Shown here piece by piece: positions 1 to 64,000 of a stretch of 64,000 nucleotides of DNA (positions within the stretch are counted from its first letter, which is position 1; the number at the start of each line of letters is the position of its first letter). The DNA lies in NCBI RefSeq assembly GCF_013407955.1, contig NZ_JACCBU010000001.1, forward strand, positions 3,100,001 through 3,164,000. The letters run 5' to 3'. The notes under the pieces were generated by a model. That model was not told where the DNA came from. It did no database searches and worked only from the letters and a program-made list of their open reading frames with translations. The translations under genes were made by a program, and so were the position numbers. This DNA comes from Microlunatus parietis. GTDB taxonomy: Bacteria > Actinomycetota > Actinomycetes > Propionibacteriales > Propionibacteriaceae.

Positions 1-372
1 GGACAACGCGTCGTCGAAGAGCGGCAGCCGGTCGACCAGCAACGCGCCGAGGACGAAGATCACGGCCAGCAGCAGGCCGATCAGGATCGGGGCGAGGAAG
101 GTTCGCGCCCGGCTGCGCCGCGGGACGGGCCACAGGTCGACCGGGACCAGCAGGCCGCCGATCAGCCAGACCGCGGCGAGCGCCAGGGTGAGCCCGTAGA
201 AGCGGCCGCTGCCCTGCGGGCTGGCGAAGGACAGGTGCAGCAGGCCCGCGCCGGCGACCAGAACGGCCAGCACCACGATCCGGGCCAGAAAGGGACGCCG
301 GAGGAACAGCGGCCGGCGGGCGGGCCCGGAGGCGCCGGTCACCGGCACCCGCAGGCCAGACCGTTCGTCCAT
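1..372 (-). CDS. Polytopic membrane protein, possibly CPBP-family intramembrane protease (partial)
   Basis: This frame enters from the left edge and starts at the ATG complementary to 370-372, so only the first 124 codons are seen. After a basic N-terminus of about 25 residues there are three hydrophobic segments (around residues 31-50, 59-78 and 92-112), with RFYGLTLALAAVWLIGGLL in the second. The order (basic cytoplasmic tail, then helices joined by short Pro/Gly-rich turns) resembles actinobacterial CPBP-family intramembrane proteases. The catalytic EExxxR and HxxxN motifs would lie outside the window, so the family is an inference. Confidence 0.5.
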   Translation of the reverse strand, partial: MDERSGLRVPVTGASGPARRPLFLRRPFLARIVVLAVLVAGAGLLHLSFASPQGSGRFYGLTLALAAVWLIGGLLVPVDLWPVPRRSRARTFLAPILIGLLLAVIFVLGALLVDRLPLFDDALS

Positions 373-473
373 GGCGTGAACCTACCCGGCAACGGCCGCC
401 GATCACCGGCACCCCAGGGCCGGCCCGGACCCGGTTTCGGCTCGCACTGGTCCACCGGCAACGACTCTCCCCC

Positions 474-502
474 TTGACATGGAATGCAGTTCCGGATGAG
501 CT
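474..502 (+). promoter_or_regulatory. Possible promoter with consensus -35 box
   Basis: A perfect TTGACA lies at 474-479, just upstream of the sialidase gene. The position 17-18 bases downstream reads TGAGCT, a poor -10 box. The -35 match is unusual in this GC-rich DNA, but the promoter is weakly supported. Confidence 0.3.
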
Positions 503-537
503 GGCGGCGGCACCCCCTGGACGTCGGAGGAGATCAG

Positions 538-2322
538 ATGAACCGTCCAGCCCGGCTTCAGCTTCCCATGATGATCATCGGCCTGAGCCTCACCGCGGCC
601 CTGCTGACCGCCCTGCCCGCCCAGGCCAGACCCTCCGTCCGGGACTTCGAGTCCGACCCGGTCGGCTCGGTCCCGGCCGGCTGCTCGACGCCGGCAGGTC
701 GGACCGCCGCGACGGTGACCGACACCGAGGCCTACAGCGGCCGACAGTCGCTGGCGTTGACGGACTCGTCGGCCGACGCGCAGACGGTGATCATCTGTCC
801 CGGCGCCGAAGGGGACGGCCAGCAGCTCCGGTTCGCCGTCCGGCCCGAGACGCTGCCCAACGGCTTCCTGGTCTCGCTGCTCGGCACGTTCGTCGGCAAG
901 CCGGCCAGCGGGGTGCCGGTGTTCCAGGTGATGGTCCGGCCGGACGGCGGGCTGTCCTGGTACGACGGCCTCGGCTGGACCCAGATCGGCGCCGCCGGGA
1001 CCGTACCGGCCGGCTCCTGGAGCACCATGATCATCGAAGTGCCGCGGGGCCACGCGGAGGCCCGGGTCTTCGTGGGCGAGCGGGCCGGTCTCCGGTCCTT
1101 CGTCGGGGCGGCGGGCCCGGTCGGCGTCAGCCCGGTCGCGAGTGTGACCGGCTACCAGTTCGCCAGTGCCGGTACAAGGCCGGCCGGCGACGTGATCTTC
1201 GTCGACGACGTGGCCGTGGCCGACGGCACCGGAGCCGCGCCGAAGCCGCCCCAGCCGTTGATCAAGGTCGGCCGGCCGATGATCATCGACGAGACCGACG
1301 AGGGCCTGATGCAGATGCCGAACACGGCGGTCAGCGTGCCCCAGCCGGACGGCACCGAGGAGGTGCTGGTCTCGTACCCGGTGCACGGCGACACCGCCCA
1401 CGACACCGGCACGGCCTTGGCCTCCTCCCGTGATCAGGGCCGGACCTGGACGAACGCCGACGACCGGAATCCCTTCCCGAACGAGCAATCCTTCTACCTC
1501 AGCCGGCTTCGCAACGGCGACCTGCTGGCAGTCTCGTACCACACGTTCATGATCGACGAGCCCGGCAAGACCCAGGCCGAGGTGCCGACCGCCGTGTCCA
1601 AGGACGGCGGCCACACGTGGGTTCACCGGGCCGGCCGGATGACCGCGCCGCAGTCGATGAAGCCGATCTCCGACGCGACCAGCCGGCCCGGGCATCCGCT
1701 CGGCGGGTTCGTCCTGGTGCACCGGGTGATCGAGGACGACGACGGCACCCTCTACCAGTCCGGCTACGGTTTCTACGCCGAGGACCGGAAGTTCCGGCAG
1801 ATCATCCTGGCCTCGACCGACGGCGGCGAGAACTGGACCGTCCGTGGCACCGTGGCCGCCGCCCTCCCGGACCGCCAGAACTACGAGTGCCTCTGCGAGG
1901 CGGCGATCGCTCGGACCAAGGACGGTTCACTGCTGGCCGTGATGCGCACCGGCAGCTACCAGCCGCTGTACCAGGCTCGATCGACCGACGACGGAGCCAC
2001 CTGGAGCACGCCGGTGCCGGTCCTGGCCGGGCCGGACCGGCTGCCGGTGGTCAGCGTCTTCCCGGATCTGATCCTGCTCGACAACGGGACGCTGGCTCTC
2101 TATGTCGGCCGACCCGGCCAGGCCATGCTCGCCTCGCCCGACGGCAACGGACGATCATGGTCGGCGCCGGTGATGGTGGACTACCTGAACTCCGGCAACG
2201 GCACTCAGCTGCCGATCGGGCGGAACCGGCTGCTCGCCTTCGGTGATCGCGGTGCCGAGTGGACCCCGAACACCCCGGCCCACAAGGCGGTCTGGGCCAG
2301 GGTCATCACCGTCGGTCGGTGA
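538..2322 (+). CDS. Secreted sialidase-like BNR/Asp-box protein
   Basis: A 594-residue exported protein of the exo-alpha-sialidase (six-bladed propeller) superfamily. The first 30 residues are a Sec-type signal peptide ending ALPAQA. Residues 35-220 form a laminin-G/concanavalin-like domain ending at a linker near residue 245. The propeller follows, with five Asp boxes about 60 residues apart: SRDQGRTW, SKDGGHTW, STDGGENW, STDDGATW and SPDGNGRSW. The family removes terminal sialic acid or related sugars, or only binds glycans; substrate cannot be read here. The ATG at 538 is preferred over one at 484 because GGAGGAGAT sits just before it. It is convergent with, and abuts, the next gene. Confidence 0.85.
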   Translation: MNRPARLQLPMMIIGLSLTAALLTALPAQARPSVRDFESDPVGSVPAGCSTPAGRTAATVTDTEAYSGRQSLALTDSSADAQTVIICPGAEGDGQQLRFAVRPETLPNGFLVSLLGTFVGKPASGVPVFQVMVRPDGGLSWYDGLGWTQIGAAGTVPAGSWSTMIIEVPRGHAEARVFVGERAGLRSFVGAAGPVGVSPVASVTGYQFASAGTRPAGDVIFVDDVAVADGTGAAPKPPQPLIKVGRPMIIDETDEGLMQMPNTAVSVPQPDGTEEVLVSYPVHGDTAHDTGTALASSRDQGRTWTNADDRNPFPNEQSFYLSRLRNGDLLAVSYHTFMIDEPGKTQAEVPTAVSKDGGHTWVHRAGRMTAPQSMKPISDATSRPGHPLGGFVLVHRVIEDDDGTLYQSGYGFYAEDRKFRQIILASTDGGENWTVRGTVAAALPDRQNYECLCEAAIARTKDGSLLAVMRTGSYQPLYQARSTDDGATWSTPVPVLAGPDRLPVVSVFPDLILLDNGTLALYVGRPGQAMLASPDGNGRSWSAPVMVDYLNSGNGTQLPIGRNRLLAFGDRGAEWTPNTPAHKAVWARVITVGR

Positions 2323-3288
2323 TCATGGCCGATTGGTGATCATGGACAGTGCCTTTCTGATCACGGCGACGGGTCGGGCCAGTTCGCCGCTCTGACCGCT
2401 GACGACGAGCCAGCGCACCTGCCCGGTGGCCTGCGTGATCGTGTGCCAGCAGAGCCGGACCCGGAACTCGGCGTCGCCGCGGAGCCCGTGCCCGGCGGCG
2501 ACGGCGGCCAGGTCCGGCTCCGGAAAGAGGATCCCGATCAGCGTGAGGTCGGCTTCGGCCGAACTCGCATTCCACATCCCCCAGTCGATCAGTCCCGTCA
2601 CGGACAGCTCGGGATCGACGAACACGTGCTCGGCGGAGAGATCGCCGTGACACAGCACCGGCGGGTCCTCGAGGGGGACGACGTCGCTACGGACGAACTC
2701 GAGGACGCTGTCGACCTCCGCCGCGGACAGCCCGGCCGTGATCAGGTGTTGGGTGTCGTCGGCGACGGCGGCCTGATAGCGGCGCCGGTCCGGCTCCGGC
2801 TCGGCCCACCGACCATGATCATCGGGCCGGCCGGTGCCCGGCATCGCGACCTCGTGCAGGATGCGCAGGGCACGACCGAGTCCCGTCAGGGCGGTCGCCC
2901 GTCGTTCGGGCGACAGGGTCGGCAGGACGTATCGAAGCTGGCGGCCCGGTGCCTCCCGCAGCACCATCGCCGCCCGCTCGCCGTCGGGCGTCTCGAGGCG
3001 TTCCACCGCGAGGACCTCGGGCACCGGCACCCCGCCGGCCCGGGCCTGCTCCATCGCCCAGGCTTCCTGGCCGACCTTCTGCGGCGGTGCGTCGGGCCAG
3101 GCCGCGCGCAGATAGACCGCCGACCCGCCGTCGAGGTGGACCCGGTGCACCTCGTACTCGTCGCCCCTGATCAGCCGCTCGGTGCCAGCGACCTTGCCCT
3201 GCATGGCACGCCCGACGACGCTGCTGATCACTGCTTCGGGCACGGCGTACCGGCCGTGCAGTTCGTTGACGTACGTTGCTCGATCCAT
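2323..3288 (-). CDS. APH-family phosphotransferase
   Basis: A 321-residue protein of the aminoglycoside/choline/homoserine-kinase-like fold. The catalytic loop LCHGDLSAEHVFVDPE and the metal-binding LIDWGMW are both present in the C-lobe, as required for ATP-dependent phosphorylation of a small hydroxyl substrate. The N-lobe includes a strand with VYLRAAWP. The start at the ATG opposite 3286-3288 is chosen because GGGAGAG lies 6 bases before it; the frame stays open further upstream without family similarity. Antibiotic resistance cannot be inferred from the fold. Its stop codon directly abuts the stop of the sialidase-like gene. Confidence 0.8.
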   Translation of the reverse strand: MDRATYVNELHGRYAVPEAVISSVVGRAMQGKVAGTERLIRGDEYEVHRVHLDGGSAVYLRAAWPDAPPQKVGQEAWAMEQARAGGVPVPEVLAVERLETPDGERAAMVLREAPGRQLRYVLPTLSPERRATALTGLGRALRILHEVAMPGTGRPDDHGRWAEPEPDRRRYQAAVADDTQHLITAGLSAAEVDSVLEFVRSDVVPLEDPPVLCHGDLSAEHVFVDPELSVTGLIDWGMWNASSAEADLTLIGILFPEPDLAAVAAGHGLRGDAEFRVRLCWHTITQATGQVRWLVVSGQSGELARPVAVIRKALSMITNRP

Positions 3289-3429
3289 GATGGCTCTCCC
3301 TCTCGACGGAGCCCGCCGTCCGGGCTCACTGATCGGGGAGAGCACCCTCGGAGCAACCTGAAGGCCTCCCTCCATAGTGCTATCACTCCGGATCGGCCGC
3401 CTGCAAGAGGCCGCACGGTGATCACCACG

Positions 3430-3442
3430 TAGGGTCGTGATC
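3430..3442 (+). promoter_or_regulatory. Leaderless-type -10 box for the SRPBCC gene
   Basis: TAGGGT at 3430-3435 is followed by exactly 7 bases and the ATG at 3443. Transcription would start on or next to the start codon, so no ribosome binding site is needed. Confidence 0.6.
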
Positions 3443-3907
3443 ATGCGCGACGCCGTATCCCTGTGGATCGATGCTCCGCCGCTGGGCGTGTGGGCGCTGG
3501 TCAGCGACGTGACCAAGATCGGCCGGTTCAGCCCGGAGACGTTCGAGGCGGAGTGGCTGGACGATGCGACCGGGCCGGCAGTCGGCGTCCGCTTCCGCGG
3601 TCACGTCAAACGCAACGGCAAGGGTCCGGTCTACTGGAGCACCTGCCGGATCGTCGCGTGCGAGCCCGGCCGGGAGTTCGCCTTCGTCGTCGGCGTCGGT
3701 GACACGTCGCTGAACACCTGGCGCTACCGGTTCGAGCCGAAGGACGGCGGCACCACCGTGACCGAGTCGTACGAGCTCGCGGACCGGCGCGGGACCCGGA
3801 TCTACTGGACGCTGGTGGGCCGGTGGCGCGGCCGCACGAACCGGGCCGGCATGCGGACCACGTTGGAGCGGATCAAGGCGGTCGCCGAGGGATCCCGACC
3901 GGCCTGA
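3443..3907 (+). CDS. SRPBCC (START-like) small-ligand-binding protein
   Basis: A 154-residue single-domain protein of the polyketide-cyclase/dehydrase-like SRPBCC superfamily. The N-terminal strand SLWIDAPPLGVWALVSDVTK is followed by the RFSPETFEAEW segment, the R-R-NGKGPVYW strand and the long C-terminal helix that closes the hydrophobic pocket. The family binds lipids or polyketide-like ligands, and the ligand here is unknown. A GTG lies 6 bases upstream in frame, but the ATG fits both the AGGG at 3431-3434 and the leaderless spacing. It is followed after 27 bases by the Gfo/Idh gene, which has its own -10-like box. Confidence 0.8.
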   Translation: MRDAVSLWIDAPPLGVWALVSDVTKIGRFSPETFEAEWLDDATGPAVGVRFRGHVKRNGKGPVYWSTCRIVACEPGREFAFVVGVGDTSLNTWRYRFEPKDGGTTVTESYELADRRGTRIYWTLVGRWRGRTNRAGMRTTLERIKAVAEGSRPA

Positions 3908-3921
3908 GTCGTGGAGTCGGC

Positions 3922-3934
3922 GATAATCGGCCGC
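3922..3934 (+). promoter_or_regulatory. Leaderless-type -10 box for the Gfo/Idh gene
   Basis: GATAAT at 3922-3927 lies 7 bases before the ATG at 3935. This is the same arrangement as at the preceding gene. Confidence 0.55.
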
Positions 3935-4948
3935 ATGGCGTCGGAGCAGCAACAGGACCGCGAGATTCGGTGGGGCATCGTCGGGCCCGGCGGCATCGCC
4001 GGGAAGGTGATCAAGGACTTCCCGTACGTCCCGCACGCGCGGGCGGTCGCGGTGGCGTCCCGGTCCCAGCAGCGGGCGGACGCGTTTGCCGCCGAGCACG
4101 GACTGCCGCTGGCGTATGGGAGCTATCGCGAGTTGATCATGAGCGACGAGGTCGACGCACTCTACATCGCAACGCCCCATCCGCAGCATCGTGATCTTGC
4201 GATCGCCGCCGCCGAGGCCGGGAAGGCCGTGCTGGTGGAGAAGTCGTTCGCCGCTACGGCGGTCGGCGCGCAGAAGATGATCACTGCGGCCCGCGCGCAC
4301 GGTGTGTTCGCGATGGAGGCGATGTGGACCCGGTTCCAGCCGGCCATCGTCGCGGTCCGGGAGCTGGTCGACGCCGGCGCGATCGGTGAGGTGCGGCAGG
4401 TCCAGGCCGATCTCGGCGTCAACCGGCCGTACGATCCCGCGGACCGGCTCTACGACCCGGCCCAGGGCGGCGGTGCAGCGCTCGACCTCGGCGTGTACGT
4501 GGTGTCGCTGGCGCTCTACTTCCTCGGCCGGCCGGACACGATCAACGCCCGCGGCTCACTCGCCCCCACCGGCGTCGACGCCGACGCCGCGCTCCTGCTC
4601 GGTTACCAGGACGGCCGGGTCGCGTCCTTGATCACCACGCTGCGGCACCAGACCCCGGGCGCCGCCCGGCTGACCGGGACCGAGGGCTGGATCGACATTC
4701 TGCCGCGGTTCCACCACCCGTCCGCGTTCGTGATCACCCGCGCCGGCCAGGAACCCGAGCGGATCGAGCGGCCGCAGACCGGCGGCGGCTACTGCCACGA
4801 GTTGATCGAGGTCACCGAAGGTATCCGGGCCGGCCGGACCGAGAGTTCGATCATGCCGCTGGACGACACCCTGGCCGTCCAGGAGACGCTGGAGGAGGCT
4901 TGCCGCCAGCTCGGCGTCGAGCACCGCGAAGATGATCATGTTCTGTGA
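3935..4948 (+). CDS. Gfo/Idh/MocA-family NAD(P)-dependent oxidoreductase
   Basis: A 337-residue dehydrogenase. The N-terminal Rossmann fold has WGIVGPGGIAGKVIKDF and the family segment ALYIATPHPQHRD. The C-terminal alpha/beta domain has GGAALDLGVYVV, the usual GGGALLDIGCY-like active-site helix. The common EKP motif reads EKS (VLVEKSF), a substitution seen in trans-dihydrodiol dehydrogenase-like members. The family oxidises sugars, inositols or dihydrodiols; substrate unknown. An in-frame GTG lies 24 bases upstream, but the ATG at 3935 fits a leaderless -10 box. The 3' end overlaps the next gene by 17 bases. Confidence 0.85.
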   Translation: MASEQQQDREIRWGIVGPGGIAGKVIKDFPYVPHARAVAVASRSQQRADAFAAEHGLPLAYGSYRELIMSDEVDALYIATPHPQHRDLAIAAAEAGKAVLVEKSFAATAVGAQKMITAARAHGVFAMEAMWTRFQPAIVAVRELVDAGAIGEVRQVQADLGVNRPYDPADRLYDPAQGGGAALDLGVYVVSLALYFLGRPDTINARGSLAPTGVDADAALLLGYQDGRVASLITTLRHQTPGAARLTGTEGWIDILPRFHHPSAFVITRAGQEPERIERPQTGGGYCHELIEVTEGIRAGRTESSIMPLDDTLAVQETLEEACRQLGVEHREDDHVL

Positions 4949-5459
4949 TCCACGCCGCGCGGCGGCACTCGGCCTGCTCGTCGGCGCCACCACCGCGCTG
5001 GTGGCCTCGGTCGGCTACCGGATCCTGCTGGAGACGACCGGCTACTTCGCTTGGCTGTCCCGCGAGGCGGCCGGTCTCGAATCGGTGTGGTTCCAGAAGG
5101 TGGGGTACGGCCTGCTCTTCTGGGCGTCCGATCCGATGGGCAGCCTCATGATCGCGGTGGCGCCGACCGCCGCGGCCGGCGGCCTGGCGGGGTTCGCGAT
5201 CGGCGCACTGGTGCAGCGGACCGGACGACGAACGGCGCTGCGATCCTGGCTGACCGGGATGCTGGTGTGCTGCCTGTGCGTCGCCGGAGTCGTGGCCGTT
5301 GCCCAAGGGCTGACGCATCCGGACTTCGTGTGGTCGCCGGACTCGGTGCCGATGTTGTGGATCCCGTGTCTGATCTTCGTCGTGACCGGCAGCGCGTTCA
5401 CCCTGTTGCTGCGCCGGCGAGTGCGGCGACTCGCTCCCTCGGTTCAGGCTTCGACGTAG
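4932..5459 (+). CDS. Four-helix membrane protein of unknown function
   Basis: A 175-residue hydrophobic protein with four predicted membrane segments (about residues 10-30, 70-92, 108-128 and 142-162) and a basic C-terminus [12 protein letters not shown]. No family is recognised. Two starts are possible within ATGATCATG at 4932 and 4938. It overlaps the Gfo/Idh gene, suggesting translational coupling. Its end overlaps the convergent recR by 16 bases. Confidence 0.65.
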
Positions 5460-6043
5460 CGGCGTCCCTCGAAGGCACGCCCCAGCGTCACCTCGTCGGC
5501 GTACTCCAGGTCGCCGCCCACCGGCAGCCCGCTGGCCAGCCGGCTGACCTTGACGCCCATCGGGATCAACAGCCGGCTCAGGTACGTCGCCGTCGCCTCA
5601 CCCTCGAGGTTCGGGTCGGTGGCCAGGATCACCTCGGTCACGGTGCCGTCGGCGAGCCGCTGGCAGAGCTCCCTGATCTTGATCTCGTTCGGCCCGATGC
5701 CGTCGATCGGGCTGATCGCACCGCCGAGCACGTGGTAGAGGCCGCGGAACTCGCGGGTGCGCTCGATCGCGACCACGTCCTTGGACTCCTCGACCACGCA
5801 GATCGTGGTCTGGTCCCGCCGGGCGTCGTTGCAGATCCGGCAGCGTTCGCCCTCGGAGACGTTGAAGCACACCTCGCAGAACTTGACCGTTTCCTTGACC
5901 CGGCGCAGCACGTCGGCCAGCCGCAGCACGTCCTCGGACTCCGCGGCCAGGATGTGGAACGCGATCCGTTGCGCGCCGCGCGGACCGATGCCCGGCAGCT
6001 GACCCAGCTCGTCGATCAGGTCCTGGACCGGTCCCTCGTACAC
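5444..6043 (-). CDS. recR: Recombination mediator protein RecR
   Basis: A 199-residue protein, the standard RecR length. It begins [20 protein letters not shown] with the helix-hairpin-helix motif [15 protein letters not shown]4 zinc finger follows ([16 protein letters not shown]). The Toprim domain has [14 protein letters not shown] and [18 protein letters not shown]. RecR works with RecO and RecF to load RecA on SSB-coated single-stranded gaps. The GTG at 6043 is chosen because GGGGGAGG stands 7 bases before it; the longer ATG frame adds a non-conserved tail. It is the last gene of the conserved dnaX-ybaB-recR cluster. Confidence 0.95.
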
Positions 6044-6071
6044 GGCTCGCCTCCCCCTGCGTCCGTACCGC

Positions 6072-6422
6072 TCAGAACGGCAGGCCGGGCAGCCCGGAAC
6101 CGCCCAGCCCCGATCCACCCAGTCCGCCGGCGAGCGGGCCGAGCTTGGCCGCCGCGCCCGCCTTCATCTTGTTGTTCGCGTCGCGGACCGCGGCGATGAT
6201 CAGGTCGGACAGCGTCTCGGTGTCCTCCGGGTCGACCGCCTCCGGCTTGATCGTCAGGCCGGTCAGTTCGCCCGCCCCGGTCAGCGTCGCGGTGACCAGG
6301 TCGCCGCCGGCCGAACCGGTGAACTCGGACTCGGCCAGTTCCTGCTGAGCCTGCATCAACTGCTGCTGCATCGCCTGGGCCTGCGCCAGCAGGCCGGACA
6401 TGTCGCCGCCTTCGGGGATCAT
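6072..6422 (-). CDS. ybaB: YbaB/EbfC family nucleoid-associated protein
   Basis: A 116-residue protein with the family signature [20 protein letters not shown], the amphipathic helix of the tweezer-like dimer. The beta strands [23 protein letters not shown] and the helix [16 protein letters not shown] follow. The Gly/Leu-rich tail [18 protein letters not shown] is typical of the actinobacterial form. The protein binds and compacts DNA. It lies between dnaX and recR, 28 bases before recR, as in most bacteria. Either the first ATG or the internal one (MSGLLAQ) could be used. Confidence 0.92.
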
Positions 6423-6462
6423 CAGGGACCGCTCCGTTTCTCTGGGTGTCGTGCTGACAAGA

Positions 6463-8769
6463 CTAGTGCGCGGCGTCCGACGGTTCCTCGGCGATGATCT
6501 CCGCGCCGAGGTGTCGCTGCAGCAGTTCGGTGTGGGACTGCGTGTCCTCGATCAGCACCGTGTCGTCCCGGTTGGCGGCCGCGTCGCGATCGTCCTCGGC
6601 ATCGTCGTCCTCGGGCTGGGCCGGCCCACTCCTCCGGGTCGGCCGGATCTGCTCCCGGGCCCGGTCCAGGACGGCCTGGTCGACCGGAGTCCCGGGGCTC
6701 GATCCGGGCAGGCTCGCCGGCGTGGGCCAGTCCGCCGCCGGGGAGTCCGGAGCCTGCGCGGACGGTTCCGGAGCCGCCGGACTCGGGGCCTGAGCCGCCG
6801 GCGGTCCGGGATTGCTCGGCCCGTCTTGCGGTACGGGAGCGGCGGTGCCCGTCGGAGCCGCCGGCGGCGCCGGCGGCGCCGGCGGCGGACTGACCGTATT
6901 GCCGCCACCCGGGTTCGCGCCCGGATCGACGATCGCCTCGACCCGCAACTCCGCCCCGAGCACCTGGACCAGCGCGTCGGACAGGATGTCCTCGTTGCCG
7001 CCGCGGGTGAAGCTGTCCCGGGCACCGGCGTTGGTCATCCCCAACACCAGCACGTTGTCCCGCAGGTCGATCACCTGGGCGTTCTGACTGAGCAGGATCC
7101 AGGTGAACCGGCGCTTGCCCTTGATCTCCTCGAGCACCTCCGGCCACAGCCGGCGCACGTCCGCCGCGGCCAGCCCGCCGGGCGGCTGCGGCTCGGGCGC
7201 CGCGGCCGGCGGCGGCGCAGAAACCGCGGCCGGGGTCGGTTCGGGCGGCGTCGGCTGCCCCGGCGCCGCGGCCGAGGACGGAACTGTCGGAGCCGGCGAC
7301 GCTTGGGTGGGCGGCGGCTGGCTCGCAGCCGGCTGGCTTGCTGCCGGCTGGGGGGCTGCCGTCTGGGCGGGCGCCGGCTGAGTCGGAACGGTCTGAGTCG
7401 GAGCTGCCTGAGCCGGGGCTGCCTGAGCCGGGGCCGCGGCGGGCTGGACCTGGGGCGCCGGGGCCGGGCTCGCCGCCGGAGCGCCGGGGTCGCCCATCCC
7501 GATCCGGCGCTCCAACCGGTCCAGCCGCGCGTGCACGCCGCGATCGTCGACGTCGGCGCCGGGCAGCAAGACCCGCGCGCACATCAGCTCCAGGTGCAGC
7601 CGTGGCGCGGTCGTACCCCTCATGTCGGTCAGCCCGACCGCGATCACCTCGGCGGCGCGGGTCAGTTCGCCCGGGCCGAGGGCCGCCGCCTGCGAGGCCA
7701 ACCGTTCCGCCTGATCGCCGGAGACGTCGACCAGCCCGGACGACAGCGCGTTCGGCACGGCGGCCACGATGACCAGGTCGCGCAGCCGGCGCAGCAGGTC
7801 CTCGGCGAACCGGCGCGGGTCCTGGCCGACCTCGATCACCTTGTCCACGCAGGAGAAGACGCCGCCCGCGTCGCCGGCCGCGAACGCGTCCAGGAACTCG
7901 TCCAGCAGCGAGTCCGGCGTGTAGCCGAGCAGCGCCGCCGCGTGCCCGTACGACACCCCGGTGGCGTCGGCGCCACCCAGAAGTTGATCAAGAACCGACA
8001 GCGAGTCCCGGACCGAGCCCGCGCCGGCCCGGACCACCAGCGGCAGCACGGCCGGCTCGACCGCGATCCCCTCCGCCTCGCACAGCTTCGCCAGGTAGGC
8101 GGACAGGGTCTTCGGCGGCACCAGCCGGAACGGGTAGTGGTGGGTCCGGGACCGGATGGTGCCGATCACCTTCTCCGGCTCGGTGGTCGCGAAGATGAAC
8201 TTGACGTGCGGCGGCGGTTCCTCGACCAACTTCAGCAGCGCGTTGAAGCCGGCCGTCGTGACCATGTGCGCCTCGTCGACGATGTAGATCTTGTAGCGGC
8301 TGCTGACCGGCGAGAAGAACGCCCGCTCGCGCAGATCGCGGGCGTCGTCGACACCGCCGTGGCTCGCCGCGTCGATCTCGATCACGTCGATGCTGCCGGG
8401 ACCGCCGGTGGCCAGGTCGCGGCAGGACCGGCACTCCCCGCACGGCTCGGCGATCGGTCCCTGCTCGCAGTTCAGCGCGCGGGCGAGGATCCGGGCCGAG
8501 GTCGTCTTGCCGCAGCCGCGCGGGCCGGAGAACAGGTAGGCGTGGTTGACCCGGTTGTTGGTCAGCGCCCGCTGCAGCGGCGCCGTCACGTGGTCCTGCC
8601 CGATCACGTCCGCGAACGTGTCCGGCCGGTAGCGCCGGTAGAGCGCGAGCTGCGCCACCGACTGCACCCGTACCGCAGCAGGTTCGTCGAACAGAACCTC
8701 GTCCTGTCCGGAGCCCTCGTCGATCCCTGCCTCGTCCACAGACTGCACCTTAGTGTCTGCCGCCGACAC
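6463..8769 (-). CDS. dnaX: DNA polymerase III subunits gamma and tau
   Basis: A 768-residue clamp-loader ATPase. After an unusual 40-residue acidic N-terminal extension comes [18 protein letters not shown]. Walker A is [14 protein letters not shown], the zinc site C-ECRSC follows, Walker B/DEAD is YIVDEAHM, and sensor 1 is FIFATTEP. Residues 370-500 are collar domain, then a long Pro/Ala/Gln repeat-rich linker (positions 7180-7470), then the tau C-terminal region with the DnaE-binding part. The only clear ribosome site, AGGAGG, is 11 bases before GTG 8769, which sits in the loop of a 12-bp hairpin. The GTG at 8747 is an alternative start. Confidence 0.94.
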
Positions 8770-8781
8770 TCGGCGGCAGAC
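8755..8781 (-). promoter_or_regulatory. Perfect 12-bp hairpin over the dnaX start codon
   Basis: GTCTGCCGCCGA (8755-8766) and its complement (8770-8781) flank a three-base loop that is exactly the GTG start codon of dnaX on the minus strand. The upper arm touches the AGGAGGT ribosome site at 8781-8787, which also overlaps the TAG stop of the upstream gene. It could control dnaX translation or be a terminator-like structure. Confidence 0.7.
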
Positions 8782-8784
8782 CTC

Positions 8785-9342
8785 CTAGAGCTCGTACCGC
8801 ATCAGGGTCACGCCGTTGGAGAACCCGGTGACCTCGGCCAGCTTCAGGTCGTGCCGGCCGTCGAACAGCCGCGTACCCCTGCCCCGGGTCACCGGGCAGA
8901 CGAGCATCCGTACCTCGTCGACGACACCGGCTTCCAGCAGGGAGTGCAGCAGCGTCAGGCTCCCGAACAGCCAGAGATCCTGGCCGTCCTGCTGCTTGAG
9001 GTCGCGGATCGTGGCGATCGGGTCGCGCATCACGGTCGCGGGCGAGAAGTCGCCCCAGGGTGCCTCGGTCAGGGTGGTCGAGGCGACGTACTTGGTCAGG
9101 TTGTTCAGCTTCTCGCCGTACTCGCCCTGGTCCTCGGCGGTCGCCCAGCCCGTGGACTGGGCGTACGTGTTCGCACCGAGGATCATCGTGTCGATCCCGT
9201 CCAGCAGACCCATCACGGCCGCCTTGTAAGCCGGGTCACTGGTCTCCGAGAAGGGTTCGACGGACACGAAACCCAGGCCGCCGTCCTCCTCGGCCACGAT
9301 GTTGTCGACGGTGATCCACTGCTGAACGATGAGCTTGCGCAT
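8785..9342 (-). CDS. Dihydrofolate reductase-family (RibD C-terminal-like) protein
   Basis: A 185-residue protein of the DHFR/RibD_C fold. It begins MRKLIVQQWITVDNIVAEEDG, with the family segments MILGANTYAQ, DLWLFGSLTLLHSLLEAGVVDEVRMLVCPV and a G-RLFDG strand. The family uses NADPH to reduce pterin or pyrimidine-like substrates; actinobacterial paralogues of this size have no assigned role. The start has GGAGGAAG 5 bases upstream. Its stop codon overlaps the dnaX ribosome site, so the two genes may be translated together. It is not part of the usual dnaX cluster. Confidence 0.85.
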   Translation of the reverse strand: MRKLIVQQWITVDNIVAEEDGGLGFVSVEPFSETSDPAYKAAVMGLLDGIDTMILGANTYAQSTGWATAEDQGEYGEKLNNLTKYVASTTLTEAPWGDFSPATVMRDPIATIRDLKQQDGQDLWLFGSLTLLHSLLEAGVVDEVRMLVCPVTRGRGTRLFDGRHDLKLAEVTGFSNGVTLMRYEL

Positions 9343-9405
9343 GACTTCCTCCGGTGTGTTCCGGCGCGGCCACGGTGGCCGCCGCTCACCCCGGGAACGG
9401 AGCCG

Positions 9406-10740
9406 TTACGCCGATTTCGACACGTCCTCCCGATCGGGTTTCGGCAGGGCGCGCAGGATCAGGGTCAGCACGCCGGCCGCGATCATCGCCGCGCCGACGG
9501 CCCACATCCCGGCGTTCTGGCTGCCGGTGAGGTCGGCCAGGAAACCGGTGATGTACGGCGCCGCGAAGCCGGCCAGGTTGCCGATCGAATTGACCAGGGC
9601 GATCCCGCCGGCCGCGGCAGCACCGGTCAGGAACGCGGTCGGCAGGGACCAGAACGTCGGCAGCGCACAACAGACGCCGATGGCGCAGACGCTGACCGCG
9701 ACCATGACCAGGAGCGGGCTCTGCAGATAGAGCGCGACCGGGATCGCCAGGCCGCCGACGATGGCCGGGATCGCGACGTGCCGGACCCGTTCGTCGGTCC
9801 GATCACCGTGCCGCGCCCAGATGATCATGGCGATCGCTCCGAGGGCGTACGGGATCGCGGTGATCAAGCCGACCTGGACCAGCGAGTAGGTCACCCCGAA
9901 CTGCTGCTGGAAGCCGCTGATGATCGTCGGCAGGAAGAAGGACAGGGCATAGAGCCCGTACACGATGCCGAAGTAGACGAACGCCAGCGCGATCACCCGG
10001 CCGTCGGTCAACGCCCGGCGCAGCGGGAAGTGGAACTGCCGCTCGGTGCTGGCCGCTTCGGCATCCATCTCTGCGGCCAACCAGGCCCGTTCGTCGTCGG
10101 CCAACCAGTTCGCGTCCTGCGGCCGGTCGGTCAGGTAGAACCAGGTGACGAAGGCGAGGATGATCGCCGGGATCCCTTCCATCAGGAACATCACCCGCCA
10201 GCCGGCCAGCCCGAACAGGCCGTGCCAGGTCTGCATGATCGCGGTCGAGATCGGCGCCCCGAGCACCGTCGAGACCGGGATCGCGACCATGAACCAGGCC
10301 ACCACCTTGGCCCGCTCGCGCTTCGGGAACCAGAACGTCAGATAGAGGATGATGCCCGGGAAGAAGCCGGCCTCCGCGACACCGAGCAGGAACCGCAGCA
10401 CATAGAGCACGCCTTCGTTGGGTACGAAAGCGAGCGCCGACGCGATGATCCCCCAGGTGATCATGATCCGGGCGATCCAGCGGCGGGCGCCGAACTTGTG
10501 CAGCGCGAGGTTGCTCGGCACCTCCAGCAGCAGGTAGCCGATGAAGAAGATCCCGGACGCCAGGCCGAACGCGGTCTGGGTCAGACCAAGATCATCACTC
10601 ATGGTCAGCTTGGCGAAGCCGATGTTGGTCCGGTCCAGATAGTTGATGAAGTAGAGCAGGCCGAGGTACGGCAGCAGCCGCAGGGCCACCTTGCGCAGCG
10701 TCCTTCGTTCGAGTTCGGTTGCTGCCGTCTGCGTAGCCAT
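9406..10740 (-). CDS. MFS transporter, anion:cation symporter (ACS) type
   Basis: A 444-residue carrier with twelve membrane segments. It has the ACS-family start LLPYLGLLYFINYLDRTNIGFAKL, the loop motif SNLALHKFGARRWIARIMITWG and GVAEAGFFPGIILYLTFWFP in helix 5. Relatives import organic anions such as galactonate, tartrate, phthalate or hydroxyphenylacetate with protons. The ATG at 10740 is chosen because GGGAGGAACG precedes it; the frame is open further upstream without similarity. No catabolic partner gene is adjacent, so the substrate is open. Confidence 0.88.
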   Translation of the reverse strand: MATQTAATELERRTLRKVALRLLPYLGLLYFINYLDRTNIGFAKLTMSDDLGLTQTAFGLASGIFFIGYLLLEVPSNLALHKFGARRWIARIMITWGIIASALAFVPNEGVLYVLRFLLGVAEAGFFPGIILYLTFWFPKRERAKVVAWFMVAIPVSTVLGAPISTAIMQTWHGLFGLAGWRVMFLMEGIPAIILAFVTWFYLTDRPQDANWLADDERAWLAAEMDAEAASTERQFHFPLRRALTDGRVIALAFVYFGIVYGLYALSFFLPTIISGFQQQFGVTYSLVQVGLITAIPYALGAIAMIIWARHGDRTDERVRHVAIPAIVGGLAIPVALYLQSPLLVMVAVSVCAIGVCCALPTFWSLPTAFLTGAAAAGGIALVNSIGNLAGFAAPYITGFLADLTGSQNAGMWAVGAAMIAAGVLTLILRALPKPDREDVSKSA

Positions 10741-10851
10741 CGTTCCTCCCGCGGTGAGCGACGTTGCCTGGACTCGATCATGCCCCGGGCCACGTCTCGA
10801 CGCACGCCCCGCCGACTCGTCACGGACGCTCCGGTACGGCAAAGTAGGCAT

Positions 10852-11490
10852 GTGGATCAAGCTGCGGGGATCAGCGCCATCCTGTTCGACGCCGACGGCG
10901 TCGTGCAGCGTGCGCGGCCGGGCTGGCGCGCCCAGCTCGGGTCCTGCGTGGCGCCGGAGGCGGCCGAGACCTTCATCGCCGAGGTGTTCGCCGCCGAGCT
11001 GACCGTCCTGGCCGGCGGCGACTTCCCGTCGACGCTGCAGCGGGTGCTGGACCGCTGGCAGGTCGACCGGCCGGTCCGCGAGGTCCTCAAGGTGTGGGAT
11101 GCGGTGATCGTCGACTCACGGATGATCACCGCGATCCAACGGCTGCGGCGGGGTAGGATCCGCTGCTACCTGGCGACCAACCAGCAGAACTTCCGGCGCG
11201 GCGTGATGCACGCCCTGCCCTGGTACGACGACGGCTTCGACGACCAGTTCTACTCCTGCGAACTGGGCCTGGCGAAGCCGGACCGGGCGTACTTCAGCGA
11301 GATCCTGCGCCGGATCGACACCCCGGCCGAACAGGTGCTGTTCCTCGACGACAACAAGATCAACGTCGACGCCGCGCGGAGCATCGGCATCCAGGCCGAG
11401 CTGTTCCCGCGGGACGCCGGCGTCGCGGCCCTGGCTCCGCTGCTCTCCGGCTACCGGCCCGCGGCGGGAATCGGCGCCGGCGTCGCTTGA
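10852..11490 (+). CDS. HAD-superfamily hydrolase
   Basis: A 212-residue phosphatase-like protein. Motif I is ILFDADGVVQ with nucleophile and acid Asp residues, motif II is YLATNQ, Lys of motif III lies in LGLAKPDRAYF, and motif IV is LFLDDNKINVDAA. These four motifs make it a subfamily IA HAD enzyme, probably hydrolysing a small phosphate ester. Start GTG at 10852 (VDQAAGISAILF); an ATG at 10850 is out of frame. It is divergent from the MFS gene, with 111 bases between them. Confidence 0.85.
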   Translation: MDQAAGISAILFDADGVVQRARPGWRAQLGSCVAPEAAETFIAEVFAAELTVLAGGDFPSTLQRVLDRWQVDRPVREVLKVWDAVIVDSRMITAIQRLRRGRIRCYLATNQQNFRRGVMHALPWYDDGFDDQFYSCELGLAKPDRAYFSEILRRIDTPAEQVLFLDDNKINVDAARSIGIQAELFPRDAGVAALAPLLSGYRPAAGIGAGVA

Positions 11491-11562
11491 GCGCGGTCGG
11501 GGAATACCCGGCGGCCGAACGGTGCTGTGCTGCCCGGATCAATCACCGACCGGAGGGCCCCG

Positions 11563-11862
11563 ATGACCACGATCGAACTCACCCGGTTCCGGGTCGCTCC
11601 GGAACGCACCGAAGAACTGCTCTCCGCGCGTCCGGCCATGCTGGCCGACTTCCGCGCCGACCGGACCGGGTTCCTGGACGCGCGGCTGGTGTCGCTGCCG
11701 AACGACGAATGGCTCGACATCGTCGCCTTCGCGACGCCCGAGGACCGCGAGGCCTCCCGGGCCAAGGGCGCCAACCTGCCGGGCATCGCCGCCTTCTTCG
11801 CCGCGATCGACAGCCTGGTCGGCGCCGAGGACGGCACCCTGGCCGAGGTCGCCGAGCCCTGA
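11563..11862 (+). CDS. ABM-type dimeric alpha/beta-barrel protein
   Basis: A 99-residue protein that fits the antibiotic biosynthesis monooxygenase/ferredoxin-like barrel. It has a strand IELTRFRVAPERTEELLSARPAMLADF, a middle segment FLDARLVSLPNDEWLDIVAFATPEDREA, and a final helix with FFAAIDSLVG. Members act as small oxygenases, haem-degrading enzymes or stress proteins; no function can be assigned here. The ATG at 11563 has GGAGGG 7 bases upstream. It faces the SDR gene, with only 13 bases between their ends. Confidence 0.7.
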   Translation: MTTIELTRFRVAPERTEELLSARPAMLADFRADRTGFLDARLVSLPNDEWLDIVAFATPEDREASRAKGANLPGIAAFFAAIDSLVGAEDGTLAEVAEP

Positions 11863-11875
11863 CCCGGGCGGCGGC

Positions 11876-12628
11876 TCAGAGGTAGTGGAAGCCGCCGTTG
11901 ACGTTGACCCGCTGCCCGGTGATGAAGCCGGCCTCGGCCGAGGCGAGGAAGGCGACGGTGTTCGCGATGTCGGCCGGTGCGCCCCAGCGCTGGACGTCCT
12001 GGCGGGCGAACCAGCCGTCCGCGACCTCGTCGGCGAGGGTGCCGTGCCGCTCGACCGGGATCCAGCCGGGCGCGACCAGGTTGACCGTGATCTTGTCCCG
12101 GCCCAGCTCGGTGGCCCAACCGCGGGTCAGCCCGACCAGCGCACCCTTGGCCGCCATGTAGCCGGACCAGCCCGGATCGGCCCGATCGAACAGGTCCGAG
12201 CCGATGTGGATCAGCCGTCCGCCGCCCGCCGCGCGCATTCCGGGCACGACCGCTTTGGCCAGCAGCAGCGGACTCTTGACGAAGAACTCGAGGTGGGTCA
12301 GCACCTGGTCCCAGGCCAGCTCGTCGAGCCCGACCACCGGTTGCGGGCCGGACGCGTTCGCGACACTGACCAGCACCGGACCCAACTCGGCACCGATCGC
12401 CCCGACCATCGCCTCGACGGCGTCCGAGTCCGTGACGTCGGCCGGAAACGCCGCCGCCCGGCCGCCGCCGGCCCGGATCGCGCTCACCGTCTCTTCGGCC
12501 GGCTCCGAACGAAGATCATTGACCGCCACCGCCCAGCCGTCCCGGGCGAGCCGCTGAGCGATCGCCCGGCCCAGCCCGCCGCCGGCGCCGGTGACCAGCG
12601 CGACGCCACCCTGCACCGGCTCCCGCAT
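11876..12628 (-). CDS. Short-chain dehydrogenase/reductase (SDR)
   Basis: A 250-residue classical SDR. The cofactor motif is TGAGGGLGRAIA, the structural motif is NASGP (usual NNAG altered), and the active site has Ser in IHIGSDLF and YMAAKGALVG with Tyr and Lys. GFITGQRVNVNGGFHYL is the usual C-terminus. Asp in VNDLRSEPA after strand 2 suggests NAD(H) preference. Start ATG at 12628, with AGGAC or GGGAG upstream. It follows the winged-helix gene on the same strand after 25 bases, so the two are probably cotranscribed. Confidence 0.88.
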   Translation of the reverse strand: MREPVQGGVALVTGAGGGLGRAIAQRLARDGWAVAVNDLRSEPAEETVSAIRAGGGRAAAFPADVTDSDAVEAMVGAIGAELGPVLVSVANASGPQPVVGLDELAWDQVLTHLEFFVKSPLLLAKAVVPGMRAAGGGRLIHIGSDLFDRADPGWSGYMAAKGALVGLTRGWATELGRDKITVNLVAPGWIPVERHGTLADEVADGWFARQDVQRWGAPADIANTVAFLASAEAGFITGQRVNVNGGFHYL

Positions 12629-12653
12629 GTCCTTGCTCCCCTCTTCGGTCAGG

Positions 12654-13850
12654 TCATGATCCGCCCTCGACGAGTTCTCGCTCCAACGGGGTACGGAAGC
12701 TGGGGATGACCGTGGCGCCGTCCAGCCTTCCCTGCAGCAGTCCCGCGACCTCGGCCACGGCGACCTCACCCTCCGCGCCGATGTCCTCCAGCAGCCGCCA
12801 GACGATCTCGCCCTCCCGGATCGCCCAGCCACCGACGATCCGGCCGTCCCACCACACGGTCGGCCCGATGTTGCCGTTGCGGTCGAACAGGGCCGGCTGG
12901 TGCGGGCCGAGGAACCACTCCCGGCGCTGCCAGCCCATCGGCGTCGCGTCCAGGGCCGGCAGCAGCGCGGCGGTCGGTGGCGCTGCGGGCTCCGGCTCCA
13001 GGTCGTGGGAGAGCACGACACCGGGCTGCGTCTCCCCCTCCAGCCCGACCTCGGTGACGTCCAGCCGGGCCAGCAACTTCCGGGTCGTGCCGAGCGTCCA
13101 GCCGGTCCACCACTTCAGGTCCGCCACCGTCGCCGGCCCGAACGCGCCGAGCCAGCGCCGTACCAACTCCTCCTGGGCCGAGGCCTCGGGCAGCTCGGGC
13201 ATCCCGTCCGGCCACAGCGACCGGACCGACGCCCAGCGGTGTTGCCGGGACAGCCAGGTCCCGGCCGGGCGGCCGCGGACGACCCGGCCGTCGGCACCCA
13301 TCAGCGTGAGCACCCGGCTGGTGAGCTTCATCGGGACGTCGTAAGCCTTGTCGCCGTTGGGGATCAGGGTGGTCCGCAGCCGCGGCTCGTCCTGGCTGAG
13401 CTGGCTCGCCAGCGCCTCACCCCGGGCGTCGACCGCACGTTCGGTCCCGGCCTCGACGTCGGTCAGCCAGGCCTCCAGGTCGGCGCCGACCGGCGGCTCG
13501 GTCCGGTGCGTGCCCAGGTGCTGGAGCAACTGCTTCCGCAGCCGCTGGGCGATCGCCCGCCCGGCCGCACTGTGCACCACCGGCGCGAAGTCGGTCGGCA
13601 CGACGAACATGGTCCGCCGCATCCCGATCAGCTTGACCAGCGAACGGTCGTCGTACAACGCGGCGGAGATGTCGCCGAGCTTGGCGCCCGGGCAGCGGGC
13701 CAGCAGGGACAGATAGACCGTGGCCGGATCGGTCGCGTGCACGACGACGATCGCCGCGGCCGCCTCGGCAACCGTTGCCGGATGGCCGGGGACCAGCCCG
13801 TGCCGGCGTTGCAGCCGGATCCGCCGCTGCGCCGTGTCGATGGTGAGCAC
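12654..13850 (-). CDS. Winged-helix DNA-binding domain protein (HTH_42 / YcaQ-AlkX-like)
   Basis: A 398-residue protein with the family pattern RRIRLQRRHGLVPG, then ATVYLSLLARCPG, DRSLVKLIGMRRTMFVVP, WASVRSLWPDG, DLKWWTGWT and a C-terminal LLPALDATPMGWQRREW. Crosslink-unhooking DNA glycosylases AlkX/YcaQ share this architecture, so a role in DNA crosslink repair is possible but not shown. The GTG start at 13850 follows TAGCCT by 6 bases, a leaderless arrangement (minus-strand box opposite 13857-13862). Confidence 0.82.
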   Translation of the reverse strand: MLTIDTAQRRIRLQRRHGLVPGHPATVAEAAAAIVVVHATDPATVYLSLLARCPGAKLGDISAALYDDRSLVKLIGMRRTMFVVPTDFAPVVHSAAGRAIAQRLRKQLLQHLGTHRTEPPVGADLEAWLTDVEAGTERAVDARGEALASQLSQDEPRLRTTLIPNGDKAYDVPMKLTSRVLTLMGADGRVVRGRPAGTWLSRQHRWASVRSLWPDGMPELPEASAQEELVRRWLGAFGPATVADLKWWTGWTLGTTRKLLARLDVTEVGLEGETQPGVVLSHDLEPEPAAPPTAALLPALDATPMGWQRREWFLGPHQPALFDRNGNIGPTVWWDGRIVGGWAIREGEIVWRLLEDIGAEGEVAVAEVAGLLQGRLDGATVIPSFRTPLERELVEGGS

Positions 13851-13862
13851 GCACCGAGGCTA
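13851..13862 (-). promoter_or_regulatory. Leaderless-type -10 box for the winged-helix gene
   Basis: The minus strand reads TAGCCT (opposite 13857-13862), then 6 bases, then the GTG start at 13850. Confidence 0.55.
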
Positions 13863-13889
13863 AGGGGCAGCACTGACACCTGGACAGCA

Positions 13890-13980
13890 AAGATCCCCCG
13901 CGTACCCGAAAGAGCTCTCTTACCCTTGCTGCCTTCCGGCCCTGGGGGAGTTGGGAAAGGTATCGCCACGCGGGGGACCA
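13890..13980 (-). ncRNA. ffs: Signal recognition particle RNA (4.5S-type)
   Basis: On the minus strand the diagnostic domain IV hairpin with GGCCGGAAGGCAGCAAGGG is present, the binding site for Ffh. The ends close as a 9-bp helix, TCCCCCGCG at 13894-13902 with CGCGGGGGA at 13969-13977. The length of about 90 bases is standard for the small actinobacterial SRP RNA. The ends are estimated from the closing helix and may be off by several bases. It lies between two divergent protein genes. Confidence 0.93.
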
Positions 13981-14032
13981 GAGACGAGTGTACGTGATTC
14001 GGCGCCGGACGCCAGCCTGGCCGCGTGGTTGG

Positions 14033-14044
14033 GATACTGGTCGG
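14033..14044 (+). promoter_or_regulatory. Leaderless-type -10 box for the DUF1707 gene
   Basis: GATACT at 14033-14038 is followed by 6 bases and the GTG start at 14045. Confidence 0.55.
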
Positions 14045-14536
14045 GTGACCGAGCCAGTTCCCGCCCCTCGCATCGGCGACGCAGAGCGCGATCAGGCGAC
14101 GGAGTACCTCCGCGAGCATCTGGCCCAGGGCCGGCTGGACCAGGTCGAATTCGACGAACGGATGACCGCCGCCCTGAGCGCCCGTACCCAACCCGACATC
14201 GACCGCCTGTTCACCGACCTGCCCGCACCCCGGCCGGGTCAGGAGCTGGCCGTACCGCAAGCCGCGAAGGCACCCGTCGCCGCCGCGGACGCCCTGCCGA
14301 TGTCCCCGAAACTGGTCAACGCCATGGGCGTCCTGACCGCCGTCATCTGGCCGGTCACCCTGCTGCTGCTCTTCGCGATCGGCTGGGGCCAATACTGGTG
14401 GTTGATCTTCGTTCCGATCGCCGTCTCCAGCCTCTGGGGTCACTACCAGCAGCAGAATGACCAGCACCGCAAGCGTCTTCGCCGGGAGGAGCGCCGCCGG
14501 CTGGAGCGCGGCAACGACGACCCCGACGCATCCTGA
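14045..14536 (+). CDS. DUF1707 (SHOCT-like) membrane protein
   Basis: A 163-residue protein. Residues 8-60 are the DUF1707 domain, RIGDAERDQATEYLREHLAQGRLDQVEFDERM, common in actinobacterial membrane-anchored or regulatory proteins. After a Pro/Ala linker two membrane helices follow (about residues 98-118 and 122-138) and a very basic tail RKRLRREERRRLERG. The function is unknown. The GTG start fits the leaderless box; no Shine-Dalgarno sequence is visible. Confidence 0.8.
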   Translation: MTEPVPAPRIGDAERDQATEYLREHLAQGRLDQVEFDERMTAALSARTQPDIDRLFTDLPAPRPGQELAVPQAAKAPVAAADALPMSPKLVNAMGVLTAVIWPVTLLLLFAIGWGQYWWLIFVPIAVSSLWGHYQQQNDQHRKRLRREERRRLERGNDDPDAS

Positions 14537-14573
14537 TTAGCCCGACGGCCCGCATCCGGGTAATCTTCCGCGC

Positions 14574-14661
14574 GGAGGATTCGCCTAGTGGCCTATGGCG
14601 CTCGCTTGGAAAGCGGGTTGGGTGCAAGCCCTCAGGGGTTCGAATCCCCTATCCTCCGCCA
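14574..14661 (+). tRNA. tRNA-Ser(GGA), host tRNA of the integrated element
   Basis: A complete serine tRNA. The acceptor stem GGAGGAT pairs with ATCCTCC, the anticodon loop CTTGGAAAG carries GGA, a long variable arm is present, and the T arm is GGGGTTCGAATCCCC. The CCA end at 14659-14661 is encoded. The 3' part from 14605 is repeated at 24462-24518, marking it as the attachment site of the element to its right. Confidence 0.96.
14605..14661 (+). repeat. attL of the AICE (57 bp, tRNA-Ser 3' half)
   Basis: This segment runs from the anticodon loop to CCA and recurs at 24462-24518 with three mismatches, all in the variable loop (GCAA here, TAAC there). The last 34 bases are identical. Site-specific integration into a tRNA 3' end leaves exactly this arrangement. 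Confidence 0.92.
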
Positions 14662-14711
14662 CGCGGAAACCAGCCCGTGACCAGGGCGAACGGACCGCAG
14701 TAGCACAGCAG

Positions 14712-14747
14712 AACGCCGGGTCGGCCCGTTTGGGTCGATCCGGCGTT
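14712..14747 (+). terminator. Hairpin after tRNA-Ser(GGA)
   Basis: AACGCCGG at 14712-14719 pairs with CCGGCGTT at 14740-14747. A matching hairpin with the same arms lies beyond attR at 24543-24578, so both att flanks carry this tRNA-distal structure. Confidence 0.55.
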
Positions 14748-14753
14748 TGGCTG

Positions 14754-14775
14754 TCTAGTCTCAGTTCTAGTCTCA
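14754..14775. repeat. Left-end 22-bp integrase arm-type repeat
   Basis: Two tandem copies of TCTAGTCTCA separated by GT. The whole 22-bp block is repeated exactly and in the same direction at 24344-24365 near attR. Paired repeats at both ends of an integrated element are what tyrosine-integrase arm sites look like. The left copy overlaps the restored integrase stop codon. Confidence 0.65.
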
Positions 14776-16013
14776 CTTGCCCGTTTCCGGGTCGTCGTCG
14801 CGGTCTTCGTCGGTGGCCCAGAGCAGCCCGCCGAGCCGCCGAGCGACATCACGCCGGATCGGGTCGGTGACGTGCTGGTACCGGGCAGCCATTGAGGTGC
14901 TGGACCATCCCATGATCGACATCGCGGTTCGTTCCGGAACGCCGAGGACGAGCAGGTTGTCGCCGCCGTGTGCCGCGCATCATGCAACCGAGCGGTACGC
15001 ACTCCGGCGCGCTTCAGCAGAGCCTTCCAGGCGTGGTAGTCCGAATTGAGGTTGACCGGATCGCCAGTCTCCGTCGCGAAGACCCAGTCACCTTCGGCGT
15101 TCCAGAGCTGGCCGGCATTACGCCGCTCCTGGTCCTGGACCTCCCGATGAAGCTTGAGCATGGCCACGAGCTCATCCGGTAGACCGATGACCCGTTTCCC
15201 GGCTCGCGACTTCGTCAGGCCGAGCGTCGGAGTCAGTTGTTTCCGTTCCGGACAGTAGCCCGCTTTCGCGTCGCAGGTTCCTCCGCAGCCGTGACCGTAC
15301 ATCGGACGCTGACGGGTGAACCGGACGCGCAGCGTTGCCGTATCAAGATCAACATCCGACCACTTCAGAGCCAGCGCCTCACCTTGCCGCAGGCCGAGGG
15401 CCAGAGCTATGGCCCACCGAGCGGAGTTCCGGCCGGTGGCGGCAGCATCGAGGATGCGCTGAACCTCATCGATCCTGAACGGTTCGACCGGTTCGGGATC
15501 GACTCGTGGAGCCTTGGCCAGGGCCGCCACGTTACGACCCACGTACTGGCGCCGTTGAGCCTCCCCCAGGGCAGTGCGAATGGTCCGGTGCACCTGGTGA
15601 GCATTGCCCGGACTCGCCCCGGCTTCGATCATCTTCCGGTAGAGCCGTTCGAGGTGCTCCGGTTCCAGCCGCTCGAGCCGGTTCTTACCCAGATTCGGCA
15701 CCAAGTGCGTGCGAACCGCGTTCCGGTACGCGTTGAAGCTCGACTCACGGACAGACGGCCGAGCGATCGTTTCCAACCAATGATCAAGCCAGGATGCGAC
15801 CGTCCACCGCTTCCCTGCCTTGGGCACCGCACCTTGATCACGGGCACGTTCCAGCTTCCGGACCTCGGTAACGACCTCTGCTTTCGACTTCCGCATGACG
15901 TGGCGCCGATCAATGCTGCCGTCATCCTTGAACCCGACCGTGACGCGACCGTGCCAGTAGCCGTCCGAACCTTCGTAGATCGAGGACGCCCGGTTGGGGT
16001 TCCGCGTAGCCAT
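14773..16013 (-). pseudogene. int: Tyrosine integrase with a one-base frameshift
   Basis: The first part encodes a normal AICE integrase: SAM-like N-terminal domain with WTVASWLDHWLETIARPSVRE, the catalytic Arg in ALGLRQGEAL, and the HxxR motif LHDARHTAAT. Just after ACA ACC (opposite 14955-14960) one base is missing. Adding one C restores LLVLGVPERTAMSIMGWSSTS and ARYQHVTDPIRRD, with the catalytic Trp/His position and the nucleophile Tyr, ending at the stop opposite 14773-14775 (about 413 residues). As written, the frame runs out of family into the tRNA region and lacks the Tyr. A sequencing error is the main alternative. Confidence 0.85.
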
Positions 16014-16020
16014 GTCGCGA

Positions 16021-16251
16021 TCACTCCCCCGCTGCAGACGGCCGAGCCCGCAGAGCAGCTACGTACTCCTCAAGGCATGCCACCGGAACGCGCCGCAGAC
16101 GGCCAACGTGGACCGACTCAACCTCACCGGTCCTGACCAGGTGGTACATCAGGGTCCGGGCGATTCCGAGCCGGGCAGCCGCCTCCTCAATCCGCAGCAG
16201 TAGCACGGGAGCATCGGTCAGGCTGACGGTGGTGTCGGGTACAAGTTCCAT
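16021..16251 (-). CDS. xis: Excisionase-type helix-turn-helix protein
   Basis: A 76-residue protein with the MerR/excisionase-like HTH: LRIEEAAARLGIARTLMYHLVRTGEVESVHVGRLRRVPVACLEEYV, the typical pattern of AICE Xis proteins that steer the integrase to excision. The ATG at 16251 is preferred over one at 16257 because AAGGAAG lies too close to the latter. It starts 2 bases after the rep stop (TGATCATG), so it is translationally coupled to rep, and it ends 7 bases before the integrase gene. Confidence 0.85.
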   Translation of the reverse strand: MELVPDTTVSLTDAPVLLLRIEEAAARLGIARTLMYHLVRTGEVESVHVGRLRRVPVACLEEYVAALRARPSAAGE

Positions 16252-16253
16252 GA

Positions 16254-17918
16254 TCATCTTCCTTTCGTCGTCATTGCTGCGGTTGCCGAATTAATGACGG
16301 GTCCGGCCCGTTTGGCTTCGTCGTACTGGACTCGCCAGCGGTGGCGTTGGTTGACGGCGGGGCCGACGATGTCGACATAGCTCGGCCGGTCGGGGTCTTC
16401 GAGCTTGACGACTTCCCACCGGTAGCGAGGCTGGCCGGTCTCATCGGGCGCATTTGCCGAATATTCGTCGGGGTCGGGCATGTCGATTCCGGCGGCGGTG
16501 AGGACCTGGCGCACGACTTCGGCGCGGTCGGCCCGGTGTTCTGTGAGGGTCTTGCCGGTCCAGCGCCGGGAAACGAGGGCGCGGCGGCCGCCGTAGCCGA
16601 GGTTCTCTCTCCGGTGGGCTTTGCGGCGGCAGTGGCCAGCGGTGATCTTGCCGTTGGCACCCTTCGGCTGGACGCCGTAGCGGAGCCAGTTCGCGCACTC
16701 GTCCGAGCACGGCAGGGTACGGACTTGGGCATGCAGCCGGTCCAGGTGGTGAGTCCGAGCCACAGCGGCCGGATCATGATCATCTTCGCCGGAGAGCGTG
16801 TCGGAGACGGACTTGGTGAGGTACTTGCACAGGTAGCCGATCACCCGTTCGGTGCGGTCCGATCCGGCCAGAAGCCACTTGTGATCGACCTGCGGACCGA
16901 ACCGGGAGACGTGTGCCGGCCGAGCAGCCGGGTCGGCATCGACAGCGTCCAGCGCTTCACTCCAGGTCGGCAGCGGACGACGGGTGGAGCGGTCCACGAA
17001 CGCGCCGAGGTCGGCATTCCAGATCGGCATACGGGCCGGATCGGTGTAGACCGGGGTGTCGTGCGGTGGCCACCACAGTTGGTGATACGTCGCGGCCACG
17101 ACCTCCCGGAGCAGGCTGCCGGTCATGGCGCCACGGGTGGCGACGTGCAGGTGCATCGCCCCGCGGCGTTGAGGTTCAACGGTGGCGAAGTACTGCATTT
17201 CGAACCCGGCCACCCGGCGCAGGTTCTTCCAGAGCCGGTCCACGAGCTTGCCGAAGTGGAGCACGTCGAGCGCGGCGCGGCGGTAGTCGTACCGGTGCGG
17301 GAACAGCGGCATACCGGCCAGCGGGGAGCCGGGCCGGTGGTGTTCACCGCAGCGGCAACGGCCGGACTCGGCATGCACCGGGCCGTAGCTGCCCAGGGTG
17401 ACAGTGAAGAACATCGACGGCCGATAGCTGTTGCCGTTGGGCGAGGTCAGTTGACGGGCCACGGTGCCGTCACGGCGGTCACCCTTCGGCAGGTCGGGCA
17501 CGTCTTGGCGGCGGCGGGTGGACCGCACACGCCGGTCTTGATCATCGTCAGCGCCGCCGTCGCCATCGCCGTCGTTGCCCTGGTCCTCGTCTTCGTCGGC
17601 GTCCTCGGTGGTGTCGTGATCGTCGGTCTCGGGTTCGTCCTCGAGGTGCCAGCCCTCGCGGCATTGGGTCATCCGCAGCTTGCGGTTACGGTCCGCGCAC
17701 GGTGGGCAGCGGTCGGCGCGGGTGGTGCCGCACGGGATCGGCACGATTCGGGTCTCGCCTGTCGTGGTGTCGATCAGCCGTTGCAGCACCGGCCGGACAC
17801 AGACGCCGTGCTTGACGGCCAGATCGGTCAGCCCTTGGACGGATGGCGTCTTGCCCGCGATTTCGAGGTTGCGAGCGTCGGCCAGTTCAGTGATCGTCGC
17901 CGCTGGTTCCGTGATCAT
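16254..17918 (-). CDS. RepSA-like rolling-circle replication initiator
   Basis: A 554-residue replication initiator of the actinobacterial plasmid/AICE type. A cysteine-rich region CGTTRADRCPPCADRNRKLR comes first, then a strongly acidic low-complexity insert (residues 118-150, mostly D and E). The catalytic part has MFFTVTLGSYGPVHAE, RYDYRRAALDVLHFGKLVDRLWKNLRR and FATVEPQRRGAMHLHVA, where HLH corresponds to the HUH metal site. A zinc-like RCRCGEHH is also seen. It should nick the element's origin after excision. GAGGAGG precedes the ATG at 17918. It overlaps the upstream small gene (ATGA). Confidence 0.85.
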   Translation of the reverse strand: MITEPAATITELADARNLEIAGKTPSVQGLTDLAVKHGVCVRPVLQRLIDTTTGETRIVPIPCGTTRADRCPPCADRNRKLRMTQCREGWHLEDEPETDDHDTTEDADEDEDQGNDGDGDGGADDDQDRRVRSTRRRQDVPDLPKGDRRDGTVARQLTSPNGNSYRPSMFFTVTLGSYGPVHAESGRCRCGEHHRPGSPLAGMPLFPHRYDYRRAALDVLHFGKLVDRLWKNLRRVAGFEMQYFATVEPQRRGAMHLHVATRGAMTGSLLREVVAATYHQLWWPPHDTPVYTDPARMPIWNADLGAFVDRSTRRPLPTWSEALDAVDADPAARPAHVSRFGPQVDHKWLLAGSDRTERVIGYLCKYLTKSVSDTLSGEDDHDPAAVARTHHLDRLHAQVRTLPCSDECANWLRYGVQPKGANGKITAGHCRRKAHRRENLGYGGRRALVSRRWTGKTLTEHRADRAEVVRQVLTAAGIDMPDPDEYSANAPDETGQPRYRWEVVKLEDPDRPSYVDIVGPAVNQRHRWRVQYDEAKRAGPVINSATAAMTTKGR

Positions 17919-18106
17919 GATTGGCCTCCTCTCGTTTGGCGTTGGCGGGCGCGGACGATGCGTAGGGCTCGGCATTGCAGGCAGTCACACTCACCCGGCC
18001 GAGCAGGGCGGTAGACAAGATCGGGATCGGTGGCGGTGACCGGTTCGGGTACCGGCTCCGGCTCGGGTTCGCGCGTGAAGAGCGGTTCTTGATCGGGCAT
18101 GGTCAC
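17915..18106 (-). CDS. Small CxxC protein of the AICE
   Basis: A 63-residue protein with an acidic Pro/Glu repeat (PEPEPVPEPV) and ECDCLQCRALRIVRARQRQ, a possible CxC-x2-C metal or redox site followed by a basic tail. No family is recognised; small Cys proteins like this commonly sit before rep in AICEs. The start is either the GTG at 18106, whose GTGA overlaps the whiB stop, or the ATG at 18100. It is joined to rep by an ATGA overlap. Confidence 0.65.
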   Translation of the reverse strand: MTMPDQEPLFTREPEPEPVPEPVTATDPDLVYRPARPGECDCLQCRALRIVRARQRQTRGGQS

Positions 18107-18459
18107 GCCGCCAGCGCTTCGGTTGCCGGGACACGGCCGAGGGGCAGCCCGGAGCCGAGGTCGGCCAGGATCGCGTCCCGTTCCGTCCCGGTGGTGCCGC
18201 CCCAGATACCTTGCTCATCGGCCAGGAGCGCCCACGAGAGGCACTGACGGGCCACCGGGCACCCACCGCAGACCCGGCGCGGTTCGAAGGCCGCAGAGCC
18301 GTCCTGCTCATCTTCGGGAAACCAGTCATCCGGGCGACCATCACGGCATGCAGCGCGGCGCTGCCAGGACCCGGAAGCGACCTCGACCAGGACGGCCCGA
18401 TGGTGGGCGAGCAGGCCGGGCAGGAACGGCAGCGGAAGCTGTACCGGCTCGGTGATCAT
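18103..18459 (-). CDS. WhiB-family iron-sulfur regulator
   Basis: A 118-residue WhiB-like protein. The four cluster cysteines are in RRAACRDG, RRVCGGCPVARQCLSWAL, followed by the beta-turn GIWGGTTGTERDAIL, the family hallmark. Such proteins bind a [4Fe-4S] cluster and act with the primary sigma factor. AICE- and phage-encoded WhiB proteins often modulate host or element genes. The ATG at 18459 overlaps the upstream stop codon by one base (TGATG). It is in the middle of the minus-strand transfer operon. Confidence 0.92.
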   Translation of the reverse strand: MITEPVQLPLPFLPGLLAHHRAVLVEVASGSWQRRAACRDGRPDDWFPEDEQDGSAAFEPRRVCGGCPVARQCLSWALLADEQGIWGGTTGTERDAILADLGSGLPLGRVPATEALAA

Positions 18460-18650
18460 CACTTGTCCATCCCGTCAGCGTGCGCGCTCCGGATCAGCCA
18501 GGCCACGACCGGAAACGGCAGCACCCACAGCAGCGCGAGGAAGTTCCCGGACGAGACCTCACCGACCAGCCAGGCCGCGAACACGGCGACCAGAACCAGC
18601 GCCGCCAGCACCAGGCCCGCCACGACGACGACGCGCACCCGGCCGGACAT
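18459..18650 (-). CDS. Small two-helix membrane protein of the AICE
   Basis: A 63-residue protein with two hydrophobic segments, VVVVAGLVLAALVLVAVFAAWLV and LALLWVLPFPVVAWLI, and a short charged tail. No family is recognised. Comparable small membrane proteins accompany the transfer gene in many AICEs and may help spread the element in the recipient (Spd-like role), which is inference. The start codon overlaps the transfer ATPase stop by one base. Confidence 0.65.
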   Translation of the reverse strand: MSGRVRVVVVAGLVLAALVLVAVFAAWLVGEVSSGNFLALLWVLPFPVVAWLIRSAHADGMDK

Positions 18651-20188
18651 CAGGCCACCGCCTGCAGGGTCGGCGCCGCCGAGCGGGGCCGGTAGTACTG
18701 CGCCATCTCGCGGATGTCGTCGTCACTGATCCAGGGGAACCGGAGCCGTACGGCCTCGGGGATGCCATCGACCAGGGCGTAGGCCGTGCCGGGCATGTTC
18801 CGGTCGATCTCGTGACACAGGGCGCCGCGTTCGATGGCGTCCTTGCCCAAGATCATTTCGGTGTCTCCGGCTTCGTTCAGCCGCATCCCGAGCCGCACGG
18901 TGAACAGGCCGCGTTGCGGAACGGCTTCCTTGCGCGGGTCTTGGGTGCACCCGATCACGATGAAGCCGGGTGCGCGGCCTTGGGTGAGGATCCGGGCCAG
19001 CACCGAGGCGATCCGGTCTTTGATCTTGCGGTCGGTGATGTAGCAGGTCAGCGCCGCCATCTCATCGATGAAGATCACATACAGCGGTTCGGCCGGCGTC
19101 GGGATGTGCAGCCGTGACTTGCCCTTCATCTGCTTCAGCCGGTCCGACATCAGCCGTGCCCACCGTTCCAGCGCTTCGGCGAAGTTGATCAGTACGGCAT
19201 CGTTGGCCTTGGCAGCGTCGGGTTCCTCGGTCTCGTCCACCACATCGCCGGTGACGAGCTCGTGGAACATGTCCTCGCCGAACGGGAGCTCGATCAGCTT
19301 CGGATCGATCCCGAGCAGCCGCACCCGGCCCGACCGGATCGCAGGCCCGAGCGCCTTACCGACGTTCCAGATGAACGAGCCCTTACCCGCACCCGTACAC
19401 CCGACGTTCAGAGTGTGATTGCCCAGCAGCGGCAGCCGATACAGGGTCGCGTCCTCGGTCCAGCCGATCGGCAGCGCGGACAGATCGACCGTGTCGGCCT
19501 GGTTCAGTTCGTCCTCGATCGGATGATCAATCGAGGCGACACCATCGCGGAGCGGGTCACGCCGCAGCGCGATCAGGTCAAGCTGTTGCCGGTTCCGGTC
19601 CGGCAGCTTCCGGGCCTTGATCGCCCGCTTGGACTGCCGTTTCCACACCGTCACGACCCGGACGTGTTCCACGTCGAAGGCCTGCGCCAGCCGCGTCGCT
19701 TCCATCGCCCAGTCCGACATCTTCTGACCGCGCAGCACCTGCACCCGTACCCGGTCGGTGTACCGGGAGGACTGGACCCGGCCAAGCTTCGGCAGCCGTT
19801 CCCGGTCAGCCGTGCCCCGGGTCAGTTTCGCCTCAGCCATGCCCGGCTGCCAGAACCGCCGATACACCGCCAGCCGCCGCCACTGGCCACGTGCCGGGCC
19901 GGACACCCACCGCAGGAACGAGTCCGGCGCCTTGCGCTGCCACACGAACCCGCCGACCACCGAGCCCAGGATCAGGCTGATACCGATGATCATCATCGTG
20001 TTCGCGCCCCAGCGGAGCCCGATAGCGACCAGCCCAGCCAGGACCAGCAGCGGCCCGCCGAAGATCGGCGTCGTGCACAGGAACCGGACGAACCGCCCGA
20101 CACCGACCCAGATCACGGCCACGACCTGCAGCCACACCGGGACACCAAGCGACTTCCGCCGCACCTGCACCGCTTCCTTGCGGCTCAT
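18650..20188 (-). CDS. FtsK/SpoIIIE-type DNA transfer ATPase (TraSA/TraB-like)
   Basis: A 512-residue DNA translocase. Two membrane regions occupy residues 18-60 and 64-83. The motor has Walker A GCTGAGKGS near residue 265 and Walker B VIFIDEMAAL near residue 370, then the FtsK-type RAPGFIVIGCTQDPRKEAVPQRG. AICE Tra proteins of this type form hexamers that pump double-stranded plasmid DNA between mycelia. It heads the coupled chain to the WhiB-like gene, the small CxxC gene, rep and xis. Upstream genes 20185-21100 overlap by a few bases, so the whole block is one operon. Confidence 0.92.
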   Translation of the reverse strand: MSRKEAVQVRRKSLGVPVWLQVVAVIWVGVGRFVRFLCTTPIFGGPLLVLAGLVAIGLRWGANTMMIIGISLILGSVVGGFVWQRKAPDSFLRWVSGPARGQWRRLAVYRRFWQPGMAEAKLTRGTADRERLPKLGRVQSSRYTDRVRVQVLRGQKMSDWAMEATRLAQAFDVEHVRVVTVWKRQSKRAIKARKLPDRNRQQLDLIALRRDPLRDGVASIDHPIEDELNQADTVDLSALPIGWTEDATLYRLPLLGNHTLNVGCTGAGKGSFIWNVGKALGPAIRSGRVRLLGIDPKLIELPFGEDMFHELVTGDVVDETEEPDAAKANDAVLINFAEALERWARLMSDRLKQMKGKSRLHIPTPAEPLYVIFIDEMAALTCYITDRKIKDRIASVLARILTQGRAPGFIVIGCTQDPRKEAVPQRGLFTVRLGMRLNEAGDTEMILGKDAIERGALCHEIDRNMPGTAYALVDGIPEAVRLRFPWISDDDIREMAQYYRPRSAAPTLQAVA

Positions 20189-20445
20189 GACCGGTTCACC
20201 TGCTCAAGATCAGCCAGCAGGTCAGGCTGCGACGCCATTGCCTCCCGGGCGGCTTCCTGGACCAGGAACCGGCGAGCCTGCTTGCAGGCCTCGATCAGCC
20301 GATCAAGATCAGCCGGATCGTCAGCCATCAGGCTCGTTTCAGGCCCGATCTTGATCGCGACGAACGTATGACTGACCTGGCCCTTCGGGAACTCCGTGTG
20401 GTCGATCTTCGTCGTCGAGTCGAGGTGTACGTTCAGCGTGATCAT
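20185..20445 (-). CDS. Hypothetical AICE protein (86 aa)
   Basis: An 86-residue acidic protein, MITLNVHLDSTTKIDHTEFP at the start, then a helical half with DDPADLDRLIEACKQARRFLVQEAA. No domain is recognised. It overlaps both neighbours by 4 bases (ATGA type), so it is translated as part of the transfer operon. Confidence 0.7.
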   Translation of the reverse strand: MITLNVHLDSTTKIDHTEFPKGQVSHTFVAIKIGPETSLMADDPADLDRLIEACKQARRFLVQEAAREAMASQPDLLADLEQVNRS

Positions 20446-20702
20446 GCTGCACCTCCGATGTTGATCATGGAATCGTCCTCTCGTTCCATGTGCTGCTGAA
20501 GTTCGTCGGCGAATTCACGCATCACGTTCGCCAGGTGCCGGACCGCTTCCACGTCCAGCGGAGTCACGGTCCGGGTTCCGGCCAGGAAGGTCAGGAAGTA
20601 CCGCGAGGTCCACACCGACAAGATCGGCGGGGCCGTCGGGTAGGACACACACGCGGCCGTGATCGGCGCGGCCAGCGGCACCCGCAGGCTGACCGGTTCC
20701 AT
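20442..20702 (-). CDS. Hypothetical AICE protein (86 aa)
   Basis: An 86-residue protein. The first half is strand-rich with SVWTSRYFLTFLAGTRTVT, the second a helix LDVEAVRHLANVMREFADELQQHMERED. No family is recognised. It overlaps the genes on either side by 1-4 bases. By position it may accompany replication or transfer, which is inference only. Confidence 0.65.
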   Translation of the reverse strand: MEPVSLRVPLAAPITAACVSYPTAPPILSVWTSRYFLTFLAGTRTVTPLDVEAVRHLANVMREFADELQQHMEREDDSMINIGGAA

Positions 20703-21100
20703 TACGCGGCCTGCCCTTCCGGCTTCGCACCCTGACCAGCAGCACGACCCGGCTTCCCGTCCGCCAGCCGCTCAGCCCGCCACGACTCCCGCAGCCCACC
20801 ACCCTTGGTGACGTTGGCCGAGCAGACCAGGTCGACGAACTCCACCGGCGTGAACGCCTTCACGTCCGGCTGAGCATCCGAGCCGGCCTGGACCGGAGCC
20901 GTCACCGTCACGTGCTTGCCGAACGACACCGACTGATACAGAACCTCGACCTCCCACAGCAGCATCCCGGTATCGGCGTCACGGGCCTGCTCATCCGACT
21001 GACGCCGACCGTTCGGCGTGTCCATCCACTCATTCACCGGCGCCACGTTCCCCGTCGCCACCATCTGCTGCCGCTTGCTGTCCACCGCGTAGATCGCCAT
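20702..21100 (-). CDS. Hypothetical AICE protein (132 aa), first gene of the transfer operon
   Basis: A 132-residue protein starting MAIYAVDSKRQQMVATGNVA, with DADTGMLLWEVEVLYQSVSFGKHVTVTAP in the centre and an Ala/Gly-rich tail. Proteins of this pattern are common next to tra in actinobacterial plasmids, but no function is known to me. GAGGAG lies 7 bases before the ATG. The upstream 120 bases hold the repeated TATAGT boxes that should drive the operon. Confidence 0.72.
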   Translation of the reverse strand: MAIYAVDSKRQQMVATGNVAPVNEWMDTPNGRRQSDEQARDADTGMLLWEVEVLYQSVSFGKHVTVTAPVQAGSDAQPDVKAFTPVEFVDLVCSANVTKGGGLRESWRAERLADGKPGRAAGQGAKPEGQAA

Positions 21101-21117
21101 CTCAAGCTCCTCAAGTT

Positions 21118-21153
21118 TAGGGGGTCTAACGTCACTATAGAGGGACTATAGAC
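21118..21153 (-). promoter_or_regulatory. Divergent control region with repeated CTATAG boxes
   Basis: CTATAG occurs at 21135-21140 and again at 21147-21152. On the minus strand this gives two TATAGT hexamers 12 bases apart, either able to serve as the -10 box of the transfer operon. The paired boxes lie one helical turn apart, as expected for a dimeric repressor of the GntR/KorSA or HTH type. No korSA-type gene is present; the neighbouring HTH-SLOG protein is the likeliest binder. Confidence 0.5.
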
Positions 21154-21220
21154 ACAGGTTCGCGGAGAAATCAACAGGGGGGCTAAAGTTGGCCTCTGGC
21201 AATGGGTTGGAGAGGCGACA

Positions 21221-22000
21221 GTGAGCGACCAGGATCTACTGAAGGGCGCTGCGGAGATCGAGGATCCGATCGAGCGCGCCCGCACGCTGAGCCGTCTGCT
21301 CACCCAGTACCAGGCAGCCGTCACCGACGCGTCGAGGATGCGGCGCCAGGCAATCGAGGAAGCCCTCGCCGCTGGCATGACCCAGGACCAGGTGGCGAAG
21401 GCCGTCGGACTCACACCTGGCCGCATCTCGCAGATGCGCAAGGCCGGTGCCCCGAGCCCGGTCATCACAGGTTGGTCGCTGGCAGCCAGCGCCGAACAGC
21501 CCCACCATGTGGCCATCTGCGGGAGCCGGACGGACGATGCCCCCCGCCAGATCGTTGACGCAGCTGTGCGGGCGCTTGCCGGTCTACTTCTCCGTCACCG
21601 GTTCCAGGTCAACCACGGTCCGGTCGGTGTCGGAACAGAGGTCCTGACCTACATCGCCGACAACGACAAACCGCCCGGTCTGACCACAATCGGCGGCATC
21701 ATCGGCCACGCGAACGTAGTCCGCGATGTTGAGTACATGCTCATCGTTGGCGGCGGCAAGGGAACCCTGGTCGAAGCCCACCTCGCGTTATCCGCGAATC
21801 AGAAGATTCTTCCGATGCCGGCCAGCGGCGGAACTGCTGCCCGTGTGTACGAAATGCTGGAGCGCGACCCCAAATACCGGACATGGCTAAGTGATGAGAG
21901 TTTCGCTGCACTCGCTACCGCAAATGCTGACGAGTACGCGCAGATTGTCGAACGTGAGATTACGGGCACGATCCAGGAATCGGGAGAAGTAGATGAGTGA
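21221..22000 (+). CDS. HTH-SLOG fusion protein (AICE cargo)
   Basis: A 259-residue protein with two parts. Residues 30-75 hold a helix-turn-helix, RRQAIEEALAAGMTQDQVAKAVGLTPGRISQMRKAG. Residues 93-240 look like a SLOG (LOG/DprA/TRPM-like) Rossmannoid domain: VAICGSRTDD at the start, HGPVGVGTEV, and GGGKGTLVEAHLA, which matches the LOG-type GGxGT-x2-E site. SLOG proteins bind or cleave nucleotide-derived ligands and are common in conflict systems. It is divergent from the transfer operon, so it may control that operon in response to a nucleotide signal. It overlaps the next gene by 8 bases. Confidence 0.72.
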   Translation: MSDQDLLKGAAEIEDPIERARTLSRLLTQYQAAVTDASRMRRQAIEEALAAGMTQDQVAKAVGLTPGRISQMRKAGAPSPVITGWSLAASAEQPHHVAICGSRTDDAPRQIVDAAVRALAGLLLRHRFQVNHGPVGVGTEVLTYIADNDKPPGLTTIGGIIGHANVVRDVEYMLIVGGGKGTLVEAHLALSANQKILPMPASGGTAARVYEMLERDPKYRTWLSDESFAALATANADEYAQIVEREITGTIQESGEVDE

Positions 22001-22763
22001 CGAGATGACGCGGCCCCACGTGCTCCTAAGCTGCGCGATGTCCATTGATGGATACATCGATGACGCAACCGACCGCCGCCTGTTGTTGTCCAACGATGAG
22101 GACTTCGACCGCGTCGACGCCGAGCGAGCCAAGGTTGACGCCATCCTCGTTGGCGCCTCCACGATCCGCCAGGACAACCCTCGCTTGCTCGTCCGCTCCG
22201 ATGACCGCCAGGCCGCCCGCGTCGCAGCAGGCCTACCAGCCAGCCCGACGAAGGTCACGCTCACCGGGACCGGAAACCTAAACCCCGAATCGAAGTTCTT
22301 TACGGCAGGTGACGTAGAGAAGCTCGTCTACTGCCCCAGCGAAGCAGCGACGAAGACGACCGCGTTGCTCGCCGAGAATTCTTCCGTAATTGTCATCGAC
22401 GCTGGCGAATCACTCGACCTCAGCCGGATCTTGACCGATCTTGCCGCCCGTGGAATTGAGCGCCTTATGGTCGAAGGCGGTCAGACGATGCACACGCAAT
22501 TCTTGACTGCTGGCCTCGTAGATGAGCTGCAACTCGTTGTTGCCCCGTTCTTTGTAGGAAACTCGCAGGCTCCGCGTTTCGTTGCCGATGGCAAGTATCC
22601 ATGGACCTCTGACAATCGCATGGAGCTGGAGGCTGTGCAGCAGATTGGAGGGGTTGTCCTCCTCCGGTACCAGCCCGGCCCGAAGGGGCCAAGGCACGTA
22701 ACCACGCCCTACGCGCCTCGGATTGCAGCAGATCGACTCGAATCCGACCATCCGGCCCCGTAG
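21993..22763 (+). CDS. RibD C-terminal-like reductase (AICE cargo)
   Basis: A 256-residue protein of the RibD_C/pyrimidine-reductase fold: VLLSCAMSIDGYIDDATDRRLLLS at the start, AILVGASTIRQDNPRLLVR, then IERLMVEGGQTMHTQFLTAGLVDELQLVV. This is the NADPH-dependent reductase of riboflavin-like pathways, without the deaminase half. There is no other riboflavin gene here. Coupling to an HTH-SLOG gene suggests that it makes or changes a nucleotide-like ligand, which is inference. GC content and codon use are lower than in chromosomal genes. Confidence 0.82.
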   Translation: MSDEMTRPHVLLSCAMSIDGYIDDATDRRLLLSNDEDFDRVDAERAKVDAILVGASTIRQDNPRLLVRSDDRQAARVAAGLPASPTKVTLTGTGNLNPESKFFTAGDVEKLVYCPSEAATKTTALLAENSSVIVIDAGESLDLSRILTDLAARGIERLMVEGGQTMHTQFLTAGLVDELQLVVAPFFVGNSQAPRFVADGKYPWTSDNRMELEAVQQIGGVVLLRYQPGPKGPRHVTTPYAPRIAADRLESDHPAP

Positions 22764-22853
22764 ACGAGATCGTGCCCCCATACTGCTGATCAGGCGACGC
22801 CGATCAGTCCTGGAGGTGTCGTTGCGGATCGAGTGAGCAAATGGGGGGACAGC

Positions 22854-23828
22854 ATGGCAATACGGACTGGGCCTGGCTATTCAGCCAATCCAACCGACAA
22901 CGTTTATCACTACACGAGTTCCGAAGCTGCGCTACTCGGAATACTCAGCAGTGGCAAGATTCGACTTTCATCGTTCGCGAATGTCAACGATCCGCGCGAG
23001 TCAAAGCGCAATATCAACGGATTCGTGGTGAACACAGATAGTGACATCCAACCATCCGGGCAAGATGGTATGGCTGTGAATCAGTACACAAGGACGTACC
23101 TCGGTACGCAAATGAAGGTAGCGTGCTTCACGCGCGACTACATGACAGATGGATCGATGGCATTTGGTGATGAGCTCACAGGGTGGTCCCATGCTGCGCA
23201 ATGGGCGCACTATGCGGGCCGCCATTCCGGTATCTGTCTTGAGTTTAGCGCTACGAAACTCGAAGACTGCCTACGACAGCAGCTCGCCGAATACGGTCCG
23301 GTCTTCTACGGAGACGTTGAGTACTACCTAGATGAATTTAGCCTTGTGCCAATCTCTGAGGTTCGATACGAATACATGCGAGAGTTCGGTCTTGACGCTG
23401 CCTTGAGTCATTATATCGAAAGGCACTACCAGACCTTGTTCCTGCGGAAACACAGCGATTGGCAGAGCGAGCACGAGTATCGACTCCTCTTTCTAGATCC
23501 AACCGGCTCCATGCATCCGCGCGAACTCGACATTCGCACCGCGCTAACCGGGATCTATGTAGGCCCAGCATTCCAGGAATCGCGCATAAGCATGGTGTAT
23601 GAATTCCAGGAACGATATCCAGATGTTTCCTTTTATCGAATCTATGACGAATCAGATGGACGCCCGGTTCTTCAGCGCATGGCTCGGGAATCTCTGATTG
23701 AGATCCTCGCTCAGCGAAAGCCACCATTCGAGCCTACGAGTACGGGCCCCCTCACTGAACGCCTCGCGCTCCTGCGGGCTGCCGATGCTGCCCGGCTGAG
23801 CAGCCGGTCGGAGCCTCATCCTGGATGA
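22854..23828 (+). CDS. DUF2971 family protein (AICE cargo)
   Basis: A 324-residue protein with the DUF2971 opening NVYHYTSSEAALLGILSSG and RLSSFANVNDPRESK, then VACFTRDYMTDGSMAFGDELTGWSHAAQWAHYAG, ICLEFSATKL, and HSDWQSEHEYRLLFL. The family is uncharacterised and is often found in accessory or defence-associated loci. The ATG at 22854 has GGGGGGA 5 bases upstream; a GTG at 22833 is further from any ribosome site. Its DNA is clearly more AT-rich than the rest of the window, a sign of recent transfer. Confidence 0.82.
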   Translation: MAIRTGPGYSANPTDNVYHYTSSEAALLGILSSGKIRLSSFANVNDPRESKRNINGFVVNTDSDIQPSGQDGMAVNQYTRTYLGTQMKVACFTRDYMTDGSMAFGDELTGWSHAAQWAHYAGRHSGICLEFSATKLEDCLRQQLAEYGPVFYGDVEYYLDEFSLVPISEVRYEYMREFGLDAALSHYIERHYQTLFLRKHSDWQSEHEYRLLFLDPTGSMHPRELDIRTALTGIYVGPAFQESRISMVYEFQERYPDVSFYRIYDESDGRPVLQRMARESLIEILAQRKPPFEPTSTGPLTERLALLRAADAARLSSRSEPHPG

Positions 23829-23888
23829 TTCCGACCTCTCGACGAGCCGATGTTGTGGACCTGTCGAATTGACCTCTCTTAGATTTCA

Positions 23889-23953
23889 AGGGCGGCCCTC
23901 CGGGCCGCCTGCGGCCGGGCGGCGCTCTGGCACGCCGCCACTCTGCCCGGCCG
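23889..23953 (+). terminator. Double hairpin after the AICE cargo genes
   Basis: GGCGGCCC and GGGCCGCC form an 8-bp stem near 23890-23909. A second stem pairs CGGCCGGGC at 23912-23920 with GCCCGGCCG at 23945-23953, with an inner GGCG/CGCC pair. There is no T run. It could terminate the cargo transcript or belong to an origin. Confidence 0.5.
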
Positions 23954-24000
23954 CTCATAACGAGGTCCGGCGCTGATCAGGTTCGGTTCTGACGTCGCGG

Positions 24001-24328
24001 TGCCCCGTCCCCCTCGTAGGACCAGTGTTTGGCCTCCACTCCACGCGTCAAGGGCCACAGACGAGTTCCTGACACCCGCTCCGAAACGCCTTCGTGTCCT
24101 GCTCAGACGGTGTGCCGGCCAAGCGGTGGAGCGGTTCGCCAGCTCATGTCCGTCGACGCCGGATGAGTCAGAGTCGGCAGGTGTCGACCGAACGCGTCGG
24201 GTGTGATCGAGGTTGATCAAGACGGGGCACCAACCGTTTCGGAGCGGGTGTCAGGAACTCGTCTGCTCTTACCCTTGACGCGCTCCGTTCCAGCCAAAAA
24301 CGGGCGCCTACGAGGGGGACGGGGCAGG
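24001..24328. repeat. Long inverted repeat, arms about 90 bp, loop 146 bp
   Basis: The left arm is 24001-24089 and the right arm 24236-24328. Two blocks are perfect complements: TGCCCCGTCCCCCTCGTAGG (20 bp) at the outer end and a 30-bp block at the inner end containing GACGAGTTCCTGACACCC. CGCGTCAAGGG also matches in between. The middle of the arms is diverged. A structure of this size can fold as single-stranded DNA, as single-strand origins of rolling-circle replicons do. Confidence 0.7.
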
Positions 24329-24343
24329 TGTGGCGAGGGTCGT

Positions 24344-24365
24344 TCTAGTCTCAGTTCTAGTCTCA
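24344..24365. repeat. Right-end 22-bp integrase arm-type repeat
   Basis: Identical, in the same orientation, to 14754-14775: two TCTAGTCTCA units separated by GT. It lies about 100 bases before attR. Confidence 0.65.
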
Positions 24366-24461
24366 GTCGCCACCGTTCGCCGACGTTCGGGATGGGAGAC
24401 GACCGACGGCAGCCGAGCCGGTTCACGGTGGGAGTTGTCCGGCCGAACACCCGTTGGCGGA

Positions 24462-24518
24462 CTTGGAAAGCGGGTTGGGTTAACGCCCTCAGGGGTTCGA
24501 ATCCCCTATCCTCCGCCA
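24462..24518 (+). repeat. attR of the AICE (partial tRNA-Ser copy)
   Basis: This is the 3' part of tRNA-Ser(GGA) from the anticodon loop to CCA. It matches attL in 54 of 57 positions, with differences only in the variable loop (TAAC for GCAA). It lacks the acceptor 5' strand and D arm, so it is not a functional tRNA. Confidence 0.92.
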
Positions 24519-24959
24519 ACGCGGGCCAAGCCCTCGACGTGGAACGCCGGATCGATTCGCATGAGTCGCTCCGGCGTTTCCTGTCCAGTCTCAGTTCGGG
24601 GTGGTGGCGCAATTCACTGAGCGGACGATACGACCTCGCATTCGGCGCGTTCTGCCGGTCAAGCGGTCCGTTCGGTGATGTCGAAGCTGCGATGGCGATG
24701 CCACGACCGTTCATCGTGAGGCGCATCGTTGGAGCCCGTTCCGGCGGTCGGTCAGGCCAGCGGAGCCTAGTTGGCGGACTTTCACCGGGGCAGCAGCCGT
24801 GATTCGGCGAGTCCCAGGTGCACTTCCATCGCTGGGACCGAAGTGGCTGATCGTCCAACCTCGTGAGTACGACAGGGTCCGCCTCCCACGCGAGGAGGTA
24901 GCGAGCTTCACCAGCTCCGGCGGTCGCGTTCATCTGCAGCGATCCGATGTCTAGGGTCT
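24519..24959. other. Non-coding flank beyond attR
   Basis: No convincing gene is seen. 24542-24597 is similar to 14711-14766 beside attL: the same hairpin arms AACGCCGG/CCGGCGTT (24543-24578) and the same GTCTCAGTTC. It may therefore be the original downstream flank of the tRNA or the scar of an earlier related element. Open frames on the minus strand here match nothing I recognise. Confidence 0.5.
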
Positions 24960-25391
24960 CGGCGCCCGGCTGAGATCGCGGCGTCCTTCTCCGCGATCAA
25001 GCCGGACATGCGGTGTGGAGAGGTGGGTGTCGAGAATCTCTGGGACGCCCATGCGCGGGCTTCCGAGCTGTCAGCCACACCTCCACCCGTGATCGACGCC
25101 GCTGATCTTGTCGCCGATCCCGAGCAGATGATGATCTTGTACTGTCGCGCGGTCGGAATTCCCTTCCGGGAGGACTCCCTGACCTGGGACACCGGGCACC
25201 GTACGGAATGGCGGCTGACCGATGAATGGCACGAGACTGTTGCCGGGAGCACTCAGTTCTCGGACCCGGCCACCGACTACCCGGCCACCGTGGCCAACAC
25301 GCCGCGCCTTGCGGAATTCAGCGCACACCATGAGAAGTTCTACGAACGCCTGCGCACCGTCAGGCTCACGCCACGAAGCAGCCGTCCCTGA
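24960..25391 (+). pseudogene. 5'-truncated sulfotransferase-like remnant
   Basis: The frame from 24960 reads RRPAEIAASFSAIKPDM, then TPPPVIDAADLVADPEQMMILYCRAVGIPF and a TEWRLTDEWHETVA segment. This is the C-terminal half of the actinobacterial sulfotransferase family, with the usual PAPS-binding neighbourhood RRPAEIAASF. The N-terminal P-loop half is missing, and the frame before 24960 shows no similarity. The break lies close to attR, so insertion or deletion at the element junction probably destroyed the gene. An ATG at 25008 could still start a 127-residue fragment. Confidence 0.65.
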
Positions 25392-25399
25392 TCCTGGAG

Positions 25400-26266
25400 T
25401 CAGGCGTCCCGGGTCAGGTCGGTCTGGTCCGGGAGAAGTTCGAAGCCCGCCGAGCGGTAGGTGGCTACGCCGCCGAGGTTGGCGGTCGGGGTGCAGACGA
25501 CGGCGCTCGACGAACCAAGATCACGAAGGGCGATGGCCGCGGCGAGGGTGATCGCTCGGCCGTGGCCGTGGCCTCGGTGATCACGATGTACGCCGAGCGG
25601 CTCGATCAGACCTGGCCGGGCCGGACCGGCCGACCAGACTGTGACGGCCGCGACCGCGGCGTCTTCGCTGTCGTACCCGATGAGGCAGCGGGCGTCGGCG
25701 TACTGCGGGCCGTCCGCCATCGTCTTCCACAGGTCCGCGGTGAAGGTGGAACCGTCGAACGATGCCCGCTGCACGGCGGCCCGCTGCTCGGCTCGGTCCG
25801 GTCCGATCACCTCGACCCGAAGGGCGGGATCCGGGACCGGTTCGGCGAGCTTGCGGCGGAACGGGCTCCACGGTTCACCGACCGACCAGCCGGCCTCGGC
25901 GAGCGTGTCGCGCACCAGGGCGTCGGCCGGTGCCTCGACCGACACCCGGCCCTTGCCGAGAACGCCGCGGCCGGGATCGTCCACGTCCTCGACGATCCGG
26001 CTCGCCAGCTCGTCGTCGCGCCGCAGGTCCGGCGCGGTGGTCAGCCGCAGCAGGTCCGTTCCGTCGAGCAGGCCAAGCGCGACGATCCGGCCGTCGCGAC
26101 GCCAGGTTCGGAGCGCCTTCGCCGCCGCGTCCGCCCCGAAGCGCCGGAACCATCCGATATCCCCGGGATGCAGCTGCATCGGCGCGCCCTCGATCTGCCA
26201 CTCCCGCAGTACGCCGACAACCTCGTCCAGCCCGCCCACATCGACCGTGGTCACTCTCGTCGTCAC
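25400..26266 (-). CDS. GNAT-family N-acetyltransferase
   Basis: A 288-residue protein with two GNAT-like halves. The C-terminal half is clear: CLIGYDSEDAAVAAVTVWSAG, IEPLGVHRDHRGHGHGRAITLAAAIAL (the acetyl-CoA-binding R/Q-x2-G-x-G/A loop), and TPTANLGGVATYRSAGFELL. The N-terminal half is degenerate, as is common in this two-domain group. Substrate unknown. The GTG start at 26266 is 8 bases after the minus-strand box TACCCT. It is divergent from the NUDIX gene. Confidence 0.82.
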   Translation of the reverse strand: MTTRVTTVDVGGLDEVVGVLREWQIEGAPMQLHPGDIGWFRRFGADAAAKALRTWRRDGRIVALGLLDGTDLLRLTTAPDLRRDDELASRIVEDVDDPGRGVLGKGRVSVEAPADALVRDTLAEAGWSVGEPWSPFRRKLAEPVPDPALRVEVIGPDRAEQRAAVQRASFDGSTFTADLWKTMADGPQYADARCLIGYDSEDAAVAAVTVWSAGPARPGLIEPLGVHRDHRGHGHGRAITLAAAIALRDLGSSSAVVCTPTANLGGVATYRSAGFELLPDQTDLTRDA

Positions 26267-26292
26267 AAGAGGTCAGGGTACGGTCTTGGATC
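26267..26292. promoter_or_regulatory. Symmetric bidirectional leaderless promoter
   Basis: The plus strand reads TACGGT at 26279-26284, then 8 bases, then GTG 26293. The minus strand reads TACCCT opposite 26275-26280, then 8 bases, then GTG 26266. The two -10-like boxes share the TA at 26279-26280, so the same two base pairs could be melted for both genes. Confidence 0.55.
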
Positions 26293-26730
26293 GTGTCCCC
26301 CACTGATCAACGCCTCCAACGCATCGGTGCGTACGCCGTCTGTCGAGCCGAGGACGGTTCGATCTTGCTGTCCCGCTACCGGTCCGGCACCTGGGGTCTT
26401 CCCGGTGGCGGAGTTGATCATGGCGAGCATCCGGAGCAGGGGGTCGTCCGGGAGGTCGAGGAGGAGACCGGTTATCTGGTCCGGGTCACCGAGCTCCTCG
26501 GCATCCACACCAACCGGTGGACGACTACCTCCGGCCACGATCTGCACAGCGTCAACATCGTGTACGGCGTCGAGATCGTCGGCGGCGAGCTGCGCCACGA
26601 GGTCGACGGCAGCTCCGACCAGGCGGCCTGGCTGACCGACGCCGAGCTTGATCAGGTTCCACGCGCCAAGATCATCGACCTGGTCCGGAACGGACTGTCG
26701 AACACGCCGACCCGCTCCATCGGCCTGTGA
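26293..26730 (+). CDS. NUDIX hydrolase
   Basis: A 145-residue single NUDIX domain. The box is GGGVDHGEHPEQGVVREVEEETGYLV, matching GX5EX7REUXEEXGU with all catalytic Glu residues. It hydrolyses nucleoside diphosphate derivatives such as oxidised dNTPs or ADP-sugars; the substrate is not shown. The GTG start gives VSPTDQRLQRIGAYAV and fits the leaderless box. It overlaps the following kinase gene by 4 bases (GTGA), so the pair is an operon. Confidence 0.9.
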   Translation: MSPTDQRLQRIGAYAVCRAEDGSILLSRYRSGTWGLPGGGVDHGEHPEQGVVREVEEETGYLVRVTELLGIHTNRWTTTSGHDLHSVNIVYGVEIVGGELRHEVDGSSDQAAWLTDAELDQVPRAKIIDLVRNGLSNTPTRSIGL

Positions 26731-27374
26731 GGCCCGCACTCTGGATCACGATGTCCGGCCCGGCGGGCGCCGGCAAGTCGACCCTGGCCGAGGGCCTCGC
26801 CGCGACGCTGGGCCGGGACCGTCCGGTGGACCGGTTCGGCGAGGAGGAACTGTTCACCCGGCCGTCCTTCGCCCGGGTCGCGGCCGGCTTCCGTGGCAGC
26901 GGGCATCCCGTCCCGGCGGAGTTCGAGGAGGCGTACGGCAGCTGGCTGGCCGGGCTTCCCCAGGACGCCGTGGCGATCATGGACTGGTGCCCGTCGGGCA
27001 TGGCCGGTGATCTTCCTTGGGCCCTGGCCGACCGGCCCGGTTACGTGCGGCATCTGCGGCGGGTCCGCGCGCTGGCCGGCGGACGGGTGCTTCAACTTCG
27101 GCTGTGCGTGCCGATCGGGCAGGCCGTCGACCGGGCCGCGGCCGAACGCGGCGAGGACTGGCTCGACCGCTACGACCGGATCGCCCGAGCCGCCGGGCAT
27201 GATCAGCCGGAACGACGAGACCGGATCACGGCCTGGGCGACGCACCACAATGCGGCCACAGAGCTCGAGCTCCAGGCCGCGGCCGAGGCCGGCTGGCCGC
27301 TCGAAACCGTCGATGCGTCACGGTCACCCGAGGAGGTTCGCGCGCAGGCGGCCGCGCTGGTCGACGGCCGATGA
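26727..27374 (+). CDS. P-loop small-molecule kinase-like ATPase
   Basis: A 215-residue P-loop protein. Walker A is SGPAGAGKSTLAEGLAATLG, and a DWCPSGM segment stands at the Walker B position. The arrangement resembles deoxynucleoside, gluconate or shikimate-type kinases, but no substrate signature is recognised. Coupling to a NUDIX hydrolase by a GTGA overlap suggests nucleotide or nucleoside metabolism, which is inference. Confidence 0.75.
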   Translation: MRPALWITMSGPAGAGKSTLAEGLAATLGRDRPVDRFGEEELFTRPSFARVAAGFRGSGHPVPAEFEEAYGSWLAGLPQDAVAIMDWCPSGMAGDLPWALADRPGYVRHLRRVRALAGGRVLQLRLCVPIGQAVDRAAAERGEDWLDRYDRIARAAGHDQPERRDRITAWATHHNAATELELQAAAEAGWPLETVDASRSPEEVRAQAAALVDGR

Positions 27375-27429
27375 CTTTCCGGTACGGAGCGAGTCATCAT
27401 GAGCGAAAGACCAACCAGAGGAGTGCACC

Positions 27430-27717
27430 ATGTCCGACACCAAGGGGCCGATCGACCTCACGTTCAGCGCCGTGCTCGGCAAGGTCCGGCCCGGAGACAC
27501 CTGGACCTGCGTACAGCTTCCGGACTCGGCGACGATCTTCGGCACCCGCGGGCTGGTCAAGGTGGCCGGCACCGTCGACGGGCTGCCGTTCAAGGGCGCG
27601 TTCATGGCCCTCGGCGACGGCACTCACAAGCTGCCGGTCAACGCCGAGATTCGGAAGACGCTGGGCAAGGCCGACGGCGACGAGGTGACCGTCCACCTCA
27701 CCGAACGCCTCAACTGA
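27430..27717 (+). CDS. DUF1905 domain protein
   Basis: A 95-residue beta-rich protein: [42 protein letters not shown], then [39 protein letters not shown]. This is the complete DUF1905 barrel, an uncharacterised family related in shape to AbrB-like barrels. AGAGGAG is 7 bases before the ATG. Confidence 0.88.
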
Positions 27718-27796
27718 CCCGATTCCCCTGTCGACAGGGAGCGGCCTCCCCCGAGCGGGTGATCATTTCCGTGGTACGGCGATCGAGGCTTGGGCC

Positions 27797-28261
27797 ATGA
27801 CCACTTCGTCGCTCCGATCTCCTGGCCTTGATCACGTCCGCACCCGCGCCGGCCGCGTCGCGTTGATCACCGGGCGGATCGGGGCGATCTTCGTCGCCGT
27901 CCTCGGCATCGTCCACACCGGCGTCAATACGTACGGCTTAGCCCTGGCCGGCTGGCGGCCCTGGGTGGAGTACCTGACCTTCGGCCTCGGACTCTCGGTG
28001 ATCGCCTTCGCGCTGGCCTTCGGCGCCTGGTCCGTGGCCACGGCTTCCAGGCCACGCTGGCCGGTCGCCGTCCTGGTCGGGATCGGCGGGCTGCTGCTGA
28101 TCCTGCAGACGGTCGCGATCGCCGTCTCCGACCCGGCGTTGCTGGTCCGCCCACTCGGGCCCGGGTTGTGGTCGATCGTCGGCGGACCGGCGCTGGTGCT
28201 GGAGGTTGCGGTGCTCGGTGCGAGCTGGATCGGTGCAGTTCGGCGGCGCCCGGCACGCTGA
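27797..28261 (+). CDS. Four-helix membrane protein (DUF3995-like)
   Basis: A 154-residue membrane protein with four hydrophobic helices. It opens with RVALITGRIGAIFVAVLGIVHTGVN, then YLTFGLGLSVIAFALAFGAWSVA, then WPVAVLVGIGGLLLILQTVAIAV and a last helix before a basic tail RRRPAR. Helix order and length fit small DUF3995-like proteins; the family call is tentative and the function unknown. Confidence 0.65.
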   Translation: MTTSSLRSPGLDHVRTRAGRVALITGRIGAIFVAVLGIVHTGVNTYGLALAGWRPWVEYLTFGLGLSVIAFALAFGAWSVATASRPRWPVAVLVGIGGLLLILQTVAIAVSDPALLVRPLGPGLWSIVGGPALVLEVAVLGASWIGAVRRRPAR

Positions 28262-28279
28262 CCTGGTGGAATAGCCCTC

Positions 28280-28825
28280 GTGATCATCGTGACAACGGAC
28301 GAGGTGGCGGGCTACGAGATCGTCGAGGTCCTGGGCGAGACCATGGGTGCGGTGGCCTACAACAACTACGGCTGGGGCAGCTACACCGCTTCCGACGGCC
28401 CGGCCGCGGGAACGGCGACGAGGGAGACTCTGGTCCAGCAGTGCCGCGCCGCGGCCATGAACCGGCTCTGGATCGAAGCCGCCGAGCGAGGGGCGAACGC
28501 CGTCGTCGGGATGCGCTACGACCTCAGCCAACTGGCTGAGCAGCTGGTCGAGGCCTGTGCGTACGGCACTGCCGTGGTCCTGCGGCCACGAGCCGAGGGC
28601 GAGCCCGGCGCCACGCCGCAGTCGGCCCGCCAGGCCCGGCAGACCAACGGCGGACCGGGCGCGCCCAGCCAACCACCGCCGACCTCGCCGCCGTGGCTCG
28701 GAGCCGGCCCGCCGCAGCCGCCACCGACCGGGCACCAGGCCCCGACCTCAATGCCGGCACCGCCCGCGCCGCGGCCGGCGGCCGAGCCTCCGGGTGACTG
28801 GCCCCTGCCACCCCACTCGCAGTGA
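28280..28825 (+). CDS. YbjQ/UPF0145 heavy-metal-binding-domain protein with Pro-rich tail
   Basis: A 181-residue protein. Residues 1-95 are a YbjQ-type domain: MIIVTTDEVAGYEIVEVLGE, GETMGAVAYNN, then AAERGANAVVGMRYD and YGTAVVLRP. The YbjQ family forms pentamers and is annotated as heavy-metal binding; the role is unknown. The last 80 residues are a Pro/Ala/Gly-rich disordered tail typical of actinobacteria. GTG start at 28280, with no clear ribosome site. Confidence 0.85.
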   Translation: MIIVTTDEVAGYEIVEVLGETMGAVAYNNYGWGSYTASDGPAAGTATRETLVQQCRAAAMNRLWIEAAERGANAVVGMRYDLSQLAEQLVEACAYGTAVVLRPRAEGEPGATPQSARQARQTNGGPGAPSQPPPTSPPWLGAGPPQPPPTGHQAPTSMPAPPAPRPAAEPPGDWPLPPHSQ

Positions 28826-28850
28826 CCGGGCCCGCGCCAAGATCAATTGA

Positions 28851-29543
28851 TCATGACTCGTGCGGGATCGCCTGCACCGGATAGGTCCGACGCCAGCGAT
28901 CCCCGTCCGGCGCGTAGTCGGCCGGCAGTACGGGAACGTCGGCCGACTCGGGCCGCAGGTCCAACAGGGCCGGATCGAAGGCGCCGCGCCGGTGCGCATG
29001 ATCATCGAGGACCCGTTCGGCCTCCGCTTCCAGGATCCTGCGCAGGGACGGCGCGAACAGCCCGTCGTCGAGCGCCCGGTCGAACTCCTCGGCGTCTTTC
29101 CAGGCCCAGCTTCCGTCGGCGTAGACGAACAGGTCGAGCACCAGGTCCTTGCCCCACAACCCCGCGGCGGTCCCGGCCGGCGGCAGCTCGAAGTTGACGT
29201 ACCAACCGAGGATTTTCCCGTCCTGGTTGGGATCCCAGGCGAGGTTGACCCGAGCCCAGCGACCCGGTTCGAAGACGAAGACCTTGTCCAGCCAGTCGTC
29301 GAACTCCAGCGGGCGCGCGATCCCGGTCTTCAGCGCCTCGTGCTTGCGCTGGTCCCGGGTCAGCCCCTCGGCCTCCGGAAGACCGCGGTTGGTGGCGAGC
29401 ACCATCCGGGTCGTCCGGGGGACGGCGGTGATCAAGGACTCCGGTCCGCTGGCGAGGACGCGATGCGGGACCGCACTCCACAGCCGGCCGCGCCAGCGTT
29501 CCTCGACGACGATGTCCGAGCCGGGCGTGAAGACGGGCAGCAT
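28851..29543 (-). CDS. DUF402 domain protein (FomD-like)
   Basis: A 230-residue protein. The DUF402 core is in the centre: WARVNLAWDPNQDGKILGWYVNFELPP, then GLWGKDLVLDLFVYADGSWAWKDAEEFDRALDDGLF, with acidic residues that bind metal in FomD-type hydrolases. A helix ILEAEAERVLDDHAHRRGAFD follows. FomD relatives hydrolyse nucleotide-linked phosphonates or nucleoside diphosphates; the substrate here is unknown. A weak CAGAAT box lies 6 bases before the ATG. Confidence 0.85.
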   Translation of the reverse strand: MLPVFTPGSDIVVEERWRGRLWSAVPHRVLASGPESLITAVPRTTRMVLATNRGLPEAEGLTRDQRKHEALKTGIARPLEFDDWLDKVFVFEPGRWARVNLAWDPNQDGKILGWYVNFELPPAGTAAGLWGKDLVLDLFVYADGSWAWKDAEEFDRALDDGLFAPSLRRILEAEAERVLDDHAHRRGAFDPALLDLRPESADVPVLPADYAPDGDRWRRTYPVQAIPHES

Positions 29544-29617
29544 GGGTCGATTCTGCCCGAATCGATCACTCGCGCCGCGCCGCGTCCATGATCATCTCGT
29601 TGGCCGCGATAATTCGG

Positions 29618-29646
29618 TTGCCGGCCTCGGCGTTGCGCCGTACTGT
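29618..29646 (+). promoter_or_regulatory. Well-spaced promoter before a 27-codon ORF
   Basis: TTGCCG at 29618-29623 and TACTGT at 29641-29646 are separated by exactly 17 bases. The AGGAGG of the small ORF begins about 30 bases downstream. Confidence 0.55.
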
Positions 29647-29688
29647 CGTCCACGGCCTGTGACCGTACGACCTCGAGGAGGTGCCACC

Positions 29689-29772
29689 ATGATCAAGTTC
29701 TGCCCGACCTTTGCCGTCGCCGCCGCAGTGAACGGTGGCGCCCCGGTCGTCGGCACCGTCGTCGTCGGCTGA
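29689..29772 (+). CDS. Very small ORF (27 aa)
   Basis: The 27-residue product begins MIKFCPTFAVAAAVN and ends GGAPVVGTVVVG. It has one Cys, a hydrophobic Ala run and a Gly/Val-rich tail. A strong GAGGAGG lies 8 bases before the ATG, and a properly spaced promoter stands upstream, so it is probably translated. It is too short for a domain call. It could be a small membrane peptide, a signalling or RiPP-type precursor, or a leader peptide; no maturation enzyme lies nearby. Confidence 0.5.
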   Translation: MIKFCPTFAVAAAVNGGAPVVGTVVVG

Positions 29773-29869
29773 CCCGACGTTCCGGCTGTGGGTCGATTCC
29801 GTTCCGCACCTCGCTGACGATCGTTCCTGCGCGTCTTCAGGCACCGTCCTGACACCACCCGGCGCCGTC

Positions 29870-29937
29870 TGACGTCACTCTTCCCAGTATCGATGTCTTG
29901 TCTCTTGATTTTGACGTCATTCTGATGTCATAGTTGT
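29870..29937 (+). promoter_or_regulatory. Promoter with repeated TGACGTCA-type sites
   Basis: TGACGTCA occurs at 29870-29877 and 29912-29919, and TGATGTCA at 29923-29930. The last two lie between a TTGATT (29905-29910) and a CATAGT (29929-29934), 18 bases apart. A dimeric regulator bound there would block or steer this promoter, which faces the 69-residue gene at 29964. Confidence 0.5.
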
Positions 29938-29963
29938 GTCATCACCTCAGAAGGAGACCCACC

Positions 29964-30173
29964 ATGTCGTTCCACCTCGCCGATCTCGACGGCCAGCTCA
30001 ATCGCCAGTCGATGCTCGACCCGCGGATCAGCCACTCGAACCAGACCCTGAGCCACCTGGCCGCGAAGCGGTACGAACTCAAGCGCGCCCTCGAGGAGCG
30101 CCGTCAGCAGCGGCGAGCCGCCAAGGTTCGCGCACCCCGTGGCCGGCGGCAGCCCGTCGCCCGCCCGGCATGA
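29964..30173 (+). CDS. Small basic protein (69 aa)
   Basis: A 69-residue protein beginning MSFHLADLDGQLNRQSMLDP, then a strongly basic helix AAKRYELKRALEERRQQRRAAKVRAPRGRRQ. AAGGAG lies 8 bases before the ATG. No family is recognised. The basic C-terminus suggests nucleic-acid or membrane binding. A regulated promoter stands upstream and a strong terminator downstream, so this is a complete single-gene transcription unit. Confidence 0.6.
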   Translation: MSFHLADLDGQLNRQSMLDPRISHSNQTLSHLAAKRYELKRALEERRQQRRAAKVRAPRGRRQPVARPA

Positions 30174-30199
30174 GCCGCCGCGACACCCCTTCCCCGCAC

Positions 30200-30242
30200 C
30201 AACATCCCCGGATCCACCGTGATCCGGGGATGTTGTTGTTTC
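30200..30242 (+). terminator. Rho-independent terminator
   Basis: CAACATCCCCGGATC at 30200-30214 and its perfect complement at 30221-30235 form a 15-bp stem with a 6-base loop, followed by TTGTTT. Confidence 0.88.
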
Positions 30243-30336
30243 GGGCCGACCAGCGGTCAATTACAGCCGCACCTATTGCCCTATTAGTGACTGTCGCTTA
30301 ACTTCGGGGTTCTCCGGATCCCCGAAGGACGCGCCA

Positions 30337-33300
30337 ATGTCTGCTGAGTCCAGCCCGCATCCCATCGCCCGCCGCCGCCTGCTCCAGGCCGGAGCCGGCC
30401 TCTCCCTTGCCGTGCCGCTCTCCGGTTGGGCGACCAGCCGGGCTGCGGCCGAACCGACCTCGGCCACGAAGACCCACTCCACCTACTACACCGCCGAACG
30501 TGTCGCGAACGCCCGCCGCAACATCGAGCGCTACCCCTGGGCGCGACAGCAGCGTGACGCCACGGTGGCTGCCGCCGCCCCGTTCCTGGCGCACGACGAC
30601 GAGTTCTGGTGGAACTTCGTCACTCCGCAGAGCGTCTCCCGCAGCCTGGGCGTGCTGATCCGCTACCGGCAGCGGATCAAGGGCAGCCCCGGCCCGGACG
30701 GAGCCGAGATCAACAAGTTCGGCAACTACCCCTGGAAGATCGACGCGGTCAACCACCCGTGGAAGCTGCAGAGCCCGGTCACCGGCGAGCGCTACCCCAG
30801 CAACGACTTCGCCTCCTTCTACGCCGCCGGGCTGAACGAACACGGCATCTTCGATCCCGTGCTGGCCCGGGAACGCGGCTCCCAGTTCCTGATCAACGAG
30901 CTCTACCCGGCGCGCGGCGAGGGCTGGGGCGTCGACGACGGGATGGGTTGGACCGATCCGGACGGCGACACCTGGACCTTCGTCGCGTACTACAACCACT
31001 GGGCGGTCTGGAACACCGGCGGCGGCCAGGCCTTCCACGGTTACATCCTGCGAGCCCTCAACTCGCTGCGGGACGCCTATCTGTTCACCGGCCAGACCGA
31101 GTACGCACACAAGGGCCTGGTCCTGCTGGACCGGATCGCCGACGTCTATCCGGCCATGGACGTGTCGGCGTACAGGTGGGAGAACGGCTTCGACAACGGG
31201 GACCCGAACGTCCATACGGTGCAGGGAAAGATCTTGCACGACATCTGGGAGACCGGGATCGCGCGCGCCTTCCTGCTCGCCTACGACGCCTTCTATCCGG
31301 CGATCGACACCGACATCGAGCTGCTCGACTTCGTCGCCGCACAGGCCGCTCGTTACAAGATCACGACGCCGAAGTCGACCCCGGCCGAGTTCCGCAAGCA
31401 CGTCGAGGATCACATCGTCCGGCTCGTCTATCCCGCGGTGCAGAACTCTCGGATCCGCGGCAACACGGGCATGCACCAGAGCGTGCTCGCGCTCGCGGCG
31501 GTGGTACAGGACGAGGAGAACACCAGCAAGGAGTGGCTCGACTTCGTCTTCAAGCCCGGCGAGTTGATCAAGGTCGCGGACCCGGCGGCGCCGTACGGCC
31601 GTCGTTACGAGGTGACCGGCGGCAACATGGCCCGGGTGCTGATCGACGAGATCGACCGGGACGGCTGGGGCAACGAGGCGGCACCCGGCTACAACGCCGG
31701 CTGGCTGGGGAACTTCCTGCTGCTCGCCGACGCCGTCGACGGATATCAGCGATACCCGGACTACGACCTGTTCGGGCATCTCAAGTTCCTCAAGATGTTC
31801 ACCGCGATCTATCCGATCACGATGCTGTCCCGCTACACGCCGACGATCGGCGACAGCGGCAACACCGGCGGGCCGGCGATGGTCGGTTCACTCGCGACGG
31901 ACCTGCTGGGCTTCACCAAGACCAAGGACCCCGGGCTCGCCCAGTTGATCTTCCAGCGCAACGGGAACTCAACGGCCAACCTGCGCGGCAACATCTACGA
32001 CGCCGAGCCGGAGGGTGTCGTCGCCGAGATTCAGACGATCGTCGACGAACAGGGCCGATTCAACCCGGGCACCGTGCACCAGACCGGCTACGGGTTCTCG
32101 GCCCTCCGCGAAGGCAGCGGCGCGGACGCCCGGGGCGCCTGGATCTACTACGGCCGCAGCGGCGGCCACGGACACCGGGACACGCTCAACCTCGGCGTGC
32201 ACGCGTCCGGGATGGACCTGGCGCCCGACCTCGGCTATCCCGAGGTGACCGGCTCCGACCCTGAGCGGTTGAACTGGACCATGGCCACGGTGAGCCACAA
32301 CACGGTGGTCGTCGACGAGTCCTCCCAGAAGGCGCACTGGGTCGCCCTGCCCAGGCTGATCGGTGACTCGGACCGGGTCCGGGTGGTCGAGGTCGACGCT
32401 CCGCGGGCGTACTCGCAGACCGAGCTGTACCGCCGGACCACGACCATGATCACGGTCGATGATCATCGTTCCTACCTGGTGGACTTCTTCCGGGTCGACG
32501 GCGGCGATGATCACGTGTTCAGCTTCCACGGCGCCAAGGGCACGGTGACCACGACCGGCCTCGACCTCGTCGACCAGGCGGGCGGTTCCTACGCCGGTCC
32601 GGACGTCCCGTTCCAGGATCCTGACTACAACAAGAACGGCAAGCTCGGCGGCTTCAACTACCTCAACGCGGTGCAGCGCGACACGTCGCCGGCCGGGCCG
32701 TTCCGGGTCGACTGGAAGATCGCCGACAACTGGAACGTCCACGCTCAGGATCCCGATGCCCGCCTCCGGCTGACCCTGCTGTCCCCGGTGGACGACGTCG
32801 CGCTCGCCGACGGGATCCCGCCGCGGAACAAGCCGGGCAATCCGGACCGGCTGCGTTACCTGCTGGCGCACCGGCAGGGGTCGGAGCTACGCAGCAACTT
32901 CGTGTCGGTGATCGAGTCCTACCCGGGCGACAGCGTGATCACCGGCCGTACCCTGGTCCCGGTGCGCACCGAGGACGGCCAGGAGGTTGATCAATTCCAG
33001 GTCGCTGCGGTCAAGATCGACTTCGCGGACGGCCGGACCGACTACGTGATCAGCTCGACCGCCGATGATCAGGTGTATGTGATCGACGGGCGCCTGCGGT
33101 TCCGCGGCCGGTTCGGTGTCTGCACCCTGCAGGACGGCGAGGAGCGGCACCACTTCCTGCACGACTGCCGGCTGCTCGGCGAGCAGGGCCAGCGCTCCCA
33201 TTCCCGGTTCGAGGGTACGGTCGCCGACTTCACCCGGGAGCTGACCGACCGGAACGAACTCACCGTCGACCTCGCCGACGGCCGCCACGGCCCCCGCTTC

Positions 33301-33531
33301 GACCCGGCGACGCTGACCGGACTCTATGTCCACGTCGCGACCGACGGCGAGCGCAACGGCAGCTACAAGATCGTCGGTGCCCGGAAGGTGAGCATCAACC
33401 GGTTCGTCCTCGAGCTCGGCGACCAGACCCTGATCCGCGGCCTGCGTGACCCCGACGACGCCAACGCCGGCTACACCTACGACATAACCGCCGGAGCCCG
33501 CTTCACCCTCCCCCTCACCCTCTCCACCTGA
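30337..33531 (+). CDS. Tat-exported heparinase II/III-family polysaccharide lyase
   Basis: A 1064-residue exported protein. The N-terminus ARRRLLQAGAGLSLAVPL with a following alanine-rich AAAEP site is a Tat-type signal. Residues 60-560 are the alpha-helical toroid of the lyase, with YNHWAVWNTGG and NTGMHQSVLALAAV. The C-terminal beta-sandwich has YYGRSGGHGHRDTLNLGVHASGMDLAPDLGYPE, the heparinase II/III metal-binding signature, and SHNTVVVDESSQ. It should cleave uronic-acid polysaccharides by beta-elimination. With the sialidase-like protein it suggests use of glycans from outside the cell. No transporter is adjacent. Confidence 0.9.
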   Translation: MSAESSPHPIARRRLLQAGAGLSLAVPLSGWATSRAAAEPTSATKTHSTYYTAERVANARRNIERYPWARQQRDATVAAAAPFLAHDDEFWWNFVTPQSVSRSLGVLIRYRQRIKGSPGPDGAEINKFGNYPWKIDAVNHPWKLQSPVTGERYPSNDFASFYAAGLNEHGIFDPVLARERGSQFLINELYPARGEGWGVDDGMGWTDPDGDTWTFVAYYNHWAVWNTGGGQAFHGYILRALNSLRDAYLFTGQTEYAHKGLVLLDRIADVYPAMDVSAYRWENGFDNGDPNVHTVQGKILHDIWETGIARAFLLAYDAFYPAIDTDIELLDFVAAQAARYKITTPKSTPAEFRKHVEDHIVRLVYPAVQNSRIRGNTGMHQSVLALAAVVQDEENTSKEWLDFVFKPGELIKVADPAAPYGRRYEVTGGNMARVLIDEIDRDGWGNEAAPGYNAGWLGNFLLLADAVDGYQRYPDYDLFGHLKFLKMFTAIYPITMLSRYTPTIGDSGNTGGPAMVGSLATDLLGFTKTKDPGLAQLIFQRNGNSTANLRGNIYDAEPEGVVAEIQTIVDEQGRFNPGTVHQTGYGFSALREGSGADARGAWIYYGRSGGHGHRDTLNLGVHASGMDLAPDLGYPEVTGSDPERLNWTMATVSHNTVVVDESSQKAHWVALPRLIGDSDRVRVVEVDAPRAYSQTELYRRTTTMITVDDHRSYLVDFFRVDGGDDHVFSFHGAKGTVTTTGLDLVDQAGGSYAGPDVPFQDPDYNKNGKLGGFNYLNAVQRDTSPAGPFRVDWKIADNWNVHAQDPDARLRLTLLSPVDDVALADGIPPRNKPGNPDRLRYLLAHRQGSELRSNFVSVIESYPGDSVITGRTLVPVRTEDGQEVDQFQVAAVKIDFADGRTDYVISSTADDQVYVIDGRLRFRGRFGVCTLQDGEERHHFLHDCRLLGEQGQRSHSRFEGTVADFTRELTDRNELTVDLADGRHGPRFDPATLTGLYVHVATDGERNGSYKIVGARKVSINRFVLELGDQTLIRGLRDPDDANAGYTYDITAGARFTLPLTLST

Positions 33532-33597
33532 CCCAAATCCCCGCCGACCGGGGCGATTCCGGCGGCTACCTGTGACGTCGGGATTCGCCGCGGATCG

Positions 33598-33951
33598 CTA
33601 GGACCTCAGGTAGCCGACGACCATGCCGCCCAACGCGATCAGACAGGCGAGCACCCCGACGACCAGCCCGATCAGGGCCCACCGGCGGCCGAGCCGTACG
33701 GCGACGCCGACGGCGGCAATCACAACGGCGATCAGGCCGACTCCGATCGCCGCGAACGCGGAGAACATCCCGACACGGGTGACGAGGAATCCGGTCACGG
33801 GTGGTGCGGCTGCGGTCGGGAGTGCGTACATGGCGACGGCTGCCAAGATCAATCCGATCAGGGCGACGACGAAACTGATCATGCCCAGTGATCCCGACCG
33901 GCTAGGCGGCGCGGGCTGGGGCTGGACCTGTGGTTCGTTCATCGTGACCAC
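33598..33951 (-). CDS. Small three- to four-helix membrane protein
   Basis: A 117-residue protein. A Pro/Gln-rich cytoplasmic start (EPQVQPQPAPPSRSG) is followed by hydrophobic segments at about residues 24-45, 52-80 and 90-112. No family is recognised; DUF4190-like proteins have similar form. Two starts are possible: the GTG at 33951, 6 bases after GATTCT on the minus strand, or the ATG at 33942. Confidence 0.6.
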   Translation of the reverse strand: MVTMNEPQVQPQPAPPSRSGSLGMISFVVALIGLILAAVAMYALPTAAAPPVTGFLVTRVGMFSAFAAIGVGLIAVVIAAVGVAVRLGRRWALIGLVVGVLACLIALGGMVVGYLRS

Positions 33952-33975
33952 GTTGACAGAATCGACGGCGATCGA

Positions 33976-34542
33976 TCAAGCCGCAGAACGGTCCAAGATC
34001 ACCACGGCGATCACGGCGCCTGCCCGGTCCGGTCCGAACCGCCACGAGGTCAGCCGGTCCACATACCCGCCGTCGTACGGCACCGGCACCGACACCAGCC
34101 GGTCAAGGTCATAGAGCGTGATCAAGTCGATCCGCAATGGCTCACCGCCACGGTCCACCGGCGGCCCGACCCGGAAGTCGCGCAGCATCCGGCCGCAACT
34201 CGACTCGTCGTGCCGGACTGCGCGCAGCCGGCCGTCCTTGATCATCGTCGGCTCGATGTGGAGTTCGACGCCATGGTTGTCGTAGAACTCGGTGAACGGC
34301 AGCCGCCGCTCGGGGTCGTGCCGGTCGGTACCGGTCCGGATGATCTCCGCCGCAAGCGTGTCGGCGGTCCAGCCCGGATGGTCGGTGAGCGAGATCCCAC
34401 GGATCCCGACCATCCCGGGCACCGGCTCCGCGGCCGATGCGATCGCCGCGCATCGCCGATCCAGCTCCGGCCCGATCGCGGCGTGCTGCTCCGGCGGTGC
34501 CGCCTCGTCCACGTGCGGCACCCGGATCCGTACCACCGTCAT
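33976..34542 (-). CDS. Hypothetical protein (188 aa)
   Basis: A 188-residue soluble protein beginning MTVVRIRVPHVDEAAPPEQHA. The central part, GVELHIEPTMIKDGRLRAVR, and the final strands LVSVPVPYDGGYVDRLTSWRFGPDRAGAVIAVVIL look like a beta-rich fold. I do not recognise the family. Codon use matches the chromosome. It follows the HerA-like gene on the same strand after a large hairpin, so it is probably a separate unit. Confidence 0.6.
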   Translation of the reverse strand: MTVVRIRVPHVDEAAPPEQHAAIGPELDRRCAAIASAAEPVPGMVGIRGISLTDHPGWTADTLAAEIIRTGTDRHDPERRLPFTEFYDNHGVELHIEPTMIKDGRLRAVRHDESSCGRMLRDFRVGPPVDRGGEPLRIDLITLYDLDRLVSVPVPYDGGYVDRLTSWRFGPDRAGAVIAVVILDRSAA

Positions 34543-34556
34543 GTGATCATCTCGAG

Positions 34557-34657
34557 AACCACCCCAACCATTTTCGCCGACCGGTCACTTCCGCAGCGAC
34601 ACGCCGCCAAAACGCCTGCTTTTGTGACCGGTCGGCGGAGGTTTGTTGGGGGGTGGG
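34557..34657 (-). terminator. Large inverted repeat between the HerA-like gene and its neighbour
   Basis: CGCCGACCGGTCAC at 34575-34588 is perfectly complementary to 34624-34637. Outer arms AACCACCCCAACCA and TGTTGGGGGGTGGGGT also pair with mismatches. It begins right after the stop of the minus-strand ATPase gene, so it is probably its terminator, although the 35-base loop is long. Confidence 0.6.
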
Positions 34658-34658
34658 G

Positions 34659-36272
34659 TCAGCGGCGGCGGCGGGCGGTGCCGAAGAGGCCTCGAATGAT
34701 CTCGCGGCCGGCGGTGTTCACCAGCTGCTTGAACATGCTGTTCGAGGTCACCTGTTCGATCAGGCTCTTCTCCTTGCGGCCGCGACGCTCGGGTTCCGGC
34801 GCTGGTGCCTCCGGAGCGGGAGCCGGGGCCTGTTCCTGGGCCGCCGCGGCGGCGCCGGCTTCCAGCTTCTTGGCCAGCAGTTCCCGGGCGGACTCGCGAT
34901 CCACCGGCTCGCCGTACTTCGCCTTCAACGGGGAGCCGTTGACGGCCTGGGTCATCCGCTCGGCGGGCATCGGGCCCATCAGGGACTGCGGCGCCCGCAT
35001 CCGGGTCCAGGCCACCGGGGTCGGCGCGCCGTCGGGATCCATCACGGTGACGATCGCCTCGCCGATGCCGAGATGTTGCAGAGCCTCGGCCAGGTCGTAG
35101 TGCGACTTCGGGAACGTCGACACGGTCTGCTTCAGCGCCTTCGCGTCGTTCGGCGTGTGCGCGCGCAGCTGGTGCTGCACCCGCGACCCGAGCTGGGCGA
35201 GCACCTCGTCCGGCACGTCGCCCGGGGTCTGGGTGACGAAGAAGACGCCGACACCCTTCGACCGGATCAGCCGTACGGTCTGCGCGATCGAGTCGAGGAA
35301 CGCCTTCGAGGCGTCGTTGAACAACAGGTGCGCCTCGTCGAAGAAGAAGATCAACTTCGGCTTGTCCACGTCGCCCACCTCGGGCAGATCGTGAAACAGG
35401 TCCGCCAGCAGCCACATCAGGAACGTGGAGAAGACGGCCGGCCGGTCCTGCAGGTTCGGCAGCTCGAGCAGCGAGATCACGCCCCGGCCGTCCTCGGCGG
35501 TCCGGAGCAGGTCGGCCGAGTCGAACTCGGGCTCGCCGAAGAACGCCTCGGCGCCCTGGTCGGAGAAGGTGATCAAGGACCGCAGGATCACCCCTGCCGT
35601 CGCCGCGGACAGACCGCCGATCGCCTTCAGCTCCGCCTTGCCCTCGTCGCTGGTCAGATGCTGCAGTACGGCGCGCAGGTCGGACAGGTCGAGCAGCGGC
35701 AGGCCGGCCTGGTCGGCGTAGTGGAAGACCAGCCCGAGCGAGGACTCCTGGACGTCGTTCAGCCCGAGCACCTTCGACAGCAGCACCGGTCCGAACGAGC
35801 TCATCGTGGCCCGGATCGGCACCCCGGTGCCCTGCCCGCCGAGCGCGTAGAACTCGGTCGGGCAGGCGATCGCCTTCCAGTCCTGCCCGATCCCCGCCGT
35901 CCGGGCCAGCAGCTTCTCGCTGGACTCGCCTTCGGCGCCGATGCCGGACAGATCGCCCTTGATGTCGGCGGCGAACACGGGCACGCCGGCGGCGCTGAGC
36001 TGCTCGGCCAGCAACTGCAGGGTCTTGGTCTTGCCGGTACCGGTCGCGCCGGCCACCAGGCCGTGCCGGTTCATCATCCCGAGCGGCAGCCGGACGCCGG
36101 CCGCCGGCAGGGGCTTGCCGTCCTCGACGACCACGCCGAGGTCGATCGCGGCGCCCTCGAAAACGTACCCCTCGGCGATCTTGGCGACCTCCGCGGGCAG
36201 TTCCGTTGTGGCGGTTCCAGTGGTGGGCTCGGTGCCGGAATCAGTCGGCTCGGCGTGCTCGGTCATGGGCAT
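34659..36272 (-). CDS. HerA-like ATPase (DUF853 family)
   Basis: A 537-residue P-loop ATPase. Walker A is HGLVAGATGTGKTKTLQLLAEQL near residue 75, followed by VFAADIKGDLSG. Walker B is LIFFFDEAHLLF, and GVFFVTQTPGDVPDEVLAQLGSRVQHQLRA is the FtsK/HerA motor continuation. A disordered Pro/Ala/Glu segment precedes a C-terminal helix SLIEQVTSNSMFKQLVNTAGREIIRGLFG typical of DUF853. Such proteins are thought to be DNA-pumping helicases; the cellular role is unknown. Start ATG at 36272 (MPMTEH); another ATG at 36266 is possible. Confidence 0.88.
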   Translation of the reverse strand: MPMTEHAEPTDSGTEPTTGTATTELPAEVAKIAEGYVFEGAAIDLGVVVEDGKPLPAAGVRLPLGMMNRHGLVAGATGTGKTKTLQLLAEQLSAAGVPVFAADIKGDLSGIGAEGESSEKLLARTAGIGQDWKAIACPTEFYALGGQGTGVPIRATMSSFGPVLLSKVLGLNDVQESSLGLVFHYADQAGLPLLDLSDLRAVLQHLTSDEGKAELKAIGGLSAATAGVILRSLITFSDQGAEAFFGEPEFDSADLLRTAEDGRGVISLLELPNLQDRPAVFSTFLMWLLADLFHDLPEVGDVDKPKLIFFFDEAHLLFNDASKAFLDSIAQTVRLIRSKGVGVFFVTQTPGDVPDEVLAQLGSRVQHQLRAHTPNDAKALKQTVSTFPKSHYDLAEALQHLGIGEAIVTVMDPDGAPTPVAWTRMRAPQSLMGPMPAERMTQAVNGSPLKAKYGEPVDRESARELLAKKLEAGAAAAAQEQAPAPAPEAPAPEPERRGRKEKSLIEQVTSNSMFKQLVNTAGREIIRGLFGTARRRR

Positions 36273-36373
36273 CAGATTTCCATATCCGACTGGCGAGACG
36301 GTAGACCCGCGCATGCGAAACCGTTACGCGGCCGTGTTCGGTGCCCTGCCACCTTTGTGAATAGAGTGTCACA

Positions 36374-36667
36374 GTGATTTTCAAGCGTGTCGGTGACGTA
36401 CGTCCCTACCCGGACCACGGGTACGCCCAGAAACAATGGGCAGCGATCGCTCCGCACCAGGTTCGCTTGGATCAGCTTGTCACGACGAAACGGACCCTGG
36501 ATCTGGAAGCGCTGCTCGAGGAGGACTCCACCTTCTACGGTGATCTGTTCGCCCATGTCGTGGCCTGGCGCGGTGAGCTGTACCTCGAGGACGGCCTGCA
36601 CCGGGCGCTGCGGGCGGCCCTCCAGCAGCGGCAGACCATGCATGCCCGGGTGCTCGATCTGAAGTAA
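36374..36667 (+). CDS. Conserved small protein upstream of a LytR_C gene
   Basis: A 97-residue soluble protein: MIFKRVGDVRPYPDHGYAQKQWAAIAPHQVRLDQL, then LDLEALLEEDSTFYGDLFAHVVAWRGELYLEDGLHRALRAALQQRQTMHARVL. The last part resembles ParB/VapB-like small folds, but I cannot name it with confidence. The GTG start follows TAGAGT (36362-36367) by 6 bases, a leaderless arrangement. The same order, this gene then a LytR_C gene, is common in actinobacteria. Confidence 0.72.
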   Translation: MIFKRVGDVRPYPDHGYAQKQWAAIAPHQVRLDQLVTTKRTLDLEALLEEDSTFYGDLFAHVVAWRGELYLEDGLHRALRAALQQRQTMHARVLDLK

Positions 36668-36737
36668 GGTCAGCGGCGGGCGCTGCGACTGCGGGAGGCC
36701 GCGGGCGGGTGCGCCCAGGGGAAGGGAGTTGGTTCGG

Positions 36738-37277
36738 TTGATCGGCCGGGTGTGGCGCATCGTGCGTACGCCACTGACCCTGCTCGTCCTGCTCGGAATT
36801 CTGGGTTACGGGGCCTGGTGGGGATACACGAACGTGCTCAAGCCGATCCCCCCGCTGCCGCCGACCCCGTGCGTCTCGGTCCCGGTCAAGAAGGGCGCGT
36901 TGTCGGCGAGCCAGGTGACGCTCAACATCTACAACGGCGGCAGCAAGCGCGGCCTCGCCCGCGACCTCGGCATCCGGCTGCGCGACCGCGGGTTCCGAGT
37001 GCAGAGTGAGTCCAACACCGCCGAGAAGGTCGGCGCGACGGTGATCGTCGGCCAGGGCGCGAAGAACCCCGAGGTGCTGCTGGTCAAGCAGTTCTTCCCC
37101 GGCTCCACGGTCAAGGTCGAGCCCGGCCGGGCCGACCACAGCGTCGACGTCCTGGTCGGCAACAACTGGAACTGGGACAAGCACTTCGCCGACAAGGCCA
37201 AGACCACCCTGCCGGTGAAGGCCAAGACCGTCTGCCTGCCGTCGATCCCGAAGTCGAGCGCCGCCCCCGAAGGCTGA
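36738..37277 (+). CDS. LytR C-terminal-domain membrane-anchored protein
   Basis: A 179-residue protein with a single N-terminal anchor (TPLTLLVLLGILGYGAWWGY) and an extracytoplasmic LytR_C domain: VTLNIYNGGSKRGLARDLGIRLRDRGF, TVIVGQGAKNPEVLLVKQFFP and DVLVGNNW. The domain is related to the accessory half of LytR-CpsA-Psr envelope enzymes and is thought to act at the cell wall. The TTG at 36738 is chosen because GAAGGGAG lies about 10 bases upstream; a TTG at 36729 is too close. Confidence 0.85.
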   Translation: MIGRVWRIVRTPLTLLVLLGILGYGAWWGYTNVLKPIPPLPPTPCVSVPVKKGALSASQVTLNIYNGGSKRGLARDLGIRLRDRGFRVQSESNTAEKVGATVIVGQGAKNPEVLLVKQFFPGSTVKVEPGRADHSVDVLVGNNWNWDKHFADKAKTTLPVKAKTVCLPSIPKSSAAPEG

Positions 37278-37281
37278 TCGC

Positions 37282-37448
37282 CTAGTGTCGTGCGTCCCTA
37301 GTTCCTTGACAGGTGGCGGCGTCCAGGTGCGTGCATCGCCAGGCCGACGAGGAAGACATATCGGGTCATATATCGACTGAGGAGAACGCCGCGAGGTGCG
37401 TGCCTGGGCGTCGCCAACTGTTAAGGAACTAGCGACGCACGACACTAG
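37282..37448. mobile_element. MITE-like element with 26-bp terminal inverted repeats
   Basis: The ends CTAGTGTCGTGCGTCCCTAG... (37282-37307) and their complement (37423-37448) match in 25 of 26 positions. The 115-bp interior has no gene. Both ends begin CTAG, which could be the duplicated target, as in IS5-group elements. It lies between two convergent genes, and its right end supplies the TAG stop of the antiporter gene. Confidence 0.75.
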
Positions 37449-38962
37449 TTCTCGGTGTCCTCCAGACGTTCCCGCCAACGAGCCAGCCGGCCGCTGCGGC
37501 CCAGGCTGCGCAACCGGTCCTCGGTGTGCTGGCGCAGCGTCGTCGGCGTCACGATCAACAACTCGTCGCCCTCCCGGATCCGCGTCTGCTCGGTCGGCGG
37601 GAACGGGGTGTCGTCGCGAATCACCAGCGACACCACGGTCTGGGTGCCCAGCCGGAGTTCGCCGATCTCCACCCCGATCAGCCGGGAGCCCTTCGGAATC
37701 CGTACCTGCAGCAGGTCGGCCGAGATCCGGTCCAGCGGCGCGGCCTCGACCTCGACGTCGCGCGCGGACTCCTCGTCGATGAGCCGTAGCAGCCGGGCGA
37801 CCAGCGGCAGGGTCGGCGCCTGCAGCAGGGTGGAGACGATCACGAAGACGAGTACGACGTCGAACAGGAAGGCGCCGCCGGCGACGTCCTCGGAGAGCGG
37901 GATGGTCGCGAGCACGATCGGTATGGCACCGCGCAGCCCCGCCCAGGACAGGAACGCCTGCTGCCGCAGCGGGATTCGAAACCAGGGCGCCACCACCAGG
38001 ATCGAGACCGGCCTGGCGACGAAGGTGAGGACCGCGCCGGCCGCCAGCGCGATCAGGACGGCCTGCAGGGTGACCCGGTTCGGACTGGCCAGCAGCCCAA
38101 GCATGATGAACAGGCCGATCTGGGCGATCCAGCCGATCCCCTCGACGAACGAACGCGTGGCGCCGCGGTGCGGCAGTTGCGCGTTGCCGAGCAGCAGCGC
38201 ACAGATGTAGACCGCGGCGAAGCCGCTGGTGTTCAGGGTCGCCCCGACGGAGTACGCGAACACGGTCCAGACCAGCGCCGCGAGCGGGTAGAGCCCGGAC
38301 GACGGCAGCGCCACCCGGCGCAGGATCTGCACCCCGACCCAGCCGAGGGCGATCCCGATCACCCCACCGGCCACCAGCTGGAACGTGATCATGACGGCCA
38401 CCCCGGCGAAGCCTCCGGCACCCTGGGGCTGATCGCCGGTCGCGGCGGCACTGGCCAGCACGACCAGCAGCACGGTCGGCGCGTCGTTGAGCCCCGATTC
38501 GGCCTCCAGCGCGCCTCGCAGCCGGTGCGGGATCGGCACTCGGCGCAGCACGGAGAAGACCGCGGCCGCGTCGGTCGGCGACGTCACCGCGCCGAGCAGC
38601 ACCGCGATCCAGAGGTCCAGACCGAGCACGAAGTGCCCGAACAGGGTCATCAGGGCGACACTGACGAAGATCCCGCCGGTGGCCAGCACCCCGGCCACGC
38701 CGACCGAGCTCCGGATGTCGTGCCAGCGCGTCGTCAGGCCACCCTCGGCCAGGATCAACACCAGCGCTCCAAAGCCGAGCGCGCGGGCCAGGTCCGGGTC
38801 GGAGAACTGCAGCCCGAGCCCGGAATCCCCCATCAGCATGCCGAGCCCGAGGAACAGCAACAGCGACGGCAGCCCGATCCGGGCGCCGAGCCGGGCCGCG
38901 ATGATCGCGGCGATCAACACGACGGCACTGACCAGCAGAATGCCGTCGAGATTGATCTCCAT
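37445..38962 (-). CDS. Potassium/proton antiporter (NhaP2/CvrA-like, CPA family)
   Basis: A 505-residue carrier. Residues 5-385 form 12-13 membrane helices with LLLFLGLGMLMGDSGLG, VTSPTDAAAVFSVLR and AESGLNDAPTVLLV, where the Asp residues carry ions in CPA antiporters, and FLSWAGLRGAIPIVLA. Residues 400-475 form a cytoplasmic RCK_C/TrkA_C domain (IPKGSRLIGVEIGELRLG) that gates by ligand. It should exchange cytoplasmic K+ (or Na+) for H+. Its stop codon lies within the terminal repeat of the MITE. Confidence 0.9.
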   Translation of the reverse strand: MEINLDGILLVSAVVLIAAIIAARLGARIGLPSLLLFLGLGMLMGDSGLGLQFSDPDLARALGFGALVLILAEGGLTTRWHDIRSSVGVAGVLATGGIFVSVALMTLFGHFVLGLDLWIAVLLGAVTSPTDAAAVFSVLRRVPIPHRLRGALEAESGLNDAPTVLLVVLASAAATGDQPQGAGGFAGVAVMITFQLVAGGVIGIALGWVGVQILRRVALPSSGLYPLAALVWTVFAYSVGATLNTSGFAAVYICALLLGNAQLPHRGATRSFVEGIGWIAQIGLFIMLGLLASPNRVTLQAVLIALAAGAVLTFVARPVSILVVAPWFRIPLRQQAFLSWAGLRGAIPIVLATIPLSEDVAGGAFLFDVVLVFVIVSTLLQAPTLPLVARLLRLIDEESARDVEVEAAPLDRISADLLQVRIPKGSRLIGVEIGELRLGTQTVVSLVIRDDTPFPPTEQTRIREGDELLIVTPTTLRQHTEDRLRSLGRSGRLARWRERLEDTEN

Positions 38963-39053
38963 CCGGTCATTTTCGCTGGTCGGCCGCCGGATCCCGGACG
39001 TCGGGGCCGTGTCCGGACCAGCCGGAGGTCAACCGTTACCGAGGGTGGGGACA

Positions 39054-39089
39054 GGGAAGCCCGCGTCCACGGGTGGACGCGGGCTTCCC
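39054..39089 (-). terminator. Terminator hairpin after tRNA-Ser(CGA)
   Basis: GGGAAGCCCGCGTCCAC at 39054-39070 and its full complement at 39073-39089 make a 16-17-bp stem. It stands directly downstream of the minus-strand tRNA. There is no T run. Confidence 0.75.
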
Positions 39090-39093
39090 AGAG

Positions 39094-39178
39094 CGGTGGC
39101 GGCGGGATTTGAACCCGCGGAGGCTTTCACCTCACGCGCTTTCGAGGCGCGCTCTTTAGGCCGCTCAGACACGCCACC
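39094..39178 (-). tRNA. tRNA-Ser(CGA)
   Basis: On the minus strand GGTGGCG pairs with CGCCACC as the acceptor stem. The anticodon loop CCTCGAAAG carries CGA, there is a long variable arm, and the T arm is GCGGGTTCAAATCCCGC. CCA is not encoded. It is intact and carries no sign of an integrated element. Confidence 0.95.
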
Positions 39179-39227
39179 GCCGAAGAGCGTACCCAATCCG
39201 GATGGGTCGGCGCGAATCGAAACGCCT

Positions 39228-39695
39228 CTACCGGCGGTCGCCGAAGAAGTCCTTGAGGACGGCGCCGCACTCGTCGGCCAGGATGCCGCCCATCACCTCG
39301 ACCCGGTGGTTCAGTCGCCGGTCCCGTACGACGTCCCAGAGCGAGGCGACCGCGCCGGCCTTCGGGTCGTACGCGCCGAAGACCAGCTGCCCGATCCGGG
39401 CCAGCACCAGGGCTCCCGCGCACATGGTGCACGGCTCCAGGGTGACCACGAGCGTGCAGCCGTCCAGCCGCCAGGCGTCCGGGCGGTGGCCGAGCGCCGC
39501 GGCGGCCCGGCGCAGCGCCAGGATCTCGGCGTGTGCGGTCGGGTCGCCGGTCTGCTCGCGTTCGTTGCCGGCCGCCGCGATCAGTTCGCCGGCGGGGTCG
39601 AGCAGCACCGCACCCACGGGTACGTCACCGTGCCCGGCCGCCGCGGCGGCCTGGTCGAGGGCGACCCGCATCGCCGGGTCCCAGCGGCTGGGCAC
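39228..39695 (-). CDS. tadA: tRNA-specific adenosine deaminase
   Basis: A 155-residue cytidine-deaminase-fold enzyme with zinc ligands in THAEILALR (HAE with the catalytic Glu) and LEPCTMCAGALV (PCxxC). VPVGAVLLDPAGELIAAAGNERE and the GAYDPKAGAVAS segment are TadA-specific. It converts adenosine to inosine at the wobble position of tRNA-Arg(ACG). GTG start (VPSRWDP); an internal ATG (MRVALDQ) is possible. It lies 36 bases after the tRNA adenosine deaminase-associated gene, its usual partner. Confidence 0.93.
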   Translation of the reverse strand: MPSRWDPAMRVALDQAAAAAGHGDVPVGAVLLDPAGELIAAAGNEREQTGDPTAHAEILALRRAAAALGHRPDAWRLDGCTLVVTLEPCTMCAGALVLARIGQLVFGAYDPKAGAVASLWDVVRDRRLNHRVEVMGGILADECGAVLKDFFGDRR

Positions 39696-39731
39696 CGTGA
39701 TCAGGCGTTCGTGATCATGAAGATCAGTTGA

Positions 39732-40421
39732 TCAACGGAAGGTGGACTGGACGACCCGGCGGAACTCCGAGCCGATCTTGAGCTTGTCGACGATCTGATA
39801 CACCAGGTCCTCGCTGGTCTCGTCAAGATCGCTGCTGATCGCCTCCAGCTCGAACGAGCCGATCCCGAGGTCGGTCAGCAGATCAAGATCACCGAGCGGT
39901 TCGTCGTTGTCCGGCACCGGGATGCCGTGGAAGTCGGCGACGTCGCGCGCGATGGGCCACTCGTCGCCCGCACCGCCGTCGGACAACAGCACCTGGACCA
40001 GCTTGCCGCGGACCCTGGTGATCACGAACACGGACTGGGTCAGCGAGACGAACCCGAGCGTTCCTCCGTCGCCGGGGTACCGCCGCAGTTCGTCGATCAA
40101 TTCCTCCAGGTCGTTGGCCAGGTCCTTGCGCAGCCCTTGCGCGACCGCCTGGCCGTCCTCCCGGTACGCGGCGACGACGAAGTCGATCTCGTCGTCGGTC
40201 GCGTCCTCAAGATCATCATCGTCGTAGTCGTCATCGTCGTCGTCGTCGAAGTCGTCGTCATCATCGTCGTCGCTGTCGTCGACATCGTCGAGGTCAAGAT
40301 CATCGGAATCAGACAAGTCCTCATCCGTACTCCGAGCATCGGTCCCCGTACCGGTCCGGCCCCGCGCACGCGAGGACCCCAGATCGAACGACTCGTACTC
40401 GTCGTCGTCAAAGTCACTCAT
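39732..40421 (-). CDS. tRNA adenosine deaminase-associated protein
   Basis: A 229-residue protein typical of actinobacteria beside tadA. Residues 20-80 are an extremely acidic tract, with runs of Asp broken by Tyr and Phe. The conserved domain follows: [79 protein letters not shown]. The biochemical role is unknown. The ATG at 40421 has GGGAAGG upstream; the longer frame adds no conserved residues. The low-complexity coding repeat (GTC/ATC-rich on the plus strand, 40195-40315) is unusual but in frame. Confidence 0.9.
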
Positions 40422-40558
40422 CAGCCTTCCCTTCATTCGCCACCCAATGGTGGCAGAACAAGGCAACAGGCACATCCTCGCGGGGTCAACTGATACCCGC
40501 TCTTGACCTCATCGGCGCCCCTACGGACGGAACCGCGATCTGTGGCACGCTCTACGCC

Positions 40559-41200
40559 ATGGAACTTCGGGTTGTCGACCATCCCCTGGTGGCGCACAAG
40601 TTGACCGCACTGCGCGACGAGCGTACGGACTCGCCGACCTTCCGGCACCTGACCGAGGAACTGGTCACCCTGCTGGCGTACGAGGCGACCCGGGAGGTCC
40701 GGGTGACGCCGCACACGGTGCGGACCCCGATCGCTGACTGTGTCGGCGTGAAACTCGCCCAGCCACGGCCGATGGTGGTGCCGATCCTGCGCGCCGGCCT
40801 GGGAATGCTGGAGGGGATGACCCGGCTCATCCCGACCGCCGAGGTGGGTTTCGTCGGCATGGTCCGGGACGAGGCGACCCTGGAGGCCTCGACGTACGCG
40901 GAGCGGCTGCCGGAGGACCTGTCCGGCCGCCAGTGCTACGTCCTCGATCCGATGCTGGCCACCGGCGGCACCCTGGCAGCGGCGGTGAAATACCTCGTCG
41001 ATCGCGGCGCCGATCACATCACCTGCATCTGCCTGCTGGCCGCGCCGGAGGGGATCGCCCGGGTCGAGGGGCTGCTCAACGATCTTCAGGTGCCCTGCCA
41101 TCTGGTCACCGCCGCCGTCGACGAACGGCTCAACGAGGTCGGCTACATCGTGCCGGGGCTCGGCGACGCCGGCGACCGGCTGTACGGCGTCGTCGATTGA
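40559..41200 (+). CDS. upp: Uracil phosphoribosyltransferase
   Basis: A 213-residue enzyme that converts uracil and PRPP to [23 protein letters not shown] is the family opening, [14 protein letters not shown] and the PRPP loop [18 protein letters not shown] follow, and the uracil-binding end reads [19 protein letters not shown]. Length and motifs are complete. It is divergent from the tRNA deaminase-associated gene and stands alone as a pyrimidine salvage gene. Confidence 0.96.
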
Positions 41201-41240
41201 GCCGGATCGAACCGGTCCGACCGAGCGCCGATTCGTTGCG

Positions 41241-41543
41241 TCAAGCAACCGAGGAGAACTGAACCCTCAGTCCGAGTGCCTTGGCGACCTTGACGATCGT
41301 GGAGAAGCTCGGGTTACCGTCGGCCGACAGCGCCTTGTAGAGGCCCTCCCTGCTCATGCCGACTCGGCGAGCGAGCTCGCTGATGTTTCCCGAGCGGGCC
41401 ACCGTTCCGAGCGCTTGGGCGATGAGTGCCGGATCGTCGTCCGCCTCCTCCAGCGCAACCTCGAGGTAGGCCGAAGCCCGCTCGATGTCGACGAGGTAGT
41501 CGGCGGAGTCGAACCGGCCGAACGTCTCACTCTTCTTGATCAT
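41241..41543 (-). CDS. Addiction-module antidote protein (HTH, HigA/XRE-like)
   Basis: A 100-residue antitoxin: FDSADYLVDIERASAYLEVALEEADDDPALIAQALGTVARSGNISELARRVGMSREGLYKALSADGNPSFSTIVKVAKALGLRVQF, the standard form of the RelE/HigB-type killer's partner, with HTH at about residues 52-72. It would neutralise the toxin and repress the module. The toxin gene before it is reduced to its last 41 codons, so the antitoxin is now an orphan. The start overlaps the toxin frame by 17 bases. Confidence 0.88.
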   Translation of the reverse strand: MIKKSETFGRFDSADYLVDIERASAYLEVALEEADDDPALIAQALGTVARSGNISELARRVGMSREGLYKALSADGNPSFSTIVKVAKALGLRVQFSSVA

Positions 41544-41652
41544 TCTTCTTCGACTCCTTCCACTCCTGGGCGATCTCTCGCGCACGCTCGATGTCATCCT
41601 CCTGGCCCGACTTCGTACCGCCACACAGCAGCAGGATCACCACCTCGACCAC
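41527..41652 (-). pseudogene. C-terminal remnant of a RelE/HigB-type toxin
   Basis: The frame from the GTG opposite 41650-41652 reads VVILLLCGGTKSGQEDDIERAREIAQEWKES before a stop. This is the conserved C-terminal part of the addiction-module killer protein; the complete family is about 100 residues. A TGA lies in frame directly upstream, and the N-terminal half is missing. It overlaps the antitoxin in the usual way. Confidence 0.75.
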
Positions 41653-41657
41653 ATGTC

Positions 41658-41677
41658 AACTGTGGTTCACAGTTTAG
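41658..41677 (-). promoter_or_regulatory. Palindromic operator overlapping a -10-like box
   Basis: AACTGTG (41658-41664), GTT, CACAGTT (41668-41674) form a 7-bp palindrome. The minus strand reads TAAACT opposite 41672-41677, overlapping it. Such a site fits autoregulation by the antitoxin downstream. Confidence 0.5.
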
Positions 41678-41695
41678 CGCGTTGCAACAGCTGGC

Positions 41696-41828
41696 CTCAG
41701 TAGTAGTACGGGAAGGCGGACCAGTCCGGCGGGCGCTTCTCCAGGAAGGCGTTGCGGCCTTCGACGGCCTCGTCGGTCATGTACGCGAGCCGGGTGGTCT
41801 CGCCGGCGAAGACCTGCTGGCCGACCAG
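41696..41828. repeat. 133-bp perfect direct repeat, copy 1 (menB 3' end)
   Basis: Every base matches 43955-44087, the last 44 codons of menB with its stop codon. Similarity ends sharply at both sides. Confidence 0.95.
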
Positions 41829-42020
41829 CATCCTGCCCTGCTTTCGCTGGGTTGCAGACGACGTCGCAGATGTTCGAGCCCTGCCGCTCGGTGCCCAGAC
41901 GGGATTTTCTGTGCCCGTAGAGGCCCCAAGAGCGCTCTGGCACATGATCAAGAGCGCGGTAGAGCTCGCCCACCGCGTGCGGCCGAAAAGCGCGCGCACT
42001 CGGAGTGGACCTGGTCTCGG
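41696..42020 (-). pseudogene. Internally deleted menB copy
   Basis: On the minus strand, roughly 41930-42010 reads [16 protein letters not shown], a diverged match to the menB segment [16 protein letters not shown]. The next 100 bases do not match menB. From 41828 to 41696 the copy is identical to the menB 3' end. About 190 codons of the middle are therefore missing and the frame is broken. It is a dead fragment, probably from an earlier duplication or from a transferred menB-linked island. Confidence 0.7.
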
Positions 42021-42196
42021 CTTCATGATCATGATGGATTGTGGACCTATCCACCACCAGACGCGGCACGGGTTCCATCTTGGTGGATCGACGGTGTTCG
42101 GCGATCGCAGAGTGACCGGCGCCCGCCGTGCTGTTGATCATGTGATGTCGTCCCCCGTCGACCCTGGCATCGGTCTAGGATCACCAGTCCGCAATG

Positions 42197-43876
42197 TCAG
42201 TTTCGACCCGGACGTACGTAATGGGCGCCGCGCCGCTCACCACGGAGCTCAAGCTCGCCGGCGTCGACAAGCCGCCGCAAGGTCGTCCTCGCCTGCAGTG
42301 GACTCAACCGGCAGAGTTCGGCTGCCTTACTGCGCGTGATGGAGCCCCATTGATCAACATAGGCGAGCACCATGTGGTCCTGTTGGATCGGCTCAGTGTC
42401 CTGCAACCTTACGTACGCCGAGGACGCCGCCTTCCGGTAGAAGGCCGCGGTCAGGTGGAACCGTCGACCGCGGCCACTGCCTCGCGGCTCGACCAGTCCC
42501 AGCTCGGTGAGTCTCGCGAGGTCTCCTCGGACCGTCACGTCCGCTACATCGAGGGACGAGGCCAACTGGGAGATGCTCCCGTCCCCCATCGCTTTGATCT
42601 CATGCAGGATCCGAAGGTGAAGGAGCGTGAGCCGCTTGCCCTCACTCTCCTCATACTCGATCACGAATCGAACCATTTCGAGATCGGCATCGCTCGTAGG
42701 GATGTCGACGATCACGGACTTCTCGCTCGTCGCGGAGTAGTCCGGACCATCGCGGCCAAGTCGCAACAACTGCCGGTACACCTCGGATACACCGCGGCCA
42801 TAGCGGTCAACTAGGCCAGCACGCTTGAAGGCGTCGGCAAGGATGACACTGCGCGGCCTTGACTCGGTCAGCAAGCTCCGCAACGTGATCCCCGGCGGAA
42901 GTCCGCCGGGGCTGGACACCTGGAGTTGATCTTCGCTCAGTCTCACGGCGATGGGCCCGAGTTCGGAATAGTCGCGGTGGATCAGCGCATTGGCAACGAC
43001 CTCGCGGACGATTCCGTCCGGCAGACGCGGCACGCCCACGCGGTGCAGCCCAAGAACGAACTCCTGCTCGGTGTTGCGAACCTCGATGAGCTCGCGAATC
43101 CTCTCGGCCACCCGGAATAGAGGGAGCCGGAGTTGCTGATTCGTGGTGATCTCACCCTCGGTCGACTCCTGGAACAGGACTTCTGCCGTTGGCACATGTG
43201 TGAACAACGCGGACTCCCGCCCGAACAGCAGAACGGCGCCGAGCGTGAGCTCTCCGGTGTCCGGCCGGACCACCCGAAGTGCACGCAGGACATCCTCGTT
43301 GTCGGCCTCGGCCAGTCCGCGGTCACCTCGGCCGTCACCGCACAGCCGGCGGAACGAGTCGAACTCGCGTGGATCGAGATCAGACATCCGAGCACCCCGT
43401 GCTGGCGTCTCCGCATAGTCGCGACCCTGGGCACTGAGGCCCGCTGAGATGATCTCGTGCGCACGATAGGGCACACACTCGGGGGACCCGTCGAACTTCG
43501 TGGCGCGGCGCAAGAAGACGCCCGCCTTGCTGCCCACTGGACTCGGAGCGGCCGCAATCTCGATCGCTGCAACTTCGAGACCCTCGTCGATCTGGACGAG
43601 TTCGACCTCCGTTGCAACCGCAGGCTCGGTGTTGTTGAGGATCAAGGCACGAAGGCGATCCGGGTCGGTCCGATCGCCGTGACGCGGGGGGAGGCCAGTG
43701 ATGTCCCCGTTGTCCTCGACGCCCAGGAGAAGGTGCCCGCCTTTGCCGTTGGCCATGCACACGACTGCGTTCACGATGTCGCTGTCGTTGAGACCCCTGG
43801 CACGTTTGAACTCCGTCGTGAATGTCTCGCCCGCTTGCACGAGCCGTCGAAGATCCGCTGGAGTCACGAGGTCCAT
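42197..43876 (-). CDS. Schlafen AlbA_2 / AAA_4-type putative regulator with C-terminal winged helices
   Basis: A 559-residue protein. Residues 15-130 are the AlbA_2 domain: TEFKRARGLNDSDIVNAVVCMANGKGGHLLLGVEDNG. The central part has the ATPase-like C-terminal signature LPDGIVREVVANALIHRDYSELGP, LQVSSPGGLPPGI and AGLVDRYGRGVSEVYRQ. Two winged-helix segments follow (SISQLASSLDVADVTVRGDLARL and SITRSKAAELCRLSPLQARTTLRRL). Relatives are annotated as transcriptional regulators or RecG-like ATP-binding proteins and are common in accessory and defence loci. Four copies of an AT-rich decamer cover its start, suggesting autoregulation. It lies between the two menB repeats. Confidence 0.8.
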   Translation of the reverse strand: MDLVTPADLRRLVQAGETFTTEFKRARGLNDSDIVNAVVCMANGKGGHLLLGVEDNGDITGLPPRHGDRTDPDRLRALILNNTEPAVATEVELVQIDEGLEVAAIEIAAAPSPVGSKAGVFLRRATKFDGSPECVPYRAHEIISAGLSAQGRDYAETPARGARMSDLDPREFDSFRRLCGDGRGDRGLAEADNEDVLRALRVVRPDTGELTLGAVLLFGRESALFTHVPTAEVLFQESTEGEITTNQQLRLPLFRVAERIRELIEVRNTEQEFVLGLHRVGVPRLPDGIVREVVANALIHRDYSELGPIAVRLSEDQLQVSSPGGLPPGITLRSLLTESRPRSVILADAFKRAGLVDRYGRGVSEVYRQLLRLGRDGPDYSATSEKSVIVDIPTSDADLEMVRFVIEYEESEGKRLTLLHLRILHEIKAMGDGSISQLASSLDVADVTVRGDLARLTELGLVEPRGSGRGRRFHLTAAFYRKAASSAYVRLQDTEPIQQDHMVLAYVDQWGSITRSKAAELCRLSPLQARTTLRRLVDAGELELRGERRGAHYVRPGRN

Positions 43877-43943
43877 AGTTATGCATAGTTATGAACTATG
43901 CAAGTGCTGCCTGCAAACCGCACATAACTATGCAATAGTTATG
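43874..43943 (-). promoter_or_regulatory. Operator array of CATAGTTATG decamers
   Basis: CATAGTTATG occurs at 43874-43883 and 43884-43893, CATAACTATG (its complement) at 43923-43932, and AATAGTTATG at 43934-43943. The first copy covers the ATG of the AlbA_2 gene. AT-rich repeats like these stand out strongly from the GC-rich surroundings. Confidence 0.65.
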
Positions 43944-43954
43944 GACTCAGCCGA

Positions 43955-44087
43955 CTCAGTAGTAGTACGGGAAGGCGGACCAGTCCGGCGGGCGCTTCTC
44001 CAGGAAGGCGTTGCGGCCTTCGACGGCCTCGTCGGTCATGTACGCGAGCCGGGTGGTCTCGCCGGCGAAGACCTGCTGGCCGACCAG
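43955..44087. repeat. 133-bp perfect direct repeat, copy 2 (within menB)
   Basis: This is the 3' end of the functional menB, identical to 41696-41828. The two copies bracket the AlbA_2 gene. Confidence 0.95.
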
Positions 44088-44858
44088 GCCGTCGTCGATC
44101 GCGTTGAAGGCGTACTTGAGCATCCGCTGCGCGGTCGGGCTCTTGCCGCAGATCTTCTTCCCCCACTCGATCCCGGCCGGTTCGAGTTGATCATGGGGAA
44201 CGACGCGGTTGACCATGCCCATCCGGTGGGCGTCCTCGGCGTCGTAAACCTCGCCGAGGAAGAAGATCTCGCGGGCGAACTTCTGGCCGACCTGGCGGGC
44301 CAGGTACGCGGAGCCGAAGCCGGCGTCGAAGGAGCCGACGTCGGCGTCGGTCTGCTTGAACCGGGCGTGCTCGGCGCTGGCCAGGGTCAGGTCGCAGACC
44401 ACGTGCAGGCTGTGCCCGCCGCCGGCCGCCCAGCCGTTGACCAGCGCGATCACCACCTTCGGCATGAACCTGATCAGCCGCTGCACCTCGAGAATGTGCA
44501 GCCGACCCAATGAACCTGGATCAACGCGTGCGGCCCGGTCGGTTTCCTCATCGCCGGGTTCGTACTCGTAGCCGGCCCGGCCGCGGATCCGTTGATCACC
44601 GCCGCTGCAGAAGGCCCAGCCGCCGTCCTTGGGCGACGGTCCGTTGCCGGTGAGCAGCACGCAGCCGACGTCGGAACTGGTCCGCGCATGATCAAGTGCG
44701 CGGTACAACTCGTCCACGGTGTGCGGGCGGAACGCGTTGCGCACCTCGGGCCGGTCGAACGCCACCCGCACGACGGGCGCATCGACGGCGCGGTGATAGG
44801 TGATGTCGGTGAAGGCGAAGCCGTCGATCGGCTGCCACAGGGCTGGGTCGAACGTCAC
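43956..44858 (-). CDS. menB: 1,4-dihydroxy-2-naphthoyl-CoA synthase
   Basis: A 300-residue crotonase-fold enzyme of menaquinone synthesis, closing the second ring of o-succinylbenzoyl-CoA. Motifs: DRPEVRNAFRPHTVDELYRAL, WAFCSGGDQRIRG (oxyanion hole), VNGWAAGGGHSLHVVCDLTLAS, TDADVGSFDAGFGSAYLAR with the catalytic Asp, and the invariant end FPYYY. The GTG start follows TAACGT (opposite 44865-44870) by 6 bases and also overlaps the DedA-like stop as GTGA, so it may be both leaderless and coupled. Other men genes are not in the window. Confidence 0.95.
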   Translation of the reverse strand: MTFDPALWQPIDGFAFTDITYHRAVDAPVVRVAFDRPEVRNAFRPHTVDELYRALDHARTSSDVGCVLLTGNGPSPKDGGWAFCSGGDQRIRGRAGYEYEPGDEETDRAARVDPGSLGRLHILEVQRLIRFMPKVVIALVNGWAAGGGHSLHVVCDLTLASAEHARFKQTDADVGSFDAGFGSAYLARQVGQKFAREIFFLGEVYDAEDAHRMGMVNRVVPHDQLEPAGIEWGKKICGKSPTAQRMLKYAFNAIDDGLVGQQVFAGETTRLAYMTDEAVEGRNAFLEKRPPDWSAFPYYY

Positions 44859-45385
44859 GCCCCCACGTTATCCCCCGACGCCCGATCGGCACCCTCCGGC
44901 GAGGTTTGATCATGGTCGCGCCGCCGGGACCGGGTCGCCTGCCGGATGATGAAGCCGACCAAGATCAACACCAGCAGCACCAGCAGCGCCACGGCGGGTC
45001 CGGGCCAGCGTTCGTACAGCCGCTGCCACACCTCGAACGAGACGAAGCCGAACGTCGCGTACAGGAACGACCAGAGCACGCCGCCGATCAGCATCGCCGG
45101 CAGATAGCGGCGGTACGGCATCCGCAGTGCCCCGGCGGCGAGATTGATCAAGGTCTGCAACCCCACCGTGAGGAAGGACACGGTGATCACCGGAGCGCCC
45201 CAGCGGACCACCAGGTCCCGCGCGCGCCGATAGCCCGAGGTCTCCATCAGCCGGTGCAGCCGGGTCCGGTCGGCCCCGGCATTGGCCGCCCGGCCGATCC
45301 AATAGGTGGCGTTGGCGCGGAGCAGGATCACCAGGAACAGGACCGACAGGGCCACCGGGTAGGGCCAGTCGCGCCAAAAGTCCAT
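44855..45385 (-). CDS. DedA/VTT-domain membrane protein
   Basis: A 176-residue DedA-like protein with VTT-domain features: ATYWIGRAANAG near the N-terminus, VRWGAPVITVSFLTVGLQTLINLAAGALRMPYRRYLPAMLIGGVLWSFLYATFGF in the core, and a final helix VALLVLLVLILVGFII before a basic tail. The family is linked to membrane-lipid flipping (undecaprenyl-phosphate or phospholipid). It overlaps menB by 4 bases. Confidence 0.8.
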   Translation of the reverse strand: MDFWRDWPYPVALSVLFLVILLRANATYWIGRAANAGADRTRLHRLMETSGYRRARDLVVRWGAPVITVSFLTVGLQTLINLAAGALRMPYRRYLPAMLIGGVLWSFLYATFGFVSFEVWQRLYERWPGPAVALLVLLVLILVGFIIRQATRSRRRDHDQTSPEGADRASGDNVGA

Positions 45386-45452
45386 CGGCGCTCAGCTCCC
45401 ATCCCCGGTCGTCACCGAACCACTATAGGTGAGGGCTGCCTAACTTCCACGA

Positions 45453-45471
45453 CCCTTCGACAGGCTCAGGG
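45453..45471. repeat. Dispersed CTTCGACAGGCTCAGGG repeat, copy 1
   Basis: The 17-bp core at 45455-45471 is identical to 57299-57315. This copy overlaps the stop codon of the helicase gene. Short repeats of this sequence are widely dispersed in bacterial genomes. Confidence 0.65.
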
Positions 45472-47994
45472 TTCGTTCGAGGCGAAGCCGGTCAGCTCGC
45501 CGACCCGGAGCACCCGCACCACGGGCTCGCCGGCCTCGTCGCTGGCGGCCAGGTCGACCTCGGCCTCGATCACCCAGTCCCGGTCGCCGGCCGGATCGTC
45601 CAGCGTCTGCCGGGCCAGGATGCGGTCCTCGGAACGGTCCAGCGCGAGCAGTTGCGGACCGCGGGCGTCCGGACCGGTGCCGATCTCGCCGTGTCTTTCG
45701 AAGTACGGCTTCAGGGCTTCCCACCAGTCGTCCGCGGTCCAACCGGCGTCGCCATCCAGCGCTCCGAGGTCCTCCCAGCGACGCCGCGCGGCCAACTCGA
45801 CCCGGCGGAACATCGCGTTGCGGACCATGATCGCGAAGGCCCGCTGGTTCTGGGTGACCGGCGCCGGTCGTTCGTCGATCGGGTGTTCCTTCGGCTGCGC
45901 GCCGGGGTGCCGCAGCTCCTCCCACTCGTCGACCAGGCTGGAGTCGACCTGCCTGATCATCTCGCCGAGCCAGGTGATCAGGTCGGCCAGGTCCGGCGTC
46001 CGCATCGCTTCCGGCACCGTCTGCCGCAAGGCCTTGTACGCATCGGAGAGGTAACGCAGCACGATCCCCTCGGACCGGGCCAGCTGATACTGGCTGACGT
46101 ACTCGGAGAACGTCATCGCCTGCTCGGCGAGCTCGCGGACGACCGACTTCGGGGAAAGCCGATGATCAAGAACCCAGGGGTGGGTCTGGGCATAGACGGT
46201 GTACGCATGCCCGAGCTGCTCGGCCAGCGGCCGGGGGTGGGTGACGTCCTCGAGCAGCTCCATCCGCTCCTCGTACTCGATCCCCTCGGCCTTCATCGCC
46301 TCCACCGCCGCGCCGCGGGCCCGATTCCGCTGCGCCGTCAGCACCGGCCGCGGATCCTCCAGGATCGCTTCGATCACCGAGACGATGTCCAGCGTGTAGT
46401 CGTCGGACTCGGGGTCGAGCAGGTCCAGCGCGGCCAGCGCGAACGGCGACAGCGGCTGGTTCAGCGCGAAGTCCTCCTGCAGGTCGATGGTCAGCCGGGC
46501 CCCGGTGCCGGACGGGTTCGGCTCGACGATGCCGGTGGCCAGCAGGCCGCGGTAGATCTCGATCGCCCGGTGCACGTGCCGGCGGCGCCGGGCGGGCGGC
46601 TCGTCGTTGTCGGTGAGCAGGTGCCGCATCCCGGCGAAGCAGTCGCCGCCGCGGGCGATCACGTTGATCACCATCGCGTGGCTCACCCCGAAGCTCGACT
46701 CCAGCGGCTCCGGCTCGGCCGCGACGAGCCGGTCGTAGGTCGGCTGGCCGTACCCGACGGTGCCCTCCGGCGGCCTCTTGCGAACCACTTTGCGCCGCTT
46801 CTTCGGGTCGTCGCCGGCCTTCGCCAGCGCCTTCTCGTTGGCGACCACGTGATCGGGGGCCTGGACCACGACGTTGCCGGCGGTGTCGTAGCCGGCGCGC
46901 CCGGCCCGGCCGGCGATCTGGTGGAACTCGCGGGCGGTGAGCAGCCGCGGCTTCACGCCGTCGTACTTGCTCAGCGAGGTCAGCAGTACGGTCCGGATCG
47001 GGACGTTGATCCCGACGCCGAGCGTGTCCGTACCGCAGATGATCTTGAGCAGACCGGCCTGGGCCAGCCGCTCGACCAGCCGCCGGTAGCGCGGCAGCAT
47101 CCCGGAGTGGTGCACCCCGATGCCCATCCGGACCAACCGAGACAGGGTCTTGCCGAAGCCGGCCGAGAACCGGAAGTCGCCGATCAGTTCGGCGATCTTG
47201 TCCTTCTCCTCCCGGGTCGCCACCTTCAGGCTGGCCATCGCCTGGGCCTGCTCGATCGCGGCCGCCCGGCTGAAGTGCACCACGTAGATCGGCGCGTCCC
47301 GGGACTCCAGCCGCTCCTCGATCGTCTCGTGCAGCGTCGTCGTCACGTACGAGTAGTACAAGGGAATCGGGCGTTCCACGGAGCTGATCACCGCGGTCTG
47401 CCGGCCGGTCCGCCGGGACAGGTCGGCCTCGAACCGGGTCATGTCGCCGAGCGTCGCCGACATCAGCAGGAACTGAGCCGAGGGCAGTTCGATCAACGGC
47501 ACCTGCCAGGCCCAGCCGCGATCGGGTTCGGCGTAGTAGTGGAACTCGTCCATGATCACGGTGTCGATGGCGCCGCGATCACCCTGCCCCCGATCCCCTT
47601 GGCGCAGCGCGATGTTGGCCAGCACCTCGGCGGTGCAGCAGATGATCGGCGCGCCGGCGTTGACGCTGGCGTCGCCGGTCAGCATGCCGACCCGCTCGGG
47701 TCCGAAGAACTCGGTCGCGGCGAAGAACTTCTCCGAGACCAGCGCCTTGATCGGCGCCGTGTAGTACGTGGTGCCGCCGGCTGCCAGGGTGGCGAACTGG
47801 GCCCCGGTGGCGACCAGGCTCTTGCCGGAGCCGGTCGGCGTCGCCATGATCACGTTCGAGCCGGAGGCGATCTCGATCAGGGCCTCGGTCTGCGCCGGGT
47901 ACGGTTGCCAGCCGCGCTCGACGGACCAGTCGACGAACGCCTCGAAGACGGCGTCGGGGTCGGGGGTGGCCGGGATCCGGTTGGAGAGCAACAT
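45466..47994 (-). CDS. DEAD/DEAH-box helicase with DUF3516
   Basis: An 842-residue superfamily 2 helicase. Motif I is MATPTGSGKSLVATG, Ia APIKALVSEK, II VIMDEFHYYAE (DEFH), III LLMSATLG, and the second RecA fold has GIGVHHSGMLPRYRRLVERLAQ, KIICGTDTLGVGINVPIRTVLL and QIAGRAGRAGYD. The C-terminal 330 residues are the DUF3516 region. The family is actinobacterial and Ski2/Mtr4-like in layout; RNA processing is possible but unproved. The ATG at 47994 lies 8 bases after TAGGGT (opposite 48003-48008). The longer upstream frame has no similarity. Confidence 0.9.
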   Translation of the reverse strand: MLLSNRIPATPDPDAVFEAFVDWSVERGWQPYPAQTEALIEIASGSNVIMATPTGSGKSLVATGAQFATLAAGGTTYYTAPIKALVSEKFFAATEFFGPERVGMLTGDASVNAGAPIICCTAEVLANIALRQGDRGQGDRGAIDTVIMDEFHYYAEPDRGWAWQVPLIELPSAQFLLMSATLGDMTRFEADLSRRTGRQTAVISSVERPIPLYYSYVTTTLHETIEERLESRDAPIYVVHFSRAAAIEQAQAMASLKVATREEKDKIAELIGDFRFSAGFGKTLSRLVRMGIGVHHSGMLPRYRRLVERLAQAGLLKIICGTDTLGVGINVPIRTVLLTSLSKYDGVKPRLLTAREFHQIAGRAGRAGYDTAGNVVVQAPDHVVANEKALAKAGDDPKKRRKVVRKRPPEGTVGYGQPTYDRLVAAEPEPLESSFGVSHAMVINVIARGGDCFAGMRHLLTDNDEPPARRRRHVHRAIEIYRGLLATGIVEPNPSGTGARLTIDLQEDFALNQPLSPFALAALDLLDPESDDYTLDIVSVIEAILEDPRPVLTAQRNRARGAAVEAMKAEGIEYEERMELLEDVTHPRPLAEQLGHAYTVYAQTHPWVLDHRLSPKSVVRELAEQAMTFSEYVSQYQLARSEGIVLRYLSDAYKALRQTVPEAMRTPDLADLITWLGEMIRQVDSSLVDEWEELRHPGAQPKEHPIDERPAPVTQNQRAFAIMVRNAMFRRVELAARRRWEDLGALDGDAGWTADDWWEALKPYFERHGEIGTGPDARGPQLLALDRSEDRILARQTLDDPAGDRDWVIEAEVDLAASDEAGEPVVRVLRVGELTGFASNEP

Positions 47995-48306
47995 CGCGTG
48001 TGACCCTACTCGCCCGGATCTCCTGGGGAGGCCGGCACAGCGTACCGGCGGCTCGACCGCAGATCCACGGTGTGAGTGATTGTGTTCGGTTTGTAATCTA
48101 CCTGAACAAGTTCGGGCGCAATTCGGGGTAAAGTCTTCCCGCAATCGGGGTATGGCCTGACAATCTGGTCGAGGGCCGTCGCACGGACGCGACGGGTCGC
48201 TCCGGTTCGGCGCCAACAGGCGGCGGAACAGATCGGCATGAGGGCAACGACGCACCTGGACCTACACACGCGTTGTCTTCGAACGAGGCCAGGAGGGTCA
48301 GGCTGA
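47995..48306. other. Divergent intergenic region, helicase / peptide ABC operon
   Basis: About 310 bases without a gene. The helicase -10-like box TAGGGT lies opposite 48003-48008. On the plus side AT-rich stretches around 48075-48140 (TTTGTAATCT, GGGTAAAGT) and a GAACAAGTTC palindrome near 48103-48112 probably hold the promoter and an operator of the ABC operon, but no pair of boxes is convincingly spaced. Confidence 0.4.
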
Positions 48307-49455
48307 ATGACGGACTCGAGCAGGATCTCTTCCGGCACCACGGCGACGTCCGCCGACCCGTTGCCGGAACTCGATGAGGCTGACGAGGCCTCGGCGGCCG
48401 CGGCCAGCTCCGCGGAGTGGCGCCGCCGACATCTGGTCGGCACCATCCGTTACGTCGCGTTCCGGGTGCTGCGGGCTCTGCTGACGATCTTCGTGGTCGC
48501 CACCGCGACGTTCTTCCTGGTCAGACTGCTGCCCGGCAGCCCGCTCGACGTCTACATCAACGAGCAGATCACCCAGTACGGCCGCAGCTACGAGGAGGCC
48601 GCCGCCGCGGCGGCGTCGCTGTTCTCGTTCGACCCCACGGCGTCGCCGGTCGAGCAGTACCTCGACTACCTGGGCGGCCTGGTCCAGGGGGATCTGGGCA
48701 GTTCGATCACGGCTCCCGGGACTCCGGTCGCCTCGATGATCGGCCAGTATCTGCCCTGGACCCTGTTCAGCGTCGGCATCGCCCTGGTGATCAGCTTCGT
48801 CTCCGGTGTCGCACTCGGCATGGTGATGGCGTACCGCCGGGGCAGCTGGTTCGATCATGTGGCCACCGCGTTCGGCTCGGTCACCCAGTCGATCCCGTCG
48901 TTCCTGCTGGCGATCATGTTGATCGTCATCTTCGGGGTCAAGCTCGGCTGGTTGCCTTTGGCCGACATGCGCGGCGCGTACACACCGGGGGTGGAGATCG
49001 GCTTCAACCTCACCTTCATCATGGACGCGCTGTTCCACGCGGCGCTGCCGATCTGGTGCTACATCCTCACCTCGGTCGGCGGCTGGATGCTGGTGATGAA
49101 GTCCTCCACCGTCCAGGTGCTCGGCGACGACTACGTCCAGGTGGCCAGGGCGCGCGGGCTGCGCACCTCCCGGATCCAGTACCAGTACGTCGGCCGCAAC
49201 GCCATGCTGCCGATGTTCACCGCGTTCATGCTCTCGATCGGGTTCCTGGTCGGCGGCTCGATCCTGGTCGAGACGATCACCCGCTATCCGGGCATCGGCC
49301 AGTTGCTGTACGACTCGATCAGCAGTCGCGACTACACCACGATCCAGGGGGTCCTGCTGCTCACCACGATCTCGGTGGTGATCGCCAACCTGGCGGCCGA
49401 CTTCCTCTACAGCACGATCGATCCCCGGGTCCGGGTCCGCGGACAGGAGGGCTGA
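48307..49455 (+). CDS. Peptide ABC transporter permease (DppB-like)
   Basis: A 382-residue permease with a 45-residue acidic cytoplasmic extension, then the DppB/OppB pattern: a first helix (VLRALLTIFVVATATFFLVRLLPGSPLDV), a periplasmic insert, and five more helices. The EAA-type loop is DDYVQVARARGLRTSRIQYQYVGRNAMLPM. LVGGSILVETITRYPGIGQLLYDSI is the standard ending region. It pairs with the DppC-like protein to form the pore. It is the first gene of a six-gene import operon; AGGAGGG lies 9 bases before the ATG. Confidence 0.92.
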   Translation: MTDSSRISSGTTATSADPLPELDEADEASAAAASSAEWRRRHLVGTIRYVAFRVLRALLTIFVVATATFFLVRLLPGSPLDVYINEQITQYGRSYEEAAAAAASLFSFDPTASPVEQYLDYLGGLVQGDLGSSITAPGTPVASMIGQYLPWTLFSVGIALVISFVSGVALGMVMAYRRGSWFDHVATAFGSVTQSIPSFLLAIMLIVIFGVKLGWLPLADMRGAYTPGVEIGFNLTFIMDALFHAALPIWCYILTSVGGWMLVMKSSTVQVLGDDYVQVARARGLRTSRIQYQYVGRNAMLPMFTAFMLSIGFLVGGSILVETITRYPGIGQLLYDSISSRDYTTIQGVLLLTTISVVIANLAADFLYSTIDPRVRVRGQEG

Positions 49456-49458
49456 GCC

Positions 49459-50403
49459 ATGGGCATGATCATCGCGTCCGGTACCAGCCCGGTCGGTGAC
49501 GAGCCGACCGGACCGGAACCCACCACTCCGGCCACCGGCGGCCGCCTGGACCGGCCCAACGCGCTGCAGGTGTTCTGGCGCGGCATCCGGCGGTCCCGGT
49601 CCGGCTTCGTCGGCTTCTGCGTCTTCGTGGCGATGCTCCTGATCTGCCTGGTCGGTCCGTTCTTCACGCCGGAGCAGAGCACCGACGTGGCCAACCGACT
49701 GGCCGGGCCGAGCTGGCAGCACTGGCTCGGCACCGACAACATGGGCAAGGACGTCCTGGTCGACGTGATCGACGGCGGCCGGGCGGTGATCCTGGTCGGC
49801 TTCCTGGCTGCGTTGATCTCGACCGCCATCGCCGTCTTCTTCGGCTCCCTCGCCGCGTACGTCGGCGGCCGGCTGGACGCCGTGATCGTCACCGCCACCG
49901 ACATCGCGCTGACGATCCCGTCGATCATCCTGCTGGCGGTGATCGCGGCGTTCTACTCGATCGGCTCCGACTGGGGGCTGGCCGTCCTGATCGGCGTGCT
50001 CGGCTGGCCAGGCCTGCTCCGAACGGTGCGCGCCCAGGCGTTCTCGATCAAGGAACGCGAGTACGTCGAGGCGGCCCGGCTGCTCGACCTGGGCATCGGC
50101 CGGATCGTGCTGCGGGAGATCGTGCCGAACATGGCGAGCTACATCATGATGAACTTCGTGCTCGGCGCGATCAACGCGATCTACTCGCTGGTCGGCCTCT
50201 ACCTGCTCGGCCTGGCGCCGCTGACCGGCACCAACTGGGGCATCACGATCCACTGGGCCACGAAGGCCGGCGCCCACTTCCGCGACGAGTCGGTCTGGTG
50301 GGCGATGGGACCGGTGGTCGCCATCTCCCTGCTGCAGCTGTCCCTGGTCACGATGTCCAGGTCGTTCGAAGAGATCCTCAACCCGCGGCTGCGGCACAAC
50401 TGA
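49459..50403 (+). CDS. Peptide ABC transporter permease (DppC-like)
   Basis: A 314-residue permease of the DppC/OppC type. It has a cytoplasmic N-terminus, the first helix GFVGFCVFVAMLLICLVGPFF, the family segment HWLGTDNMGKDVLVDVIDGGRAVILVGF, and the EAA loop REYVEAARLLDLGIGRIVLREIVPN. It forms a heterodimer with the DppB-like protein. It starts 3 bases after the dppB-like stop and is followed by two ATPase genes. Confidence 0.93.
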   Translation: MGMIIASGTSPVGDEPTGPEPTTPATGGRLDRPNALQVFWRGIRRSRSGFVGFCVFVAMLLICLVGPFFTPEQSTDVANRLAGPSWQHWLGTDNMGKDVLVDVIDGGRAVILVGFLAALISTAIAVFFGSLAAYVGGRLDAVIVTATDIALTIPSIILLAVIAAFYSIGSDWGLAVLIGVLGWPGLLRTVRAQAFSIKEREYVEAARLLDLGIGRIVLREIVPNMASYIMMNFVLGAINAIYSLVGLYLLGLAPLTGTNWGITIHWATKAGAHFRDESVWWAMGPVVAISLLQLSLVTMSRSFEEILNPRLRHN

Positions 50404-50419
50404 GAACGGGGTGGACACG

Positions 50420-51286
50420 ATGAACGCCGGCCCGGTCCTGAGCATCAAGGACCTCACTGTCGAATACCGCACCGAGGCGAGCCAACGATCGGACGCGCAC
50501 GTGCTCCGCGCCGTCGACGGGGTGAGCTTCGAGCTCTATCCGCACGAGAGCATCGCCCTGATCGGCGAGAGCGGGTGCGGCAAGACCACCCTCGCGCTGA
50601 GCATCCTCCGGCTGCTGCCCAAGATCGCCAGGATCAGCGGCGGGCAGATCGAGTACCGCAACCGTTCGGGTCAACTGATCAATCTGCGGGACCTGTCCGA
50701 GTCGGCCATGCGCCGGTTCCGCTGGTCCGAGGCGGCGATCGTCTTCCAGGGTGCGATGAACTCGTTCAACCCGGTGCTGAAGATCAAGGACCAGATGGCC
50801 GACACCATCCGTGATCATCAGGACGGCATCGGCAAGCGGGAGATCACCGAGCGGGCCGAGCACGCGCTGCGTGAGGTCGACCTGGAGCCGGGGCGGGTGC
50901 TCCGCGCCTATCCGCACGAGCTGTCCGGCGGCATGCGGCAGCGGGTCCTGATCGCGATGGCGATCCTCCTCGAGCCGCAGATCCTGATCTTGGACGAGCC
51001 GACCACTGCCCTGGACATCCTCACCCAGCGTCGGATCGTCGATCTGATCTACAACCTGCACGAGCGGCTCGACTTCGCGATGATCTTCGTGTCGCACGAC
51101 CTGGCGGTTGCGGCCGAGCTGGCCACTCGGGTGGCCACCATGTACGACGGCGAGATGGTCGAGGTCGGCGACGTCCGGGACATCTTCTACCGCCCGCAGC
51201 ATCCGTACACGCAGAAGTTGATCGGCTCGGTGCCGACGTTGACCGGCGCCGCCCGGCGCCCCGACCAGGAGCAGCGCGATGTCTGA
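50420..51286 (+). CDS. Peptide ABC transporter ATP-binding protein (DppD-like)
   Basis: A 288-residue ATPase. Walker A is LIGESGCGKTTLALSIL, the Q loop VFQGAMNSFNPVLKI, the signature LSGGMRQRVLIAMAIL, Walker B LILDEPTTALD and the switch His VSHDLAV. YRPQHPYTQKLIGSVP is the oligopeptide-family ending. The ATG at 50420 is chosen because AACGGGGTGG precedes it; an in-frame GTG lies at 50411. It overlaps the next ATPase gene by 8 bases. Confidence 0.93.
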   Translation: MNAGPVLSIKDLTVEYRTEASQRSDAHVLRAVDGVSFELYPHESIALIGESGCGKTTLALSILRLLPKIARISGGQIEYRNRSGQLINLRDLSESAMRRFRWSEAAIVFQGAMNSFNPVLKIKDQMADTIRDHQDGIGKREITERAEHALREVDLEPGRVLRAYPHELSGGMRQRVLIAMAILLEPQILILDEPTTALDILTQRRIVDLIYNLHERLDFAMIFVSHDLAVAAELATRVATMYDGEMVEVGDVRDIFYRPQHPYTQKLIGSVPTLTGAARRPDQEQRDV

Positions 51287-52145
51287 ACCCAGCCAGTCCC
51301 CCGGTACCGGTCCGCTGCTGGAACTCGACTCGATCCGGCAGGTGTTCCACTCGACCCGGGAGAGCGTGGTCGCGGTCAAGGACGTCAGCCTCAACGTGGG
51401 TCCCGGCGAGGTGGTCTGCCTGGTCGGGCAGAGCGGCTCCGGCAAGAGCACGCTGGCCAAGATCGCCGCCGGACTCCGGCGGCCGACCGGTGGCCAGGTC
51501 CGCTACGACGGCAAGGACGTCTACGACCGGCGGAACCGGCGGGCCTGGAAGACGTTCCGGCGCGGCGTGCAGTACGTCCACCAGGACCCCTACGCCTCGC
51601 TGAACCCGATCCAGGACGTCTACACGATCCTGTCCGCGCCACTGCTGGAGCACAAGCTGGTCAAGGGCGCGGACGAGGCCGAGCAGCGAGTCCGGGAACT
51701 CCTGCTGGAGGTGGACCTGAAACCGGCCGACCGGTTCATCTCGCTGTTCCCGCACCAGATGTCCGGCGGCCAGCGGCAGCGGGTCGCGGTGGCCCGGTCG
51801 CTGACCCTGAACCCGAAGGTGATCCTGGCCGACGAGGCCACCTCGATGCTGGACGTCTCGATCCGGATCGGCCTGCTGGAGATGCTGACCCGGCTGCGGG
51901 TCGACCGGCAGGTCGGCATGCTGTTCATCACCCACGACCTGGCGATGGCCAAGTTCTTCGGCGCCGAGGGCACCATGGCCGTGATGCGGCACGGCGCCGT
52001 CGTCGAGTCCGGGCCGACCCTCGACGTGATCGAGCGGCCGCAGCACCCGTACACGCAGGCCTTGCTGGAGGCGGTTCCGGAGCCGGACCCGGACCTGGCC
52101 CAGCAGAAGCGCGCCGCCCGCCGGCTGCAGGAGGCGACGGCCTGA
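51279..52145 (+). CDS. Peptide ABC transporter ATP-binding protein (DppF-like)
   Basis: A 288-residue ATPase, the second motor of the importer. Walker A is LVGQSGSGKSTLAKIAAGL, the Q loop YVHQDPYASLNP, the signature MSGGQRQRVAVARSL, Walker B ILADEATSMLD (Ala-Asp-Glu, as usual in DppF), and the switch ITHDLAM. RPQHPYTQALLEAVP ends the domain. It is coupled to both neighbours by overlaps of 8 and 1 bases. Confidence 0.93.
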   Translation: MSEPSQSPGTGPLLELDSIRQVFHSTRESVVAVKDVSLNVGPGEVVCLVGQSGSGKSTLAKIAAGLRRPTGGQVRYDGKDVYDRRNRRAWKTFRRGVQYVHQDPYASLNPIQDVYTILSAPLLEHKLVKGADEAEQRVRELLLEVDLKPADRFISLFPHQMSGGQRQRVAVARSLTLNPKVILADEATSMLDVSIRIGLLEMLTRLRVDRQVGMLFITHDLAMAKFFGAEGTMAVMRHGAVVESGPTLDVIERPQHPYTQALLEAVPEPDPDLAQQKRAARRLQEATA

Positions 52146-52390
52146 TGAAACTTCCGCTGGAGGTCGGACGGGCCGGACTCGGCATGATCATGTTCGTCTT
52201 CGTCCTGGCCGCGATGATCTTGTATTTCGGCCGCCCGGCGCCCGGCAGCGCCCCGTTCGTGATCACCGTGATCATGCTGGCCGCGGCGGCACTCCTGTGC
52301 ACGCTCCTGATGATCATCCTCCGGCGGTCGCAACGATCCGATGATCGCAGCAGTTCAGTACACCCAGAGAAGAGGAAGCACCATGACTGA
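52145..52390 (+). CDS. Small two-helix membrane protein in the ABC operon
   Basis: An 81-residue protein with helices LGMIMFVFVLAAMILYF and FVITVIMLAAAALLCTLLMIIL and a charged tail RRSQRSDDRSSSVHPEKRKHHD. No family is recognised. Its ATG shares a base with the DppF-like stop, and its end overlaps the start of the binding-protein gene by 8 bases, so it is part of the operon. Confidence 0.75.
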   Translation: MKLPLEVGRAGLGMIMFVFVLAAMILYFGRPAPGSAPFVITVIMLAAAALLCTLLMIILRRSQRSDDRSSSVHPEKRKHHD

Positions 52391-54218
52391 TGGGCCCCGA
52401 CCGGGATCGCTCCCGGCCTTCACCCGACGCTCGTTCACGGCCCTGGTCCTGGGCGCTGCGAGCGTGCCCGCACTCGGCGCCTGCATGCGCGCCGACCCGA
52501 ACGCCGACGGAGACGGGGGTGACGTCGGGTCCAGCAACCCCGACGGCGCGTTCCACGCCGCGTACCCCTATGTGATGCCGCCGACCGGACACTTCAACTT
52601 CACCCCGGGCCTGACCCAGGCCGTCGCGCTCGGCATCTACCGCGAGTTCACCCTGCCCGCCGGTGCGATGTGGGACTGGGCGGCGCAGGAGTGGCTGTAT
52701 CTGCTCGCCGAGAGCCACCAGTTCGACGAGCAGAAGTTCACCTACAAGTTGAAGTCCGGGCTGACCTGGAGCGACGACTCCCCGATCACGATCAAGGACG
52801 TCGAGATGACGTTCTGGCTGCGCTGGCTGATGAACCAGCAGGAGTGGCCGATGATCAGCGGGCTCGAGGCGACCGGCGACGACACCGTCGAGTTCACCCT
52901 CACCGCCCCGTCGACGGTGCTCGACCGGCGGATCCTCAAGGCCGCGATCCTGCCGGCGTCGGTCTACGGCCGGTTCGGCGAGGAGGCCAAGGCGCTCTTC
53001 GCGGCGAAGAAGGCGACCGACTCCACCGAGGCGAACGCGCTCCGCGAGGAGGTGTCGGCCTGGCGCCCGAAGGACAACGCCACCGAGGTCCTGTCCTCGG
53101 GCCCGTTCCACTGGGACATCGACTCCATGACCGATGCCCGGCTGACCCTGACCAAGCGGGACAGCGGCCTGCTCGCCGACCAGGTGGAGTTCAAGACGAT
53201 CCACATCTACAACGGCGAGACCAACGACATCACGCCGTTGGTGCTGGACGGCACGATCGACTACGCGACCCACGGGTTCCCGGTCTCGACGCAGAAGAAC
53301 TGGGAGTCCGACGGCAAGCACCGCACCCTGAAGCCGGCGGTCTACGCCGGCATGTCGATCTTGTTCGGCAACAACCGCCATCCGGAGTTCAAGGACGCCC
53401 GCTTCCGGCAGGCGATCGCGCACGCGGTCGACCGGGCCGAGGCTGGCCTGATCTCGCTGGACGCCTCCGCCAAAGTGTCGGAGACGATGTCCGGGATGCC
53501 GAGCCTGCTCGACGAGCGCTGGCTGGACGACGAGACCAAGGCCAAGCTCAACCCGTACCCCTTCGACCAGGACAAGGCCGCGGCCCTGCTCGAGGAGGCC
53601 GGCTGGAAGCGCAGCAACAACGCGTGGGCGAAGCCCGACGGCAAGCCCGCTGAGTACCAGTTCACCTTCCCGAGCGACTACGCGGACTACCCGCCGAGCG
53701 CGCAGTACTACGCGGAGAAGCTGACCGCCTTCGGCATCAAGGTGGCCCTGGACGGCATCGAGAGCCCGAACATGACCGACCGGATCTACCAGAGCCGGTT
53801 CGACCTGGCCACCGCGTCGTGGGGCGGCCAGGAGGTCCATCCGCACTACGCGTACAGCACGGCGTTCATCAACGACAACGAGCCGATCGCCCGCAACCAG
53901 GGCGGCCGCGGGATGGACTTCGATCTGAAGCGGAACGTCCCGGGCGTCGGCCAGGTCGACATCCAGGACCTCGTCATCCGATCGGGCCAGGGCCTGAACG
54001 AGGACGAGCAGCGGGCGCTGATCCAGCAGCTGGCGATTATCTTCAACCACGAGTTGCCGCGGCTCCCGGCCTGGGAGCGGTTCGGCAACAACCCCGCCCA
54101 GGAAGGGCCGCGGGTGAAGGAGTTCCCGGCCGACGACGACCCGATCTGGCAGAGCGCCGCCTACATCGACAACCCGGTGGTCATGTCGCTGTACCGGGGG
54201 ACGATCGTTCCTTCGTGA
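52383..54218 (+). CDS. Peptide ABC transporter substrate-binding lipoprotein (SBP_bac_5)
   Basis: A 611-residue binding protein of the DppA/OppA type. The N-terminus has FTRRSFTALVLGAASVPALGAC: twin arginines and a lipobox with the acylated Cys near residue 34, so it may be a Tat-exported lipoprotein. The SBP_bac_5 domain follows (FTYKLKSGLTWSDDSPITIKDV, FRQAIAHAVDRAEAG, LNPYPFDQDKAAALLEEAGW). It gives the transporter its specificity for oligopeptides or similar solutes; the ligand is not predictable. It is last of the transporter genes, with a MutT-like gene overlapping its stop. Confidence 0.92.
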   Translation: MTDGPRPGSLPAFTRRSFTALVLGAASVPALGACMRADPNADGDGGDVGSSNPDGAFHAAYPYVMPPTGHFNFTPGLTQAVALGIYREFTLPAGAMWDWAAQEWLYLLAESHQFDEQKFTYKLKSGLTWSDDSPITIKDVEMTFWLRWLMNQQEWPMISGLEATGDDTVEFTLTAPSTVLDRRILKAAILPASVYGRFGEEAKALFAAKKATDSTEANALREEVSAWRPKDNATEVLSSGPFHWDIDSMTDARLTLTKRDSGLLADQVEFKTIHIYNGETNDITPLVLDGTIDYATHGFPVSTQKNWESDGKHRTLKPAVYAGMSILFGNNRHPEFKDARFRQAIAHAVDRAEAGLISLDASAKVSETMSGMPSLLDERWLDDETKAKLNPYPFDQDKAAALLEEAGWKRSNNAWAKPDGKPAEYQFTFPSDYADYPPSAQYYAEKLTAFGIKVALDGIESPNMTDRIYQSRFDLATASWGGQEVHPHYAYSTAFINDNEPIARNQGGRGMDFDLKRNVPGVGQVDIQDLVIRSGQGLNEDEQRALIQQLAIIFNHELPRLPAWERFGNNPAQEGPRVKEFPADDDPIWQSAAYIDNPVVMSLYRGTIVPS

Positions 54219-54658
54219 CCCCAGCCGCGCCGGAGACCACCGGCCCGGAACCGCCCGGGCTGGTGGTCGCGGCCGCGATCCTCGATGATCCGGTACGACC
54301 TCGCCGGCTGCTCGCCGCGCGACGCAGCCGGCCGGCCGAACTGGCCGGCCGGTGGGAGTTCCCGGGCGGCAAGGTGGAGCCGGGCGAGGCGCCGATCGAC
54401 GCGCTGGTGCGCGAGATCGTCGAGGAGCTCGGCGTCATGATCGAACTCGGCACCGAGCTCTCCGACGGCACTCCCTGGATGATCACGCCGGCCTGGCGGC
54501 TCCGGGTCTGGACCGCGACACGGGCCGACGGGCGGGAGCCGGCGCCCGCCGATTCCCATGATCAGCTTCGCTGGCTCGGCCGGGCCGAGCTGGCGACCGT
54601 CGACTGGCTGCCGCCGGACCGACCGGCGGTCCGGCTGCTCGGTGCGCTGTTGCGCTGA
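54215..54658 (+). CDS. MutT-type NUDIX hydrolase
   Basis: A 147-residue NUDIX protein: LLAARRSRPAELAGRWEFPGGKVEPGEAPIDALVREIVEELGV carries the full NUDIX box with REIVEELG. WEFPGGKVEPGE and the late LRWLGRAEL-WLPPDRP are typical of (deoxy)nucleoside triphosphate pyrophosphohydrolases such as MutT or CTP-specific forms. GTG start overlapping the binding-protein stop (GTGA). It appears to be carried along in the operon; a functional link to peptide uptake is not evident. Confidence 0.88.
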   Translation: MTPAAPETTGPEPPGLVVAAAILDDPVRPRRLLAARRSRPAELAGRWEFPGGKVEPGEAPIDALVREIVEELGVMIELGTELSDGTPWMITPAWRLRVWTATRADGREPAPADSHDQLRWLGRAELATVDWLPPDRPAVRLLGALLR

Positions 54659-54689
54659 GCCGTGGTGTCGGGGCGAGCGGGGCCGAGGG

Positions 54690-55493
54690 TCAGGCCAGGC
54701 CGAGCACGTCGCTCAGTTCGGCGGCGAACTCGGCGGCACCGGCGCCGGTCGGGCTGATCACCACCTGGTCGGCACCGGCGTCCCAGTGCCGCCGCACCTC
54801 GGCGGCCACCGTCTCCGCGTCACCCCAGGGCACCACCGTGTCGACCAGACGATCGTCCACCCGGTCCAGCTCCGCCTCGGCGAACCCGAGCCGGGTCAGA
54901 TGGGACCGGTAGCCCGGCACCTGGGTCAGGAAGCCGAGCGTCTCCCGGACCGCCGCCCGGGCCCGGGTCGGATCGGTGTCGCCGACGACGAGCAGGTCCA
55001 CGATCTGCTGCGCCTCGCCGAGAGCCTGCCGGCTCTGCGCGGTGAACTCGGGCGTGACCAGCAGCGTGATCGCGCCGGCGAAGCGCTCGCGGGCGAGAGC
55101 CAGCTTGCGCGGGCCGAGCGCGGCCAGATAGCGACGCTCCCGCGGGACGGGCGTCGCCGCCCGGTCGAGCCGGTCGAGATAGTCGTGCAACGCCTGCAGG
55201 GAACGGGGTTGCTGGGCGCCGCCGAGCCCGACTAGGAACCGGCCCGGAGCCACGGCCTCCAGGTCCGCGTACGCCGCGGCCACCTGGTCGGCCGGGAACA
55301 CCCCGGTCGGGATGATGCCGGTCGCGACCGTCATGGCCCGGGTGCCCAGGATCAGGTCGCCGACCAGCGACAGCGACTTCAGTTGACCGCCCGCGATCCA
55401 GGCGGCTCGATAGCCCTGCTCTTCGTACCGCTGTGCCTGGGACGTGAAGTCGTCCGCCACTTCAACCGCGATGCCTGCCTTGCCAAGTTCCAT
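54690..55493 (-). CDS. F420-dependent LLM-class oxidoreductase
   Basis: A 267-residue luciferase-like barrel of the actinobacterial F420 group (MSMEG_4141-like). GIAVEVADDFTSQAQRYEEQGYRAAWIAGG starts the barrel, then VATGIIPTGVFPADQVAAAYADLEAVAPGRFLVGLG and LAALGPRKLALARERFAGAITLLVTPE. These enzymes transfer hydride with coenzyme F420; the substrate is unknown. The ATG follows TACCGT (opposite 55501-55506) by 7 bases, a leaderless arrangement. Confidence 0.85.
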   Translation of the reverse strand: MELGKAGIAVEVADDFTSQAQRYEEQGYRAAWIAGGQLKSLSLVGDLILGTRAMTVATGIIPTGVFPADQVAAAYADLEAVAPGRFLVGLGGAQQPRSLQALHDYLDRLDRAATPVPRERRYLAALGPRKLALARERFAGAITLLVTPEFTAQSRQALGEAQQIVDLLVVGDTDPTRARAAVRETLGFLTQVPGYRSHLTRLGFAEAELDRVDDRLVDTVVPWGDAETVAAEVRRHWDAGADQVVISPTGAGAAEFAAELSDVLGLA

Positions 55494-55741
55494 GCCCTGG
55501 ACGGTAGGACCTCAACCTCGGTTGAGGTCAACTCCCGATCGCACCGCGGGACCCGGGCCGACCCGTCGTGCTACCCAGGATCGAGGGCCGTCAAACAGAT
55601 TGTGGTGATCAACCGCGACTCAGGATCACGGTTTGATGTCGGTCGGTCACGACGCGAAGAATTCGTGCGGCTGATCATCGCCAGAACCGGCGAACGAGCG
55701 CTACGTTGGTTTGGTCCAACTAACGATTGAGGGAGACAGAG

Positions 55742-56020
55742 ATGGGCTTTCTTGGATTCTTGCTGTTGGGCCTGATTGCGGGAGCCATTGCCAAGTTGAT
55801 CCTGCCCGGGAAGCAGGCCGGTGGGTGGATCGCCACCCTCATTCTCGGAGTCGTCGGAGCGCTGCTCGGCGGCTGGCTCGGCGGGCTGATCTTCAACGTC
55901 AACCTCGGCGGATTCTTCGAATTGCGCAGCTGGTTGCTCGCCATCGTCGGCTCGCTGATCGTCTTGATCATCTGGGGATTCATCTCCAACCGGTTCGGCA
56001 GCAAGAAGGCCGCCGACTGA
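55742..56020 (+). CDS. GlsB/YeaQ/YmgE-family membrane protein
   Basis: A 92-residue protein with three hydrophobic helices and the family pattern GFLLLGLIAGAIAKLILPGKQAGGWIATLILGVVGALLGGWLGG. These transglycosylase-associated stress proteins are small, Gly-rich and often general-stress induced. GAGGGAG lies 7 bases before the ATG. A GTTGG/CCAAC inverted repeat near 55706-55720 may be part of its control region. Confidence 0.9.
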   Translation: MGFLGFLLLGLIAGAIAKLILPGKQAGGWIATLILGVVGALLGGWLGGLIFNVNLGGFFELRSWLLAIVGSLIVLIIWGFISNRFGSKKAAD

Positions 56021-56030
56021 CGCTCGGCCG

Positions 56031-56082
56031 GGCAGGAGTTGATCAGCCGATCAGCCGATCAGCTGATCAACTCCTCCTGCCG
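56031..56082. terminator. Bidirectional hairpin built from TGATCAGC units
   Basis: AGGAGTTGATCAGC at 56034-56047 and its complement at 56062-56075 form a 14-bp stem. The loop is two further copies of CGATCAGC-like units. It lies between two convergent genes and includes the stop codon of the MFS gene. Confidence 0.7.
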
Positions 56083-57240
56083 TGCCGGAACTAGGGACAC
56101 CGCGATCGCCGGGCAAACCGCCGTCAGGGCGAACGCCAACGGATAGCCCAGAACGGTGATCGCGGCGCCGAGTACGGGCGGTACCAGCGAGGCGGTCAGG
56201 AACTGGGCCGTGTTCTGCGCACCGAGAGCCCGGCCGGACCAGAACGGGCCGGCCCGCTCCGCGATCGCCGTGAAGGCGAGGCCGTTGTCGGCCACGGTGA
56301 TCACCGTGGCGAGGACCAGCATCACGACCGCCACGGGCGAATCGAGTTGATCGGCGGCGGCGAGCATGATCATCGTCACGGCCGCCGCGATCGCCACCCA
56401 ACGCAGCGGACGCATCCGGCTGCGGACCCGGTCCGACAGCTGTCCGGCCGCGATCCGGCCCAGGGCTCCGAGCACCTGGGTGATCGCGATCAACGTACCG
56501 GCGGCGCCCGGCGACCAGCCGCGCTCGCCGATCAGCCAGACCAGGCCGAACGTCCAGACCATGAACTGCGGCACCACCAGGAGCACCGACACCGCGTGCA
56601 CTCGCCAGAGAAACCCGCCGCTCCGGTACGGATTCGCCAGCTGACCCGCCGCGGCCGGGTCGGACCGCTCCGGCCGGGCCGGATCGAGCACGACCAGGAA
56701 GGACAGCACGGCGGCCGCCACCGCCAGCGCGGCGGACAGCCAGAGGGCGGCGCCGAGGCCGTACCCGAGGGCCAAGGTGGGTACGGTGATCGCCGCCAGG
56801 CCGACCCCGAGCGGCTGGGCCATCTGCCGGATCCCCATCGCCAGGCCGCGCCGGTGCGCCGGGAACCAGCCGACGACGACCCGCCCACTGGCCGCGTTCG
56901 TGCTGGCGGCGGCCATCCCGCCCAGCAGCAGGAACGCCGAGATCATGATCATCGAGTCCGACAGCGCCGCCCCGGCTCCCGCGGCCGCGGTCAGCGCGGT
57001 GCCGACGACCAGCACTCGACGCTCACCGATCCGATCCACAACGGCGCCCCAGGCGATCAGGGCGAGCATGGTCCCGATCGTCGGCATCGCGACGACGACG
57101 CCCGCCTCGATCAGCGTCAACCCGTGCCGGCCGCGCAGTTCGGGGATCATGAAGGCGATGCCATGGACGAAGAACGCGCTGGTCGCCTGGGCCAGCATGC
57201 TCACCGCCAACAGGGCCCAGCGGCGGAATTCGCTGATCAT
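56059..57240 (-). CDS. MFS transporter
   Basis: A 393-residue carrier with twelve helices, resembling the CynX/NarK or oxalate-formate type layout. ELRGRHGLTLIEAGVVVAMPTIGTMLALIAWGAVVDRIGERRVLVVG holds the conserved loop 2-3 motif, and VVVGWFPAHRRGLAMGIRQMAQPLGVGLAA is helix 4-5. Substrate unknown. The ATG at 57240 is preferred; upstream codons are not conserved. An inverted repeat CATTTC/GAATG (57250-57270) may be an operator. Confidence 0.85.
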   Translation of the reverse strand: MISEFRRWALLAVSMLAQATSAFFVHGIAFMIPELRGRHGLTLIEAGVVVAMPTIGTMLALIAWGAVVDRIGERRVLVVGTALTAAAGAGAALSDSMIMISAFLLLGGMAAASTNAASGRVVVGWFPAHRRGLAMGIRQMAQPLGVGLAAITVPTLALGYGLGAALWLSAALAVAAAVLSFLVVLDPARPERSDPAAAGQLANPYRSGGFLWRVHAVSVLLVVPQFMVWTFGLVWLIGERGWSPGAAGTLIAITQVLGALGRIAAGQLSDRVRSRMRPLRWVAIAAAVTMIMLAAADQLDSPVAVVMLVLATVITVADNGLAFTAIAERAGPFWSGRALGAQNTAQFLTASLVPPVLGAAITVLGYPLAFALTAVCPAIAVSLVPARQEELIS

Positions 57241-57298
57241 GGTCGTCTCACATTTCAATACAGAATGTCTCGAATCATGATCAGTGTAGAGCAACGCG

Positions 57299-57315
57299 CT
57301 TCGACAGGCTCAGGG
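57299..57315. repeat. Dispersed CTTCGACAGGCTCAGGG repeat, copy 2
   Basis: Identical to 45455-45471. This copy lies between the MFS promoter region and the 3' end of the acetoacetyl-CoA synthetase gene. Confidence 0.6.
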
Positions 57316-57323
57316 AACGTTGC

Positions 57324-59339
57324 TCAGCTCCCCTTCTGGTCGCGGAGCGGGGCCAGCCGCGGCTCGCGCCGCGCGAAGTCGGCGAACCAGTCCAGCATCT
57401 CGGGCGCCGTGATCGAACCCTTGCCGCCGCTCACCGACGCCAGGTCGGCGCCGCGCAGGATCCGCTTCACCGGCACCTCGAGCTTCTTGCCGGTCAGGGT
57501 GCGCGGCACTGCGGGCACCGCGATGATCGCGTCCGGCACGTGCCGCGGCGACAACCGGGTCCGCAGCTCCGTCTTGATCCGGTCGCGCAGCGCGTCGTCC
57601 AGCTCGGTGCCGGGCTCGGTGACGACGAACAGCGGCAGGAAGTAGCCGCCGTCCGGCAGTTCGACGCCGATCACCAGGCTGTCCGCGATGCCCGGCACGC
57701 CGTCGACGACGCCGTAGAGATCGGCCGAGCCCATCCGGATCCCCTGCCGGTTCAGGGTGGCATCGGAGCGGCCGGAGATCGCGGCCGAACCGTCGGCGAA
57801 GATCGTGAGCCAGTCACCGTGCCGCCAGACGCCGGGATAGAGGTCGAAGTAGGCCTCGCGGTAGCGTTCGCCGGTCGGGTCGCCGAGCAGCCGGATCGGC
57901 ATCGACGGCAGCGGAGCGGTGATCACCATCTCGCCCTCGGTCCCGATCAGGTCGTTGCCGTCGGGATCCCAGCTGTGCAGGTCGACGCCGAGGTACGGCG
58001 CCGCCATCCGGCCCGCATACACCGGGAGCAGTTGGGACGCGCCGACCAGCACGCCGCAGAGATCCGTACCGCCACTGACCGAGGCGAACCAACACCGGTC
58101 CGACACGGCCTCGGAAACCCACACCCAGGCCTCGGCCGGCAACGGCGAGCCGGTCTGCAGGATCGACCGCAGCCGGCTCAGGTCATGATCATCCCGCGGC
58201 CGGGCGCCGGCTCGGAACCCGGCGTCCAGGTAGCCGGCGCCGATGCCGAGCACGGTGGTCCCGGTCCGGGCGGCGATCCGCCAGACCGCGTCGCCGCCGC
58301 CGGCCGTCGGGCTGCCTTCGTACAAGATCACGGTGGCGCCGAACATCAGGCCGCCGACCAGGTAGTTCCACATCATCCAGCTCGCCGAGGTGATCACGCA
58401 GTAGCGATCGTCGGGCCGGATGTCGGAGCCGAGCCCGATCGAGGCCAGGAAGCCGAACACGATGCCGCCGTGGGACTGCACGATGCCCTTCGGCCGGCCG
58501 GTGGTGCCGGACGACCAGAGCACCCAGAGGGGATGATCGAACTCCAGGGCGGCGAAGATCAGTTCGGCCTCGGGTGCCACGGCCTCGGTCCAGGCGATCC
58601 GTTGCGGGCCGAGGCCGGACCAGTCGGCGCCGCCGACCAGGTCGACCGTGATCACCAGACGGACGCCGGGCAGCGCGGTGATCAACTCCCGGGCCTGCGG
58701 CGTCCGGTCGAACAGCTTGCCGTTGTAGCGGTAGCCGTCCGCGACCAAGATCACCGACGGTTCCGCCTGCTCGAACCGGCTCACCACCGCGGCCACGCCG
58801 AAGTCCGGCGAGCAGGAGGTCCAGGTGGCGCCGAGGCTCGCCGCGGCCAACAGCGCGATCACGGTCTCGGCGACGTTCGGGAGATAGGCCGCGACGCAGT
58901 CGCCCGGGCCGATCCCGGCCGAGCGCAGCGTCTCGGCCAGGCCGGCCACCCGGCGCCGCAACTCGGCCCGGGTGAGTTCGACCGGCTCGTCCCGCTCGTC
59001 GATCACGATCAACGCGACCGGCGACTCGTCCGGGACCGGCCGGAGCAATTCCTCGGCGAAGTTGAGCCGGGCGCCGGGACACCAGCGGGCACCGGGCATC
59101 GTCGGATCGGCCAGGATCCGCTCGGCGCCAAGATCGACTCCGGGCCGGAAGAAGCGCCAGACGGCCGCCCAGAACTCCTCCGGCTGCGCGACACTCCAGC
59201 GGTGCAGCGAGGCGTAGTCCGGATGGTGCAGGCCGAGGTCGGCAGCCACAAAGTCCCGGAACCGGGCCACCTGCGACCGCTGGGTGGCGTCCTCGTCGGG
59301 TGTCCACAGTTCCACTCCGGCAGTCCGATCGGCGACCAT
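57324..59339 (-). CDS. Acetoacetate--CoA ligase
   Basis: A 671-residue adenylate-forming enzyme. The N-terminus FVAADLGLHHPDYASLHRWSVAQPEEFWAAVWRFF and NFAEELLRP are typical of acetoacetyl-CoA synthetase. The AMP-binding core is VLWSSGTTGRPKGIVQSHGG, GTDLCGVLVG and HGDWLTIFADGSAAISGRSDATLNRQGIRMGSADLY, and the C-terminal lysine motif is TLTGKKLEVPVKRIL. It activates acetoacetate with ATP and CoA, feeding ketone or polyhydroxybutyrate metabolism. GGGAGCGGGG precedes the ATG. Confidence 0.92.
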   Translation of the reverse strand: MVADRTAGVELWTPDEDATQRSQVARFRDFVAADLGLHHPDYASLHRWSVAQPEEFWAAVWRFFRPGVDLGAERILADPTMPGARWCPGARLNFAEELLRPVPDESPVALIVIDERDEPVELTRAELRRRVAGLAETLRSAGIGPGDCVAAYLPNVAETVIALLAAASLGATWTSCSPDFGVAAVVSRFEQAEPSVILVADGYRYNGKLFDRTPQARELITALPGVRLVITVDLVGGADWSGLGPQRIAWTEAVAPEAELIFAALEFDHPLWVLWSSGTTGRPKGIVQSHGGIVFGFLASIGLGSDIRPDDRYCVITSASWMMWNYLVGGLMFGATVILYEGSPTAGGGDAVWRIAARTGTTVLGIGAGYLDAGFRAGARPRDDHDLSRLRSILQTGSPLPAEAWVWVSEAVSDRCWFASVSGGTDLCGVLVGASQLLPVYAGRMAAPYLGVDLHSWDPDGNDLIGTEGEMVITAPLPSMPIRLLGDPTGERYREAYFDLYPGVWRHGDWLTIFADGSAAISGRSDATLNRQGIRMGSADLYGVVDGVPGIADSLVIGVELPDGGYFLPLFVVTEPGTELDDALRDRIKTELRTRLSPRHVPDAIIAVPAVPRTLTGKKLEVPVKRILRGADLASVSGGKGSITAPEMLDWFADFARREPRLAPLRDQKGS

Positions 59340-59416
59340 CGCCCCGCTCCCTTCCGCGCTGTCGGGAAGGCTATGCGATTCTGGACGGCGAATCGAGGAT
59401 CGCCGAGGAGGAACGG

Positions 59417-59956
59417 ATGCTGCACCTGCGGGTGATCTCGCCCGACGCGCTCACCGACCCGACCCTGGACCTGTTGCGGGACGACGAGGCGGTGACCCAC
59501 CTGTTCGTGCTCCGGGGCGCCGCGCAACGCCCGGCCGGCGACGTGATCAGCTGCGACATCGCGCGGGAGGGTGCCCAGGACATCCTGGACCGGCTCCGCG
59601 GGCTGGGGCTGGAGAAGGAGGGCGGCATCAGCGTCGAGCAGGTCGACCTGACCCTCTCCACCGCTGCCGACTCGGCCGTCGACAGGACGCCGGGTGAGCC
59701 GAGTGACGCGATCGTCTGGTCCGACATCGAGCAGCGCTCCGGCGACGAGGCGAAGCTGAGCTGGACGTACCTGGTCCTCATGACGGTGGCCATGATCATC
59801 GCCAGCATCGGGGCCTACTGGGTGCCGTGGGAGGCCGGCGGCTCGGTCGTGCAGTTGTTGATCAACCTCGCGGCAATCATCGTCGCCGGGGTGCTCACCT
59901 TGATCATCCAGCGGTACGCCCAGCGACAGCTGGCCCGGCGACGGAGCCGCTCATGA
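59417..59956 (+). CDS. Shortened DUF389 membrane protein
   Basis: A 179-residue protein. The N-terminal cytoplasmic half is a normal DUF389 domain: MLHLRVISPDALTDPTLDLL, HLFVLRGAAQRPAGDVISCDIAREGA, VWSDIEQRSGDEAKLSWTYLVLMTVAMIIASIGA. Full-length members then have five or six helices starting with PILIVGAMVVGPEFGP; here that part is absent and the chain goes directly to a last helix LLINLAAIIVAGVLTLIIQ. About 120 residues appear to be lost in frame. AGGAGGAACGG gives the start. It is coupled to the methylase gene by ATGA. Confidence 0.75.
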   Translation: MLHLRVISPDALTDPTLDLLRDDEAVTHLFVLRGAAQRPAGDVISCDIAREGAQDILDRLRGLGLEKEGGISVEQVDLTLSTAADSAVDRTPGEPSDAIVWSDIEQRSGDEAKLSWTYLVLMTVAMIIASIGAYWVPWEAGGSVVQLLINLAAIIVAGVLTLIIQRYAQRQLARRRSRS

Positions 59957-60954
59957 TCACCGACCGGCTGGAGTTCCGGACCATCGGCGGCGCCGAGGAC
60001 CTGCTGGCCGAGGAGCTCGGCGACGCCGGCCTGACCGAACTCGCCCTCGGTGAGCGCCGGGTCACCGGGACCGCCGCCGGGCCGCCCGAGACGCTGACCC
60101 GGCTCCGGCTCAGCTCCACCGCGGCGCTGCCCCTCGGCGATGCTGCCGATCCTGACCTGGCGCCGCTGCGGGAGTCCGCCGAGCACGGGATGATCGCCGC
60201 GCTCGCGCCCGAGCACGGTGCGATCACCTTCCGGGTGGGTCACGACTCCGCCGAGGTCCGGACCGCGCTGACCGACAAGATCACGGCGGAGTTCGGCTGG
60301 GTCAACGCGCCGGGCGACTGGCTGGTCAACCTCACCCGGTACGGGGAGCGCTGGCTGGCCGAGCTCGGTCCGTTGCACTGGTCCCGGCGCTTCGGCCGGC
60401 TGGAGCGGCTGCCCTGGTCCAGCACGCCGGTGCTCGGCGCGACCCTGGTCCGGCTGGCCAAGATCGGCCCGCGCGACCTGGTCGCCGATCCGTTCTGCGG
60501 CACCGGGACGCTGCTCGTCCTGGCCGGGTTGGCCGAGCCGGAGGCGCGCCTGTTCGGCTCCGATCGCGACCCGGAGGCGATCCGGCTGGCCAAGCTCAAC
60601 GCCGACCGGTTCGGCATCCGGGCTCGCTGGCGTACCGGATCGGCCGAGTCGATCGAGCTCCGCGACGGGGCCGCCGCCCGGGTGGTGGCCAACCTGCCGT
60701 TCGGCAAGCAGGTCGGCAGCCACCGCGACAACGAGCAGCTCTACCCCGCCGCGCTGCGCGAGATCGGCCGGATCCTGGATCCGCGGGGCCGGGCGGTGCT
60801 GCTCACCGACGACAAACGATTGTTCGCCGAGTCGGTGCAGCGGACCGGCGGGATCAAGATCATCCGGGAGCGGGTGCTGAGCTTCGGCGGGGTCAGCCCG
60901 ACCGCGTACGTGATCACGCCGACCACGAAGAACCGGCGCGCCCGCGGCCGATAG
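59953..60954 (+). CDS. Trm14/UPF0020-like RNA methyltransferase
   Basis: A 333-residue enzyme. An N-terminal THUMP-like region is followed by a Rossmann methylase: DLVADPFCGTGTLLVLAGLAEPEA is motif I in the RNA N2-guanine methylase form, FGSDRDPEAIRLAKLNADRF motif II, and VVANLPFGKQVGSHRDNEQLY the N-P/L-P-F catalytic motif. It most probably methylates a guanosine in tRNA or rRNA. The closest known group is Trm14/TrmN. The ATG overlaps the DUF389 stop, so the two are coupled. Confidence 0.85.
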   Translation: MITDRLEFRTIGGAEDLLAEELGDAGLTELALGERRVTGTAAGPPETLTRLRLSSTAALPLGDAADPDLAPLRESAEHGMIAALAPEHGAITFRVGHDSAEVRTALTDKITAEFGWVNAPGDWLVNLTRYGERWLAELGPLHWSRRFGRLERLPWSSTPVLGATLVRLAKIGPRDLVADPFCGTGTLLVLAGLAEPEARLFGSDRDPEAIRLAKLNADRFGIRARWRTGSAESIELRDGAAARVVANLPFGKQVGSHRDNEQLYPAALREIGRILDPRGRAVLLTDDKRLFAESVQRTGGIKIIRERVLSFGGVSPTAYVITPTTKNRRARGR

Positions 60955-60963
60955 GCTGGACGC
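60952..60963 (+). promoter_or_regulatory. Leaderless-type -10 box for the aldo/keto reductase
   Basis: TAGGCT at 60952-60957, overlapping the upstream stop codon, is 6 bases before the ATG at 60964. Confidence 0.55.
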
Positions 60964-61800
60964 ATGACTTCCGTGCCAGTGATCACGTTGAACAATGGCG
61001 TCACCATCCCCCAGTTGGGCTTCGGGGTCTACCAGGTGCCGCCGGAGCAGACCCGGGAGTCGACCCTGGCGGCGCTGGAGGTCGGCTACCGGCACATCGA
61101 CACGGCCCAGATGTACCGCAACGAACGCGGTGTCGGCGAGGCGGTCCGGGAGTCGGGGCTGGCCCGCGAGGACGTGTTCGTCACCAGCAAGCTGAACAAT
61201 CCGTACCAGACCAGGGACGACGCTCTGGCCGCGTTCGAGCGGACGCTCGCCGAGCTCGACCTCGGCTATCTCGACCTGTTCCTGATCCACTGGCCGCTGC
61301 CGACCGTCCGCGACTACGTCGAGACCTGGAAGGTGATGGAGGAGATCCTGGCCGGCGGCCGGGTTCGCGCGATCGGGGTGTCCAACTTCGAGCCGGCCCA
61401 CCTGGACCGGCTGGCGGCCGAGACCGAGACCGTACCGGCGATCAACCAGATCGAGGCACACCCGTACCTGACCAACGACGTCGTCCGGGCCTACAACCAG
61501 GCGCACGGGATCGCCACCGAGGCCTGGGCGCCGATCGCGAAGGGCAAGGTCGCCGACGACCCGGTGATCAAGGGCATCGCGGCGCGAGTCGGCCGCACGC
61601 CGGCGCAGGTGACCCTGCGCTGGCACCTGCAGCGCGGCGACATCGTCTTCCCGAAGTCGATCACTCGCAGCCGGGTCGAGGAGAACTTCGCCCTGTTCGA
61701 CTTCGAACTGTCGGACGAGGACGTGGCCGCGATCACCGCCCTCAACACCGACGCCCGGATCGGCCCGCACCCCGACGCCATGGACCGGGTCAACACCTGA
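60964..61800 (+). CDS. Aldo/keto reductase (AKR5-like)
   Basis: A 278-residue NADPH-dependent reductase similar to 2,5-diketo-D-gluconate reductases. The catalytic tetrad is visible: Asp and Tyr in HIDTAQMYRNE, Lys in FVTSKLNN, His in LFLIHWPLP. The cofactor-binding end FPKSITRSRVEENFALFDFELSDEDVAAI is complete. It reduces small carbonyl compounds; the physiological substrate is not known. A leaderless-type box precedes it. Confidence 0.93.
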   Translation: MTSVPVITLNNGVTIPQLGFGVYQVPPEQTRESTLAALEVGYRHIDTAQMYRNERGVGEAVRESGLAREDVFVTSKLNNPYQTRDDALAAFERTLAELDLGYLDLFLIHWPLPTVRDYVETWKVMEEILAGGRVRAIGVSNFEPAHLDRLAAETETVPAINQIEAHPYLTNDVVRAYNQAHGIATEAWAPIAKGKVADDPVIKGIAARVGRTPAQVTLRWHLQRGDIVFPKSITRSRVEENFALFDFELSDEDVAAITALNTDARIGPHPDAMDRVNT

Positions 61801-61920
61801 CGTCGACCCGCTCCCCCAACACTGCGGGTTTGTCGACAACCGCACGCAGTTCGCCGGACTCGGCGTCGGAATGTCGACAACCGCACCCCCAGCTGGCTGG
61901 TGCTATGGCGAGGGGAAGAT

Positions 61921-61974
61921 CGTCGACGCCCGGATCGGACCGCACTCCCGGCGACGAACCGCGTCACCACCTAG
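61921..61974 (+). repeat. Partial second copy of the aldo/keto reductase 3' end
   Basis: This 54-bp stretch resembles 61747-61800, the last 18 codons of the reductase. GACGCCCGGATCGG is identical, and ACGAACCGCGTCACCACCTAG parallels the normal end. The 120 bases between the copies contain TGTCGACAACCGCAC twice (near 61831 and 61873). A duplication or a small insertion at the gene's end explains this. Confidence 0.65.
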
Positions 61975-61975
61975 T

Positions 61976-62006
61976 TGCATCAAGATGATGCAGGTATGAT
62001 GCAGGC
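61976..62006 (+). promoter_or_regulatory. vapBC promoter and operator
   Basis: TGCATCA (61976-61982) and TGATGCA (61986-61992) form an inverted repeat, and TGATGCA is repeated at 61997-62003. The -10 box TATGAT (61995-62000) overlaps the last repeat and lies 6 bases before the ATG. VapB binding here would repress its own leaderless transcript. Confidence 0.65.
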
Positions 62007-62240
62007 ATGCGAACCACGGTCGATCTGCCGCCAGCCGTCCATCGGCGCGCGAGCGAACTGGCGCGCGAACGTCATCAGTCGTTGTCAACGGTCGTCGCCG
62101 AGCTCACGACGCGTGGCCTCGCCACGCTGGGGCAACCGGTCCAGGTGACGACCGATCCGGTCAGCGGATTTCCGGCCCTGACCCTCGGCGACCGGGTCAT
62201 CACCTCAGATGATGTCGCCGAAGTGTTGGACGACGCGTGA
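62007..62240 (+). CDS. vapB: Ribbon-helix-helix antitoxin (VapB-like)
   Basis: A 77-residue antitoxin. The N-terminal RHH is MRTTVDLPPAVHRRASELARERHQSLSTVVAELTTRGL, and the C-terminal 35 residues (VQVTTDPVSGFPALTLGDRVITSDDVAEVLDDA) should wrap the toxin. It represses the operon and neutralises VapC. It overlaps the toxin gene by 4 bases (GTGA). Confidence 0.88.
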   Translation: MRTTVDLPPAVHRRASELARERHQSLSTVVAELTTRGLATLGQPVQVTTDPVSGFPALTLGDRVITSDDVAEVLDDA

Positions 62241-62626
62241 CCTACCTTCTGGACGCGGACGTCCTGATCGCTCTGGTCGTCGCCAACCACGAGCATCACG
62301 ACAGAGCTGCCCGCTGGGCGCGTGACGCAGAGAGTATCGCCTTGTGTCCGATCGTCGAAGGTGCGCTGGTCCGTTTCCTCGTCCGAACCGGCGAGACTCC
62401 GGCCACCGCCAAGGCCGTACTCGAGGCCATGCACGATTCAGCTCGCTGCGAGTTCTGGGAGGACTCCTTTTCCTACTCGGCGGCCGACCTGGACCACGTC
62501 ACAGGGCACCGCCAGGTCACCGACACCTACCTCGCCGCGCTCGCCCAGAGCAGACATGGACGGTTGGCGACGTTCGACCGCGGTCTGGCCAAGGCGCACC
62601 CCGCTCAGACGACGCTGATCCCGTGA
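62237..62626 (+). CDS. vapC: VapC-type PIN-domain ribonuclease toxin
   Basis: A 129-residue PIN nuclease. Acidic active-site residues are in YLLDADVLIALV (first Asp), CPIVEGALVRFL (Glu), VTDTYLAALAQ (Asp) and RLATFDRGLA (last Asp). This is a complete quartet, so the toxin should be active. VapC toxins cleave tRNA or rRNA when the antitoxin is lost. The GTG start overlaps vapB, as usual for the module. Confidence 0.9.
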   Translation: MTYLLDADVLIALVVANHEHHDRAARWARDAESIALCPIVEGALVRFLVRTGETPATAKAVLEAMHDSARCEFWEDSFSYSAADLDHVTGHRQVTDTYLAALAQSRHGRLATFDRGLAKAHPAQTTLIP

Positions 62627-62632
62627 AGTCGA

Positions 62633-63520
62633 TCACCGCGTGATCATGGTCGGCTCTGTGAGGCGGGAGAGCTTGGCCGGGTTGCGGACCAGGTAGATGC
62701 CGGTGATCATGCCGCCGTCCAGCCGCAGCGTCACGGCGGTGTTGATCTTGCCGTCGATGTGCATGATCAACGCCGGCCAGCCGTTGATCATGGCCTGCTC
62801 GATGGACTCGAGGTCGGGGATCGGCAGCCGCAGCGAGAGCAGGCCCAGGATCCGGTCGGCGCCGACCAGCGGCTCCAGCGTGGCCTGGACGACACCGCCG
62901 CCATCGCCGAGCAGTACGGCATCGGGCGCCAGCCGGTCCACCAGGCCCTGCAGATCACCGGTCTCGACCGCCCGCTGGAACGCCGCCAACGCGGCGCCGG
63001 CCTCCTCCCGGGACACCTCGCCGCGGGGCCGGCGGGCGGCCACGTGTTCCCGGGCCCGGTGCGCGATCTGGCGGACGGCGGCCGGGCTCTTGTCGACGGC
63101 CGCGGCAAGCTCGTCGTACCCAAGGCCGAAGACCTCCCGCAGTACGAACACCGCGCGCTCGGTCGGCGACAGCGTCTCCAGCACCAGCAGCATCGCCAGC
63201 GACACGCTCTCGGCGAGTTCGACGTCGTCGGCCACGTCGGGCGTGGTCAGCAGCGGCTCCGGCAGCCAGGGCCCGACGTAGGACTCCCGGCGCCGACCGA
63301 GCGAGCGCAGCCGGTCGAGCGCCTGCCGGGTGACGATCCGGACCAGATAGGCCCGCCGATCACGTACTTCATCAAGATCAACAGCCGCCCAGCGCAGCCA
63401 GGACTCCTGCAGCACGTCCTCCGCGTCCGCGGCCGAGCCGAGCAACTCGTAGGCGACCGTGAAGAGCAGGTTGCGGTGCTCGACGAACGTCTCGGTGGCG
63501 GCGTCCGGGTCGCTGGGCAT
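62633..63520 (-). CDS. ECF41-type sigma factor with SnoaL-like C-terminal domain
   Basis: A 295-residue extracytoplasmic-function sigma factor. Region 2 is TFVEHRNLLFTVAYELLGSAADAEDVLQESWLRW, and region 4 TLSPTERAVFVLREVFGLGYDELAAAVDKSPAAVRQIAHRAREHV. A SnoaL-like domain of about 110 residues follows, ending YLVRNPAKLSRL, close to the NPDKL motif of ECF41/SigJ factors whose C-terminus acts as a built-in regulator. No anti-sigma gene is needed or seen. It is divergent from a FAD oxidoreductase, and both have ECF41-like promoters. Confidence 0.92.
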   Translation of the reverse strand: MPSDPDAATETFVEHRNLLFTVAYELLGSAADAEDVLQESWLRWAAVDLDEVRDRRAYLVRIVTRQALDRLRSLGRRRESYVGPWLPEPLLTTPDVADDVELAESVSLAMLLVLETLSPTERAVFVLREVFGLGYDELAAAVDKSPAAVRQIAHRAREHVAARRPRGEVSREEAGAALAAFQRAVETGDLQGLVDRLAPDAVLLGDGGGVVQATLEPLVGADRILGLLSLRLPIPDLESIEQAMINGWPALIMHIDGKINTAVTLRLDGGMITGIYLVRNPAKLSRLTEPTMITR

Positions 63521-63551
63521 GGTGCTCCTCTGGCTCGGCGGTCACCCATAA

Positions 63552-63578
63552 GACTCCTCCGGCCGCGCGCGTGTGACA
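63552..63578 (-). promoter_or_regulatory. ECF41-like promoter of the sigma factor gene
   Basis: On the minus strand TGTCACA (opposite 63572-63578) is followed by 16 bases and AGTC (opposite 63552-63555). The ECF41 consensus as I remember it is TGTCACA-N16-CGTC. Confidence 0.6.
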
Positions 63579-63589
63579 CGTCCACTTCC

Positions 63590-63603
63590 GTGACCTAGGT
63601 CAC
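63590..63603. promoter_or_regulatory. Perfect 14-bp palindrome between the divergent promoters
   Basis: GTGACCTAGGTCAC is fully self-complementary. It lies between the two ECF41-like promoters and could bind a dimeric regulator of both genes. Confidence 0.45.
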
Positions 63604-63613
63604 AGCGGTGGGC

Positions 63614-63640
63614 GGTCACAGGTGGCCGGCGGGCGGCGTC
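63614..63640 (+). promoter_or_regulatory. ECF41-like promoter of the FAD oxidoreductase gene
   Basis: GGTCACA at 63614-63620, 16 bases, then CGTC at 63637-63640. It differs from the ECF41 consensus at one -35 base and has the exact -10 box and spacing. Confidence 0.65.
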
Positions 63641-63675
63641 TTGTGAGCGTTCCGTTGACGTGGAAGGACACCATC

Positions 63676-64000
63676 ATGAGCACCACCCTCGAACTCTTCG
63701 GCCGTGACTTCGGCGGAGTCATCATCGACGCGACCAGTGATCAGTACGCGGCGGCGAGCCGGACGCCCCTCGCCCTCGGCAGCCCGGCCACCATCCTCCG
63801 CCCGGAGACCGTCACCGACGTCCGGGCCGCCGTACGGTTCGCCGCAGCCAGCGGGCTGCCGTTGTCGGTCCGCGGCGGCGGTCACGGCTTCCCGGGCTTC
63901 GGCACCAACGACGGCGGCATCGTGATCGACCTCGGCTCGCTCGCCGGTGTCGAGGTGATCGACCAAGACCGGCACCTGGTCCGGATCGGCGGCGGCGCCA
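63676..64000 (+). CDS. FAD-binding oxidoreductase (partial, right edge)
   Basis: The first 108 codons of a PCMH/BBE-type oxidoreductase. ATILRPETVTDVRAAVRFAAASGLPLSVRGGGHGFPGFGTNDGGIVIDLGSLAGVEV carries the FAD-binding strand and the GGGH segment. Such enzymes oxidise sugars, alkaloids or nicotine-like compounds with covalently bound FAD. Oxidoreductase genes are the usual single targets of ECF41 sigma factors, which fits the divergent sigma gene and the promoter upstream. The rest lies outside the window. Confidence 0.88.
   Translation, partial: MSTTLELFGRDFGGVIIDATSDQYAAASRTPLALGSPATILRPETVTDVRAAVRFAAASGLPLSVRGGGHGFPGFGTNDGGIVIDLGSLAGVEVIDQDRHLVRIGGGA

Follow-up and report, generated by a model that had tools for sequence, protein, structure and literature searches.

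A recurrent HTH-SLOG and RibD-type reductase gene pair in an actinomycete AICE, a candidate ligand-responsive transcription switch

Two genes that overlap by eight bases in an AICE of Microlunatus parietis, one encoding an HTH-SLOG protein and the other a RibD-type reductase, form a real, recurrent and translationally coupled regulator-enzyme pair. With confidence somewhat better than even, we propose that together they switch transcription of the element's own operon in response to a ligand, which RibD would set; the following DUF2971 gene would be independent of this two-gene switch. The analysis concerns a stretch of 64,000 nucleotides (hereafter the window) at positions 3,100,001-3,164,000 of the host genome, which is 7.24 Mb in size and consists of a single contig. 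The 9.9-kb element that encloses the three genes has the following layout.

14574-14661: tRNA-Ser(GGA)
14605-14661, + strand: att repeat 1, inside tRNA-Ser(GGA)
14649-16013, - strand: tyrosine integrase (PF00589, 52.3 bits)
16254-17975, - strand: RepSA replication initiator (PF20199, 300 bits)
18650-20188, - strand: FtsK-like transfer protein (22.1 bits, just under the cut-off of 24)
20702-21100, - strand: nearest divergent AICE gene, 132 aa, 0 Pfam matches
21221-22000, + strand: HTH-SLOG gene, 259 aa
21993-22763, + strand: RibD_C / Rib7-like reductase gene, 256 aa, sharing bases 21993-22000 with the HTH-SLOG gene
22833-23828, + strand: DUF2971 gene, 331 aa, probably outside the module
24462-24518, + strand: att repeat 2 at the opposite element end, a direct repeat of att repeat 1 (95% over 57 nt)

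The three open reading frames, their positions and their overlap are as reported in the first-pass annotation, and its assignment of the locus to an AICE is borne out by the att repeats at tRNA-Ser, the integrase, RepSA and an FtsK-type Tra protein, although the score of the latter is slightly below its cut-off. The integrase, RepSA, FtsK-like and small 132-aa genes all point leftward, whereas HTH-SLOG, RibD and DUF2971 are read rightward, toward att repeat 2. The Pfam scan of the element covered seven AICE proteins. Kinship with an AICE-like element of the same genus (genome G092, locus L153) is based only on RepSA (47% identical) and the FtsK-like protein (31%); tblastn at 1e-3 found no homologue of the 132-aa gene or of the integrase in that element.

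All HTH and SLOG Pfam matches of the window HTH-SLOG protein are below cut-off (HTH_3 20.4, LDcluster4 16.8 and STALD 16.0 bits), and its name is therefore owed to its relatives and to its modelled fold. Its C-terminal domain, some 175 residues long, is common to three relatives at 40-46% identity, one of which (L049) passes the cut-off of LDcluster4 (PF18306, SLOG cluster 4; 28.1 vs 26.3 bits), whereas the other two (L050 and L100) fall below it. The GGGKGT sequence noticed in the first-pass annotation does occupy residues 177-182, and within the pattern GG-x-x-GT-x-x-E residues G177, G178, G181, T182 and E185 are invariant in the four aligned proteins; a GGxGTxxE-type motif is presumably a hallmark of the SLOG superfamily. 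An AlphaFold model built from four sequences (mean pLDDT 70) is predicted with pLDDT of 73-95, averaged by tens, over SLOG residues 91-250, except for residues 151-160 (49), and with low values for the HTH part and the linker. The SLOG domain of ThsA is the top match of this model both in Foldseek (7uxs, E 9e-6) and in VIA-align 2 (8bto, Z 16.7, rmsd 2.5 over 158 residues), and further VIA-align 2 rows, down to a Z of about 9, contain TM1055, a Moco carrier, DprA and LOG. The C-terminal domain is thus modelled with a SLOG (Rossmann-like) fold, the feature on which the first-pass annotation had made its proposal depend. The two parts of the gene, which as a whole has a GC content of 63.5%, differ in composition as follows.

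21221-21472, + strand: HTH (DNA-binding) part, residues 1-84, GC 68.3%, GC3 82.1
21473-22000, + strand: SLOG domain, residues 85-259, GC 61.3%, GC3 68.6

This gap in GC3 between the HTH part (82) and the SLOG part (69, with RibD at 71) weakly suggests a fusion. HTH residues 9-78 are 46% identical to the regulator of the same-genus AICE-like element, and HTH relatives are found also on plasmids pRL1 and pVMKU.

The reductase is a clear member of its family (PF01872 RibD_C, 142.9 bits against a cut-off of 24.1; gene GC 61.0%), with 5xux as its closest PDB match (E 2e-32), but it misses the NCBIfam riboflavin equivalog cut-offs (TIGR01508, 126.5 of 186.45; TIGR00227, 124.7 of 150.15). The host genome contains 42 RibD_C matches. 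In a scan with a RibD alignment that covered the best 80 loci of 507 relatives, RibA was found nearby in 46/80 and a deaminase in 16/80; the deaminase-linked chromosomal RibDs mostly have, by eye, no regulator upstream (L110 being an exception). Neither RibA nor deaminase was detected among the seven AICE proteins scanned or at the related loci L049, L050, L087 and L100. Because the enzyme is close to Rib7 and its relatives have RibA and deaminase genes nearby, we favour a ribosylaminopyrimidine nucleotide as its probable substrate.

Full-length HTH-SLOG queries recovered nothing or essentially the HTH part only: two of 198 genomes in the family search, one being the window's own; 5/396 genomes in the phylum search, again including the window's own, with one match reaching residue 135; three plasmid records; and no matches in the phage search or in the genome-contig scan. 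Viral contigs scanned with query A2 likewise gave no relatives, and the L049 query matched four plasmid records over HTH plus linker. A class-wide search found 8/394 genomes, in which the SLOG part was matched only in the window, G930 and G736. A SLOG-only profile gave 12 matches in 11 of the 298 genomes of another family (f90) than that of the host, and in all 12 a RibD gene, 58-66% identical to the window RibD, lies directly 3' of SLOG. The two genes overlap there by 8 nt in five loci, by 4 nt in five, by 0 nt in one and by a longer stretch in the last. From the side of RibD, SLOG is found directly upstream in 4 of the best 80 of 507 loci, namely in two Actinomadura, in Myceligenerans and, as an N-truncated remnant, in Actinorugispora. 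The coupling of HTH-SLOG to the reductase, remarked upon in the first-pass annotation from a single overlap, is hence that of a pair which recurs. Note also that the surveys overlap, as L133 and L087 are one and the same DNA and L139 has the same RibD as L050, and that the RibD of A. hibisca is carried by G1195, a genome of the same class as the host.

Several loci have kept RibD next to a damaged regulator: SLOG is decayed in L087/L133 and L148 (L133 and L148 being short of much of it), L149 is without HTH and the start of SLOG, and the HTH part of L146 is cut within its frame. SLOG-linked RibDs are not monophyletic (48 rows, 5 changes, p-AU 0.00086, a value that is optimistic since the rows were picked after viewing a 102-row tree). 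A single origin of the SLOG-RibD pair is ruled out by this AU test, with the same reservation as to the post hoc choice of rows, and the non-monophyly fits a loose metabolic link as well.

The DNA-binding part varies by lineage while SLOG and RibD remain. In the window the N-terminal part is sigma-r4/HTH_3-like, in Actinomadura it resembles an XRE-type HTH (with Pfam scores below cut-off), in Myceligenerans (L100) it is an HTH_3 domain of 46.7 bits, and in L150 (G991) a frame of 1249 aa encodes what by eye is a SARP-NB-ARC-TPR regulator ending in SLOG. Conversely, the window-type HTH occurs at nine loci with a different C-terminal domain (HTH-X), and in 8/9 of them (the ninth being L034) a PP2C gene follows directly 3'. 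In L153, as in the window, the HTH gene faces the transfer genes across a divergent arrangement, and the SLOG/reductase module and the HTH-X/PP2C pair have apparently been exchanged for one another. RibD, too, is met with other regulators: among the best 40 of 146 plasmid records, 37 have a relative of an HTH-TPR regulator 12-101 nt 5' of RibD, an HTH-TPR frame was recognized by eye before RibD in both viral contigs examined, of three found, and in two Frankia the gene is preceded by a DUF5753 regulator (106.9 bits) and by an AlbA_2 protein (54.6 bits), respectively.

The gap of 120 nt between the HTH-SLOG/RibD pair and the leftward AICE operon contains three operator-like sites of the pattern TTTAGGGGG-N-CTAAA.

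21116-21130, + strand: operator-like site TTTAGGGGGTCTAAC, 1 mismatch to TTTAGGGGGNCTAAA
21136-21150, + strand: operator-like site TATAGAGGGACTATA, 3 mismatches, overlapping a leftward -10-like TATAGT
21173-21187, + strand: operator-like site AACAGGGGGGCTAAA, 3 mismatches

Beyond these three, only one more site with at most three mismatches is present in the 64 kb (three spacer variants), and the promoter-like match at 21136-21150 is a single one, the same number as shuffles give. The pattern was tested at ten loci with a window-type HTH over the 200 nt preceding the gene (counted from the HTH match at L033, L035, L036 and L037) with 100 shuffles. The best-site score was reached in 0/100 shuffles in the window, L153, L034, L044, L035 and L036, and was not significant at L043 (30/100), L045 (18/100), L033 (27/100) and L037 (9/100). 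Other stretches of the same locus match too, 2/26 in L035 and L036 and 8/76 in L043. The pattern was derived with six of the ten loci already in view. Of the remaining four (L033, L035, L036 and L037) two, L035 and L036, pass the shuffles; the operator evidence for the window-type HTH is only partly independent. In Actinomadura a different sequence, the palindrome CCGTGG-N7-CCACGG, sits in the gaps between HTH-SLOG and the divergent operon, exact in 6/9 and altered in 3/9, the noncoding DNA around it being poorly conserved. We infer that the window HTH may bind the candidate sites listed above, and their location before the element's operon lends support to the suggestion of the first-pass annotation that HTH-SLOG controls transfer.

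The third gene encodes a DUF2971 protein (PF11185, 49.5 bits, cut-off 22) that also matches the PADLOC candidate PDC-S31 (61 bits). Among open-licence PMC papers no mention of PDC-S31 was found, and one matched for DUF2971. It lies on the same strand, 69 nt after RibD, and its GC content of 53.9% is, as had been remarked in the first-pass annotation, lower than that of its two neighbours. No PDB sequence match was obtained for it, and a model from five sequences (pLDDT 68) gave 0 Foldseek matches at E 0.001. VIA-align 2 rows 1-12 had Z of 7.1 to 4.3, in a range (under 8) where matches can be due to chance, and these rows are what we take, by title and recall, to be chains of the ADP-ribosyltransferase superfamily (Tpt1/KptA, DarT and others). 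Both alignments have H26, E213 and E215 as invariant residues. The model thus weakly resembles ADP-ribosyltransferases, which we regard as a lead. None of the best 80 of 507 RibD loci has a DUF2971 match within flanks of up to 5 kb, nor do the short SLOG loci within 1.5-kb flanks or L150-L152; three DUF2971 plasmid regions examined, of six records, have different neighbours, and a first viral scan gave 0 relatives. In the first-pass annotation, the three genes had been read as a candidate conflict or sensing module with DUF2971 as its possible effector; in the version weighed here, HTH-SLOG would sense a nucleotide signal set by RibD and the effector would be toxic. A ThsA-like SLOG, the PADLOC and structural matches of DUF2971 and its position on the same strand after a short gap speak for such a system, which we nevertheless consider very improbable given the GC break at DUF2971 and its foreign neighbours on plasmids. 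We reject HTH-SLOG, RibD and DUF2971 as one system on the absence of DUF2971 from the related RibD and SLOG loci tested, and DUF2971 is probably a separate low-GC cargo gene.

The two-gene switch that we prefer would work as follows. The HTH part would bind the sites in the divergent gap and thereby control the leftward AICE operon as well as expression of its own gene; the SLOG domain, judged from its modelled fold, would provide a ThsA-like pocket for a nucleotide ligand that tunes DNA binding; and the co-translated RibD/Rib7-like reductase would make, alter or remove this ligand, for which a ribosylaminopyrimidine- or other nucleotide-type compound is the likeliest candidate. The switch is predicted to regulate how the AICE excises, replicates and transfers. 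In favour of the switch we count the tight pairing, the domain swaps in both directions, the operator-like sites, the Actinomadura palindrome, the ThsA fold and the HTH-TPR regulators before plasmid RibDs. Against it we count the decayed SLOG or HTH beside a kept RibD, the non-monophyly, the weaker operator loci, the 42 RibD_C matches of the host, the missed riboflavin cut-offs and the presence of RibA or deaminase genes near many RibDs, of which those linked to a deaminase mostly have, by eye, no regulator upstream.

Alternatively, the pair might be metabolic cargo, in which RibD would perform a step related to flavins or pyrimidines and HTH-SLOG would do no more than autoregulate, with AICE transfer unaffected. 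The frequency of RibA and deaminase near RibD relatives, the survival of RibD beside decayed SLOG and the large RibD_C family of the host agree with this explanation, but RibA and deaminase are missing from the element proteins scanned and from the four related loci, the operator-like sites span the divergent gap to the AICE operon, and the related element has HTH-X and PP2C in the same slot; we deem it unlikely. AICEs often pair a regulator with a nucleotide-type enzyme, as in the xre-nud-mdp clusters and Pif treated in passages of PMC3218068, and the reductase might similarly serve conjugal immunity or partner sensing by marking cells that already hold the element. However, no NUDIX match was found among the seven AICE proteins scanned and RibD chemistry is unlike that of NUDIX proteins, which makes this role quite improbable. 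We also would like to raise, tentatively and as a rather doubtful extension of the switch, that RibD-type reductases could be actinomycete signal enzymes, their reduced pyrimidine-nucleotide (or NADP-derived) messenger being read by interchangeable regulators (HTH-SLOG, AfsR-like-SLOG, HTH-TPR and XRE-DUF5753); mobile elements would time conjugation with this messenger and chromosomes would run other operons with it, e.g., a candidate RiPP cluster.

To our knowledge, the timing of AICE excision and transfer is understood for few elements. The recurrence of the pair with different DNA-binding parts hints at a possible new way in which small molecules control gene expression and conjugation. A ThsA-like regulator co-translated with a reductase offers a testable chain from enzyme to ligand, regulator and operator. 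Should RibD produce a messenger, conjugation control would be connected to SLOG sensors of the immunity type through a new nucleotide-type signal. No description of a SLOG-RibD pair was found among the open-licence PMC matches listed, a scope outside which the main SLOG survey falls; that survey, by Burroughs et al. in 2015, could mention the pair.

Among known systems, Thoeris combines SLOG, fused to Sir2 or another effector, with a TIR protein nearby, and its ligand is a cyclic ADPR isomer. The likeness of the window protein to Thoeris ThsA resides in the fold of the sensor domain, its best structural match, but SLOG is fused to a Sir2 effector in ThsA and to an HTH in the window, and neither Sir2 nor TIR was matched in the seven AICE proteins scanned, among which the Thoeris architecture was thus not found. 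With Rib7/RibD_C reductases (PDB 5xux and 2azn) the window RibD has its family and conserved core in common, differing from them in its scores below the riboflavin NCBIfam cut-offs and in its tie to a regulator gene. The HTH-X and PP2C pairs (L153, pRL1, pVMKU and others) have the same HTH family, in some cases an operator-like motif and, in L153, also the placement facing the transfer genes, but a different C-terminal domain and a phosphatase in place of SLOG and reductase. In the HTH-TPR and RibD operons of Streptomyces plasmids, e.g., SAP1, RibD likewise comes right after an HTH regulator whose C-terminal part is long; TPR there replaces SLOG, and a deaminase gene is next in 4/5 regions examined (not in SAP1).

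In pSAM2, KorSA and Pra are genes of AICE self-control, and a GntR-type regulator is among its control proteins. The window pair would resemble pSAM2 in an AICE self-control that includes an enzyme-like part, Pif, as far as described in parts of PMC3218068; Pif is, however, a NUDIX protein, and the pSAM2 control and immunity proteins are not known to include SLOG or RibD. More generally, passages of PMC3218068, PMC11706625 and PMC9513070 report AICE/ICE regulators that adjoin NUDIX, HD-phosphohydrolase or nuclease genes or are fused with them. The nearest parallel to the regulator's design, a SLOG on an HTH with predicted transcriptional control by a nucleotide ligand, is provided by phage HTH-SLOG fusions, which are predicted to sense NAD/ADPr derivatives according to portions of PMC9503650, the main text of which has 0 occurrences of RibD. 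Those fusions are described there as sporadic, whereas the SLOG studied here has a constant reductase partner.

Upstream of the HTH-SLOG gene, the gap that separates it from a divergent operon in Actinomadura relatives contains a short ORF, roughly 40 aa long and conserved, found by regex search in 8/9 aligned gaps (loci L049, L050, L131, L140, L141, L143, L144 and L146), while the ninth, L145, carries a variant that the regex missed. The encoded peptide ends in ...AARGRA[TS]QPSDGG[SG][TS]GKSDLND[GN], and in 8/9 gaps the divergent JmjC_2 gene starts 2-9 nt after this ORF. At L151 aldo/keto reductase and kinase-like genes, assigned by eye, come next; a Pfam scan of their L049 counterpart (ORF 813-1775) gave no match. 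Together these genes are a candidate RiPP operon adjoining HTH-SLOG-RibD.

Regulators sharing the window's HTH family but having another C-terminal domain (HTH-X) are directly followed by a PP2C phosphatase gene at 8/9 loci: L153 (4739-6374), in an AICE-like element of the same genus, L033, L035, L036, L037, L043, L044 and L045. The L044 gene annotated as an integrase is a PP2C relative.

At L150 (3976-7725) RibD is overlapped by a 1249-aa frame whose layout, judged by eye, is SARP-NB-ARC-TPR followed by SLOG at the C-terminus; in Kutzneria (L093, 4399-5004) a TetR-like regulator, likewise assigned by eye, overlaps it by 4 nt. Vsr and C5 DNA methyltransferase genes lie near the Myceligenerans pair (L100, 1652-3401). 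The whole M. parietis genome has 42 RibD_C family matches.

One repeat occurs in two copies, 93% identical, one near each AICE end:
14754-14781, 28-nt repeat TCTAGTCTCAGTTCTAGTCTCA...
24344-24371, second copy
They are possibly integrase arm sites.

The neighbouring cargo gene is:
22833-23828 (+), DUF2971
Alignments identify H26, E213 and E215 as conserved DUF2971 residues, and the protein may be ADP-ribosyltransferase-like.
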